From positions 8,122,001 to 8,186,000 of the forward strand of contig OX485803.1 of assembly GCA_950295325.1 (NCBI GenBank): DNA of 64,000 nucleotides. Reading direction: 5' to 3'. Every line of letters starts with the position of its first letter. Position 1 is the first letter of the stretch. Origin of the DNA: Polytrichum commune. Its lineage: Eukaryota; Streptophyta; Polytrichopsida; Polytrichales; Polytrichaceae. The position numbers were made by a program, and so were the translations under genes. Below the pieces are notes generated by a model. That model had not been told where the DNA came from, ran no database searches, and saw nothing but the letters and a program-made list of their open reading frames with translations. This document shows positions 1-64,000 of the stretch, piece by piece.

Positions 1-97
1 TTATACCATGAATTGTCTAATTCATATGATAAAGTGCATGCAATAGTTAATTCAAGTGATCAATTGATCAGCTAATTCGATGGGCATTGGGGAACAG

Positions 98-3000
98 GGA
101 TATTGAACGACTTTACAAATGCCACGATTTGTGCTAACACTTGGGCAAAGGCATGGCATAAATGGGCTCTTTTCAATACTGCACTCATGTCCCACTACAC
201 TGCTCGGGGGATGCATGCTGCTGCTGGTCGCCATGTGGTGATGGCGATTACTGGCTACTTCCGTTCTATTGCCAATGGAGCTGCAGATAATGGAGGAGAT
301 GGGTCTCTTCAGGTCCTTGGAGTACACCTCAGATTACTGTATTCTGTATACTGTTAAAAGATGTAATATAAAAATTCATTGTATGTCCTGCAACTCAGCT
401 CAATTTATCTTCTCATGATAAACGGTGATGACTTTCCTACAGGACATACTGAGGCTTCTTACTCTTTGGTTCTACCATGGAGCCTCAGTGGAAGTGCAAG
501 CTGCACTTCAAGACGGATTTACGAAAGTTCCTGTTGAGACATGGTTGGCTGTGCTTCCCCAAATCATTGCTCGTATTCATTCCAACACTCCAGCCGTTCG
601 AAAACTTATCTCAACTCTTTTAGTCGATATTGGCCGAAGTCACCCTCAGGTGCCCTAATATACTCTCATTTGGAGCTGGATTGGAGGGATTTTATATCTC
701 CATTTTGTTGTCTAATTAGCCTTCTTTTCTTATGTTGGTTACTTTTTCAAAGATTTCATTTCTAAAGTCTGACTTCTGTAATATCAAATTCGTGTTCTCC
801 TAGAATGAAGAAGATGAACTTTAACAAGTCTTAGTTTTACCTCCTTGCTGAACATGTGTGAAGTGTTTTTTAATGTGCAGGCACTAATGTATCCACTCCT
901 TGTCGCTTGTAAGTCAACTAGCACATTGCGACAGCTATCGGCTCAGCAAGTTGTAGACAAAGTCCGTCAACATAGTGGGATCCTTGTTGAACAGGCATTT
1001 TCTCTTAACCTGAAAATACTCATTCACCCATTTTCCAATTGTGTTTCTGTATAGTGTATTGACGTTCTAGCTGTACAATTCTCTAAACTTCACAGTAAAT
1101 TCATGGCAGGTATGACAGGCCGTTCTGATTGGAAGAACATATAGTTCACTTTCTCTAGTTGTTTCCAAGTATTGTCCTCTTTTCATTTGCTATTTCTAAA
1201 GTCCAGTGAGTAGTTGGCATGTAGGTTTTGGCTTTTAACCGTCATGGATGAAGGTCATCATCACTTATTTCACCCGCTGCTTTGTTTTGGCACCAAATTG
1301 ATGCAAAGTTTGGTATGGGTTGGCGTCAGAATTCATAAGAGCTTTGAATGTACTGGAGACCTAACCATCCCCATAGAAATTATAACTTTGCTATGTATTG
1401 TTGTCAAATTGTTTGCCTGCAGGCCCAGCTTGTGTCAAAGGAACTGATTCGGGTGGCCATTTTGTGGCATGAGACGTGGCATGAGGCTCTTGAAGAAGCT
1501 AGTCGATTGTATTTTGGAGAAAGGAATGTGGAGGCTATGCTGAACTGCCTTGAACCTCTGCATCGTATACTTGAACGAGAGGGCCCTGATACTATTAAAG
1601 AACAACAGTTTGTTCAGAATTATGGGCGAGAACTTGCAGAAGCCAATGAATGCTGTATGAAATATCAGCGGACTGGCAAGGAAGCTGAACTCACTCAGGC
1701 GTGGGATTTGTATTACCATGTGTTTAAGCGTATTAATAAACAACTCCCAAGTCTGACTACTCTGGAGCTCCAGGTAACAAGGACCATATTATAACTATCA
1801 TGAGTAGGTGACGTGGGTTTCAAAATAAGTGCAGCTCCAGTATCACAATAATTGCTATTTTAGGCTGCCCAGCACAAATCTTTGATTATAATTTGCAAAC
1901 TATTTACTTACTGCTTGATTATTCATTAATGTAGTGGTGTTTCTCCTCTGAGATTTTGGCACGTTTTATTCAACAAGATGTGTATAACTTATTTTATTCC
2001 ATCACATTTGTGTGGCTTGTACTAATTGATTTTTATTTTCTTGGCTGAATAGTTTGTCTCACCAGAGCTATTGGATGCCCGAAATTTGGAGTTAGCTGTT
2101 CCAGGGACTTACAAAGCAGGTCCTTTTCTTTGCTCACCTCCTAGTGACTCTAGTGTTCTTGCATTTCAGTGCAGAAAAACGCATTAAATTTTCAACTGTC
2201 TAAAGTCAACTTGTTGATTAGAGTCCAGACAACATTTGACAGTGCACTATCAAATGTATGGTAAGATGTGTTTGATAAACAAAACAAAGGTTTGTCATTG
2301 GCAAATTCAATACTTTTCTTTCGACAACTTTGTACTCAATATTCTACCTCAATCAATGAATGTCCGCTAGATGTGTTTTTGCATGTTAGCCAGGTTCTGA
2401 TAATTTTCTTATTTGAACAGGTGAACAAGTAGTAAAGATTGCAGGTTTCTCCCCACAGCTAATAGTCATCACATCAAAACAAAGGCCAAGACGATTGACT
2501 ATCCATGGGGATGATGGAGAAAATTATGACTTCCTTCTTAAAGGACATGAAGATTTACGTCAAGATGAGCGTGTTATGCAGGTAGCACAAACTTGGACAT
2601 CTTTTGGTGTCGGACCATCAGGCTTTTATTGTGATAGTGTTGAGAACTTGCACTGTCTATTTTATTTGTTCATCAATAAACTCCTTAAGCTTGGTCTGTT
2701 CCTTTTCCCCACTTGATTTGTTTGCCTTAATGAAAGAGCATATTGTGGATATGTGCAGCTATTTGGACTCGTCAATACATTATTGGCGAATTCACGACTT
2801 ACTGCTGAGAAGGACCTGTCGATTCAGCGCTATGCTGTCATCCCACTGTCACCAAATAGTGGTCTTATTGGGTGGGTACCAAATTGTGACACTCTTCACC
2901 ACCTGATTCGTGAATATCGGGATGCTCGAAAGGTCTGTATCCAAATTACCCATTATTTTTCTCTTTTTTGCAAATGTCCTCTGTATTCCATCTTGGCAGC

Positions 3001-5812
3001 TATTAGGATTAGAGTCTTGTTAGTTTCTTTAGACTGCTGTCACTGGCTTAGAGCACTCAAATTCAATAGTGTCACTATTCACGATCTGGATGGATGTGTT
3101 CCCTTGTGTCCTCTCCAAACAGGTTTTTGTGAATGTGGAACATCGCCTAATGCTGGCCTTTGCTCCCGACTATGAACGACTAACACTAATGGCCAAGGTT
3201 GAAGTTTTTGAGCATGCTTTGGAAAACTCTCCAGGAAATGACCTTGCAAAGGTGCGTTGATTTTCTGTTATGTGTACTATCTAGATATATGTTAATTTAG
3301 TGGATGATTGCCTGGATATGCTCTAAATGCACTCTTTTTTAAACTGGTAATTTAACTCCTGTAAATGCTTGAACTCATGGTCTACCCCATGTTATGCTGG
3401 CTTCAGGTGCTGTGGTTGAAAAGTAGAAGTTCAGAGGTTTGGCTAGATCGGCGCACAAACTATACAAGGAGTTTGGCTGTCATGAGCATGGTTAGTTGTA
3501 TATACAACCATATTATTGAGGTTTATGCAGTGTTTGGTTATGTTTTCATGTAAGTTGTGTTGGAAAGATCGGCACTTCCTGTGGTCCTGCATACATTTTT
3601 GTCCTTAGATTTCTTCACAGGGGAGTCTGAATAATGGTCAAGTGTGAAGAGTCCTTACAGCTCATTGAACATATATTTTCTTCAGATTAGAACCATGCGT
3701 ACATGTTTAGTAATGTTTCTATCTTTCTTCAGTGCAAGTTGTCACTTATTGTGGTCTATATGGCAGGTTGGGTACTTGCTTGGGCTTGGTGATCGGCACC
3801 CCAGTAATTTGATGTTAGACCGTCACAGGTACATAGATGTTCTATGCCTTTCTTTCCACAATTAGGCAGGAGGATAGACTGTTGATTGCAAATCTCCTGG
3901 TATCCATATCATTCTCTTTCATGTTCGGAACATCTATAGCTTCAAAATTTTGAATCATGCCTTCCTTTCATTTAGTTATTTCGCCAAACTATTTCCAAAA
4001 TAGGAATTTATTACAGACATTGAAACCAAGATCACTGACTTCGTTTTCTGAACCTCTAACTGGGACATGCAGTGGGAAGATTCTTCATATTGACTTTGGC
4101 GATTGTTTTGAGGCCTCCATGAGTCGAGAAAAGTTTCCTGAGAAGGTAAGGCTGTTTCTATGTATACATGTAGCAAAATACACAACAACATTATCTGTTG
4201 CACTATGTCAGTTATGGATGAAATAATTTGAATGGTGCGTGATTCCCACTTTTTTGTTCTTATCATGCAGGTTCCATTCAGGCTTACTCGAATGCTTGTA
4301 AAAGCAATGGAGGTCAGTGGAATCGAGGGGAACTTCCGATCCACTTGTGAAAATGTCATGCAAGTATTGAGAACCAACAAGGACAGTGTTATGGCCATGA
4401 TGGAAGCTTTTGTCCATGACCCTTTGATCAATTGGCGTCTCTTCACACTTCCTGATCCTGGACCTGGCCACACAAGGTCGACAGGAACTGGAAACCCAGA
4501 TGAAGCACTCAGTCTTTCCAATATTCCTTCCCCACCTCAACGTGGCGTCCGGGAACGGGAAATACTTCAGGTTTGTTCTATGACCCATGAAAAGGATGAA
4601 CCCAATATTGGATCATATAGATGGTTTACAAGTCTGAATCCTAGAAATACCTTGAACTGAGAATTTGTACATAATTGTCCTAGGAAGTGTTATGACTGAG
4701 GACAACGTCTGAGTTTTACTAAGCATATCGTGGGTGCAAGACTAGCTCCTCAATGCATCAATTTGATTGGAGCCCTTTGTGAGTAGGTGTTCATTCAATG
4801 GGATTGTGTTCACTCATGACTGATACAGGCTGTGGTTCAGCAAGGAGATGCCAATGAGGTCTTGAATGAGCGAGCAGTGGCTGTCATGGCACGAATGAGT
4901 AATAAACTTACGGGCCACGATTTCTCAACAACCAACACCGAACTCGAAACTGGTCTAACTGTCAAAACACAAGTGCAGAAGTTGATCACCCAGGCCATGT
5001 CTCATGAAAATCTCTGCCAGAGCTATGTGGGGTACAAGACCTCAACCTTGATCCTTCTTGACATGCATCCTTGCTCTTGGTTATTGTGAATTCTTGATTC
5101 TTCTGGACATATAAGAAATTTCACTCATCTACTCGTAAATATCTCTGCATTTCTACTACCAAAATTACACCAAATAGTCTTATTGTTGTGATCCACACTA
5201 ATTCTTTAGAACCCATATCAATGCTCTTCTGAGAATCAATGCCGGCCACATTAATTTTTTACCCACACCAAATCCTTATGACAAAATTAATCGTGTGGGC
5301 CATATTAATTGTTCTTCTAGGAAGTCGATGTATGCAACTATTTTATTTTATACTACTTTTGTCCTTGAAACAGTACTGAAGGAGCTGGTCAGAAGTCTTC
5401 AGTGAAATGAAGGACTACGAGTATTTGGGCCACATTATTTATTTCCACATTAGTTTTTACCCACACTACAAGGACTATTTCGTGTATATGATAAAGCAGT
5501 GTTACCAATAAGCTAATGAAACACATGATTTTTTTCCATTTTCCACACCTAATGAATCATGGTAGACACCCTTTTATCCTGAAGAGCACTCCCTAGCAAC
5601 AAGTTAGCTAAAGTTATTACCAGGTAGGTGTTATAGGCAATAGAATACAACACAAGCTGCTCAAGAAACTGCCTAGTAAACTGTGTTTGGGTTCATATTC
5701 CAAGCTTCTGTGGATACAGCAGAAGAGGTTTTCTCTACACACCTTGTCTATGTGTTCCAAAACTGATACATGGAAATTCTATCTTCATGGCAGGTGGTGC
5801 CCATTCTGGTAG
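98..5812 (+). CDS. TOR: TOR serine/threonine kinase, 3' part (FAT-FRB-kinase-FATC), 5' end outside window
   Basis: Target of rapamycin, the PIKK-family kinase of the TORC1 complex that couples nutrients to growth. Fourteen exons read through in phase: 98-312, 443-649, 881-994, 1423-1773, 2053-2119, 2421-2581, 2759-2932, 3123-3251, 3407-3490, 3767-3828, 4073-4145, 4271-4570, 4829-5031, 5794-5812, giving 718 residues plus stop. Exons 1-3 are FAT domain, exon 4 is the FRB domain ([13 protein letters not shown] and [10 protein letters not shown] keep the Ser, Phe, Trp and Tyr positions that contact rapamycin-FKBP12 in human mTOR), exons 6-12 are the kinase (lysine in [10 protein letters not shown], catalytic loop GLGDRHPSN, metal-binding HIDFGD), and exons 13-14 are FATC ending WCPFW. 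Every intron is GT-AG except the one after 994, which starts with GC. The N-terminal HEAT repeats lie before the window. No frameshift or stop is seen, so the gene looks functional. Identity is certain from the near-identity to plant and animal TOR in kinase motifs. Confidence 0.97.
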
Positions 5813-6900
5813 AAGTATCTCAAGATTCAACATACAAATTTGCAGCAAATGTCTGCCCCTCTACAAATACATCAAATCTCTACAAGGCATATCTACACAA
5901 TTTTCTCTCCACACCATAGCACATTGCGTGGATATACTTGACCTGGTGCTATGTATTTGCTCCTGTAGTGTCTCCTTCATAGCCAGTATGGAGCAAAGAG
6001 TTGGGAGTATTTAGAACGTCACCATCAAGTGAAGATTCATGCTTATGTTGTACAGTCAAATGCTATATGTACAACTTGGAGCTACTCAGTGTGGGGAGAG
6101 AGTGTGCTGTGCCTGTGGTTGCACAGTATTGGACACCAAGATTGGCGGGCAAGGTTGGTAAACTACATTCATTCTGAAGCTCTTTCAGGAACGCAGCCAA
6201 CATGGGAGCATCATGTACATATTAATCCTCATCACTTGGTAAGTCACAATATGTTTGGAACAATGTTTTATTTCAACTCCTGTGGAAACAAACTTTGGGA
6301 TCTTGATTGAAATAGATGATGCATTGCATTCTTGAGAAACTTATGAAGGAATTGCTTAGGAGGCATGAGGGGAAAATATCATGTTCAGAGAGCGTATTGA
6401 AATTTTGGGCCACCCAATAGTATAAGTTAAAACCAGTGTGATCTTGCTGTGTAATTATCTAATAAGACTCCATTTTTTGTTCAAATTTGGTGTCACAGTA
6501 TTGGATGCACTTTATTATTATGGGAACTTTGAATATAGTACCCCTATTGAAAGTCAGTCGAGGTTTTGTGAAGGGATGGTCAACCAAAACAAGTCACATC
6601 ATGGATTGATAATTAGTGACAATATTCATTTCATGTGCAGGTTGTCACAGGTGGTGGACGCCCTCAACATAGTATGCCAAGGAGACCATATAGTTCAATA
6701 GAAGCTGTAAAACAAGCCCCACACAATTGATCTCTACAATTATCTCTCGAAGCTTTCCGATGGCATTGCACTCGAATTCGGCTGCTGGATACTGATAATG
6801 ATGAAACTTGGGTAGTAGTTTCTTTATGTACATGAGAAGCCTATCAAGGCAAACTTCCGTTGTTGTACAAAGCTGGATTGTAAATACTTCGCTCAACATC
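5813..6900. other. TOR 3' flank, no gene recognised
   Basis: AT-rich sequence after the TOR stop codon. The proximal part should hold the 3' UTR. Short open frames here have no recognisable domain and no coding look. Confidence 0.5.
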
Positions 6901-6904
6901 TTCA

Positions 6905-7610
6905 TCATTCTCGTATATGTTGTTTTGAGTGAATTGTGAAATCGGCTGTCCGCATATTGTTCTTAGGTTGAAAGAAACTAATATATCGCTTCTTAGCAAT
7001 GAAATGAAATTGAGTTGAAAATCCGGGGAGCCAAAAGGCTAATGGGACTGAAAGTACATCAGGATGGCTGGCTGATTCCCTAGAGCGGTGGAGTGCAGTA
7101 GCCTCTGTGAGATAGAGGCTAATGTTAACTTGGTGGTCTTCTTGAAAGAAAGACTTGAGGCTACTTGGACATCTATTCTCAAATAGTGATGGAAATTTAT
7201 CTCTAATGGGGTTACACAGGGGACATTCCAACATGAAATTTACCTCATTTTCGACTGCATTGTAGGAGCAAAAGTGGCATAGTTTAGTATCTCTAGAAAT
7301 GGGAATAGTTGTCCATTGTCAAGTTTCAATGGCAAGTTTGTGGTTTGAGGTGTGGTAGGCATATAAGATATTGCATTGTGGTGGGAGTTAATGGTTGCTT
7401 CAATTATAAGTCATGCTCATATTTAAGATTTTTTTTGAGGTAAAGGTAATCTAGTTTCTTCCATGAGAGATGGAAAGAGTTCTCTTCTTTAGCAAGAAAA
7501 GCCGCCTTGATATCATCACATGTGAGTTTTGATCTGGTTGGGTTGTCATGGGTTTCCAAAATGAGATATGCCCCATGATGCCATTGTTGTCAATTTGTGC
7601 CAAGTGTTAA
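6905..7610 (-). pseudogene. LINE (non-LTR) reverse transcriptase C-terminal relic
   Basis: Read on the minus strand from about 7610 down to 6905, broken frames resemble the region after the reverse transcriptase domain of plant LINEs. They include a stretch with CDDIKAAFLAKEENSFHLSW and then a zinc-knuckle-like motif of the form C-x2-C...H/N...C-x2-C (KLCHFCSYNAVENE then FMLECPLC), followed by a serine/leucine-rich tail (SLYLTEATALHRSR). Stops and frame changes interrupt it, and no reverse transcriptase core (YADD) is visible nearby, so this is a 5'-truncated dead copy. The assignment rests on family resemblance recalled by eye. Confidence 0.55.
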
Positions 7611-8755
7611 ATCCTTATTCGGCAAGGTGTTGGGAAAGTGAGGCTACTTGATTGACTAGTCAAGAGGAGGGGAGTTGGACATTGTTGGAAACCAGTAGTG
7701 AGCTTAAGAGCATGTATTTCTATGGGAAGTTCTCCAACTTCAACCTACAAAATATGGTACATTGTCGAAGAATGCACATTGAGCCCCTTGGTTAATCAAG
7801 AGCAATGCATCACATTATTTCTCAAATTTAAAATCTCTTCTTCTACCGTTGGCACATATCCTTTGCGCACTAAACCGGGGAAGCCTAGCTCAATAACTCA
7901 AGCACAATAGGTCAAACGATACAAGTTGGATAATGAATCAACAATTATTAGTTCAGTCAAGGGCATCTTTTGTAAAGTCAAAGTAGATGATTGCGCCACC
8001 TTCTAAGTCCTTTCTCCAAGTTTGGACACACAACAATACTATTACCTTTGTCTTTCTTCTTTTTCCGTTTTTCCTTTTTGATGTGTCCTCATTTGGTGTG
8101 TCAATTTCTCAAATAGATGGTATCTTATTTTACATTGAACTTAATTCCAATAAGTTTGATACTTTCACTAATTGCATGTTGAAGTAGCATTTGGTTGTGT
8201 CCATCAAAGTAGATCGGGTTCTTTGTTTGTTACTTACTTATCTGTATCCACATGCCTCATATGGGTGATGTGCTTCGTTACTTGAATAAGTGCAAGCCCT
8301 ACCTAAATGTGTGCTTGGTGTGTGGATTGTAAGAAAGACCTCTAAGATTGGGGTGAGTGGTGTGTTTTGGAATTGACATGCATTTGGGAACCATAAAATT
8401 GTCAATTTAAACCCGTGTAGGATGTTGCATTTTCTTCACTAGTAGGTTATAGTTACAACATCTTGTTCTTATGGATGGAAACCACAAAGACAATGGAGGT
8501 TTTTCTCTAACACTCCTCCATGACGATACATGTGGTTTGGATGAAAGTCATTCATGTTTATATCTTTATTATAAACCAATAAAGTTTTATTATGAGGATA
8601 TGTATGCTTGGCTATATTTATATCCATGAACTATTTATGGGGGGAACAAATATAAATGCCACAATACATAGGATAAGTGATGAGTGCCATCACCACCAAC
8701 ATCAAGGGTATACACCTATAATGTAACTAGAATTATTAAGGAATATTCCAACTAC
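7611..8755. other. gene-free stretch
   Basis: AT-rich DNA with no convincing frame, repeat structure or known element that I can see. Confidence 0.5.
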
Positions 8756-8784
8756 ATGTGCCAGTGTGTAAGCAGAGAAAGATA

Positions 8785-9207
8785 AGAGCTAGACAACTCT
8801 CAGTTGAAGATGAATGGATAGGAGTAAGACAACTCCAGATTGACAACATGTGCACTGGAGTTAGACAGCTGCGCATTTAGTGCATTGGAACTAGACTATT
8901 CCAATTGAGAACATGTGCACGTGAGTTAGACAACTCTCGATGAGGTGCACGGGAGTTAGACCACTCCATATTTGGAAAGATGAATGTTATTCATTGGAGT
9001 TAGACAACTCTCAATGAATAGATAAAGCTAGTTGGAATTAGACAATTTCAACTAGAAGATTGAATGAATGAATTAGTTGGAGTTAGACATTTCCAACTAA
9101 AAGAATGAATGGATGAACTAGTTGGAATTAGACAGTTCCAACTAGAAGATGGAATGGATAAACTAAGTTGGAGTTAGACAGTTCCAACTTGAAGAAGGTT
9201 TTAGAAG
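8785..9207. repeat. array of about ten short palindromes centred on TTAGACA
   Basis: About ten units spaced 30-55 bp apart share the core GAGTTAGACA or GAATTAGACA. In most units the core is flanked by complementary arms, for example GTTGGAATTAGACAATTTC followed by AACT near 9030-9055, and CATTGGAGTTAGACAACTCT followed by CAATG near 8994-9018. Arm sequences differ between units (CATTG/CAATG, GTTGGAA/TTTCAAC, GGAGT/ACTCC) but remain complementary. The last four units near 9030-9207 are the most alike, which suggests recent local duplication. Confidence 0.8.
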
Positions 9208-9210
9208 AGC

Positions 9211-9469
9211 CAAAAATAGAATATAGATTCATAGTATAACTACCAGATAGAGCTATGAATAGAATACTTTTACTATATGTAAAGATAGAAAGTTAAAATA
9301 ATGGTTTTGGCATAAGAGGAAGCTCAGGGGAGGAGAGAGGGGCTTTTTGGTGGTTAGCTCTCTCTCCTATGGTTGGGTGGTAGAGCTTCTTTGACCAAAA
9401 CTTACTTGGTCTCGGATTGTACTTAGAGGTCTCACAAAGAAATAAATTATGTTTTTTTTAAATTCCTTT
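9211..9469. other. purine-rich stretch after the palindrome array
   Basis: Holds GGGGAGGAGAGAGGGG-type purine tracts and an AATAAA at about 9440. It could be the end of a retroelement transcript, but no paired LTR or primer binding site was found, so the call stays open. Confidence 0.25.
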
Positions 9470-10278
9470 GGGGGCATTCACGGTTGGGGTACTACTTTTG
9501 GGTGTCTAAAGGTAAAAGGACTATTTTAGATAACTTCACATACTTGGTGTGCTTAGATTTGTATTGTGAAACATAGTTTGGATCATACCTACATTTATAC
9601 TCCATATTGAGTACACCGACAAAAGTTAATTTACAAGGATAAAGGTTATCTAAGATATCATTTTGATTCCTTAAAGGACATTCACTGGTGCTGTCAAAAT
9701 TGTTCACCTTAGGTTCAAGGAATGAAAAGGACAACAAAAATTAATCGAAGCAATCCCAATTTTTTTCCTTACAATCATCATTCATGTGTACCAATAGAAC
9801 CAAAAATGTATTGCATACCAATTGTATAGCTTTACATGTGGCACCGAACATGGCCAACAATACACAAAATCATGGCTATATGAAAAAGGAACGTTTAGTA
9901 TTAGAGTTGGCCATTAAAAAGTATATGTATGGACACATGACACTTACACCAAGGCACTAGGATGCAAAACAAGAAAAATTTGACCTCTAATGTATACTTG
10001 AATAGTAAAAAATGCCATTGATGTGGCCCAAACAAGTCATATTACCTCTTTACAAGTTTTATGACTTATCTACTCATTTCATAGGGAATTTATCCATTAT
10101 TGGTGATTATTTAATAAGAAATAATATCTCTCTTGATAAAGCCTATGAACTACGTACTTATCTTTTTAAAAGTTATTGATCAAATAATAGTAAATCATGA
10201 TAAACGCGGAGATCCAATGCGACATAGTCCTTAAGTCCTTTGTCCCAAAAGTAGTACCCCAACCGTGAATGGACCCCC
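9470..10278. mobile_element. 809-bp non-autonomous DNA transposon with ~35-bp terminal inverted repeats
   Basis: Near-identical inverted ends: ATTCACGGTTGGGGTACTAC at 9475 and its reverse complement just inside 10278, each preceded by five G (or followed by five C). Internal TIR similarity goes on through an AAAGGACT motif. No transposase is present inside. The GGGGG ends recall PIF/Harbinger elements, but a clean TTA/TAA duplication is not seen: TTA follows the right end, while TTT precedes the left. The superfamily is therefore uncertain. Confidence 0.7.
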
Positions 10279-12823
10279 TTACTTTGAGAGATTGTTGTCG
10301 TGAAACCAATTGCCAACCGGCGAGAGGTGTGTAATAACACCTAAACCCTAAACCCTAGGCATTTTCTTACCAAACTGAACATAAATATAGAGGGGAACCC
10401 ACGAGCCATGATATAAGTAAGTAAGACCACGGTCAATCTTCGAGTATCACTTGACGTTTACTAGTTACTTAAGACTATGGCATGCACTACACTAAAATGG
10501 ACTTGACATTGAGACTTGGGTGACTTGGTTCTTAGACTTGGTCACTTGGTTACTGTTCGCTTAGGATCCAGTAGACGCGACTTAGGACCCGTTAACTAGA
10601 CTATAAAATTTTGCAACTTTCGATTGTATCTTAATTAAACCATATCAATTATGGGATTCTAGAGGTGATATAAAAGTTTAGAATGGAAATGATTTATTTT
10701 GACAATGGAGACCATTGTTCAAGTCGGGGTGCCCTTGGCCCTAATTAAATGTGGTTACTAGTAACTCTAAAGACTATTGATGTGCCGTGACTCCCTGCAT
10801 TGAAAACAAATCCATGGTATAGTGAGTCGTGACTACTGGACTATGAATGGTTGTAAGGGAAGGACTACACAATTGCATGTATTGCATTGAGTGACCTTAA
10901 TAATCCCCTCCATAATCTTTTAATTCCATAAAATTTACATGAAACAGGGTCTTGACTACGTTCGGTACTTCAATTTCATTCTAAAATCGTTATGACTTAT
11001 CAATTAACCTAATAATGACACTTAGAGTCTAATTTGACACTTATTTAGATTTCCATGTGTGGTTTTGTTAATCAGAATTGAATCCCAAAGCCTATCTACA
11101 ACAACCAACGAGGCAAAAATTCTACACTAACCACATGCCTATCATGCTTACCACAAGAAATTTACTTGATGATGCACGGATTAATAACCAAAAATTAATG
11201 GAGTTGAAGACAAAATCATCCATTCACAAATTTGGATGCATTATTTGCTTGAACAGATGGAAGAATGTCGTCCACTGGCCTTCATGAATGTCATGCAAAA
11301 CTTGGAGGGTAACATGTTCATTGGTTCTATTGACATGACCAAACGTCCATAAGGCTTAACTAGATTTTCATTCATTCAGCCTAACTAGATTTTCTATCTC
11401 ATTGAATGACACCTCGACAACACCTTTTTTTTTTTTGCTAGTGTTCAATGTGCTTTTAATTGTCGACATCCAACATGTGTTCCATATCCTAAGTCATCAT
11501 CTCATTTGGAACGAGTGGTAGTATCCCCACAGTCACGTTGGAGTCATAAATGTACCCTTGAGGGTGGATCTTCAACAAACTTCCTTGTATTGCCAACTTC
11601 GCCTCCCATGACTTGATACAAAAATGTTCTCTCACCTACAACTTTTGATATAGACCCAAGGTAGAACTCATGCGCAACCTTGTGATCTACTTGAGTGTGA
11701 GATCCGTTGGAAACCCCTAGAAGTCCTTGACATACTTCCATGCTCGCTAGCTATAAGCAAGATTATCATTGTATTCTATGGGTAGTACATTGTGGGTGTT
11801 ATTATACTCAAATTCCGGAGGCATTCCCCATTGTGCACCAAATTGCTCCTTTAACTTGCGATGTAGAGGGGTTTTGCATGAAGGACAAGAATGTGTTTGC
11901 ATCATGTGAGATAGCAAGCGATTTGGATGGACCATATGACTGCAAAACTCTATCATCCGTGTGCCTTTAGGTCCCCAAGGATGACATCATATGGCACAAT
12001 ACATTCCCATCCTTTATCCACGTGGGACACATGGCCACAACAAGGCCAATTTGGCTAAATGTTTCATGATGCAAGATGACACCACCGCCTCCCACTGGAA
12101 TTCATCAATAAAAGATGGGATCATTGAAGGATTTGTTGGAGGCTACCATTGGAAAAACTGCCATTGGTCAACAACCAAGGACCCACCAAAGCGAGGGTTG
12201 AGTGAGCGTGGAATGGAAATGGGGTTTGTATATACTCACAGGGAGGGCGTCCATTGGATGCCACCCCTCCCCACCCAATCCATGCATGCCACATGTCCAT
12301 GGGAGGGGCATGTAGTCGACATGGAGACTACTCACAAGCAATTGCATGTCTTGTAGACTATTGAAGAGCAAGTTGACTTCCGAGATGATTGCTCATTAGG
12401 AATCGATTGTTTTGGTAGTAATCAACTACACAAAATATGATATTTAGTGTGACATATTGTTTGGAGTTACATGTTCCTATATCTTTTTACTATTAATATA
12501 TTATTTTACCAAGTAAAGGTGTTAATGTTCTATAGTGTCCAAACAACCAATTCAACCATGGTTGATAAAAAAAAATGAGATGCACAATAGATTGTTATAG
12601 CATTGTGTAATTCCAAATAGTAAGTAATACTAAATTTCATATTTGTGTAGTTTTAGAAGTCGAATGTTGGCGACAATCAACTACTACCTAGTAGGCAACT
12701 TATCCCATCAATTGTTGGTGGGACAAACATCTGTTGGCGAGCAGATGTTTCTTTATTACACTAAATATCTTATTTAAAGCAATTCCATTTGTTGTGCTCA
12801 ATATTAAGTGCAATCTGCCCATG
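10279..12823. other. gene-free stretch with a short telomere-like motif
   Basis: Contains two and a half copies of CCCTAAA at about 10332-10350, too short for an interstitial telomere and probably a chance or telo-box motif. Open frames at 11544-11741 and 11747-11956 (-) and 11991-12356 (+) have low-complexity composition and no domain I recognise; they may be eroded transposon sequence. Confidence 0.4.
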
Positions 12824-13313
12824 TACAGTCAAACTCTATAAATGTTACAGGTCGGGAGTAGCAAAAAAATAACATATATAGAATCATAACAAGTAACACT
12901 TATAGAATTCATACTGATGATTAAAAACATTACTAGAAATAACACTTAAAGTTTCCGAAACTGAAGAACATAACGTTTTATTAAAAAATAAAAAATAAAA
13001 TACAAATACAAATGATAATACATAATCCAACGAAAATAATTGAAAGAAATAATTTATGTAGTAGTAACTTGACGAGATTCTTCCAACTAAACTAACCGAA
13101 AGAAAGAGTCTATAGTAGTCTGACGGGAAGTTTCCAAATGATGAGATGAACTTCCTTCTAGAGTCCTTGAATGCTCATGATGTGTGATAGGGCATCATTT
13201 GGTCTTTGTTCAAAGTATTTCTTCAAAGTCTTTAGAGAACACTCAGCAACACTCAATCCTATAATTTCTTCTACCACATCAACCATAACCTCATCAACAT
13301 CGATTCCTTGATG

Positions 13314-15116
13314 TTATGAGGAATACATATCCAAAAACTCCTCATCGGTAGGTTCATAGAGGTTGTTTAAATCAGACTCCATCTCATAATTGAGGTATTC
13401 AGGATCATTCATCACGTCACCCACCTCACTATCATATGACAACAACGTTAGTTGATGAAGTAGAGTAGCAACTTCATCAATTTCTACCAAGCGCCTAGCT
13501 TCCTCTATCTCCCTCTCAATAGAGATCGAAATAACACCCGTGTGCCTCCAATAATTTTGAATTGTCGATGTGGTAACTCCCGCACGCCATGCCCGCTCAA
13601 CCATAACAACAACTTGATATATATCAATTGCAAACACCTTGTTTGCACTAAAACAATCTATCTAATATTGAATCACCAACTTTTGGTATTGTGCCTTGAA
13701 AGATGCAATAATGTGTGCATCCATGGGTTGAAAACGACTTGTGATGTTTGGAGGTAGAAATTCTAATTGTGTGACCCTCAAACGTGAACCTACATTTGGC
13801 ACTTGATGACTAGAGAAATTTACTAGGAGCAAAAGCACCTTCTCTTTTTGTGCCAACACCATCCTCTTCTCAAAAATCTAGTATAAACTGCTCAAAAATG
13901 ACTATAGTCATCCACGCCTTTTTATTAGCATCCCACTTAATACCCAAATTCTCCGGATAGTGAATGTTCCTAGACTTAAAGGCCCGCAACTTCAAATACT
14001 GATTAAAAATCAATGGAGGAAGGCAAATGATACCTGTAGCATTTGCAATGAGTGCCACGGTAATCCGCTCCTTTTGCTTCTTCTTCCCAAATAGTCTCTT
14101 CGTAGCCAACGTTTGATTTGGCTCTAACCTGTAAAAAAGACCCGTCTCATCCATGTTAAAAACATCATCGGTATCATATTCGGATACAATAGCTTTGATC
14201 TCCTCCATCCTCCTCAATACCACTGTTGAAGTGTCAAAAGCAACATCTTCATTGTGACACGTGTATGCCTTCATGTTGAATTTTTTCTTGAATTTGGTTA
14301 CCCACCCATGTGAAAAGTAGAGTTCCTTCTCACTAGGATCTCTAGGTTGCAAAGCATATAATTGATGTGTTGCAGCTACCAACAGATCATTGGATATGGT
14401 TGCGCCCTTCTCTTGCATTGTTGTAAACTAGTTGAAAGTAGCTTGCTCCACTTCTGGACATTGCACCTTCCTATTGCGCTTTGAATTAGCCAAATGACCC
14501 ACATCAAAAGCGGTAAGTGAGTCTTTCTTCTTCAAGACTCTACCAATAGTCATCTACAAAATTGAAGTATCAAATTTGACATTTGCCCACTTTGCACGGG
14601 TAGATCACTCCATTGTCAAGTTGAACATCACGTGCGACCAAAAAAAATCTTCTTTTGGTAAGTTGCACCACCAAAATGGGTCAAAATTTTATCAAATTTT
14701 TTTCATGAGTAGATATACACAGTACCTATGACATACTTAAAAATGGTAACGAAATTTGATGATTTGTTTTTTTCATAAAACATACCGTTTCTAACTAGAA
14801 TGACACAGAATTGAACTAAAACAATTACTAAAAAAAATTAAAGATGACTAAAAATTTCAGAAAACTATTCAAAAGTTACTATCAATGGTTATGTATATGT
14901 AGAAAAAAAATCATAAATTTTAAAATTATATATGGCATGTAATATAGGGGTAGCAAACTTTGTCCGCACGTGGTGTTCAATTTGACAAGGAGTGATCTAC
15001 CCGTGCCACTTTGTCAATGCCTTGTTACTAATTTTCATCCCTAAAGCCACCATGCTCTCATAATGGGAAATGATCTCTAGCTTCTCCTTAAAGGTGAACT
15101 CTCTACCCTTGCCCAT
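13314..15116 (-). pseudogene. pogo/Tigger-like transposase (CENP-B N-terminal + DDE_1), broken
   Basis: Starts at the ATG at 15116 with a psq/CENP-B-type helix-turn-helix (MGKGREFTFKEKLEIISHYE). A 411-bp insertion (14595-15005) interrupts it after residue ~40. It then continues through the CENP-B DNA-binding region (YFSHGWVTKFKKKFNMKAYT), the DDE core with first Asp in FNMDETGLFYRL, the second-Asp region at ~13815 (reads LLLVNFSSH, so the usual Asp appears lost) and the third Asp in RFQPMDAHIIASF, ending at a TAA at 13314. In-frame stops lie near 14545, 14430 and 13662, and a frame change lies near 13866. The acidic C-terminal tail is typical of Tigger proteins. Function when intact would be cut-and-paste transposition at TA sites. 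Confidence 0.88.
14595..15005. mobile_element. 411-bp MITE, hAT-type by 8-bp target duplication
   Basis: Terminal inverted repeats of about 50 bp begin CACGGGTAGATCACTCC on both ends (left at 14595, reverse complement ending at 15005) with few mismatches. The 8-bp sequence CCACTTTG flanks it directly on both sides (14587-14594 and 15006-15013). An 8-bp duplication and CA...TG ends fit hAT. The interior is AT-rich and non-coding. It sits inside the first part of the pogo transposase, so it inserted later. Confidence 0.88.
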
Positions 15117-16893
15117 TGCAAACCTTCACTAAAAAAGAAACGCTCAAAATATAAATGGATGGTATATAATCAATTTTGAAGCCTCGTGAAGAATAAGTGT
15201 AGATGTGTGGTGCAAACTAAATGATGAATGCCATGTTGTGGTTGTTATTGCCCATTGCCATGTCGTCCAACTTAAAATCCAATTAACAAAGCAATGCAAA
15301 ACTTCAACTTTCTTGTTTATACAGATACAAGATATTCACTAGATTCAATTGCTTGATGGCTATTCACAATGTTTTCATGTTGGAGGTCGTACGTAAGATT
15401 TAAGAGGTGAATATTAGAGTTGTTAGCCCAGCCTTTGAGAGTGCTTTCATTAAGCCCAAACAGCCATTTGCTCTAACCGCTGAGGTCGATGGGGGAAGCG
15501 AGAAAAAAAGAGGTACTTTACTATACTAAATATGATATTTAGTGTTTGATTATATTTAGTGTTGTTACCACCCTACCCTCCTCAACACTAATTTTCAATT
15601 CTTTGATAATTAGCGTTAGACATAAATGCGCCGCCACTTTCACCCTTGCCACCTCCCTTCCTGTGGAACACTCATCTTTCTCGTCCTCCTCACTTCCTTA
15701 AGCTTCCATTCAACCAAGACCCTCGCGATCTAAGATGTGTAGGATGAGCGGAATCTCGTCAAAGACTTAGAAAAGTGCATAGTGCTTGTTCATTTGTTTT
15801 GTGGATGGAAATTAGGTGTTCTTTTGTTGGAGATGAATATGAGGTCACGTGCAATACATGTGATTGTTTGTTGAGGGGATTCAGGAACCCTACGTCCGTG
15901 CCATGTATCCCTGCTTGCAATAAATCAAGAAATGAGGAACTGAACCTTCTCCTTACTAACACTAAATTCGTGCATGTAACTTCCACATATTACCATAGTT
16001 GAAATTTAGTGTTTGATTTTACATTTAATGTTACTTACTTTCATAGGGTTAGTGATATTTAGTGCACGCGTTCGTATTTAGTATAGTGCATTAGGGTTCC
16101 CTATCAACCAAGCTAGTAACCTCATCAACTACCTAAAACAGTAGTAAGAGTGGATCAACATATATAAACCATGACAGTGTTGACCTTTAGTAATGATCTT
16201 TGCAGCAAAATCTAATCACTTTCAAGGATAATCCCATCTTTAAACAACAAAATAGGACTTATGGCTCCCAAATTCTAAGTATTTACAAATTGTAATGATA
16301 GATAAGCACATTTCAAACCAACAAACAATCTCACATTCTATAGCACATCAGTCAGGACTAGCTTGCATTTGGTCATTGAAGGAATTGAAAGAAAAATACT
16401 CAAGAACCTCTTCTGTCAGGTGAAATATCTCTAGATGTGGTATTTGACAGGAAAATGTAAGTTGAACACCAACAAGAAGAAATTACCAAGCTCATTGAAG
16501 GTAATTGAATCAAGCTGCACGTGCTCGTGAAATTTGTATGTTTCGCAACAAATCATAATTGGCACATTGTGTGCAGGAGAGTGCACAAGAAGGAAGGATC
16601 TCAAGGAGGAAGGATCTCTAAATAAGAGAGAAAATTTGACTTGTTCGCAAAGAATATGGGATAAATGTGATTACTTGTTTAAAATGTATGCTCTCATACA
16701 TTATTACCTTGATTTTCTCAAAATCAACACTTGTAAAGGTGCAATTAACAAAGAAGGGAGTAGAGTATGTTATAACACTTAACACATTACACTCACTAGT
16801 CTTACCAAGTGTGTTTTTGCAGGGTAGTAAAATTTTCTTAACATATATGAAATTATAACGCTTATAGGGGCAACACTTATAGAGTCTTGATTG

Positions 16894-17454
16894 TAGTGTG
16901 ATATGAGCCCAAAATGGTTGCTCATATTTGTTTTATGTTTAGAATTTATTTAGAATTGCATTTGAAGTGTTATTGAAACAATCAAGAGTATAAAAAGAGT
17001 GAGGCTTGGTGTGGTTTATGTTTTAGGCCTTAAGCCTATTTTGTGTGGTTAATTAGAAGAAGCTTAGTGGCATTAGGGAGTGTTTTGGTTAAGTGTGTAG
17101 TGTTTGATGAAGCAAGGGGAAGGGCCTTGGATTTAAATGTTTGATTTAGAACATGTTCTTGTTAGTTTAGGGGGTGAGGGTTTAGTGGATAAGATAAGGT
17201 CCTACTAAGTAGGAGAGGGTTAAGGGGTTTGTGGTTTTGGGGTGCCCTCTCCTCCTCTTCTCTCCTCTCTTCCTTCCTCTCTCTCTCTTTCTCTTCTCTA
17301 GGAGGTTGAGCTCTTAGAGCTCGGAAAAAATGCGGGAATTAGGTAGGGGACTTAGTGGAATTAGTGGGATTATGTAGGGAAATTAGGTGGGGGACTTAGT
17401 GGAATTAGTTAGGGGATTGTGGAAATTAAGGGGTTGAGCTCTTTGAGCTAAAGG
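16894..17454. other. TATA- and polypyrimidine-containing stretch before the minisatellite
   Basis: Has TATAAAAAG at about 16990 and a long CT tract at 17248-17300 ahead of the tandem array. This looks like a promoter-plus-leader arrangement as in an LTR, but I could not define LTR ends or find a second copy. Confidence 0.3.
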
Positions 17455-17900
17455 GTCAGCTGGGATTTAAGCCTGAGTCGGCAGCAACATTCGAAAGCAG
17501 CTGGGATTTAAGCCTGATTCGGCAGCAACTAGGAGAGAGGGTTAGCTGGGATTCCAGCTTGATTAGGCAGCAACATTCGAGAGCAGCTGGGATTTAAGCC
17601 TGATTAGGCAACGACATTCGAGAGCAGCTGGGATTTAAGCCTGATTAGGCAATGACATTCGAGAGCAGCTAGGATTTAAGCCTGAGTTGGCAGCAACATT
17701 CGAGAGCAGCTGGGATTTAAGCCTGATTAGGCAGCGACATTCGAGAGCAGCTGGGATTTAAGCCTGAGTCGGCAGCAACATTCAAGAGCAGATGGGATTT
17801 AAGCCTGATTCGGCAGCAACTAGGAGAGAGGGTCAGCTGGGATTTAAGCTTGATTCGGCAGCAACATTAGGGTCAGCTGGGGTTTAAGCCTGATTCCACA
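17455..17900. repeat. minisatellite, ~41-44 bp unit, 11 copies
   Basis: Units begin CAGCTGGGATTTAAGCCTGA and end GGCAGCAACATTCGAGAG, with two variant units ending in ACTAGGAGAGAGG. The copies differ by a few substitutions; the variant units recur at two separated places, which suggests higher-order duplication of blocks. The unit length is not a multiple of three throughout and stops interrupt all frames, so it is not a protein repeat. Confidence 0.9.
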
Positions 17901-19252
17901 CTAGTTGCACGGTCGAAGTAAGGTGGGGATGGTGGTGGCATCCACCTTGCGACACAATATAGGCTAGTTAGTTAGGAGTAGCAAGTGGGGTTGGCCTAAG
18001 GGATTAGTTAATAAGTAAGTAGGAAAACCACATCATGCTAGGTGGTGGCATTAAATATTTATTAGATGTGTGGGTTTTACGATGGGATGTAGTACGGGGG
18101 TGACATTAGGGAATAGCGTTCTTCAACGCTTGTATCCTCGCCATGGAATAAAACGGTGTGCCAAAGTTGATGGAAGATGTGATGGATTTTAATGATGTTG
18201 GGAAGAGGGAGTTATTCGAACATGAATGTGATACCCATTCCCTCACCTGGACTAGGACGCCTAAGGGTGGGTGGTTTGGCCTCACATGTGACAACACTAA
18301 ATTATTTGTCATTCCTTACAAAACTAGTTTGGGCACTATAGATTTACAATGTTGTAAAAACTGTCACTTAATGTGTGATTTCCATCCAAATTTCATTCAT
18401 CCATGACAATATTTCATTACATAAACATGAGGATGCACAATATACCGAACCTTGTTACAATAATTGGGATTTGGGTACACTAAATGCAAGTTGGGATGAC
18501 AATACTCTTAAACTCATAAGAAGTTTCAGTAAACGAGTTACCACAATGACATAAATTACCATGTGACACTAAATACAATATTTAGTGTGGAGGCACCAAC
18601 TTCATTATAGATTACTATGGTGAAGATTTGATGGGACGGAGCCATTGGAAATATTCACCACTAAATGCATTTGGGGTCATATGTATGACATAAGGTGTAT
18701 TCAAAATTTCGTGTTGTATAGTAGATTTATTCAAGTTGGGTTGAATTATGGGCAAAAGCTACACTAAATATGATATTTATTGTTAATGCTACTATGGTAT
18801 CTTTTCAAATGACACTTCTTATGGATAGGTTCACAAATGTTGTTGTAGATGATGGATGAGTGCATCCATTGCCCAAAATCATACCTTCCCTTGTCAGCAA
18901 CTTGTGATGAAATATCGGCATGGATGATTGAAAATTGGATGGAAAATCACTTGGTAAGTGACAGTATTCACAACACAGTAAATCTATAATCCTCCAAAAA
19001 TTCACAAATGAATCACAAATATTGTTGGGTTAACATTTAGTGTTGGTGACAATATTCCACGATTTACAATTAGTATTGAGCAAGACAATTAGAATTGGTG
19101 ATACTAAATATCATATTTAGTGTAGATATGGTGAGGAAGCATCTTTTTCTAAAATAAATATTTGTAACATATATATATATATATGAGCATCCCAAGGAAT
19201 TTTTAATGTGGGAAGGGTTGCACCGTCATGTCATGCCTTATGCCCACACTAA
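17901..19252. other. gene-free stretch with three copies of a 23-bp palindromic motif
   Basis: No gene recognised. Palindromes of the form ACTAAATATGATATTTAGT occur at 18566-18588, 18761-18783 and 19101-19124, with relatives elsewhere in the window. Confidence 0.6.
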
Positions 19253-19643
19253 GGGCCGGTTCACACATGTGCCAAGTCCTAACTCCCAAGTCACTTGAGG
19301 TCAATTTGTGCAATCTTAGCCGTTGAGAGCATGAAAGTTGGGACTCACCACTTCACATGGGGTCCCAAGTCCTAAGTCCCAACTATGACATGGATGTCCA
19401 CATGGCAACACTCTTTGGAGGTGAGGCTTGGGACTTGTGTTGAGAGTTGGGTCAAGCAAAAAAGCTAGACCCAACTCTCAACACAAGTCCCTGTGAATAT
19501 TTTGGCATAGCATAATCAAGCTCCGACTTCAATGAGAGTTAACCATATTTCAATGGTTTCTTAAGACGCAAAAGTTGGGATTTTGCCTCCATGTTGGGAC
19601 TTGCTGACATGAGTGGGACTTGGGACCGCATGTGAACCGGCCC
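19253..19643. mobile_element. PIF/Harbinger-type (Tourist-like) MITE, 391 bp
   Basis: Inverted ends GGGCCGGTTCACA at 19253 and the reverse complement at 19643, with TAA directly repeated on both sides (19250-19252, 19644-19646). GGGCC termini plus a TAA/TTA duplication are diagnostic of PIF/Harbinger elements. In the middle, 19430-19453 and 19468-19491 form a perfect 24-bp stem with a 14-nt loop. Confidence 0.9.
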
Positions 19644-21173
19644 TAACACCACTCAACAAGTCAACAAATTATGCGGCAACACCTCACCAAACCTATGGCA
19701 GATTGGACCGAACACCTTAGTTTCTTGAGGTTTAACATGTCAACATGGCAGATCTTGCCTAAATGGATGTGATCTTTTATGTTACACTAATGACTTGTAT
19801 ATGAAAAATATCTACTATGGTGTTTTCCCAAATTCATTTTTTAGGTGTCCATCCATTAGGTCAAAGTTACAGGCTCACTGGCTCAGTATGACAACATTCA
19901 GGGTGAGGGTATTACAAGCATCATAAATAATCTTATTTGTGTGGATTTTTGAAATTTTTGTTGCAATGATTGTTGCATAGATTATGAGGAAAATTCCTTG
20001 CGTTTTTGTTGTTATTTATATTGGGAAATTGACAATCTCCACTTTGACCTTTTTTTTGGGCCCACGTTGCTTGTTTTATACCTCCTCCTCTGAAAATGCT
20101 ATATTCCACCCAAGGATGACATTTGGACGGCTACAAAAGTTTGTGAATTTTATAGACTACAAACAACTCAGATATGTACTAGTCCATTCATGAACATGTG
20201 TTAATCTCCTTCAAAACATTCCAAAACCTATGCCACCAAGTTCACCCCTTTTCTCCCCAAAATAGCCAAGTGCATTTAGGGGCATTTAGGGGTTAAATTT
20301 AAAAATGTAGAGCCCATTTTTTAGTTTCAAATATTATGCATTTTCTTAGAGCATTACCACACACTCGTCATCGGTACCTCTAGACTTATGCCGCCAATTT
20401 TAGAGGTGAAAATCAACAAAGTCTTCACCCACACGTTGTGTGTTGTAAGACTTTAGTTATGATCGTGGGACTCACAACTTAATATGCTCATATAGAGTAA
20501 TTGTATGAAACATATTGGTGTGAATCAGGGACACTTCACCTTGACCATAGTTGCGAGCTCATATGTGAACCCAAAACATGTTTTAGCTTGTATGTGACGA
20601 TTCCATGTCACCTAAGTGTGTACATAGGTTGGGCCGTGCTTTGGCTGCTAAAAATGTCAAGTAAGGGCAAGAGTGAATTTTTGCATATGAACATACCTCT
20701 TATTCATCCAACATAAAAACTCGACCCCTTGAAGGTTTGTGGGTTATTCATCTCACGTAACTTTGACTAGACTAATTCAAGATCTTTGAAGCCAATTCTT
20801 GTAGCATTGAATCAACGGAAAAGCCATTTGGCATTCAACGTAGACCAAGGACTAAACAATAACCCATGTACACGGCAATGGCCTCGATAAGGATTTGCTT
20901 AATTATCTTGTACTAATCGCATGTCACATGTCATAGGAAAGTTGGGGCTAGTCAGAAAGACAGTCGTTGAAGGCTCATCTACTAGCTTAGACTCTCTAGA
21001 CAACCTCAGGGTCAAGTTAGGAACCAAAATTGGACATGGAGGTACATAAGGGCCACTAGTGTGTATGTTTGACAAATTTCGTTTCACGTTCAACTTCAAA
21101 TCAAAAGTGTCACGTGACGTTCTCAAAAACAGAAAATGATTGCCAATTGACATATACATTTTATTCTAAAATG
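19644..21173. other. gene-free stretch with one dispersed-repeat copy
   Basis: From about 20690 to 20845 the sequence matches the core of the elements at 30973-31145 and 55960-56136 (TTCATCCAACATAAAAACT and following). Nothing else is recognised. Confidence 0.5.
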
Positions 21174-22176
21174 TCACCTCAATTTTGGGTTACACAATTT
21201 TTTAAAAATCAATATTTTGAATAATTGAATACAGTCTTGACTTGTAACATTTTTTTTAAAATCAATTGAGCGCAAGTATCCTTTGGTCTCGCATGTTTCT
21301 CCAAAGGTGGTTGCCCAATCCATTGCATCCACTTCAAGCCCACAAAGAGAAACCCGCATAAGAGCATCAAGGGTCTTCAAGTTCAACTTATTGCGCAAGT
21401 GGCTTTTGATTGCATTTTCTTTGGAAAATCCTTTCTCACAAATAGCTATGTTTGATAGAATGAGCACAATTTTTTGCCAAAGTTGCACAAGTTTAGGCCA
21501 ACTTTTGTGTCATTCCAAATTGCTGCCACATATGCGCAATACCTCAAATATTGTTCTGATCTTACACTCATGTTGAAGTGTTTTCGTAAATTCCATGAGT
21601 TCTCCCTTACACATGTCACTTTCTTCTTCAGTATATTGAAGTTTCAATAAGATCCTTTCGAGCCACAATTCACTATTTGTGACCTGGTCACTATCATTGC
21701 TTGGATAATTACGAGGGCTCAAAAGTTTGGCTACATTGAATTTTGGAAGGTTTAGGAAACGATCGATCATTCAAAGCATGAACAACTCTTTGCATACATG
21801 ATGCACCCAATAATATGCATTGTCGTAGTTCATTGGGCCCATTAGTTGTCAATGCATGAATAATACGATCTCTTTGTATTTTTTTTTTATAAATCAACCT
21901 AAGATTTCTTGTTGATTCCCTTAAGAAATTTCCCAAATTCTTGCTCATACGACCAATTATAGGTCCATACTTGGATTAAAAATGACATGATAAAATTGAA
22001 ATAGTGATATTGTTGGTTGCACTACTAGTTGTGATATCAACCATATCATATTGAAATTTGGTATTCAGTTTGTTCAATTCTTGTAGGACATTTACAAGAA
22101 AGTTCAAGCAAAAATGGATTTTAAAAGAGCACATGATCTCATACCAATACAACTCTTCATCTCTAAATAATTTCAA
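21174..22176 (-). pseudogene. hAT-family transposase relic (C-terminal dimerisation region)
   Basis: Broken frames on the minus strand run from 22176 to 21174. The C-terminal piece has ICEKGFSKENAIKSHLRNKL followed by LDALMRVSLCGLEV, which is the hAT C-terminal dimerisation block in the ZNF862/KIAA1586-like form. Upstream pieces (NLPKFNVAKLLSPRNYP...) fit the preceding part of such transposases. At least three stops or frame changes separate the pieces, and no BED zinc finger or DDE core can be read, so it is a truncated dead copy. Confidence 0.7.
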
Positions 22177-22997
22177 ATAACGATGGCATTCACTGTAGTA
22201 AGTGGGTCATGACGTTACCTCAAGAAAGCCATTGTACTACATGAATTTGTAGAACCACTACATAATCTTATGTAAATACATCCTTTAACAATTGTTTCAT
22301 CTCGTTGTGTCAAATTGTAGTACGGCCCACCCATTGACCTAGAGTACGTGATGAACTTTAAGGACTTGTAAACGTTGATGAAATTCAAATCATAGACCCA
22401 ACAACAATATTGCTTTCAATCTAGCTTTAATTTAGGCATTGTGAATTGTACATTGAACATTAAACTCAATTTGAAGGGGACCTCTACACTATGCAAAGTC
22501 TACCTTAAATCATCCCAATGTCAAGTTGAGACGCCTCAAAATTAACCCAATATTTAACCAACCAAAGAATCATTCTTCAAAATCTGTTGGGGCAAATTGT
22601 GTCATTCACATACCTGCACAAAATAGTCGTGAAAACACATCCGCAAGAGACCAAGATCAATGGTCTTGTCGGCCTTGTACTTAGCCTCCACAACCTCTTT
22701 GATCACCATCTCAAATGTAGAGCCTTCCCGATTATAAAGGAAATTACAAGAACAAGACTGAACTTAAGTATGTAAGCGAGTATAGGAAGTTCTCCTACTA
22801 TTATGGGTTATGTTTTCCAAATACTTGAGCTGCAATTTATAGTATTTAAGTTGCCTAGTAATACGCGTCATTTTAATTTCTAGCATGTCAATTGATGTGT
22901 GTTTTTTTCCTTTACAAGTCATGGTTCGTGTCAACTTCTAAATTGTGCATGTCAAAAGTGAAAAACTTGCAAGAACTTTGTCAAACATACGCACTAA
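22177..22997. other. gene-free stretch upstream of the hAT relic
   Basis: May hold further eroded N-terminal transposase sequence on the minus strand, but no motif is readable. Confidence 0.3.
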
Positions 22998-23460
22998 GGG
23001 CCACTTCACACACGAGACTGAGGCCTGTGACCATTGCCCTTTGAGCACTCTTATAGGTGGAAAAGGTGGAGCCGGTCCAAGTTTGCTTCACACTGTGCTT
23101 GAGGGACCAACGGAAGAAGTCAATGCAAGATGGACGTAAAGTCTACATGGATTCCTATGTAATATCAAATGGATAATGTTTCATGATCACTTGAATTATT
23201 CTCAAAAACCACCTCTTGGATGTAGGCCTAACAAAACTAGAAGACCATGACACTCTGAAACCTCATAATCATTGATTTAGCATATTTAGCATATGAGCGG
23301 ACCTTGCATGAATAGATATTTGTTGAAATAGCATTTGGTTGAGGGCCCGTGACCACATACATGATTTTGGAGGTGTCTTTGGGACGGCAAGTGGACACTT
23401 CCTTCGGGCTCTGGCAATTTCATGGTCACGGCTCTTGGCTCGTTTGCGAAGAAGTGGCCC
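22998..23460. mobile_element. probable PIF/Harbinger-type MITE, degenerate, 463 bp
   Basis: Ends GGGCCACTTC and, at the right, its reverse complement GAAGTGGCCC. The left end is preceded by TAA, but TCA follows the right end, so the target duplication has one mismatch. Inner TIR similarity is weaker than in the copies at 19253 and 31424. The 22945-23139 and 23286-23489 open frames are chance frames inside it. Confidence 0.5.
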
Positions 23461-25043
23461 TCAGCTTCCACCCACCTGCAAAATGCCAATGTCTTGCCAC
23501 CAACAAGTTTAACTAAAAATCATGTTGTACCGCCCTCAGTCGAAGCTGCAATCCCCTCTAGCTATCTCTAATTTTAGTCTGTCTCGAGTTTCGTAAACCT
23601 GCAATTCAGGAGAAGCCGGAACTTTGAAGGACCCACTCGTCGTCGTCGTCATCCGACATCGACTGAACTCGGATGCACAAGGAACACATAATATGACTCT
23701 CAATCGAACGATTTGAAGCTCATGGCTGGCGGAGTTTCGTAAATCAGAGCTGCAATCAAGCACCGTCACAACAGAGCAAAGCGTCACTAAGTTACTCTAC
23801 TCATCAGACATTACTCACATCCTGCAACGTGGCTCCGAGATTCAAGTTTTGCGGGTATGCCACCGAAAACCAACAAACAAAATCCTCTTTCTAACTTACA
23901 ATCATATAGGGCTAAGTTGGTAGATCATCAGCTTTCAAACCCGTTGAAAACTTGTAATTTAGTAGTGCATCACTTCCCTTGTGGTTGTGGTTGGTGTTCT
24001 TCTGCATTTGATCTTTCGTTTATCAAGCCTAGATGGGGTTAGGAGCTGAAGGCGTGGTTTGCTTCTACTGCTCGGTGTTGCGGAAATTCATTGTAAGATT
24101 TTGTGATTGTGGAACACGTGCATGTGACTTGGTGGATGGAGTTTTGCACCAAGGCAAGGTTCTGATCCATAATCCCTATGTTAAATCCATGCTACCTATG
24201 TGGGACCAGTAATCCGCAAGGAGTGCGGGCAAGTGTTTGTGAGGGTTGAGGGTTGAGGGTTTGGGAGGATGGAGATCATGGTGTTTGTTTGTGTCTAGCA
24301 GTTTGTTGGTTCAGTTGTGCTGCATTAAAGTTACGAAAGAGGAGATCTTTAGGTAGGAGGAGGATGTTCTTGGTAGTTTTGCACATTAGTTGCTTGTTGC
24401 GTTTTTTGGGGGTTTCGTACCATTTTCTTGGAGAAATGAAAATTCTGGCAACTATCTGATGTATGGCATCAAAACGGATGCTTACAGTTTTTGAAGGATT
24501 GTGGATTTCGGAGAATGCCCACTACTGGACTTCTGTCTTGCAGGGTTGTTTGTGTCCTCGTAATTTGTTGTTTCAGTTTGGCGGCATTGAGATTTTGAAA
24601 GTGAGATCCTTGGGTAGAAAGAGGCTTCACTGAATCAATGCATAACTCTGGTTTGAGATTTTTAATTGTGAGAATCATCTAATGTTTGGCATCGAAATGG
24701 GTGTTTTAACAGATTCTAGGTTACTTAAGTGAAGTCTGACTGAACCAGGAGGGGGCGCCCAAATTCAAATGACAGTCGTGAAAAGGTAGGGCTCATTCTT
24801 CTCATTAGGGCGAAATAATAGTCAGGGCTTTCTTTTTGTGCCATTTGAGTAATGACTTCTAAATTGAATGGTATGATGTGAGGTCATCTTGAGAATGCCT
24901 TTGTCACCTGCGGGACCAATATCCTCAGGCTTTGGTGAAGGGTGTTCAAGGTGCACCTAACCATGAAATGTTTTTTGAAGTAATCTCCTGACAAAAATCT
25001 GGTGAACAGTGGGGTGGCAGTGGCTTCCACAAATCCAGGGGAA
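23461..25043 (+). other. upstream region of the DUF707 gene with a diverged tandem duplication
   Basis: Less AT-rich than the flanking transposon DNA. The region probably holds the promoter and leader of the gene starting at 25044. Two similar segments, about 24280-24481 and 24541-24703, share TTGTTTGTGTC, GTTCAG/GTTTCAG, GAGATC and TTTGGCATCRAAA elements in order. No TATA box or start site can be assigned with confidence. Confidence 0.5.
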
Positions 25044-28000
25044 ATGTTGAAGTTTATTGTAATTGCTGTAGGAAGTGGACTGATTGGAGCCTTCCTTAGT
25101 ATGTTATATATACAGGTAATTGATATTGTGCAAAAGTTCTTTGATTTATTATGTTGCTTGTCCTATTCAATTACGTCATTTTATTACATTTTATTCTTCC
25201 TTCCTATACATAATAATCTTCATAAGGAAACCTAAACGTTGATATATATGGAAAAAATGAATGTTCTAATGATATGGTGCTTGCAAGGTGTTGGCAGTAT
25301 GGTGTTCCCTTTAGTTATAATGAGGTTCAAACAGAAAAGCAGGAACCACAGTATGCTGATTATACGCCAACTGAACCATTGGTATGGTATCATTTCCTGT
25401 CATATACATACAGACAATTGTTATGACTGGACATATCTTTTGTATACACTGTTTATGATAATTAGTGTCATTTACATTGTTTGCGAGGAGTTACACTAAG
25501 TTGCCTAGAGGCCAATAAGTTTCATGTCCACGAATTGTCAACATGAGACTATTTGTCAATATAAGTAATATTTGAAGCAAATGACATTTTATGGACTGAC
25601 ATTTAGCTAAGCACATTGGAGTACTTGAGATGACAGTTTTATGTTTTAGTGTGCAAGAGGAAGATATTATTGAGCATACTAATGCTGAGTATCATGTGTT
25701 TACACTAATGGGCAATTTGTTAACCATTATGTAACCTGGGCAAAGGCCTCTTAATATAAGGAGCGTAACTAAGTTTTATGTGTTTACATCAATGGTCAAC
25801 GTGTTGAGCATCAGTGTAACCAGGGATAGGTCATATAATAAGGCAAGTGACCTATTAGGCTGGTGACACTAAGCACCATAAACATTGTAGATTTTATATA
25901 TTCTGCTCCATATTGATCTGCTTCTTACATATCTATAATGCTATGATTATAAGTGTTACTCAGGAATATGGTGCTGATGAAGTGGGAAAATGGGTGGCAG
26001 AGTGCTGGAGCTGTTACATGCACTAGGGGTATACCCCAGGGAACAGAACATCTGCCACCTGGAATTATCCATATGCTGAGTGACCTCTATCCTCGTAGAC
26101 TATGGGGAAAACCTGAGGAGGTACTGTGGACATGAGTTTTGCTTTTCTGAGATGGGGGATTCCTGGATTACTCATATCCACCCATTGATGATGTCAGAGT
26201 ATGGTGAAATGATTTTTGAGATTATATGTGTTGTGGGTTGATATTTGGAGAAAGTGTAACCTGCGTAGGTCATTGAATAGAATACTATGGGAAGCAAGAG
26301 GTGCTTATTTATAATATGGAGATGCATGTGTTACAGGATTTACCAGAAAGACCAAAGTACCTTTTGACTCTTACAGTTGGAGTATCTCAGAAGGAGGCAG
26401 TCAATCAGGCAGTTCAAAAAGTGAGCTGTTTTGTATATTTGCTAATTCATTTCCTGATGTGATGTTATGCTTGAATCCTAGTGTCTAAAAATTCTGTTGA
26501 TTCCAAATAGGTGAAACTATTCCCATGTGAATCATGCTCTACTAAAAACATATTATTTTCTCTGTTTCCTCTATTTGAAGAGTTTGGCCTACTTATTAAA
26601 GGTTTCCTCTAATTTCCTGGTGCTTATGAAATTTCGAGGTCTAGTTGTACACATAAAGGATATGAGAAATCTCAAAAGTGATGGATATATTAGAGGATAC
26701 ACATAATAGAGGATCTTCAGGCTCAAATTCTGGACGAATGTGTGCAGTTCTCGAAGGAATGGCAAATCCTACTTTTCCATTACGATGGGAAAGTTACTGA
26801 ATGGGATGAATACCAGTGGTCTCAAAAAGCCATACACATTAGTGTCCGTAAGCAAGCTAAATGGTATGCTCTCACCATACTTTGCGACAATTGCTAGTTT
26901 GAGTTGACGACCAGCCACTTACCTACATAGTGTTAGAAACCTTGATTTGGTAATTGACAATGTCGAACTGAGGTCTTCATTATTCTTATTGGTTTTGGAT
27001 ACTAGTCGAATGCCAAGTCTGTAGTTTTGTTTGATTGGCGCAGGGAAAATATATGATTTTTTTGCACTCTGTTTCTGGATTTTATTTATGTTGGATACTT
27101 GGTCAAATGCCAAGTCTGTAGTTTGGTTTGATTGGTGCAGGAAATTATTTGATTGTATGCACTCTGCTTCTGTATGCAGGTGGTATGCCAAACGCTTTCT
27201 TCACCCTGATTTGGTGGAACCCTATGAGTACATCTTCATATGGGACGAGGATCTTGGCTTGGAACACTTTGATCCAACCAAGTATGTTCAAGCTCAACCT
27301 CTTTAGCTTGCTGTAGAAATTTGTTGTAGAATACATATACAATCACATTTTCTGTCTAGGACTTTGAATGCTTACATTGTTGTAGCAAACTTCTCTTGTA
27401 ATGTGTATTGGGATGTTCTGGAGGATACTTTTGTCAGTGTAACATGAAAAGGTGTTGGTAATTTGCAGCTACATAGAACTTGTCAAAAAATATGGCCTTG
27501 AAATATCACAACCATCCTTGGATACGAGCCGGGGTACAACATGGGCGATGACGAAGCATCGTGGTGATGTGGAGGTCCACAAGTATGTTGTGTTATACTG
27601 TTTTTTGAATGTTATGCAACTTACAGGAGCAATAGCTTGCTTGTTTGAATTCATGCAGATTGATTGTTCTATGATTATATCATTCTTGATGTTAATATTA
27701 TTTATTTGCAGCCTATCCTGCTGGATACTGGTAAAGTTCAGTATAACTAATCTCTGAATACATCTAACTTAGAAATCTTTGTTAATTTTCCAGGGATGCA
27801 GAAGAGCAGCCAGGATGGTGTCCAGATCCACATAAGCCCCCGTGTGCAGCGTAAGAACAATAAGTTTTCAAGTTAAATGTTTCTATTATGATGTCTTCTG
27901 ACCTCCTCTGGGCAAGAGTGCAAAGTATGCTGTTAATTCTCCTTCTAAAATATCAATTCTAAAGTAAGACTTGCCGGGGTCTTTGCAGGTTTGTAGAGAT

Positions 28001-29188
28001 TATGGCACCAGTGTTTTCTCGAAAAGCATGGCGCTGCATCTGGCACATTATACAGGTACAAAAATATGAAAATTATCATTTCATTTTAGCCTAACATGGT
28101 TAAAAGATGGTTAGAGGGTTCATTTGGATGTGATTGGTAACCCTTTTGTGTGTTTTTGATTGGCTCCAGAATGATCTAGTGCATGGCTGGGGTCTGGACT
28201 TCAGTTTGCGTCGCTGTGTTGAGGTATTACACCATTTCTATCGTTTTTATTTGCTAATTTATGTTTTAAAGGGAAATGTTCTTAAGGATTAACAGGTTCA
28301 GAGATGAGGGTTTCATTATTTGAAAATTACAGTAATTGGTCATATTCCTGAATGCAGACAGCATATGAGAAAATTGGGGTTGTTGATGCCGAGTGGATAG
28401 TACATATGGTTGTACCATCTCTTGGTAGTCAGGTATGTTCCACTCCACTGTATGAACATGGACCTTGGATTTCTAATAACCCAAAACGTTTGTACCAGTG
28501 TTGGTCTTGTATTGTCTTTTTTTTAAAAAAAAAATTAAAATGTTTTTACATTCAGGTATCTACAATGAGGATTTCACATTTTTTTATACTAGTAGGGTAT
28601 GGATATTTTATTGGTTTATTTATTTTTATTTTTTTGGTTTTTTAGATACCATTGAGGTCTATATACCATGCAAGAACCTTCATACCTAGGTAAAATCTCC
28701 CTAGTATCAATATGGTCTAGAATGGTGTTGACCTAAATAAGAACTTGGGTGAACAAAAGATTCTCACCTTGACATACTCACCAAACATCCATATTGGACT
28801 GGTAATATGGATGTAAATACCCATAGGTAGGTTCTTTGATACCATGCATTCACCTACATACCAGACCAACATTGGTTTCAACACCATTTTCTGACATTTG
28901 TCTCTGATTGTCTGCAGGGTGAGGCTTATGAAGGAAGGGCCGGATGGGAAGGGGTAAGTGCTTATCCATTTGACATCAGTGTTGTTAAAGATGGAGTGAA
29001 ATATAGCACAAAGTTTTATCACTCATGAATTTTGTTGGAATTATCACTCTCATTCTGACCAGGATTGTATGCAATCTTTACAGGTTCGGGAGAGGTGTAA
29101 ATATGAGTGGGGACTTTATTCAAAGCGCTGGGAAGTAGCGGATGCCTTGCAGGCCAATCTTACTGCACAGGCTATGGAAGGAATCTAG
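25044..29188 (+). CDS. DUF707 family type II membrane protein
   Basis: A member of the plant DUF707 family (annotated in Arabidopsis as lysine-ketoglutarate reductase trans-splicing related; biochemical role unknown). Thirteen exons in phase: 25044-25115, 25298-25381, 26001-26120, 26337-26420, 26748-26863, 27180-27281, 27469-27582, 27794-27850, 27989-28055, 28170-28223, 28358-28432, 28918-28953, 29084-29188; 361 residues. The protein starts with a single membrane anchor (KFIVIAVGSGLIGAFLSMLY), then a short stem (QYGVPFSYNEVQTEKQEPQY), then the family core: LTLTVGVSQKEAV, LLFHYDGKVTEWDEY, KWWYAKRFLHPD, IFIWDEDLGLEHFDP, GLEISQPSLD, PPCAAFVEIMAPVFSR, NDLVHGWGLDFSLRRC. The WDEDLG and GWGLD acidic motifs recall glycosyltransferase metal-binding sites, which is inference. 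The ATG at 25044 is the first after an in-frame stop at 24981. The acceptor for exon 3 has a weak pyrimidine tract, so exon 3's start is the least certain boundary. Confidence 0.9.
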
Positions 29189-30741
29189 GAATCATCTCTC
29201 AGGTTTAGAATATGGATAACATTTGACATGGAGTACCCACTTCCAAATTCAAGAATGCGATTCTTGTCTCCATTGAGACACGTGAAGAGAAAGCCGCTCG
29301 AGTACATTGTGTTTGTGACAAACATTGGAAGCAAGAAGATTTGCTGGCGAGCTGGGGCATTGTAAGAATTTTGTCATATCCAAACATACGTAACCCTTTG
29401 CTTTTGTACTTTGGAGAGGCATCACTTTGGAGCCAGCCAGTTAGTCATCCATCAATTACTCATTGTTATACATCAATCAAGTAAAATCAGTCACTTTCCA
29501 GTGACCACAACATTTGTGCAGTAGGTTTTTCTCACTTTGTATGAGTGTCATAGAGTGATTGGCCCTTTTTGCTCTTTGGGGTGCACAATATTATACTGCC
29601 ACAAATTTAGCAGTATGAAAGTGTGAAAGTGTATGATCAGTAAGTAGAATAACATGCTAACCAGCTCAAGGGATTTGTAGTTCTCTCATTGCTTTCATTA
29701 CTCATAGTTTCTATTGCAACATTAATCCAGTAAAATCAATCACTCACAAGCAATCATAGTATTTGTCCTGCAGTTTATTTTCATGCCAGGTTTTTTAACT
29801 TGGTTCTGTTGTAAAGTAGATGTGCCTAATTCAGTGTCTGATCTGTAACGGACACGTATGTTTGAGTTGTGTATGGTTGGGTGTGAATCTCAACAGGGAC
29901 ACCGAAAAGACGTGTATTGAAAAGAGATTGGAATATGTGCTCAAAAGTTGTTAACCGATCTAGACACAATTGTCAACAGGAAGGGACTTATATGATAATA
30001 AAATAACTTGGAGAATCTTCACTTCAACAATGAATAGGAAGTTCATTTGAGCTCCGAAAATCATGAGGAAAATGGATACGGGTGTAATTTTTGATTTGCT
30101 AATCATCTTGCACGCATTGTGTGTTACATGACCTATGAGAAGTTAGGGCAGAGAGAAAAGTGTCCATTTATGACGAATATTTCACCAAAGTCAACATTCA
30201 AAATGGTAACCAGCTGCATGAATCTGTATTCCTCTCATTGGCAGTCCGAGTTAGGTTTACACTGGGCATAAGGGTGCAATCCAACTTGCTTTGTCATGCA
30301 GTTTTGTTTTGCAAATAGCCACCTGGGAGGGTTTTTGAGCCTTGAGGTTAGACTTCAAGCAAGAGGAGCTTTTGCAGCAGAACACAATTCCCAGATTGGT
30401 TATTGCTATTACATCACTTAAGGGCTTTTAAAGTGAGGTCAAAACATGTAAAAAAAAAAGATGTTTGATCACGAAAGTATAATTTCCACGGAGGAATCTT
30501 TGGGTTCCAACCAATGGCATAACAAGATTATTCAGAAAGTCATTATTTAATGTTAAACTACATAGGTGACTACAGTTGTCTCCAAATGAGTATGGGTTTT
30601 CGCTATGAAACAAAGGCTGCCCATAATTCTCCATGCTCAGTCCGGATTTCTTGCCAGCATTTGCTCCTCTAATTTGCAACTATTAGGGTAAATTTACAAC
30701 AGGGACCAGGTTCAAGAAACTTGGGGTCCCAAACACCCTTA
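29189..30741. other. DUF707 3' flank and gene-free stretch
   Basis: The first few hundred bases should be 3' UTR. A segment at about 30033-30165 (AGCTCCGAAAATCATGAGG onward, GATTTGCTAATCATCT) is similar to 32265-32390 inside the short pogo-like element, so an eroded relative of that element probably lies here. Confidence 0.5.
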
Positions 30742-31414
30742 GTTTATATTAGGGTATGGTCCAAGGTATGCAAGCATGAAGTGGTGTTAATGCGGCATCA
30801 CTTTCCCTCCAAGTCTTGACGGTCTTGACTCAAGAAGTTAGTAGTCCTCCTAGTTTGAGAAATCAATCTTCAAGCTTGGGTCCAAACTTGAGTCTATTGT
30901 AAGTAAGGTTCATCAAGGGTGCCTTGGACCTTGACCTTGGAGAGAGAGGGATTCATCACATATGAGTGTACCCCTCATTCATCCAACATAAAAACTTGAC
31001 CCCTATAGGGTTGTTGCTAATTCATCTCAAATGACCTTAAATAGGCTAATTCGGGGTCTTTGAAGCTTCGGTGTTGAATCAATCAAAAAATGGAACCTCT
31101 TGGTTGCATATTATTTAAGGGCATTTATGTTGGATGAATGAGAGGCATGCTTGTATACATTAAGTCACTCTCTCCCTAGACCCTAATGCAAACTCTTTTG
31201 GTAGACTTTGATAGTGGACTCAAGATTTGTTTCTCAAATCTAGGAGGAACCACCAAGATTTGATAGGAAAATGATGCTACATTAGCACTACTTTATTCTT
31301 TTTCGTACCTTAGGCCTAGATCCTAAGATGAAGTTCTTGGGTCCAAAATTATGCTCTCAAATAGTAGGATTGCTTGATTTGAGTGTTTCTTTGGTATTGG
31401 ACCCTAGTGTAAGC
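30742..31414. mobile_element. Mutator-like non-autonomous element with long inverted repeats, 673 bp
   Basis: The two halves are inverted copies of each other over roughly 250-300 bp: outer ends GTTTATATTAGGGT and, reversed, GCTTACACTAGGGT; inner blocks TTGAGAAATCAATCTTCAAG versus TTGAGAAACAAATCTTGAG; and a near-perfect inner pair TCATTCATCCAACATAAA (30974-30992 and 31124-31142). The flanks ACACCCTTA (30733-30741) and TTACCCTTA (31415-31423) match at 7 of 9 positions, fitting the 9-bp duplication of Mutator elements. No coding sequence inside. Confidence 0.65.
30973..31145. repeat. dispersed repeat core, best copy (others at 20690-20845 and 55960-56136)
   Basis: A ~170-bp unit with inverted ends TCATTCATCCAACATAAA and a shared interior (ACTTGACCCCT, TTCATCTCAAATGACCT, GGGTCTTTGAAGCT, GTTGAATCAATC). 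Three clear copies and weaker ones near 40340 and 46880. In this copy it forms the centre of the Mutator-like element. Confidence 0.75.
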
Positions 31415-31423
31415 TTACCCTTA

Positions 31424-31882
31424 GGGCCGCTTCACACTATAGCCATTCAAGTCAAGAGGCCGTGGGATTGAATGGCCAAACTTTGTTGAGAGTCCAAAGA
31501 AATGGGTTGAAAATAGCCAATAAAATATAGGAATTGGGACCTTTGGTTGACCATAGTGTGAAGCCTCCAAAGGCCAAAGGAAGAAGAAGCATCCCACTTT
31601 ATTCCTTGCCCAAAACAACCCCTCCAATCTAATGGCCAAGATCTTGTTAAAGTTTTCCTTTTTTATGAAAAAAATAAAAATAAATCGATGGCCGACCCAA
31701 ACTTCCTTCGAGAGTCCGTTGCCTTGGTCCAAAAGTACTACCATGTAGGCATTTGGAGAGCGATGGCCTTTGGACTTTGGCCTCTAGTGTGGAGGGTCGA
31801 GAGGCCGAATTCTTGATTTCTTGCAATATGATCGGTGGAAATCGATGGCCTCTCAACCTTCAACCATAGTGTGAAGCGGCCC
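31424..31882. mobile_element. PIF/Harbinger-type (Tourist-like) MITE, 459 bp
   Basis: Inverted ends GGGCCGCTTCACACTAT at 31424 and, reversed, at 31882, with TTA directly repeated at 31421-31423 and 31883-31885. Similarity between the arms continues to AGAGGCC. It abuts the Mutator-like element with no base between that element's putative duplication and the MITE. The minus-strand frames at 31421-31856 are chance frames in it. Confidence 0.9.
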
Positions 31883-31940
31883 TTAGAGGGAAGATGCCGT
31901 AAGGTTTAATAGGGCTAAGTTATGAAGTTAGGATGCATTA

Positions 31941-32862
31941 CAGTCCCACCCTTGATATCTATTAACACTTTAGTGGCAAGGAAACTTGTAACACTTACGT
32001 GGTGTTAACACTTCAACACTTATCGGGGATAGCACAAACAATTTGTAACACTTATGTAGCATTTGGTAATATTCTATCCACTAGACACCAACCTCTTACA
32101 ATAATGGAGGATCTCTTTCTTTTGCACCAAAGTAAACTCATAGCCCTTCCCTATTCTAGACATGAAATTCCAACCTCTCTAAATCATCAAGTCGCAAATC
32201 TATCACAACATCATAAGACCGCTACATATGGCCACTTATTGTAGCACAAGAATCTTCATTTGAGAAAGATTATCATATGAGCTCCAAAAATTACAAGGCA
32301 CATGGCTACGGGCATGATTTGGATTTGCTAATCATCTCATACCAGTCGCGTCTTTCATATCCTACGAGAAGTGTGTGCAAAGATAAAAAAAAAAGTGTTT
32401 GAATGACACACGCCTACCTTATGTACTTCCCATGGCCAAGTACATAACTCATCAAATGGCACTACACTAGAATACAAAGAGGCTGATGCAAGAGAGTTTG
32501 AAGTGTTAAATCCCAAAGAGGTCGATGGAGTTTGTGGCCAACAATGTTTGCATGATGTGAAGATGATGTGAGTTGTATAGAATACCATAATTGCCAACCA
32601 CAACATGCTCTCTACATGATGGACCTACTCCAATTTCATCAAGCTATAAAAAAAAAGGCATAGCCTCACTTTCATCCGAATCAACACTTATCAAGGTGAA
32701 TTCAATGAAGAAGGGAGCATAAATTTTATGAACTCTCTACGCAGTTACCAATTAACACATACTAGTGTATTTTTTTGGATTTCTTTTCCGGGAAGCACAA
32801 TGGTCCTTAACACATATGCGATTTCAACACTTATCGGAGTAACACATATCAAGGGTGGACTC
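31941..32862. mobile_element. short non-autonomous pogo/Tigger-like element, 922 bp
   Basis: Imperfect inverted ends CAGTCCCACCCTTGATATC and, reversed, GAGTCCACCCTTGATATG, bordered by TA at 31939-31940 and 32863-32864. The right ~200 bp (AATCAACACTTATCAAGGTG, GAAGAAGGGAGCA, TTAACACATA...) align with the right end of the 4.07-kb element at about 16720-16880. Repeated AACACTTA motifs line both ends. It has no transposase and looks like an internal-deletion derivative or sister of the large element. Confidence 0.8.
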
Positions 32863-33170
32863 TATTTGGAGACTGGAGTGTGGCCGGAATACACATCCCC
32901 AAACAGATAGAAAAAAGGTCCCTCCCCCAAGGCCCATGGTTCCACAAAATAGGACAAACTTGGTACATTGAGAGGACAAAGCACCCTTTTTTTCCCACTG
33001 AACACCCAACCCACACAAAGCATCAGATTTGCTAGCTTATCGCATGGATTTAAGCACAGAGTCACGGGCATCGTTCCCATTTGTGTCGTATTCGTGTGGC
33101 TGGATGTGGCTCTATTGTGGGCACTTTCAACCCCACGCACAATCGTGGCGGTTGGATTGGTTTGGGAATT

Positions 33171-33386
33171 TATGCCACTTGTTTATTTTTATTTTTTGAG
33201 ACAGAAGACCGAAAGGCCCACGCCAAAGCACAGGAGGCAGTTGACCACCTGGCAAGTTTTCCGTCAAGTAGAGAGGAGATTTCACAGCCGGGAATCGAAC
33301 CGCCAACCTCTTCCTTGAGATTTGGGTATCTCTCCACCATCATCCGGTAGTTTAAAGTCATCTCGGACCAATATGCCACTTGTTTA
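33171..33386 (-). mobile_element. tRNA-derived SINE, copy 1 (minus strand), with 15-bp target duplication
   Basis: The direct repeat TATGCCACTTGTTTA flanks the element at 33171-33185 and 33372-33386. On the minus strand the body (33371 to 33186) has an intact RNA polymerase III B box GGTTCGATTCC at about 33293-33303 and ends in an A-rich tail (AAAAAATAAAAATAAA) next to the left repeat. The 5' part ACTACCGGATGATGGTGGAG occupies the A-box place, but matches the consensus poorly. A second copy lies at 40521-40769. Confidence 0.9.
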
Positions 33387-36300
33387 GCAATTGTGAATCA
33401 CGGAGTATACGGGAGACCATTTTGGGGTTTGAGGGCACTGTTCGAGGGCACGTGCCCACGAGATCCTGGAATGCACACAACCCTGAAAGGCGTCTGCCTG
33501 CTTAAAGACTGCAGAAGGTGGACATTACATGTGGTATCATGCATTGTCACTTCGATGAGTAGATTTTATCACATAACGGACATAGTTTACAACCCACAAT
33601 AAAGTTCCAGATCTTTAAAACTTGTGTGTTTCAAAGTTGAGAAACATAGTCGGTATCTAGAAGTTATAAGAGGTCGAAGCGAAGAATCTTTCTTCTTCTT
33701 CTAGTGGTCACATAAGTTTTCCCAAGTGTGTTTAATTTTAATGAGTCGAGAATGATGTCTATCTTTTGAGCACATAGTCTTATCTCACTGTGACATATAT
33801 CGTTTTGGTATCCATTGTTAGTACGAGCCATGCCACATGCCACTCAATGATAGGTGGTCAAGTAAGTTGAGTGACCACATAAGCCCCACATACATTAATT
33901 ATCTCAAGTTGGTTTGGATCAAATATGGACCTCCTATTTATGTCCAATAAGTGGAATGCTTTGGTCATCTAAATGAATGACGGTGTCACGGTGTGATCAA
34001 TCAATCAAAGTCGTGGTTTAAGTGTTTAGTTTATGGAAAGGGCGAAGATGATCTTTAGTCGGTCTTTATTGGATGGTCGCATCCATTGCGGATAAGTCAA
34101 AGGGCAAGCGGGCTCATAGCCCAAGATATTTCCACTTGGGCCCTACCTACCTTGCCCCATGTGGCATGTGTAATGTGCCCGATTGGCACATGATGATGGT
34201 GATGATGAATGCTATTTGGGAAACCGTTCACAAATGGCACATGCCCCCTATTGTGGGGCACTTCCAACTCCACAAACAACTTTGGCCCGTTTAGTCAAAT
34301 CGATTATCGGCTCGTCTACACTACTAAGCAATTGTGAACCACGTAGATTGCTATTTCAACAAGTTTTAGGTTTGGAGTTGAGATGTAAAGATTATAGTAG
34401 GCAAAAGTGAAGAGTTTTCTTGATTTTAGATAATCACATAGATCCTCCCAACTACTGACGTCAATTGATGGACCTAATAAAAAGTAAAAGAAATCGGGCG
34501 CACGATCCAATCTTGTCATACGACGTGTCCTTTTCTTCTTGCCATTCTGAACTACAAGCCTTGCATATACACCCTAAACTCCGTAATATCAACTTGCATA
34601 ATGTCACTTGCTCTCTAATATCCTAAAACCCTAGGGAACGGATGTTCATAGTTCAAATCTCACTCCTTATTGTTACATTTCTCTCCCTTATATCATGGAA
34701 TTGGTCATTAATGCAAATCACCAAAGAAGTGAACCCACACCCTCGCATTACACCATGTGTCAATATGTGGAGTGTCACCTTCTTCTTCTTCTTCTTCTTC
34801 TTCTTATGCCACTTGTTGAACGTTGGTGCATGCATATGTCACATCACCCGGGAATGCCAAGTGGAGTGGACCACACTACACCATTGAAATGTTGCACCTT
34901 GTGTTATTCCATAGTGTCACATGCTACACTAATTCTATAGTATCATGCATCCATGTTAACACTACAAAACTCTGTAATATCACGTGACTTTGTTTGTCAT
35001 AAGTGTGATACTACGGAATTTAGAGTATATATACCACTCAAATATAAGTGTCCAATTAAATCCAAAAAGCAACCACACAAGTACTTCAATATATGTACCA
35101 TAAATGTACCATATAGGTACATAGCTTGATGGATGAGAAATAGGTCTCATACATTCATCTTCCTGACCGTGTCCAAAGGAGGAGGAGGTGCGCGGCATCT
35201 TCCCTCAATGCCTTGAATGAGCATCTAAAAGAAATCGAAAAGCTCTTAAATGATTACCCGAGATTCCAAGTGTATTGTTCACGCAGTCTACCCTCTCTAA
35301 GTGTTACCTCTCAAGAGTTTAAAATTTGTAACACTTATGGAGTTCTAACACAACATCAATTGGAGAGGATTAGTAATGTTAAAAAAATTAGCATTTATGA
35401 GAGTAACAATAACGTGGTGAAAGTAGAGAGATTAGTAACACTTACAAAATATCATCACATATATCAATAAAGAAAAAGATTTACACTTGCATAGGAGTTT
35501 ATTGTTGTTTGATGAAACTCTTGAATACAAGAAATAGTGATGGAATTTTTTTCTAAAGACAAAAGCTTTGTCCTTAGTCTGTTGACATTGCTATGTTGTT
35601 GTGCTATGATATGTAGATAGGGTTGTTATTGCTTTTTGCGCTCAAGAAAATAAAATATTAGAAACTCCCACTTCACTAATAGTGAATCATCCTCAATAAT
35701 TTCATGTACCTTTGATGCACGAAACATATTCAAGACATCTTCGTCAACTAGAACATAGGTTGATTAAAATCAAACTCAACTTCACAATGTGCATATTCTT
35801 GTGCACTCATTGTCACTACATACTCACTATCCCTTGCTCTAAATGTTAATTGAGAGAGAGAGTCTATCGAGTAACATTGAGACATCTACAAGCTCAACAT
35901 CTTGAGAAATAACCATTGATGATGTACCAGTGGTGCTTTATGTCAATGTGCCACCCAAGGTCATACTAACTTGCTTCCAACATTTATGGATGGTTATAGA
36001 AGTGACATTGACACACAAGCTTTCTCCAACATCTTCATTGCTTAGTAGATGTCGTGCATGACTCACATCAATGCATTGTTTTTATATGTTCATTGCTTAG
36101 GGTACAATAGTTGTTATTTATGAACGAGTTATCATAAATAACTTTTACATCTAAAGAGTTAATGAAACTTGCATCTTCATCAACAAGCTCTACAACCTCT
36201 TGAGATGATGATCTACATTTACAAAAAGAAGCGAGTTTTTTGTATTGATGCAATCATTGGCACTCATCCCTTCACGATCTCACAACAAAATCAAGGCCTA

Positions 36301-38371
36301 CAAAATACTCTAGTGGTAACTTGCACTTGCATTACTTGATTAGATTATACAACAAACCAAGTGAATAGCACTTGACATATGTGCAATCACAAGAATGAAA
36401 GTCGTAAGTAAAGAAACTAAGGTAAGAACTAGACAATGATAAACATACCACTGACTCAACAAACATATTTTTAAGTATCCAATCTTATTTTAGAGACTCA
36501 ACATTAGATTTCCTCACCACCCTAATGAAAGGCTTACATGTGAATCAATTTGGATAATCAAATTAGTGAGGCTCACTCTCAGCCACTCTACATTTACCCA
36601 TTATCCAACACTATCTAGCAGTGGCTCACTCTCCACCTTCCAACACTGTCACTTACAGTAGATTGTAGTGGTCATTAGAGTATATGTTTCATGGATTTTG
36701 GTGCAAATAAAAATTATACTATGTAAATTAACATAGAGAGGAGTGATTTTTTATTTTTTTCTATAGAAAAGTAACAAGTAACACTTTCTAGTGTAAGTCT
36801 AAAGGGAAATCGTTTTCTTTTTCCATAAATTTCTAATGCAAATATTTGTGAGTATTATACCTTTCTTTGTACTTGGGAGACTTTGAAGGGTCATAACGTT
36901 GCTTAGTCAGATGTGCTTGCTTTGTGGGCCCAACTTTTTGAGTGTGAACAATTTGGGAATAAAATGGCATGTGATACCTCAAACACTCATAATTCACTTT
37001 ACATTCATGTTTCTTTTTTCTTTTCTATGCGTGCTTTTTGGACACGTGGGTCAATCCCATCAAAGCATGGAGCTATCAACAATGCATATTATCCAAATAA
37101 AATAGAGCGTGTGGAGGTTGCATCTAAGGTATGTGTGCCTAAAGTGGACACCTCCAACATTCCAACATATCTAGGGGTTTTGACAATCCAAGTATACCTA
37201 CATGAACACATCAGCAAATCCAAATGAGGAACATGAAAGTTGGTCTTGTTGTGTTTGAAATGAAAAGTGAATGTCTCATGAATCCTTAAAGCAGTGCTCA
37301 TAGAGCTTCTTAAGTGGTTTTCTTCTAAACATGCACATTTCATACTTGAATACATACTTACATGCTAGAAAGCATTTAAGATCACATACCACATCAAGAC
37401 AACATATATTAGGTTTAGAAAAGAGAACAAGGGCTCACCACTCATAGAGTAACTTGTTGTTATGGCTTTTGGTGGCGTAGCCAAAGGGTTATCCAATTGG
37501 TAGATTGTCACAACATGTAAATAAATAAATAAATAACTAATTTGATTCGGGGACACCGTAAAATCAATATATCTCCCTTTATTGAATGGAACCCGAATGA
37601 TGCAAAGGCATCCACCCCTACCTTCAAGGGTGAGATATTATGCATGAGAGCCAGATAAAATGGTTGGTGGCGTGTTGAGCGACATAAGGGAATTGGGGCC
37701 TTATGAGTCATGTGGGCCTATTGTGGGTACTTTTCTTTGACTCCACACCTACGATCATTGAGTCGTAAGGTGGAGGCATCTATAACCAATAGAATAAGAG
37801 AGTTTGCATCCGTTTAGGAGGAGCAATAGTGACGGGGAAACATATTCTAAGAAGAATATAATTTTATTCTTATTTTTCATGAATGTGGAAGTTGCTGTAA
37901 ATATTGAAGTAGTAAAGCTTACTAGAACATGCAGTCAATTTTTAGGTTAATCCATAATCGCTCATCTAGATGTTGATTATTGGCTACGACAATTGTCGAA
38001 ACTCTTATGAGGGTAATCAATCACAAGCTGCCGCCGCCACATAAATTGTAACTCCGTTCACCTAAAAATTACAAATTTTCATCCGTGTCGGCATTACAGG
38101 TACCTTAGGGAGTGGTTAAATGGACTTGGTCCACTATGGGTGCTTCGTTCTTATAAGGCAATGCTAACTTAGGTAAGAGCAAAAACCGAAAAGGCGCATG
38201 TTATGATGAAAATAAGAATGATGTTTATAATTTTGAGTACATGAGTCACATGTTCAATAGTCAATACAATTGGCGGGGCCTAATCTTGTTTGGTTGTTTA
38301 ACCCTTAATTGATAGGAGGTCTCAATGTATAGCCATGTACACAATTTATAAAGGCTTCACCAAGTTCATAA

Positions 38372-38395
38372 TGTGTGTGTGTGTGTGTGTGTGTG
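38372..38395. repeat. (TG)12 microsatellite
   Basis: Uninterrupted TG dinucleotide run seen directly. Confidence 0.95.
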
Positions 38396-39220
38396 AAACC
38401 TTATTATATACATTATCTTATGTCAAAGAGAAAGTAAAGAAAATCTCATACTAGACATTGATGTTTGAAGTACAATGTATGTATTGCATCCCAAGGGCAC
38501 CCATGGTGCATATTTGAACTTAAACCTTCAACAATATCAACGTGTTTAACTTATTCAACTAATGCACTTGAAGAATTAGTTAATTTTAGATAGAGCCACT
38601 TTTGACATGATTAGGTAAAAATGAATAAATGTAGCTCAAATATGCTTCTTTTTCTTTCTTTTTGCTTGTAGAGTCTAAGTTTGGGCCTCTTAAGCACTTT
38701 AAAGGCGTTAAAGAGAAAGGGACTCTTCACTTTGACCTCTCATAACTTTTGCATCACAAATCCAATTCAAAGACTTGAAATCAAAATCTTTGTGATAGGC
38801 AATTGCTAAATGGACAATATAATTTGCGAGTTGATCCAATGCTCAAAATCATACGTGGAGTTGGCAACACCCACCATGATGCAATTTGTTTGCGAGCGAT
38901 GTCATGTTCATGAGAGCACTTTAATAAATATGATATCTAGTGTCACTTACTATTTGAAGTCACAGAATGCTATATCTTTATACTATTTATGTAGTTTTTT
39001 TACCAAATAAGGATGTTAGTGTTCTATATTGTATAAACAACCAGTTTGACCTTTGTTGGCAAAACACAAGATATGCAGTAACCATTTATAGCATTACATA
39101 ATTCCAAATAGTAAGTGACACTTAATATAGAGTAGTTAGTGTAGTACCTATTACAATCCTAGTTGTTCAATCTCTTTGCACATGATATGAATTTGTACAA
39201 CATAACACAAATAAGTACTA

Positions 39221-39248
39221 TATAATAATAATAATAATAATAATAATA
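39221..39248. repeat. (TAA)n microsatellite
   Basis: Uninterrupted trinucleotide run of about nine units seen directly. Confidence 0.9.
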
Positions 39249-40520
39249 TGCTTGGATTTAAGAAAATAATGTTTTTAAGTGAAATTGATAACACCATGTT
39301 ACTCCAAAGAATAATGTGCACTATTCACCAAAACCAATCTAGTTACAAGTTAATCGATCAAAATGAGAGGGGGCGGGGGGGGAAACTTGAAAGATTTGGT
39401 TTAAAATATTGCATAATTATGCAAAGTAGTCAGGTAGGAAAGCAATTGGGCACCCTTCTATAATTTGAGAAGACCTAAATGATCACTTGAAGCAAAAACG
39501 AGTCTTCACTTTAACCTCCTATAACTTTTTGTATCTCAACTTTGATTACGAAGCTTGAAATGATAATCTATAAGGTCCATGATTGTTGGTTGGAGGAGAC
39601 CAATCCCGAATCATATGTCCCAACAATCAAAAAATGTTTGTGGAGTTGGAACACCCCCACAATAGGGCCACATACCTCACATATCAACAACCATGCAAAA
39701 TGTATGTGCAAGATGTGGCATGAATGTAGCAATTTTGATTAGGATGTGCCATCAGCAATGTCCAAGGAATTTTTTGGGCATAATCAATCTAGATCCCGAG
39801 TTTCCAAGTCCAATTGGTTACATGTTCCGATTTTTTCAGTTTTTTCTTAATTAATTTGAGGTATATTCCACAAATTTCTTGTAAAATGATCGGTACTCTT
39901 CCTGAAAGCCTTGAACTTCAACCAGTTATTTCTCAAACTCAACCGGCTCATGTGTAACTAGCGGTCGGTTCTCCCCATTCATTGGCCATCCAAGTGCTAC
40001 ATAAGGTGATTTCTATCACATCTCTCTCGTCTTCTTCACAAGGAAGGCTACGTGTGAAGGTTCCAACAGTTACTCTGTTGGTTTGATTAGGTACCAATCA
40101 ATAGAGTGTCTATCCTCAACATAGGAGAGTAGTATTGTCCAGTGGGCACTGAACCATTAACATTACGAACAAACACTTTATTCACACTAGCCTTGCAAAA
40201 GGACTGGAGTTTTTATTTATCTCTCGCTATGAAGGTTCAAAGCAAAGCACACTCATTATTCTTGACAATGACGAATAAGAGTTAGAAAGGGTTTGGGTTT
40301 GGTAGGTTGGTGCCTTTGGAGAAAGGGAATTGTTGCATGCGCGCACACCTTCCATTCATCCAACAAACACAAGAACAAAACCATCTTGAAATAGTGTATC
40401 GTACTCTTGAGATTCTATTTTTCATGTTGATTTGACGTTGAAATTAGCTTCAAAAATATCAAAATGGTGCATATTGCAACGCTTTGAGATAAATTAATCA
40501 TTAGTTTGTAGGGAAAATAT

Positions 40521-40769
40521 TTTACCATTGATAAGATATAGGTGACCCTAAACTACCGAGTGATAGTGGGGAGGTACCCATTTTTGAATGGAGTGGTTGT
40601 AATTTCATTCCCGCTGTGAAATCTTCTCTTTACTTGACGGAAAAAAACCAACTAAGTAGGCAGTAAACCCCACCCTGCACCAAGAGGATTCTTGAAGATG
40701 GAACAGGCTCAAATTCACATCAGATTGCCTGACGTTGGTTATTTATTCATTTATTTACCATTGATAAGA
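40521..40769 (+). mobile_element. tRNA-derived SINE, copy 2 (plus strand), with 16-bp target duplication
   Basis: The direct repeat TTTACCATTGATAAGA is perfect at 40521-40536 and 40754-40769. The body is similar to the SINE at 33171: ACTACCGAGTGATAGTGGGG, then CCCGCTGTGAAATCTTCTC, then TACTTGACGGAAAA. The B box has decayed (TTGTAATTTCATTCC in its place). The 3' part diverges from copy 1 and ends TTATTTATTCATTTA. Confidence 0.88.
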
Positions 40770-43700
40770 GGTGAAAAAAAGGTATAATTTACACAACAGT
40801 TGCCTATCCTTGATGTCATTGGGGCTCTGTCAAACACTGCATGAATTGTGGGTCTTGGCACTGGTGTCCTCCTCTAAACAATTATGAAATCTTTAGATGT
40901 GGATTGAGAGTCTATCATAGTAGTAGATTAATGTAGCATACAGTGGGAAAAAAACCAGTGAGGAACACCATGTGATCCCCATAGTGATTTGTACCATTGA
41001 TGGGAAGCCACTGAGAAGGGGATGAAGATAGAGACCTCGTTGGCTTCATTTGAACAAAAATTTGGAGCGTGATTTTTTGAACCTCACCCATCAAATTCGA
41101 CTTAACTATTTGAACGTAGTGTACCCCTAAAGCTCATATATAGATGTGCATTATTATTATTATGTTGTATGTTGTCCATATTCGGCTTGAATCTGGTTCA
41201 AATGTAGCAACACGAGGAATCAATCTTGCTTGACTATTCAAGAGCTTTCCACCAAACTACTATATATTCATCACCACAGTGTTGAATATGAGAACACAAT
41301 AATGCATTCAAGATGTTGTTTGATAGAAGGTGGAGATGAAGAAGTCGATAGCAATTATTAGTGTGAAATGGTATAGTATTGTGTTGGATGCAGGTCTCGG
41401 CTTTAAAGTTTAGATTCCCAAATTGGATGGAGTCTTTTCTCAAGTTGGGATCATGAAAATCTACTGTCCAAAATGATGTGCCATAGCTGCCACTTTATGT
41501 GCACATATTATGAACTTGGTCCCCAATGTGACACCCTAAGCCCAGTTTTTACATCTCGACCGATGAAATCACTTGATTTTAAAAAGTTCTTTGAACCCGA
41601 GACTCTAGTGTAAACATGCCTTTAACTAATGCACAATTTATTTCTACATCCATTTTTGGGACACGATATAACATTATTCACTTGCTATTAGCCATTTCAT
41701 TTGAATAATATTCAGTGATAGTGCTTCACCCGAGTTTATCAGGCTCAACTTCATATAGCAATGTTGATAAGAGAATCACCATGCGGTACAATTCCCAGTA
41801 GAATATGATTTATTCTTGGACCCACCCATGCTTCATACTCAGCTGGATGATGTTATGGAGCCAACTGCATGATCAAAGCATATTCTTATCAGTTTGGACC
41901 AACCTTGAGAGATAGACCTTGAGAGAAAGCCTCATCATTTAAGGTGCATCTAGAACCTTTTATTCTATACCTTGGCTGACCAAACTTGCAAGTTTGAGCT
42001 CTAATTGTGTGTGGCAAGGACATGGTGTAATTATCTCCTTCAATTTGCAGACTACTCCTACTCTTATAGTCTAACCCTGATAATATAACACTCAATAATA
42101 TGACACCTCAATTATTCAACGCGTTTCTTGTTGACATAACTTTCTAGTGTTAATTTACCCCAATATTATGACTACAATGCCATAATATGACATTTTAAGG
42201 CCCGGTTTATCATATAATAATGGTGGTTAATGCGTGCAAGTGGTGGGACCCATACCATGATTTGCCTTGGGATCAAGGAGTAGACAGTGAATTCATCAAT
42301 GGGTCAACTCAACGTAAATCAAGTTAGTTATTTAAAACCTTGGTGTCAAAACAAACGTTGCACTTTAGAGTCTTTAGGTTTGGGTGGAGCTTGGGGGGCT
42401 GCACTCATTGTTAGAACCGGGAACCACATGTGTGCATGACCATGAAATTAATATCCCTAATATATAATATTTCCCCCTTGTAAAAATGATATATGTTCAA
42501 ATATGTAGCTAGAAAATACCCTCAAATACATACACAAGTGAAAAATAAATAAACCGTTCAAACCCCGATCATATGTATACTGTACACCAAAAACAATAAG
42601 TGAAAAATATGGCTAAAATACTCTTAGCAAAACATACTTATTTTATCATTGATGAAATCATTAACACTTGTACATTCATTGGATGGAACTCATACAAATT
42701 TGTTTCTACAATAGAAGGCATTGTAGCTAATGCAATGATGGTTTCTAACTCTACCATTAAATGATCCGTCAAATCGTAGGTCCATATTGATCCATTGTTA
42801 TTTTGATACCAAAATAACCCTATTTCCATATTGGAAGGCCGGTCCAAGAGGTCAATTGGTTGTCGGTACACAATCCACTTATTGCCAAAAAATGTGGCCC
42901 ATTTTATTGAACATTCCCAAATACCAAGTCTTGGTGGTTAATGTTTTGGCCAAATTGTTTTTTTTTCCTCTTTTCTTGACCCCTTCAACTACTCCTTGAG
43001 AGATAAATGATATTGCACAATCACATCCCCATTTCAATGACCAATAACTATCCCCAGCTCTAGATAGTCAAACTTTAAGTTTGACATACAACAAACGAGA
43101 CTTGATTCTAGTGAACCTGTCCTAGGACAACGTGAATCAAACTCGAATAAGAAAATTGGGGGTTGCATGAGCCAATGACCCCAACAAGACATGTACTGAT
43201 CATGCTCTCATATTCAGTATGACTATAGTAAGTGATGACCATCATTGAAAAACACCAACCCACTCGGTTGAATTGAAATACGGTGTAAGTAATAATGCAA
43301 AAGCAAAGGTAACGCAATGTTTGGAATTGTTGATGTTGAAGATGAGGATGGGCACCATAAACCGGTGTCCAAACACTAACTCTACAATAGCCCCCAAAAC
43401 ACCACATTTTGCAACAACAAGCTCATTATTGGAACAAGAAACAACCACAAGAAGAAGAGAATAAGAACCACCGATGACCATCCTCACTCCATCTGCAAGC
43501 TCCACAATGAGAAGCCTTTGAGTTTTCCAAAGAGTGGTCTTCCCTCTCTTGTCCTAAACCTTAAATTTCATGAATGAATGATTCACATATTAAATGAAAT
43601 ATTCATTTGGATGTCTTGTAGATTACCACTTTATTATAATTGACTTTGGGCCTAAAGGTAGAAATACAACTAGGATTATATGAATAATATGCCTAATATA

Positions 43701-43813
43701 ATTACAAAGCTAGAATAAATAATACGTATACATTATGTATATTTTGTAACCCCTAGTCACAATTAATACCCCTTTTGTGTACCCATGTAGGTCCGTACTT
43801 TTAACAATGAGTG
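40770..43813. other. gene-free stretch
   Basis: No gene seen. AT-rich sequence from about 42090 containing repeated TAATATGACA words may be the left end of the pogo-type element whose transposase relic is at 44499-45520; similar words occur in inverted orientation near 45660-45755. Confidence 0.35.
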
Positions 43814-44175
43814 CACCCCCCGAGGCTGGGGGGGGGGTAGTCATTGGTTGGAGTAGCAATATACGTGCGAACAAATGATAGGGTATTTAAAAAACATGGG
43901 GGCTAAAAATTATAAATGGACTTAAGAGTAATATAGGGTATCAAAAATGGCACTGGACATCTTTAAAGTACTATAGGGTATGGAATAATAGGTAATTTGG
44001 AATTATAAGTAATGCAAGCCATTTTTTTATTAACCCAAAGTAGAAATTTGCATAATGATAGCATCTGAAAAAAAAAAAAAATTGAAAGTAATACCCCCCT
44101 ATAAAATAGTGGTTGTTCGCACCTATATCCTTAACTTTTTAACACACTGCCCCCCCCCCCGAGCCCCGAGGGGTG
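43814..44175. mobile_element. MITE-like element with C/G-homopolymer inverted ends, ~362 bp
   Basis: The ends CACCCCCCGAGGCTGGGG and, reversed, CACCCCTCGGGGCTCGGG each run into ten or more G, and inverted similarity goes on inward to GTGCGAACAA on both sides (about 43865 and 44115). The interior is AT-rich with repeated TATAGGGTAT. No target duplication could be fixed, so the superfamily is unknown. Confidence 0.6.
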
Positions 44176-44498
44176 GATGTTGAGTATTTAGGGATTGGTA
44201 GATCTACATACTAGAATTTTGAAGTTGTTGATTTCTCTTTCTTGATTCAAAAGTTGCCCTCACACTTGAAACTCATATCTCTCTAGATTGGAAATTTCAA
44301 TCCTTGCAGACATATACTTCTAGAATTTCCAATGCCACTCTTCATTCTCTTGGCTCCGAGGTATCGGTAGTCCTAAGTGGTGAATGCTTTTCATTTTGGT
44401 TATAATTTCAACAATTTTAGTGTTGATGACCACATCTGCACACAAAATAACTTGCACACAATTTGGTAAGCACTAACCTCCTTTGTATTGGTTATGGA

Positions 44499-45520
44499 AC
44501 TCGAAGATGTTTACAATATGGATGAGATTAGTTTATTTTATTGTGCCGAACTAAGCAAGACACTAGCACAAGGAAAAGTTCATGGGCGCAAAATTTAGAA
44601 GGATTGTCTCATTCTTGCTCTTGTTGTAAACACGACAAGCATTGACAAGATGAAACCCATGATTATTTCAAATCTCTACAGCCAAGATGCTCTGGAAGGT
44701 GGTTGCCAACATATAATGTGTGGTGGTTTGCAAACCAAATGGCCTTGATGACATCATATGTATTTGAGAATTAGATGATGAGCCTGAACGTACATTTCAA
44801 ATCTCAAAAGTGGAAGGTACTTGTAATTATGGACAATTATGCTATTCATTACCTTAAGCATGTTGATAAGGGTGATCATTTGGTTTTTCAACCTTGAAGT
44901 TGAGCAATGTTATTATTATTTTCTTACCGCATAATGTTACAAGTGTAGTACAATCATGGGATCATGGAATAATTGCCTCGTTCAAAGTTCAGTATAAGAA
45001 GTAGCTTTTGGAATGGATTCTCTCTCATTTCGATTCTCCTACTACTCAACATGACTTGAAGGAAACAATGCCTAATGTAAGTCATGCTATTATGTGGTGC
45101 TCTCAAGACTGGAGAGAGATAAATCCCCAAATCGTATGAAACAATTGGAGGATGCTCAAGGTCGTACTAACAAACTAGAGAGTTGATTTTGCCATGGATG
45201 ATGAATGTGAGAAATTGGGAATAAAAGAAGCAACAAATGAATTGGCAAGGCTCATTTCCTCTTTGAATTTTGGAAGTGAAGAAATTCCTATTGAAGAATA
45301 TGTGTAATTGGCAGGAAAGGACATTGTTGATGTAGAGTACAACATGGTTGAGTTGGTGGATTTGGCATGGGGTAGAGAAATCCATTTGGGTTTACATTTG
45401 AATGAAGAGCCAATGAAGGGGAATGATGTGGATGACCAACCAACACCAATAATCAAGGTTCCTCAAGCCCGTGAATATGCCCAATTACTATCAAATTTTG
45501 CAGTGGAGCATTCTATATAA
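44499..45520 (+). pseudogene. second pogo/Tigger-like transposase relic (DDE core and tail)
   Basis: Several frames together read as the second half of a Tigger-type transposase: first Asp in VYNMDEISLFYC (about 44505), then TLAQGKVHGRKI, ILALVVNTTSIDKMKP, second Asp in VLVIMDNYAIHYL (about 44815), third Asp in VVQSWDHGIIASFKVQYKK (about 44955), LLEWILSHFDSPTTQHDL, and an acidic tail ending at the TAA at 45518-45520. Stops (near 44598 and 45002) and frame changes kill it. The N-terminal DNA-binding half is not found. It differs in sequence from the copy at 13.3-15.1 kb and lies in the opposite direction, so it represents another family. Confidence 0.8.
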
Positions 45521-47220
45521 TAACACTCCATATTGTATGACGTTGTGAGTATGTTCCTTTTAATGAAATTGCTCTTTCATACTTATGTATTGTATCTTCA
45601 TTGTGTACACGAATTGACATTTTACATTGAAGTAAGCTATTTTCTTGAAAAACGTTGATGATACGACATTTGAGGCCAAAATGCCATCTTATGCAAAATA
45701 CCACATTTAGAAAATATAACACTTTCTTGAGTGACTCAAACCTGTCATATTAAAGGGGGAGCACATCAAAGAAGGGTGGGTGACTCGCACGCTTTTTTAG
45801 AAGGTTCCCCCAACGGTGCAAATCCTCATACTTGCACATGAAACCTACCCGAGTTCCTAGTTTTGGACCCAGTTGTAACATTACTTGTGTGATGATTGAG
45901 GGCCTTCAAGAGTAAAGACTAGTGTAGGGCTCAACTGGAAGATGGAAAGAAAATGGGAGTGAAGGGCACATCTAGGGTGGACTCTAATAGCCGAGTCCTT
46001 GCCCACATCAACACCGCATGTTCTCGGAAGACTTTACAAGGAGGCTTTTGTAGTACATGGACATGTATGGAAAGAGAAAGATCCAAATACATTAAGGTGG
46101 AGTTGCACCTACGATCATGGTCTGTGGACACTTTGGGAGCTTTTCAATTTTGGAATATGGAAGGTTATATTGTTGTACTTGGAATCCATGTGAATTTCTT
46201 ACGATTTTCAAAGGAATAGTTGCATATGTAATGTATTTATTCGGAGGTCTGAGTATGGTAGATGTTTTGTGTAACAAATATATAATGGTCGTGCCAAGTT
46301 ATAAAAATATGTTGTGTTGTGTTGTGTTGTGTTGTGTGTGTGTGTGTGTGTGTGTGTGTGGAAGGTGGGTAATGTGAAAAGCGCCTATTCAAGTAAAATG
46401 CACGTATCAAAAAGATAACTGTTACAAGTTATCTATGATTATTTTTTCTCCGAAGAATTTAAGGGGTACCACCTTGACTCCATCCAAAACAAGTTCATCT
46501 CTCATTTTCCTTGTTTAACTTTGCTAATGTGCTCAAAAGAATAAAAATAAAAATGATCAAACCTCTCTCTATATATATATTGAAATGGAAAAAACTACTA
46601 GGTGTGTTGCAAGGGTCAAAACTCCTCACTCTCATGTCACATGAAGGGGCATGTTTCATGGCACCCACCATGGGGGAAGATGAACACATATAGAAACATT
46701 ATATAGCATTGGGAATTTCTAGTTTATCCCAATCAACCCCTAAAATCTGGCCATAGCCACCAATTTAGTCTAATGGGACCTACTTGGCGCGACTTAACAA
46801 CAAAATTATGAGGGGCGTCATTACCCCCAACCCACACGGTTGTTGTCACAATTAAAGGGGAAGTGAATAACCACACACATATGTACTTCTCGTTCATGCA
46901 ACAAAAAATCCTGAAATAGTATGCAGTATGAAGACTACTTTATTTAGTGAATTGAAAGTGGAGCTAATTTCAAAGACCCTAAATTAGTCTAGTCAAATAC
47001 ACTTTAGACGAATCGAGGTTTTGTCATGGATAGACGAGGGCACACTCGTATGCAATAGTTCCCTCTCAGCATTATTGCAAAAACAAAAAAAACAAAGTTC
47101 ACATGTGGAATAGTGACTCATACAGACCTGATGTTCGTTTTCCCTTTTTGTTGTTCTACGAAAGTTGTTCTTTATTTGAGAGAATTGACTCGTTTTGCCG
47201 TGCATGATGTTTTATGCAAC
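45521..47220. other. gene-free stretch
   Basis: Holds a GTGTT/TG-rich run at about 46312-46360 and an eroded copy of the dispersed repeat at about 46875-46995. No gene recognised. Confidence 0.5.
46312..46360. repeat. (TGTGT)n/(TG)n simple repeat
   Basis: GTGTT pentamers run into a TG dinucleotide tract; seen directly. Confidence 0.9.
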
Positions 47221-47323
47221 AAAGGAATGGCCTTGGGGGTCGTGGATTATGGGATTGAGGGCGCAAGTGCCGTTGAATCCCATTTCATTCCATAATGCAC
47301 GACCCCGAAGGCCATTCCCCTTT
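47221..47323. repeat. 103-bp imperfect inverted repeat (foldback) upstream of IPUT1
   Basis: The left arm from 47221 (GAATGGCCTTGGGGGTCGTG...ATTATGG) pairs with the right arm ending at 47323 (CCATAATGCACGACCCC...GGCCATTC). About 36 bp match with two mismatches and one small bulge, around a ~34-nt loop. It lies about 0.7 kb before the IPUT1 start codon. Confidence 0.85.
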
Positions 47324-48007
47324 ACTGTTGTTTGTTGCGCGGTGTGTGTACGGGGAGCCGGCGATGGCGATAAGTTCCTTACTCCTCGATGAAGCCCACA
47401 TTTGGAGTTGGGGAAGAGTTGAGGGAGGTCCGGGAGATTGTTGAGGAAGGAGGGAAGAAATGAGGAATGAAGGCACTGATCCGCCGCTTCATTCGCGCCT
47501 CGATTCCTGGGACTCCCATCCAACTTGCGCTGGAGTACTGATCCTTTTCGTCTTAATACCTACGCCTCAGTTACTCCCTTCCCACTACAGTACTGTTTTT
47601 CTTTTTCTTTTGGAAACTCACCGTGGGAGTAAACCTAAGTTACCTAACTACGTCCGCTCCAACGAGATCCACTCCGCGAAGTTTTTGATTTCAGCCATTT
47701 TTATTTTGCCTTCTCATTTCGGCTTCTTATGATAGCAGCTCGTGTCGCTGCAGAGGTTTTCCAGTTACGCTCATCAAGAATGAAAGCGATTGAGGTCGCT
47801 TTTGTGACATTAGAAGTCGCCTCTCGGGCATCACAGACATTTCGGACCGACTGCAGAGTGTCCGCTCACCCGGGGGGCTCTCATTGGAAATGAACTCTTT
47901 TTGAGATGCATTTTTGTTTATGAATTTTGGAAGGCGTTGCAACTAGGAGGATCAGGCCAGGCAGAGGAGTCTTGCTGGTAATCGGGTTCAATTTAAAGTT
48001 GAAGGCC
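47324..48007 (+). promoter_or_regulatory. IPUT1 promoter/5' leader region with two tiny upstream ORFs
   Basis: A less AT-rich stretch directly before the IPUT1 coding start. Two minimal ORFs precede the start codon: 47890-47904 (4 codons plus stop) and 47906-47923 (5 codons plus stop). If the transcript begins upstream of 47890 they could reduce translation. No clear TATA box was assigned. Confidence 0.4.
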
Positions 48008-50612
48008 ATGGCCATGGACAGAAACAAGATGATGTCACCGATGATGATGCTTTTGCTGGCATCGCTGTTGTTGGCGAGCGCATTGGCGACGTCAGAAGCA
48101 GTTCCCTCCGGGCCTTTGGTAGCAACATCTAAAAAGAAAAATGCGTATGCAACGATGCTGTACATGGGAACACCACGTGACTATGAGTTTTACATAGCTG
48201 CAAGAGTCATGTTGCAGACACTTGCAAGGTTCCAAGTGGACGCGGATCTCGTGGTTATTGCCTCCTCTAACGTCCCGCATGGCTGGCGAAGAACTTTGTA
48301 AGCCACTGCAATCATCATCCCTCAACATTCTTCATTGAAGTTGTTGCCACTTCTTTTTTATTTCGAATTTTGCAGCACCCGAACCTGTCCCTTTTGTTCG
48401 GTAGGCTCTGTAAAGAGCTCATGTTGAAGGCATGGGATGTATAAAGACTACTGATGTCTAATCTCACCATCTAAATACATATGCAAAGGTAACTAACAAA
48501 ATCAAGGTTGCTCCTTTCCATCGCAGGAACAACGAAGGTGTGAAGGTGGTGGTGGTTGACGATATTAGTAACCCTTACAGACACCAAGACAATTTTGATA
48601 CACGCTTTATGTTCACCTTGAACAAGATATACGCCTGGAGATTGACGGAGTACGAGCGAGTTGTCATGCTGGATGCTGACAACTTGTTTCTTCGAAATCC
48701 TGAGGAACTCTTCCAATGCGGTCAATTTTGTGCCGCTTTCATCAACCCGTGCATTTTTCACACTGGCCTCTTTGTTCTGGAGGCAAGTTACTTGATTCTT
48801 AAAGGTTATTTTCTGTTTTCTTTATCATGACTTTGAAATCATGTAGATTGATCTGCCACAGCCGGTTGCCAGCGTGAGCAAGTTCAAAATGGTATCTGCT
48901 TTGTGGACTCAGTATCTCCCTCTGAATTCATCCTCTAGTTAGTGAGCTTAAGAAAATTATTTCAGGAATTACTGCAAATTGCACCAATTAACTTTAGTCG
49001 TGAACTGCTCTTAGAGGTTTTGGCTAAAAGTCAGGAACCCTCAGATTCATCAATTAGCTTGAAGCTCGTTGTGCAGCCATCAAACAAAACGTTTAACATC
49101 ATGATGGACGACATCAACAACGGCAAGGAAAACAAGGATGGAGCAGATCAAGGGTTTTTGACTAACCATTTCAGTGACCTTCTTGACCAACCATTGTTTC
49201 ATCCTCCTGAGGATGGCTCCAGACTGAATGGCCACTTCCGACTACCATTGGGTTATCAAATGGATGCCTCATACTTTTGTAAGCGTCATTCCTGAAGACT
49301 TTCCGGTCTAGTTTCATATTTGTCCTCTGATCATGAGTGTGGAAATATTATATGCGTTGATCTGAAGTAATTCAATTGACTTCCAGATTCAGATTGTAAG
49401 GTCAGCTGCACAATGCATTTTTATCATGAATTTGAGCAATAGCCCTTTGTTTAAGATTTTGCAAGCGAATACCTGTGAGTGACACAGACAGATTCATCTT
49501 CTTACCATGTGTGCAAATTGCATTGGTCATGACCTTCAGATTTGAAGCTAAGATGGAATATTCCATGTGGCCCAAACAGTGTAATTACATTTCCCAGTGT
49601 TCCAATGTTGAAACCATGGTACTGGTGGTCATGGCCAACACTGCCCTTGGGTTTGTCATGGCATGAGAAGCGGGTGGCAACCATAGGGTGAGTACACAAA
49701 ACGTTAAGATCAGACCTCGAGTAAAGATCTTGTCTACAAGAAGAAGCATGTGAGAATAGAATTATAGAGTCCTCAGAGGTTCATGACCCCTTTTCATGCT
49801 CTCGAATTTGTACATATTTTGCTCCAAGGATGAGTGCACTTTAGGTCTTTTATTGGGACCTGGAAGTAGGAGTTTTTCTGAGTGATGCATTAAAGTCTAG
49901 TGATTCCTGACCTCAGAGTGTAGGAGTGCAAATGATGCCTTCTTGTGAATGTGATTGTAATATCTTGATTTCGAAGGGCTATCAGTACAAGGGACTCTGT
50001 TGCTTTCCTCATGCATATACTGGTTCTTGCAGGTATGGAATGGAGACACCTGTATTGATCATGGAAGCCTTGTTTTTCTTGACAACCATGGTCATCACCA
50101 GTTTTATTCGCCTGCGATACATGTCTGTAGAGAAAACTTCCCTGGTGAGGTCATGCTTCAGTAGAAAACCTTGTGCTGATCATGGACCCTTCTGCCCACC
50201 ATTGGCCATGAAATTCCTGATTCTTGTGGGAGTTGGTGGAAGCTTTCTTCTTCCCTTTTTCATCATACCAACAACTGTGCATCCTTTTATGGGTTGGGGG
50301 TTGTATCTTATAGAATCCTTCTCACTTCTGACTGTGGTCATGAGTTTGGTCCAAGTACCTGTTCTTCCAGTCTTGGTTCCATGGATAGGTGGTGTTGGGG
50401 CTCTCTTAGTCTTGGCTTCACCCTTCTATAGGAATGGTATCTCCCGGGCGTTTGGCATCTCAATCTATATTGGTCTGGCAACTCCATTTCTGTGGTGGAG
50501 TCTGAAGGAAATTTCTTTGGTGGTGGACCACAGTTCGCAAAGAGAACCGCTGATGGCTTGGACTAGTGTGAGGACAGAGCCTGTCTCAGACACTTTGATG
50601 AAAATATGTTAG
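48008..50612 (+). CDS. IPUT1: inositol phosphorylceramide glucuronosyltransferase (GT8, PGSIP6 type)
   Basis: Closest to Arabidopsis PGSIP6/IPUT1, which adds glucuronic acid to inositol phosphorylceramide in the Golgi, the first sugar of GIPC sphingolipids. Five exons: 48008-48297, 48527-48782, 49077-49278, 49540-49687, 50033-50612; 491 residues. It has a signal peptide or anchor (residues 1-30, MMMLLLASLLLASALA), a GT8 domain (AYATMLYMGTPRDYEFYIAA, the metal-binding DxD in VVMLDADNLFLRN, FCAAFINPCIFHTGLFVLE, GADQGFL, LPLGYQMDASY), WYWWSWPTLPLGLSWHE, then five or six membrane spans in the C-terminal 190 residues, as in the family. The ATG at 48008 is the first after an in-frame stop at 47921; a second ATG follows two codons later. 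Intron 2 begins GC (GAG|GCAAGT), the rest GT. No disruption is seen. Confidence 0.94.
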
Positions 50613-52610
50613 TTTTTGCCCAAGACGATTGCTATTAAGAGTTCTATGACTGAGATCCTCTGAAGAACAGAATCTACTTATGAGAACAGGGTCTGGAGTG
50701 CTGTGGAAGTGGGCTTCAAGAGGCAACTAGATAAATCTTAGTTGCACAACTTCAATTCCAAAGCATAACTCGACAAAAAGCTTTGCAACATTTTTTTCCA
50801 ACAGAAGCAGGTCAAGCAGGTGGTAGATCCAACGAAACATTTGGATGAGCGTCGCCAGCTGCTGCTGATCAACTGGCAAGAATCAATGTTCAACAGGAGT
50901 ACGTTTCAACCCAAACTGATTCATTCTATTGCTGTGTATCAACACATTTTTTATATGGGGAATCCTCAAATGACCCTTTACTCATTCCATGAATATTATG
51001 AACCACTAGGACACAGAGATAGCTTGCTGTTGTGTTCACCAGCTATATCCTCAGGGGCAGTCAGTACTTTTCAAGTGCATACCTTATACATCAAGTCAAG
51101 GTTAATAGTAAAAATACAACAAATTCTGAGCAACATGATATGGCAAGTACCCCAAAAGAACTGGGAAGGGGCCCCACATATGATTGGAGTTCTAGTTGCT
51201 TTGCAATTTGCCCTTGTTCAGTAGTGAGAAGATTGGTAATAAAGCTTTGGCAATTGGGCATGTTTTAGTCATCCATTTGGATGTTGTATCATAGAGCAAG
51301 ACCAATTTGAAATCAATGAGGCATGCACGATTGCACTACGCCTTTGTGGAGCAGAAAAAAACTTTTGTCCAATTTGCAGTGTTCTAGATCTCCATCTTTC
51401 TAATGTTGCAAATCTCCCATAATATATCATAAGGGTGCAAACAAATGTCTTATTTAGAGCCACCGTTTTCTTCCTGTCTTTTGTGCAACCACATTGGGCC
51501 ACCATCACAAACGTCTACCAAATGTTGTTTGGTGAATGTACATAACAGATGCATTCAATACCCTGGTGGTCATCATGGATGCACCTAAGCAACTCAAATG
51601 AGGTTGCTGCATGAGTTTGAGGAGCCGTTTATGCAAAGAACCTTACAGCAAATGCTCTAAGTTTCTTTCTTGACCCTGAAGCTGCATAAGTCATTTGGAA
51701 AAGTGTCTTAGAGGGATAATTTTTTAGATGGATGTCCAGATATCATATCAACTATCTTCATTACTGAGTTGCATTGTTTTCTCTTTAATGATCAGGTACA
51801 AGGTCCCAATTTTCAATTGTCAGCTTTCCCCTGTTGACTTCACACAGTAGTTCAAATAGGAAAATGCAAGGTTGCAAAACCTCCAGTTTCTACTCCTGGA
51901 TTCCAAAGTCAAGACATGGTCATGTCAAATTAAGGACATCTCTTTGGCAGGAGACTCCTCCCTTGGAGGCAATCATTCTCAAAAGCCTTGATGCTCCTTC
52001 GAGTAAACACAGCAACTGTGAATGAAAACTAGAGGTTTTTGTATTGTTGATCAAAAGCTCTTGCTCGGTAGAATTAAAAGACGATGACTAAAGACAGGGA
52101 TGGCAGTGGCATGGATAGAAAGCACTTGAAAGAAATTCATTGATGCCGGTATATACAATATCCAGATACTGTTGTCAAAGAAATCCTGAAGTAGAATAAA
52201 GTTTTCCTTGTCGAGTAAACTATACTAGTCTACTCTCAGCCTACACATTATTTTGTCTCTTCCAAGTTTCTTACCTATGTGAAATAGGAAACATGTATCC
52301 ACCAAATGCAAGCTTTTGTACAGATATTTACCAAACCTTGGTCTAGGTAATCTGCTTGAGCTTAAATTACTCAAAAGCAGGGGCAGTGATAGTCACTCCA
52401 TGTCAAGAAAAGGTGTAGAGAAACCCAGACTCAGGTTCGGAAGCGAATATACAGTTTTACTCCATTGGAGATCAGAAAAACAATCTTGTAAATGTAACCA
52501 ACCAAGGTCTAGAGCCCCAATCACTTGCTTGCACAAAGACCAAATTTATACTAAAAATTACACATTCTCTGATCGATGAAAGAGAGATGTTCCTGCGTTG
52601 AGTGGTGGGA
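50613..52610. other. IPUT1 3' flank and space to convergent RBD1
   Basis: The two genes end towards each other across 2 kb. The region should contain both 3' UTRs. Frames at 50820-51224 and 51834-52025 have no recognisable content. Confidence 0.5.
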
Positions 52611-55392
52611 CTATTGCAGGAAGTAACCAGAAAGGAAGAGGGCAAAGAAAAACAAGAGGGCACCATAGATGACGAGACTCTTTTGCCCCGACGTCAGCGA
52701 GTTCCCACCCAACCCGAATTGTTGGTTCTGGGCAAACCCAGCCACTTCCACACTCTTGCTTTGGAAGTAGCTCTTGGCTGCACCACATGTGGGACACCTC
52801 CAATCCGCGGGGAGGTCGGTGAAATATGTACCTGCGTTGACTGGGTATGTGTTGTCTCCCTTAGCCTCCTCGTACACGTGCCCACATGACCTGCATTCAT
52901 GTTTACCCGTGTTTATAACGGCAAATCTTTCCTCCAGGCCTGGAAACATACCATCATCACAGCCCACAATTAGGAATCTGAATATTTATCCTCGTAAGTA
53001 TTTGTATGTTCAAATGTTCAAGACTTACAAATAAATTCAACCAGTGACTCATGAAACAAGAATCAAGAGAGATAGTTAATCCAAAGATTTTCAAGTTCCG
53101 TACTCAATACAAAGCAATCAAAAGGAAGCAAAAAAAAGAGGAAACGCATCACACATGTGAGCAATGGCCAAATGGTGGTGGCAAGCTACTTCACCAGGGA
53201 GCCATCCACAACAATCTACACTGACTTTTTCAGTTCCCAACAGTGGATCTTTGTCTTGAGTAACTTGTGCTCCTTGTCTCCAGAGGTAATGGGAAGACTC
53301 AAGCAAATTGTTGTTTGGCATGTGTACTAAGACCTCAAATTCGACTCAAATAAACCAAGAGAGTGAAGGAAAAAAACCCTGATTTAGGAGGGACAAAAGA
53401 CTTCAAACACCTGGAATTCCAACTGAAGAAATAAGGTAGTATCAGACAAGAAAAACAGCAGAGTCCTCTTGACTACAATGTTCATCAGAATGTCCAGCAA
53501 TCATGTATCACAGTTTTTGTGAACTAAAGTTACGAGATCCTCCCATAGCAATGTAGAACTTTTGTTAATTTTACGAGCTCCTGAGCAGCCCTATGGCTAC
53601 ATTTTGTAAATAAAAATCAGAGGCTTGAGCCTCACAAAGTTTGTGACCTCATTTGATTATACTGAAAACCCTTGTCCATACTGTTGGAGTAGATACTGTC
53701 AAATGAGCGATTCCAATTGATCAACTCAATGAACAGAAGACCAATCCCAATCAACTTGAACCTGTAATTTGTTGAAAACCAAATCTTGTGAGATCTTCAT
53801 CGACTTTGGGTATGAGAATGTGATTGCTGTCGGCTTAGACATTGATAAAATAGTGCTGATCTTCAAGTACAGTAGCACATTACTATCATGCTATCATGAC
53901 TGATTATTCTGAAACAGCTGACCGACATCCTGTGACAGGATGTTGCATATTTAAGATGTGTGCATTAAAGCATGTTTCCAAGGGTCTTTTGAGGATTGTC
54001 ACAAAAGAGAAGTAGTAGGCACTAGGTATCAAAGGATCAGATTCATACGGTTAAGATTCAGAAGATACTTTTAATCCTCCCATAGTGAATTTAGAAGTAT
54101 TTCCTTCAAAAATTTATCACAACCCCAAATCTTCTTGTTTTGATAAGAAACTTGACTGGCTACAATCATAAATATCATAGATTGATGGGAAACCGCAAAC
54201 ATCATACATTCTTCAAGTGCGCTTCATAAACGGGACGGCCCAAATGTCCTGTGGAATGTAGTTCACGAACTATTTGTGATTTGGGACTCAGTGCACTAAG
54301 AGATGACTATGTATTTCGACCCAACGAAGAAACATATTTTCCTTGAATTTTACTACGTGGCATACTTACATTGCTCGAGACCGACTTGAATCTCACGTGC
54401 AAACTACATTCCGGCACTAATAGAGATGAAACAGAGGACCCTTTACAGTGGAGCGGTGACTCAGACGGTAATGCGCGAAGCATTCTTGAATCTTCTTTCC
54501 TACCACACAGTGCCAAGATATGCAAGCCAATTCACGTTTTCACAGGCAGGAGAACCCCTGAGATCCGCTCTCCATCCAGAAAGACAAATGCGGATATTGA
54601 ATGCTACGTGTCATCCCTACATGGGTTAGGATCCGCTTGAATCCCACGTGGAGCCTACATTTCTGCGCCAGTAGAGATGAAATAGCACACCCTCAGCGAT
54701 AGACCTTCGATTCAGTTAGTTTATTGAATCTTCTCTCGAGCCAAATTCACGAATTCACCAGCACAGTTACAGCTAATGATCTAGAAACCCAATTGCGGTA
54801 TTGGTTTATCATATCCCCACGTGTCGCTCTTGCATTGGTTGAGGCCCCATGTATCCCACCTGAGAACCACATTTCGGCACTAGGAGAGTTGAAACGGAGT
54901 TCGCTCTACAGTAGAACAGCGAATTGGTAATGCATGAAGCATTTTTGAATTCTCTCTCCTACCACACAGTGGTAAAAATCTACGAGCCACTTCAAGAACT
55001 CGCCCCCCGCGTTCCGTTCCGCTAACTATCCAAAATCACAAAATGTGGGTACTGATGAAATTGAGGTCAGAAATCCATTGCTCACCTCGTCGAGAATCGA
55101 TTTGCATTGGCTCCTCGATCTCCCGCATGGTGTCCACGGGACTGGGCTTGGGATTGGGCTGCTCCTGTCCGCCGCCCGCATTGTCCCGCTCGTTGTCCTG
55201 GACCTCCACCGACATGCAGCAGGGCGCCCGCCTGCGCCTCGAAACGGCTACAAACTTAGTTCGCAGCAGCGAGGAGAAGGTCGCTACACCAGCAGGGCGC
55301 GCGGAGTAGGAGGTGGACGGCGCCAGGCCCAGCGGGCTGGACAGCGCCGACATGGCCATCGCCGTCCCGGATGCGCTCGTCGCCATGGCCAT
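52611..55392 (-). CDS. RBD1: plastid membrane rubredoxin (RBD1/RubA homologue)
   Basis: Matches Arabidopsis At1g54500 (RBD1), the thylakoid rubredoxin needed for photosystem II accumulation (RubA in cyanobacteria). Two exons on the minus strand: 55392-55086 and 52939-52611, with a 2,146-bp GT-AG intron; 211 residues. Exon 1 encodes a Ser/Ala/Arg-rich N-terminus fitting a chloroplast transit peptide (ends about residue 55, ...SRRRRAPCCMSVEV) and an acidic linker. Exon 2 encodes LEERFAVINTGKHECRSCGH, the rubredoxin fold with iron-binding pairs C-x2-C (CRSC) and C-x2-C (CPTC) and WRCPTCGAAKSYF, then the conserved FAQNQQFGLGGNSLTSGQK and a C-terminal membrane span (YGALLFFFALFLSGYFLQ). The start ATG has a second in-frame ATG two codons on. 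A TATA-like TTTATACA lies upstream at about 55485-55492 on the minus strand. The gene appears intact. Confidence 0.95.
54389..54995. repeat. three diverged tandem units with ACGT-core motifs in the RBD1 intron
   Basis: Units of about 210-250 bp start near 54389, 54640 and 54850. Each has the order: CCCACGTG-like box, a TACATT(T)C-GGCACTA(G/A) segment, GAGATGAAA or GAGTTGAAA, and (units 1 and 3 only) GAAGCATT-TTGAAT followed by CCTACCACACAGTG. Perfect G-boxes CACGTG occur at 54394-54399 and 54645-54650, and ACGTGTC motifs at 54606-54612 and 54819-54825. They sit in the part of the intron nearest exon 1. Confidence 0.75.
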
Positions 55393-58300
55393 GGCCGCAA
55401 GAGGGCGGGGCGGGCGAGCGAGCGAGTGAGTTGTGGATAAGAAACAACAAGCCTTGGCTGGGCGACACTCCCTCCCCTCTCTTGTATAAACTTAACTTAT
55501 CAACCGAGGCTCTTTGTTGAATCGGGAACATGCCTTTGGAACATCCCATTCAACCATATTTTCCTACGCCTCCTCCCTTCTTATTGGCCAAGTGCAATCC
55601 TCACATGAGCTTGTTAGAGGGAGCCCATGGGACCACCTTATTTTCTCCCTCACTACCATTTCTTAAGCCCTAATAAGCGTCTAAGAGGCCCTACATAACA
55701 TTACTAAGCAACCGCTGCATGATGGTCTCTTTTTAATGAAAAGGCTGCAATTAAAAAAACCTTTGTTAATGTACAATCGTTTGTCGGAAAAGTTCACAGT
55801 TTACAGCTTGAGTGCTCCCCATAAACGGGGAATTCCAATAATTAAAGAAGAAATTATGCTCATGTCAAACATGGTGCTACGGAACGCGACCAAGGAGTTG
55901 TTGTATGTTATGTATTCGGGGGAGAGAGGGAAAAAGGGAATAATTGTATACGAGTGTGGCTCCCATCCATCCAACATAAATCTTGATCCCTTAAAGTTTG
56001 TTGCAGATTCATCTCAAATGGCCTCAAGTAGACTAATGTGGGGTCTTTAAAGCTAGTTTTGGTGTCAAATCAATTAAAATAAGTAACCATCAGGTTGCAT
56101 ACTATTTGAGGGGTTTTATGTCGATGGATGAGCGGTACACTAATACCCAATAATTCCCTCTATGCCTATCTAGGCCAATACATGTATAGTACATGTAATT
56201 GAGCTACATATTTTCATGTTCAGTCAATTATGCTAAAAAATGACCCTTAGAAAATTAGTCAATTTTCCAGTTCTTTGATGTTGATGTCAAATGTGATTGT
56301 ATGTTTATTTTATTTTATTTGTCATAGAAAAATGTACAAAATACATCACAAAATGTACAAGTATAATAAAATATGGTTTTTAGACTTGATGAGGTTGGCT
56401 TGTAGAAGTTGTGTTTATGGCCGTATATTTATTCCCTTGGTCTTTATAAAGGATTAAAAGACCAAGGGGCACAAATTACCCCTATACACCATTTCTACAA
56501 GCCTCACAAGTTTAGAAAGAGCATTTTTCATGTTTGTGGCTTCGGAATTTTAATTAGTGCATTATCTTAAGTCAAGGTGAAATCAAAATAGATCATATTC
56601 GATATTGATGATCAATATATTATGTATGTACTTGCATCCAAGGACATCCATGATGTGTATTTAAACCCAAATCTTCCAAGATATTAAGATATGAAATTGA
56701 TTTTAAAAGCGCAATTGAATGATAATTTAACTTTAGAACTGGTCAAATATGAAACGAGATATGAATAAGAAATAAGGTTGACACTCTCCCCCCTCTAACT
56801 TACTTATCATTTCAGGCTCATGTTGAGTCAAGAACATGTCTTTGGAAGATCCCTTGAAGCACACCTTCCAATGCCTACTTTTTTATTGGGCAAGCACGAT
56901 ACATGAGCTTTGTTAGAGTAAATTAGAGGGAGCCCACATGACCATGCAAGTTTTTTCACTACCATTAGCTTTTGAAGTTTTTAAAGGCATGGCTATATGT
57001 TTGTCCCTTCATTCAACCAAAATTGTTCATTTTCACATGTTTTGCCTGGGGAATCAATCCATGTGTGATAAATGGATTTTTAGAGAATGGTGGTGAGGGG
57101 GGAGGGGGATATTTTAATTTTCATATTCTTTTCTCACCAATGATGAAGTGATAGCTTAAACCCAAGGTTTGAAGGACACGCTATCTAAACTTAACTCCAA
57201 ATCAATCAAAATTATTCCAAGCCATATTTTCAAATTTGAAAGTGAATGTAAATTTCCAAAACGCATATTTTTTCTTGTAAATATTGGACTAACCACCAAG
57301 CCCCCTTATCCATTCCAATAATGATTGCCATTGGTTAAATTTTATTCACTGCCTTAAACTACTCCCCACATAAGTCCCTCTTACCCTTTGGTGTTGAAAG
57401 CCACAATGTCAAACCATAAGTACATGTGCCCAAACTCCGCATTGCTACCCAAAACCCTAAATGAACCACGTGTACCGAGCTTTATTTTGTTTGTTTATTT
57501 GGTTTACTTTTACTCTCATTACAATGCTACTCTCCCTTCTCCAAATGACATATAAAACCTCCCTCAAGATGTATTAAGGTTTAGCCTTTCATTTTAGTAG
57601 TTATTCACAAACCTCCCCTTTGTGTATTTTCCTATGGTCGGTCCCACGATGAATGAATTTTAAAGACCCTATACTTCTCCTAGTGATTTTTTCTAATTTT
57701 ACACATGTGGAATTCATTGTTTTTTACATATAGTTATCTAAATTATATCAAGCGACCCCCCCCCCCAACTCCTTCAAGAGTCAAGACTGTTTGATTACAT
57801 TTGCCCCATTGGATAGTGTAACAAGATTTGGACGATGGCTTTCCACATAATAATAATAAGAAGAAGAAGAAGAAGTTTAGAGATGTTCACCAGAAATTAA
57901 AAACATATTGTAGTGTCTAGGTGTAATATAGAGATAGGATTATTTTTCCCTCCAATTTGATGTTGTCACTAACAAAATTCTAGATATTAATTTGGTTTGT
58001 ATTGTATACACAAGGGGAACCATAGAACAATGGATTAGCTAAGAGGTCATATAATGTGTGAGACTTGTGTGCTAGACATTCCCACACTTATGATTCAATG
58101 GAAATCACAATGTGTGACACATCTTCATATGTAGAGGTTTACAATTTATTGAAAAAAATATGCACCTTGTGTATGTGCAAGAAGTGAAGAATGGGTAGCC
58201 ATGCCTCGGACTCCAATCAAAAACAAAGACAACCTATTACTTTTGGTGCACTCCACTTGACACCATGTAAATGAGGGAATACTATCAAAAATAAAAAACC

Positions 58301-59930
58301 ATCATTTGATGTTGATCATTATAAGCCCCATTAGCTATCTTTGTCAGTTGGAAGGGTGTTTCAACCACTTCCATTAATGGATTTAACAATGAAATAAAAC
58401 GATTTATTGTCCTCTCCACTCAATTAGAATTTCAACAACAACACAATCATGTTGGTGTTACTCGTCCATATTAAAAATGTCAATAATCCAACCATATCAT
58501 ACCATAAATGAGTTACTCACAATGGAATCTAACAAAATCATCATGTTTTTGTTCAATCAATGAGACTGAAGGTCATCTTTCCATGCATGCATCATTTAGG
58601 TAAGCGATCATTTGCCCGAAATATTTCAAACGTTCGTTGCTTTCGGCAAACATATTAGCTTCATCTAAAACCTAGGAGAACATGCATGTTTACACATGAA
58701 ATGCTTATTGGAGTTTCATAATCTCTCATAGTCCTAAATCAATGCAAAGTTTGTCACCTCTAAGATAGCAAAACCTTCATAATGCTCTCATCATCTTGTA
58801 GTATTTTTCATGTTTTCTACCATAGTTGATGACCTCATATGCATTGCACACGTGCATTGAGCAAGCTAAGCACTATAAGGTCGACCATGGGGTTCATGAT
58901 GCCAATTTCTTTCTTTTTCTAATCATCAACAAATTTAAGGTTGTCTTCCAATTGACTCATAAAGAGAAACAATACCAAGATTTAGGTCACAAATGATATC
59001 AAGAGAGATAGCTCCAAGAAAATGACCAAAAAAAACTATTTCATTGTTGTGTACTACATCAAGATTTATCTAAGTGCAAAATTGATGTTCTCCTCTACTC
59101 GGTCATCCTTCATCTCCCCCTTCAACAATGTGATGTCTAAGGAAAAAACTCACATTTTGCATCTTTTCCTCCAAGGTAGAAATTTGATTTTGCACCACTA
59201 TAAGTTCTTTGATTTTTGTGATGTCCTTTATGATCTTAGTTTTAAAAGGTGGGTAATCTTCGGCTGCAGCAAACTAAGATTTGCAAAACACATAATCAAC
59301 ACACAAAAATTGACAAAAATTAATTCAAAGAAGTAAATAAATAAATAAAATTACGTAGTTGCATGCATGGTAGTGAACTCATTCTCGGTTGTATTACCTT
59401 GCACAAGAATGTTGGTGAAACAGCTCAACAATCCCATTTTGCTTGTCATTACGCCTCTTGAATTGTTTGAAAGAATCTCCCTTGTCCCAACCACGAGACG
59501 TCATTGCTACACACAACCAAAGCTCCAACCAAAGCTCCACTAGAGCTTTATCTTTAGTATGAGCATAACACAAACATTAGCCCGGGCATTGATTTGTCTT
59601 TCTCAATTGACATTTGCTTCTTCTCATTCTTGTCAATCCACACTTCTAATTTTTGTGCCGTTTGAATTTCTAACACTACCATTATTGGTGTTTTCATGCA
59701 CATACACATGCTTCAAATAAATAAATAAATGTATTGCTTAAGTGATTGGTGCCATGAGGAACAAAGTGAGCAAGGTGAAGAGTTTATGAGCATTGGATGA
59801 GGAGCAAAGGAGTTGGTGTTGAGGCAAATTTTATGGGAAATGGGCGTTACAGTGGCACATGATCAACGTTGTTTGTTTATAATTAGGGAATTTTTGTTGT
59901 GGCCCGAGAGAGAGTTGTACTTTTTAGAGC
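55393..59930. other. RBD1 promoter followed by gene-free stretch
   Basis: The first ~150 bp should hold the RBD1 promoter and leader. At 55960-56136 lies a copy of the dispersed repeat with inverted ends (ATCCATCCAACATAAA / TTTATGTCGATGGAT). Simple repeats such as (AAG)n at about 57855-57877 and a C run at 57760-57771 occur. No gene recognised. Confidence 0.5.
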
Positions 59931-60949
59931 TTTTTTCAAAGCTTGATCTTCCTCTTTTCAGAGGCCCTTTCCTTTCTATTCTTCATCAAAATAAAGCAAG
60001 GGTGGGTGGGTGGGATTTTCATTCAATACAAATCTGTTTTCTTATCAAGTCATAGTACCTATCAATGTAACTATGCTTGTGTTGCTAAGTTTTGTATAAC
60101 ATGGAATATCTTGCATTCTCAAGGAGGAACATGTATCCTCACCATCATGCTTCCTTCAACTCAAATCATCTCAAATCATTTTGAAACCCTAACTGTGAGG
60201 TATAAGTGGTCAGAATGTAATGATATGCTCATCACATGACTTTGTATATAGTAGCATAGTCTGGAATAGAGTCTAACTATGCAATGCATTGTGCTTGGTA
60301 GTCAATGTAACTAATGTTACTAATGTTACTAATGTTACCAATGTTACCATCAAGTAATAAGTTGAGTATGTAAGATGTAAGCTTACATATATGTTTCCAT
60401 ACTATCTCAACTACTTTGTAGTGTTTGTGTGCTAATCAAAATACTTTCAAAGCAGTAAATAAGCTTTCATACTTATCATATAATAAGGTGAAAGAGTATT
60501 CAAACTTGAACAATGTACTATTGTTGGTGTAGAAAATGTGAAGAGCTAGCCTCACCTGCACCCGTGCCAACCCAAACATACAAATGTGTGTTAGAAAGGC
60601 GTGTGTCAGGTGTCTTCAGCTAGCTCAGTTGCTATCCATGTCACACATTAACCTCACTTGTCAAGTCCATTGATAGTTTACAACATCAATACTCATTACA
60701 AATCAATGAGTATACTTACCTGCTCTTTTGCCATGTTGTGTAACTTGATAGTAACAATCTTTAGTACACCAAATGTCAGTTTTTTCACCTCCCCTCCAAC
60801 CTTGTTCTCACACTCAAAGTTAAGTGTTTTCCTTCACGCATGTAAAAGAGTTTTCACATGGAAGAATGAGAAGCTTAAGTATTGGTGTGGTCAAGCAAGG
60901 AGGTTGTTTTAGGTCACAGAAACCCTAAAAACGCGAAGTATGGTAACTA
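59931..60949 (+). repeat. ~1-kb direct repeat, copy 1
   Basis: Similar to 63003-64000 along its whole length, from TTTTTTCAAAGCTTGATCTT to GGTAAC, with higher identity in a ~150-bp block (60525-60680) than around it. There is no coding frame. The block holds the foldback at 60544-60627. Confidence 0.88.
60544..60627 (+). ncRNA. candidate structured RNA / MIRNA-like foldback, copy A
   Basis: Stem parts: GAGCTAG (60544-60550) with CTAGCTC (60621-60627); CACCTG (60554-60559) with CAGGTG (60608-60613); ACCCGTGCC (60561-60569) with GGCGTGTGT (60599-60607; two G-U pairs, one mismatch); and an inner stem AACATAC (60576-60582) with GTGTGTT (60587-60593). An unequal 3/7-nt internal loop separates the basal stem. 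The size fits plant miRNA precursors, but I do not recognise a known mature miRNA, and the strand is assumed. Confidence 0.4.
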
Positions 60950-62327
60950 TTCTTTACCATAGTATTTTAACCCATGGTTAAGTTTAGTTCAGCCTTTTAA
61001 CTGTGGTGTGGATTCCCTTTAGGTGTCTCAATCCTATTGGAATGCTCATATTAAATTGTCAATAATGTTACTTTTTAGTTTTAAAGGCAAAATCAAGAGC
61101 AAAGCGAGGGAGAGAGCTGACTAATCTTGTCTTGATTATTGTCTTATCCTGTTAGGATATGTCATCACTATACAGGTAAGGTTAAGTTATGTAATGACAA
61201 CATACATCCCTTGTTAGGGTCCCGGTAATCAAGTATATTACTCATTCTTCATATCTCATCCTTCCCCAAAAGAGGCTTGTCAGAAGAGTTTCACCTTTTT
61301 GGTATTATGTAGACTATACATAAGAATACATAATGTTATAAAGACTGAATTGATATAATTTCAACTGATCTAGTTAACTCATAACCAATAGAGAAGTCCT
61401 TTGTTTGTTGTTTACTGAAGTAGTCACCCCATCCTGTGAAATGGTTGTATATATACTCCGAATAGGAAGTTGAATACCCTCATAGGTTAATACTCCCCAT
61501 CATATTTCAAGTATGGAGATATATATGTATACATATCAATGTATAAATTTCTCATAGTTCCCAAATATTTTCAGAGAGCACTGGTTAGTCGAGAATCAGT
61601 ACGATTCCAACTATTATTGCAAACTCCATATAATTAGTGTAGACATCTGTACCTAAACAGTGGTCTAAATTACTCAGCATATAGTTTGGTCAGCACTTAA
61701 TGAGGAGCCGAATTACTCATTTCTTAATATATGGCAGGTAAGTAGATATATAGATATATATCTTGATTACTAGGGAATCAATTTGATTTCAGCCACTTCA
61801 GTCCACTGTGGTCAGTAATGTGAACTTAATACATATTAAGTAATCCGACCTGCCCATCTCACCATCTGGTCATCAATGAACATAAACTAACAGACAGCAT
61901 ACCAACATATAAGTATTTTTCCACTTGCACCAGAATCTTGATACCAAATCCTTTCAGGGTGCACATTTTAAGCCAGTCAGAACCATGTAGCTTCAAGAGA
62001 GTATATCTGAGTATAATATGTATGACCGGTCACAGAGTTCTCTTAACTCCGTTTCTTTATTTTGTATAGGAAATCAAGAATTACTGATTTTATTTAGTTT
62101 ACCATATACAATGGTGTGATAGAACTCATAATCGTATTCTTGATATCTTTATTGTATTCCTCAATTGCTTCATATAGAGCATAAGTTGAGGAACTACTAG
62201 AGAATGTAGTATTTAAAGAAAGTATGGTGTAAAAACAAGAAGTACTCCAAATCAATTTCAAGAGCATGAAATCTTTTAGAAATTGAGATGAGTGACCGGA
62301 TCTTCGGAAGGCGTATACCGCTTGTAG
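60950..62327. other. gene-free stretch between the direct repeats
   Basis: AT-rich, with TATATA-rich patches and no coding frame. Its last part, before 62328, is loosely similar in layout to the sequence preceding foldbacks A and C. Confidence 0.45.
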
Positions 62328-62409
62328 AAGAGGTCCTCACCTGTGCCCATGCTCCCCACAATTACAAGAAAAGTTAGTAGAGCGTACAACAGGTGTAAAC
62401 GGACCTTCT
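62328..62409 (+). ncRNA. candidate structured RNA / MIRNA-like foldback, copy B (diverged)
   Basis: Keeps the central TCACCTG...CAGGTGT pair (62338-62343 with 62390-62395) and the TGCCCATGC/CACCCGTGCC-like arm. The basal stem is GGTCC (62332-62336) with GGACC (62401-62405), extended by AGAAG/CTTCTT, and the upper stem is ATGCTC (62349-62354) with GAGCGT (62380-62385). The sequence differs from copy A, yet the arms still pair. Confidence 0.4.
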
Positions 62410-62872
62410 TACTTGTTATCAATGTCAACAAGTTTCAACTCCTTCCTTAGATGTAGGAGGATTTACACCAACTTTACAATTCTCAAAATCATACATATAG
62501 TACTTAGAAAGTAAAATGTCATAAGCACAATTTGTGTTACTCTCATATTGTATGTGCTATGTAAGTTTTTTAGAATTCAAGATCATCTTGCCACCTTGAA
62601 CTCGTCAGAAGCAGAAGCATTGCCTGTCTTGTCCATCTTGAGGTTAGTACTGTGGTAATCAGATGTTACTGCAGTAAATTCTGTGAGCTCAGCAGTCTCT
62701 GTGCACGGAACTTGGTTACAGATCTACAGGTGAAGGATAACACTACTGTAGTGTTCTGTATAGCTATCCTGCAGAGTAGGTGTATGCAGAGATCAGTAGT
62801 TGTGACTTCGGATACAGAGTGACTGCTACAGAGTGAGGCTTAAACTGGTGCTTTGCCGCACTCTGGATCGTG

Positions 62873-62880
62873 TATAAATA
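62873..62880 (+). promoter_or_regulatory. TATA box ahead of direct repeat copy 2
   Basis: TATAAATA in a C/G-richer setting, followed about 25-35 bp on by a plausible start region and then the GA tract. It would drive a plus-strand transcript through foldback C. No equivalent box is seen before copy 1. Confidence 0.45.
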
Positions 62881-62953
62881 TCACTTTCTGCCTGCATATT
62901 TTCCGGGCAGCCCGTGATTGAGACCAGGAAATTCAAGAAGATCAAGAAAACAG

Positions 62954-62958
<5 letters not shown>

Positions 62959-63001
<43 letters not shown>
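62959..63001. repeat. (GA)21 microsatellite
   Basis: Uninterrupted GA run directly before the second 1-kb repeat; a short GAGAGAGAG occurs about 20 bp before copy 1 as well. Confidence 0.95.
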
Positions 63002-63002
<1 letters not shown>

Positions 63003-63009
<7 letters not shown>

Positions 63010-64000
63010 AAAGCTTGATCTTCCTCTTTTCAGAGGCCTTTTCCTTTCTATTCTTCATAAAAATAAAACAAGGGTGGGTGGGTGGGATTCTCTTTCATCA
63101 CAAGTCTATTACTCACCAAAACATAGTATATGTCATTGTAGCTATGAATGTAGTGCTATGTTCTACATCATATGAAGTAGTTTGAACTTTCAACAAGGAG
63201 TATGTATTCTCATTAGAGTGGTTAGATATGTTATCATGTTTCCTTGCTTTCAAATCAAAGTTTGATAGCATAAAGTACTAAAATGTAATGATGTGTGTCA
63301 TGCTCACAAAAACACATTACATATGGCAGCTGAGTTCAAAACATAGTCTAGTATGTCACTACATTGTGCATAATAACTATTGTTACAACCAAGTAATAAG
63401 TTAAGGATGTAATATGTAAACTTACATACCTCACTTGTATGTATTCTCAATATCTCAATTACTTTCTAGAGTTTGTGTACATATCAAGATACTAGTTCAA
63501 AGTAATATATTAACTTTCACAAGTATAAGATTATAAAGTGAAAGAATATCCAAACATGAGTAATGTACTATTGTTGGTGTTGAAAATGTGAAGAGCTAGC
63601 CTCACCTGCACCCGTGCCAACCCAAACATACAATTGTGTGTTAGAAAGGCGTGTGTCAGGTGTCTTCAACTAAGCTCAGTTGCAATCCATGTCACACATT
63701 TACCTCACCTGCCAAGTCCATTGAATGTTTGTAAATACCAATACTCACTACAAAACAATGAGTATACAAACCTGCTCTTTTGCCATATTGTGTAACTTCT
63801 TGGATAGTAACAATCTTTAGTACACCAAACACCATGCACTTTCACACTAGTCTTGCATCCACATTCTAAGCCAAGAGTTTGCTCCTTCAAGCATGTAAAA
63901 GAGTTTTCACATGGAGGAGCTTAGGGTTTAAGTATTGGTTTAGTAAGGTATAGTAGGTGCTTTAGGTCACTGAAAACCCTTAAACATGGAGCGTGGTAAC
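63003..64000 (+). repeat. ~1-kb direct repeat, copy 2 (continues past window end)
   Basis: Second copy of 59931-60949, cut by the end of the window. It could be a duplicated non-coding locus or an LTR pair 3 kb apart; TG...CA ends, a primer binding site and a polypurine tract were not found, which argues against LTRs. Confidence 0.85.
63593..63677 (+). ncRNA. candidate structured RNA / MIRNA-like foldback, copy C
   Basis: Nearly identical to copy A: the CACCTG (63603-63608)/CAGGTG (63657-63662) and CCCGTGCC/GGCGTGTGT stems are unchanged. The basal stem GAGCTAG (63593-63599) pairs with CTAAGCTC (63670-63677) with one bulged A. The only changes in the hairpin top are in the loop. Confidence 0.4.

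What the first reader, a model, noticed from the sequence alone, without database searches (positions are those of the whole stretch)
60544..63677. Three related RNA-type foldbacks whose basal stem changes sequence but still pairs
Copies A (60544-60627), B (62328-62409) and C (63593-63677) share a CACCTG/CAGGTG core stem. In A the basal stem is GAGCTAG/CTAGCTC; in B it is GGTCC/GGACC plus AGAAG/CTTCTT. Both arms changed together, which is the mark of selection on RNA structure. The A/C pair is most conserved exactly at the foldback, more than in the 1-kb repeats around it. There is no coding frame. A clustered, unrecognised MIRNA-like family, or another structured RNA, is the simplest reading.
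Basis: partly seen in the sequence, partly recalled or inferred. Interest (0 to 1): 0.75.

Follow-up and report, generated by a model that had tools for sequence, protein, structure and literature searches.

The report
Conserved RNA fold in retroelement repeats
The three hairpins are copies of a roughly 113-base RNA fold that sits inside the end repeats of a family of plant retroelements which insert into GA-repeat DNA; they are real and look selected, but they are parts of mobile elements and not a cluster of microRNA genes.

Summary
A, B and C fold, share a core, and their basal stems differ in sequence but still pair. They are not free-standing genes: A and C lie in one dispersed 1.2-kb repeat, B in another of 1.85 kb, both flanked by (GA)n. 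For one insertion, five related sites carry uninterrupted (GA)n.

The conserved unit is about 113 nt (helices P0-P4 plus a 13-nt motif), larger than reported; a flank-only pattern has 586 genome matches. In seven B-like repeats it is 86% identical against 36% elsewhere (shuffled floor 26%). A covariance model trained on a third sequence type alone finds exactly A, B and C in the window, 23-29 bits of each score coming from structure. Compensatory changes number 9 against about 1 expected, but a pairwise tree-based test was not significant.

Likely role (inferred): a cis-acting domain of the element's RNA. MicroRNA is unlikely. No Rfam family matches it; the retroelement's class is undecided.

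The parts
59915..61109 (-). A-type LTR-like repeat unit (single copy); '-' is the coding strand of related full elements
   Evidence: 40 scored genome matches to its core (of 138 candidates), 94-100% identical, A and C included; ends compared over other copies; A-type repeat lies 5' of damaged ORF1/ORF2 in L099 and 3' of ORF2 fragments in L058
60536..60648 (+). conserved RNA core, copy A (P0-P4 plus TTGCTATCCATGT motif), given on the strand modelled; the sense strand of related elements is '-'
   Evidence: Covariance model R1, trained on type 2 only: 62.5 bits, E 2e-14; sequence-only model 34.8 bits
60543..60550 (+). P1 5' arm of A, GAGCTAGC (partner 60619-60626)
   Evidence: sequence, slot alignment
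60619..60626 (+). P1 3' arm of A, GCTAGCTC
   Evidence: sequence, slot alignment
61110..61116 (+). (GA)n between A and B
   Evidence: sequence; B copies also have GA on this side, 11 of 11 rows (10 loci and the window)
61117..62958 (-). B-type LTR-like repeat unit (single copy), 1.85 kb; coding strand of related elements is '-'
   Evidence: 14 places (window included) 100% identical over 141 bp and 26 more at 91-97%, 40 scored of 215 candidates; whole unit 98.1-99.8% identical in 10 of 10 fetched copies
62321..62432 (+). conserved RNA core, copy B
   Evidence: R1 57.3 bits, E 5.5e-13; sequence-only 28.5 bits
62328..62335 (+). P1 5' arm of B, AAGAGGTC (partner 62402-62410 with one bulged T)
   Evidence: sequence, slot alignment
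62959..63002 (+). (GA)n tract at the junction of B and C
   Evidence: sequence; long (GA)n on this side in 11 of 11 B-family rows
63003..64000 (-). second A-type LTR-like repeat (C), cut by the window end
   Evidence: 81-84% identical to A over 616 and 166 bp
63586..63699 (+). conserved RNA core, copy C
   Evidence: R1 58.5 bits, E 2.6e-13; sequence-only 35.3 bits

Best explanation
A, B and C are copies of one conserved RNA domain of about 113 nt inside the LTR-like terminal repeats of a diverse family of retroelements in a plant genome (probably a moss). Shown here: (1) the domain has the same helical architecture (P0-P4) and a nearly invariant 13-nt motif TTGYTATCNATGT in three sequence types; (2) full elements carry it in both terminal repeats around ORF1 and a divergent reverse transcriptase; (3) the repeats sit in (GA)n/(CT)n in a fixed orientation, and for one copy related sites exist with an uninterrupted (GA)n; (4) it is the best conserved part of repeats that otherwise barely align. 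Inferred: the element is transcribed from its repeat, so its sense RNA carries the domain, and the domain is a cis-acting signal of that RNA, most likely recognised by ORF1 protein or reverse transcriptase to choose and organise the template. The mechanism step is the weakest; the confidence below is for identity and selection on structure, and I give the binding or packaging role alone about 0.4.
For: Genome spread: 170 exact core matches and 586 matches to a pattern that fixes only the flanks; reversed-pattern control 0 in both. Terminal repeats with the core at both ends: L039 (1598 bp, 100% identical), L040 (1948 bp, 99.8%), L055 (1113 bp, 100%), L057 (840-bp piece, 100%). ORFs; RVT_1 in 4 of 4 ORF2 proteins, below Pfam's cut-off; purifying selection, pN 0.16 against pS 0.86 over 719 codons. 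Island: 7 B-like repeats cut to equal flanks, core 86.1% against 36.1% elsewhere (gaps as mismatches; floor for shuffled sequences 25.8%), or 88.0% against 47.2% with gaps ignored (floor 39.3%). Structure: canonical pairs in three types; 9 compensatory changes against means of 0.91 (0 of 2000 re-pairings) and 1.08 (0 of 300 tree simulations), six slides 0; within 16 type-2 sequences covariation score 0.140 against 0.097, 0 of 500 shuffles; model trained on those 16 finds only A, B and C in the window at E up to 10, with structure adding 27.7, 28.8 and 23.2 bits over a sequence-only model. Insertion into (GA)n. Promoter-like features in B-type repeats: GGGCTGCCC near the (CT)n end in 8 of 8, TATA-like words at 96-123 in 5 of 8.
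Against: A G-test over all column pairs with a tree-based null found 0 of 3741 pairs significant; most covariation lies on the few deep branches between types. In one search two of five measures were weak: pairs with a change on both sides 5 against 3.0 (22 of 500) and further pair types 16 against 15.0 (128 of 500); the tool warns that related sequences can exceed shuffles without structure. RNAalifold on the plain MAFFT alignment of 86 cores gave almost no structure; the architecture rests on my spacing-based alignment. Models R1 and R2 differ in effective sequence number (1.15 and 1.91), so the bit gain is approximate. The promoter-like word is not in the first 150 nt of the L055, L057 or A repeats, and L057 and A have no TATA-like word before the core. 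No transcript or binding data. The full-length parent of the B family was not found; L056 shares only the core with B.
Confidence: 0.75

Rival explanations
1. The core is a splice signal of the sense transcript: on the coding strand it reads CTAAY ... CACAG|GTGAGG, a branch-point-like and 3'/5' splice-site-like arrangement, so the rest of the repeat and leader would be removed as an intron before ORF1.
For: The best conserved part of the variable loop is TTAG (CTAA on the coding strand; by eye), which a hairpin alone does not explain. The GT of GTGAGG is nearly invariant (P2 columns 19-20). L039, L040, L055, L056 and L057 all keep CAGGTGAGG.
Against: The AG before GT is lost in a fair share of copies (CACATG; 9 of 36 unique type-2 rows have A:G at that pair). 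It does not explain P0, P1 or the TTGYTATCNATGT motif. The GTAAG-like donor seen upstream in most type-B cores is absent, by eye, from types A and 2 and from L041/L052.
Confidence: 0.2
2. The core is a self-cleaving or otherwise self-processing RNA, the counterpart of the hammerhead ribozymes of Penelope-like elements.
For: Place in long direct terminal repeats; conserved unpaired stretches (the 13-nt motif, CCC) together with covarying helices. PMC11167929 (passages read) describes a hammerhead at the pLTR-ORF junction of a Penelope-like element.
Against: No Rfam family, ribozymes included, at gathering score on the window; at E up to 2 on four full elements, both strands, the single hit lies outside the cores. 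No known catalytic core was recognised by eye.
Confidence: 0.15
3. A MIRNA-like family producing a 21-22-nt duplex.
For: Stable foldbacks; one 21-nt window of B on the - strand has 3 unpaired bases per arm.
Against: The other five copy/strand combinations have 6-7 unpaired bases in the best 21-nt window; conservation includes the flanking 13-nt motif; such sequences are terminal repeats of mobile elements. Element-derived small RNAs could still exist.
Confidence: 0.04
4. The pairing acts at DNA level (hairpin or cruciform, or a palindromic protein-binding site) and not in RNA.
For: G-U pairs are not much commoner on one strand than on the other (139 cells on +, 168 on the coding strand), as expected for a DNA structure.
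Against: Bulges, asymmetric loops and a nearly invariant 13-nt unpaired motif are unusual for cruciforms (my judgement); the elements presumably replicate through RNA, given their reverse transcriptase.
Confidence: 0.12

Closest known systems
Penelope-like elements (PLE) with pseudo-LTRs and hammerhead ribozymes
   Same: Long direct repeats around the coding region and a conserved structured RNA in or near them (PMC11167929, passages read); PLEs occur in some plants (PMC9033089, passages read)
   Different: No GIY-YIG domain and no hammerhead detected; two ORFs; insertion in (GA)n; relation of the RT to PLE not established
[quoted passage not shown]
   Same: Nearly identical terminal direct repeats, many single-repeat copies, G-rich tract before the 3' repeat
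   Different: Repeats lack TG...CA ends; no protease, RNase H or integrase found by Pfam at E up to 5; fixed orientation in (GA)n and no other target duplication seen
Target-specific non-LTR retrotransposons inserting into simple repeats (recalled)
   Same: Fixed orientation in a simple repeat, as if primed from the GA strand
   Different: Long terminal direct repeats; RT not assigned to that group

Membership tests
plant MIRNA | 21-24-nt duplex with at most about 5 mismatches and small asymmetry (recalled criterion) | tested here: not met
   not met in 5 of 6 copy/strand combinations; met only for B, - strand
plant MIRNA | precise miRNA/miRNA* in small-RNA reads | not testable with these tools
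   no read data
hammerhead ribozyme or other Rfam RNA | match to the family's covariance model | tested here: not met
   0 matches at gathering in the window; 6 sub-threshold hits at E up to 5 in 55000-64000, none over a core; 1 at E up to 2 in four elements, outside the cores
Penelope-like element | long direct repeats (pLTR) flanking the ORFs | tested here: met
   L039, L040, L055, L057
Penelope-like element | GIY-YIG endonuclease | tested here: not met
   no Pfam hit at E up to 5 in 4 ORF2 and 4 ORF1 proteins (filters drop most hits above 0.1). Endonuclease-free PLEs exist, so this alone does not exclude
Penelope-like element | RT of the PLE/telomerase branch | tested here: inconclusive
   weak RVT_1 (E 0.0005-0.008) and group II RT (E 0.001); AlphaFold model too poor to compare (pLDDT 39); no PLE reference in hand
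LTR retrotransposon (Ty1/Ty3) | near-identical LTRs at both ends | tested here: met
LTR retrotransposon (Ty1/Ty3) | protease, RNase H, integrase | tested here: not met
   none in Pfam at E up to 5 in 4 ORF2 and 4 ORF1 proteins
LTR retrotransposon (Ty1/Ty3) | TG...CA repeat ends and 4-6-bp target duplication | tested here: not met
   repeats begin with (CT)n and, in L039, L040 and L055, end AGCTCT(C/A) in coding orientation; GA on both sides of copies. A duplication inside GA could not be seen

The most novel reading that the evidence does not exclude
An undescribed retroelement lineage, neither Ty1/Ty3-type nor canonical LINE or Penelope, with two ORFs and (CT)n-bounded terminal repeats, inserting into (GA)n microsatellites in fixed orientation, whose repeats carry a new family of structured RNA that is a ribozyme or the recognition domain for its reverse transcriptase.
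Probability: 0.35. Interest if true: 0.8.

Novelty: new variant of a known kind. Interest (0 to 1): 0.6.

Why it matters
Terminal repeats of retroelements normally diverge fast. Here one 113-nt stretch stays recognisable while the rest of the repeat is nearly lost and while the reverse transcriptases fall to about 43% identity. That points to a signal the element cannot do without, in an element that could not be placed in a known class and that sits in simple repeats. It gives a defined, testable RNA for the open question of how such elements choose their template. It also warns that covarying RNA domains of dispersed repeats can look like clustered microRNA genes.

Tried and rejected
RNAalifold on a MAFFT alignment of 86 unique cores: energy -0.6 on the + strand and 0 on the other. 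MAFFT shifts the 3' arm between types, so I aligned by fixed spacing from conserved anchors. That parse kept 108 cores, 76 of them unique without the loop; L059 failed, and candidates without the 5' anchor (such as L064) or without the exact 3' motif (C of the window, L044, L045) are not in it. Two type-A rows (L023, L036) were re-slotted by rule.

Pairwise G-test with tree null: 0 of 3741 pairs significant. I kept that result and added tests that ask for complementarity.

Conservation: the first profile of B-like repeats (core 85.5%, rest 29.0%) counted the cut ends of six sequences as mismatches; the recount with equal flanks replaces it.

Strand from G-U pairs: undecided. MFE is lower on the coding strand in 74 of 76, but mean z favours + for type A (-1.94 against -1.07), is about equal for B (-2.69, -2.88) and favours coding for type 2 (-0.34 against -1.75).

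AlphaFold of ORF2 and ORF1 from 4-sequence alignments: mean pLDDT 38.9 and 40.9, so no fold search was run. PDB sequence searches: no meaningful hit. Viral contigs: 56 pattern matches, no relative confirmed.

Paper searches listed no description of such an element; they are term searches of an open-licence library, seen as listings, and do not show that none is in print. Craig et al. 2021 on permuted PLEs is not held. Passages only were read of PMC9033089, PMC11167929 and PMC12477314.

Empty-site test with joined flanks: for L016 the flanks of the copy itself and partial matches only; for L012 five related sites spanning both flanks. My note named L056 as B's parent; one search shows only the core shared, so that was dropped.
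Full report
What the window is. The window is G000:C1:8122001-8186000 in a 408-Mb assembly of 64 contigs, about 406 Mb of it in seven contigs of 42-78 Mb (sizes as listed). XET_C occurs at 21 places, a family I recall as typical of land plants; the window holds a TOR FRB domain and a rubredoxin domain. That it is a moss with n = 7 is my inference; no tool named it.

Observation. A, B and C are present and fold well. A and C belong to a repeat of about 1.2 kb (window 59915-61109; C is cut by the window end) and B to a different 1.85-kb repeat (61117-62958). Blast finds no similarity between A and B, and 81-84% between A and C. A's core has 40 matches scored of 138 candidates. B's core has 40 scored of 215 candidates, 14 of them (the window included) 100% identical over 141 bp, and ten fetched B copies are 98.1-99.8% identical to the window over about 1.9 kb. 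So B is a young mobile repeat.

Insertion site. In 11 of 11 B-family rows (10 loci and the window) there is GA immediately left of the unit and a long (GA)n right of it, on the same strand. The A-family copies whose ends were printed show the same arrangement with few exceptions, such as units joined directly to another unit. Units lie head to tail separated only by GA: A-A in L004/L007 (one locus), A followed by a B-like end in L025 and L034, and A-B-C here. For copy L012 the joined flanks match five related sites across both flanks, and 5 of 5 carry an uninterrupted GA tract of 3 to 17 units there. For L016 no such site was found. This explains the 'clustered' appearance.

Parents. The pattern CACCTGNNCCCRTGCN{30,55}CAGGTG has 170 genome matches and 0 for the reversed control. 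Two pairs 6-7 kb apart led to full elements: L039 (repeats 1598 bp, 100% identical; 7.7 kb in all) and L040 (1948 bp, 99.8%; 8.6 kb). ORF2 has 65 matches in the genome (61 of 123 candidates scored), the full-length ones in two groups, 74-80% and 42-44% identical to L039; twelve rows cover more than 700 residues without a stop. The second group gave L055 (repeats 1113 bp, 100%; 6.3 kb) and L057 (an 840-bp piece, 100%). ORF1 follows the same split. An A-type repeat is the 5' repeat of a damaged element (L099: ORF1 matched only from residue 303, 43-77% to L055; ORF2 pieces 66-76%), and another lies 3' of ORF2 fragments in L058. The parent of B itself was not found: L056 shares only the core with B; B is linked to L039 and L040 by the core and a stretch near the repeat end.

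Proteins. RVT_1 is matched by 4 of 4 ORF2 proteins below Pfam's cut-off (best E 0.0005) in the stretch holding GIPMGFSCSPLW and YIDD, and group II intron RT by L055 at E 0.001. No integrase, RNase H, protease or GIY-YIG appeared at E up to 5. ORF1 has no family above chance and, in three of four aligned proteins, an RG-rich tail. Both are under strong purifying selection: ORF2 pN 0.162 against pS 0.855 (L039-L040, 719 codons) and 0.248 against 0.788 (L055-L057, 716); ORF1 0.124 against 0.846 and 0.230 against 0.726. AlphaFold models were too poor to use.

The conserved core. In seven B-like repeats cut to equal flanks the core is 86.1% identical and the remainder 36.1%, with gaps as mismatches; shuffled sequences give 25.8% for the remainder. 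With gaps ignored the figures are 88.0%, 47.2% and 39.3% (an earlier profile gave 85.5% and 29.0% and counted cut ends as mismatches). In six A-like repeats it is 92.1% against 71.0%. The repeats of L055 and L057 contain the same core in a third form, type 2. The pattern GAAGN{72,100}TTGYTATCNATGTCA, which leaves the arms free, has 586 matches and 0 in the control; about 100 are listed, all on contig C1, and I fetched 40 of them.

Architecture. With fixed spacing from anchors the three types show P0 (5 bp), 2 nt, P1 (8 bp with an optional bulge at or next to the middle of the 3' arm), P2/P3 with a one-base bulge, CC, P4, a variable loop, and on the 3' side TTGYTATCNATGT, which the parse required within one or two letters. 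P0's outer pair is A-T in type A, C-G in B and T-A or G-C in type 2; P1 is GAGCTAGC, AAGAGGTC or GGGYCTGC with matching partners. Weak points are equally visible: P3's third pair is C:A in types B and 2 (22 of 76 paired), P4's fourth is C:A in type 2 (39 of 76), P1's innermost pairs in 55 of 76, and P2's C:G next to the end of the CACCT arm in 57 of 76.

Tests of covariation. Types A, B and 2 have 19, 21 and 36 unique rows. By parsimony 9 double changes keep Watson-Crick pairing and 6 do not. Random re-pairing of the 3' columns gives 0.91 kept on average (maximum 5, 0 of 2000 reach 9), a tree simulation 1.08 (0 of 300), and all six slides 0. A G-test over all pairs with a tree null gave 0 of 3741 significant, I think because most changes fall on a few deep branches. 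Within 16 of the 36 type-2 rows the covariation score is 0.140 against 0.097 in shuffles (0 of 500) and cells paired 88.7% against 85.6% (0 of 500), but pairs changed on both sides are 5 against 3.0 (22 of 500) and further pair types 16 against 15.0 (128 of 500); the slides give scores of 0.015-0.043. A covariance model built from these 16 only finds exactly three matches in the window at E up to 10: A, B and C. It also finds the cores in both repeats of L039, L040, L055 and L057. Against a sequence-only model the structure adds 27.7, 28.8 and 23.2 bits for A, B and C, although none of them was in the training set.

Strand and role. Pairing alone leaves the strand open. A retroelement's sense RNA is the natural carrier. 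In 8 of 8 B-type repeats GGGCTGCCC lies near the (CT)n end in coding orientation, and 5 of 8 have a TATA-like word at 96-123, several hundred bases before the core; the L055, L057 and A repeats lack the word in their first 150 nt. I therefore read the core as a cis-acting domain of the sense RNA, most likely bound by ORF1 protein or RT. Binding is inference. A splice signal (CTAAY...CACAG|GTGAGG on the coding strand) and a self-processing RNA are the main rivals.

Known or new. No Rfam family matches the cores. Structured RNA in long direct repeats is known from Penelope-like elements (PMC11167929, passages), so the kind has a precedent. This RNA and this combination of RT, repeats and (GA)n insertion did not appear in the listings of the searches made, which is weak evidence of absence.

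Noticed in passing
L039:2321-2420 (-), L040:2449-2545 (-), L055:5890-6010 (+), L057:3720-3850 (-): Just before the 3' repeat, after ORF2, lies another structured stretch, similar between L039 and L040, with possible pseudoknotted pairing (by eye); fold z -2.7, -3.5, -2.0, -2.9 on the coding strand.
   Followed up: partly
start of the leader after the 5' repeat in L039, L040, L055 (coding orientation): A short hairpin follows the AGCTCTC end of the 5' repeat in each of these elements, with different but complementary arms; seen by eye only.
   Followed up: no
window 62905-62913 and the first 100 nt or so (coding orientation) of other B-type repeats: The word GGGCTGCCC is present in 8 of 8 B-type repeats printed, followed by A-rich sequence and in 5 of 8 by a TATA-like word; looks like a promoter. 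Not in the first 150 nt of L055, L057 or A.
   Followed up: partly
window 13870-14418 (-): Fragment of a Tc5/pogo-type transposase (DDE_1 E 1e-10 and HTH_Tnp_Tc5 E 1e-5).
   Followed up: no
L059 and L061: Divergent cores that keep the flanking motif but fit none of the three types well; L059 has its own complementary basal arms (GACC/GGTC, by eye) and failed the slot parse.
   Followed up: partly
L101, L102, L103: Three of the five empty (GA)n sites are followed by GCTGGG, close to the GCTGAC that opens B-family units, so the host repeat may itself be a distant member of this element family.
   Followed up: no
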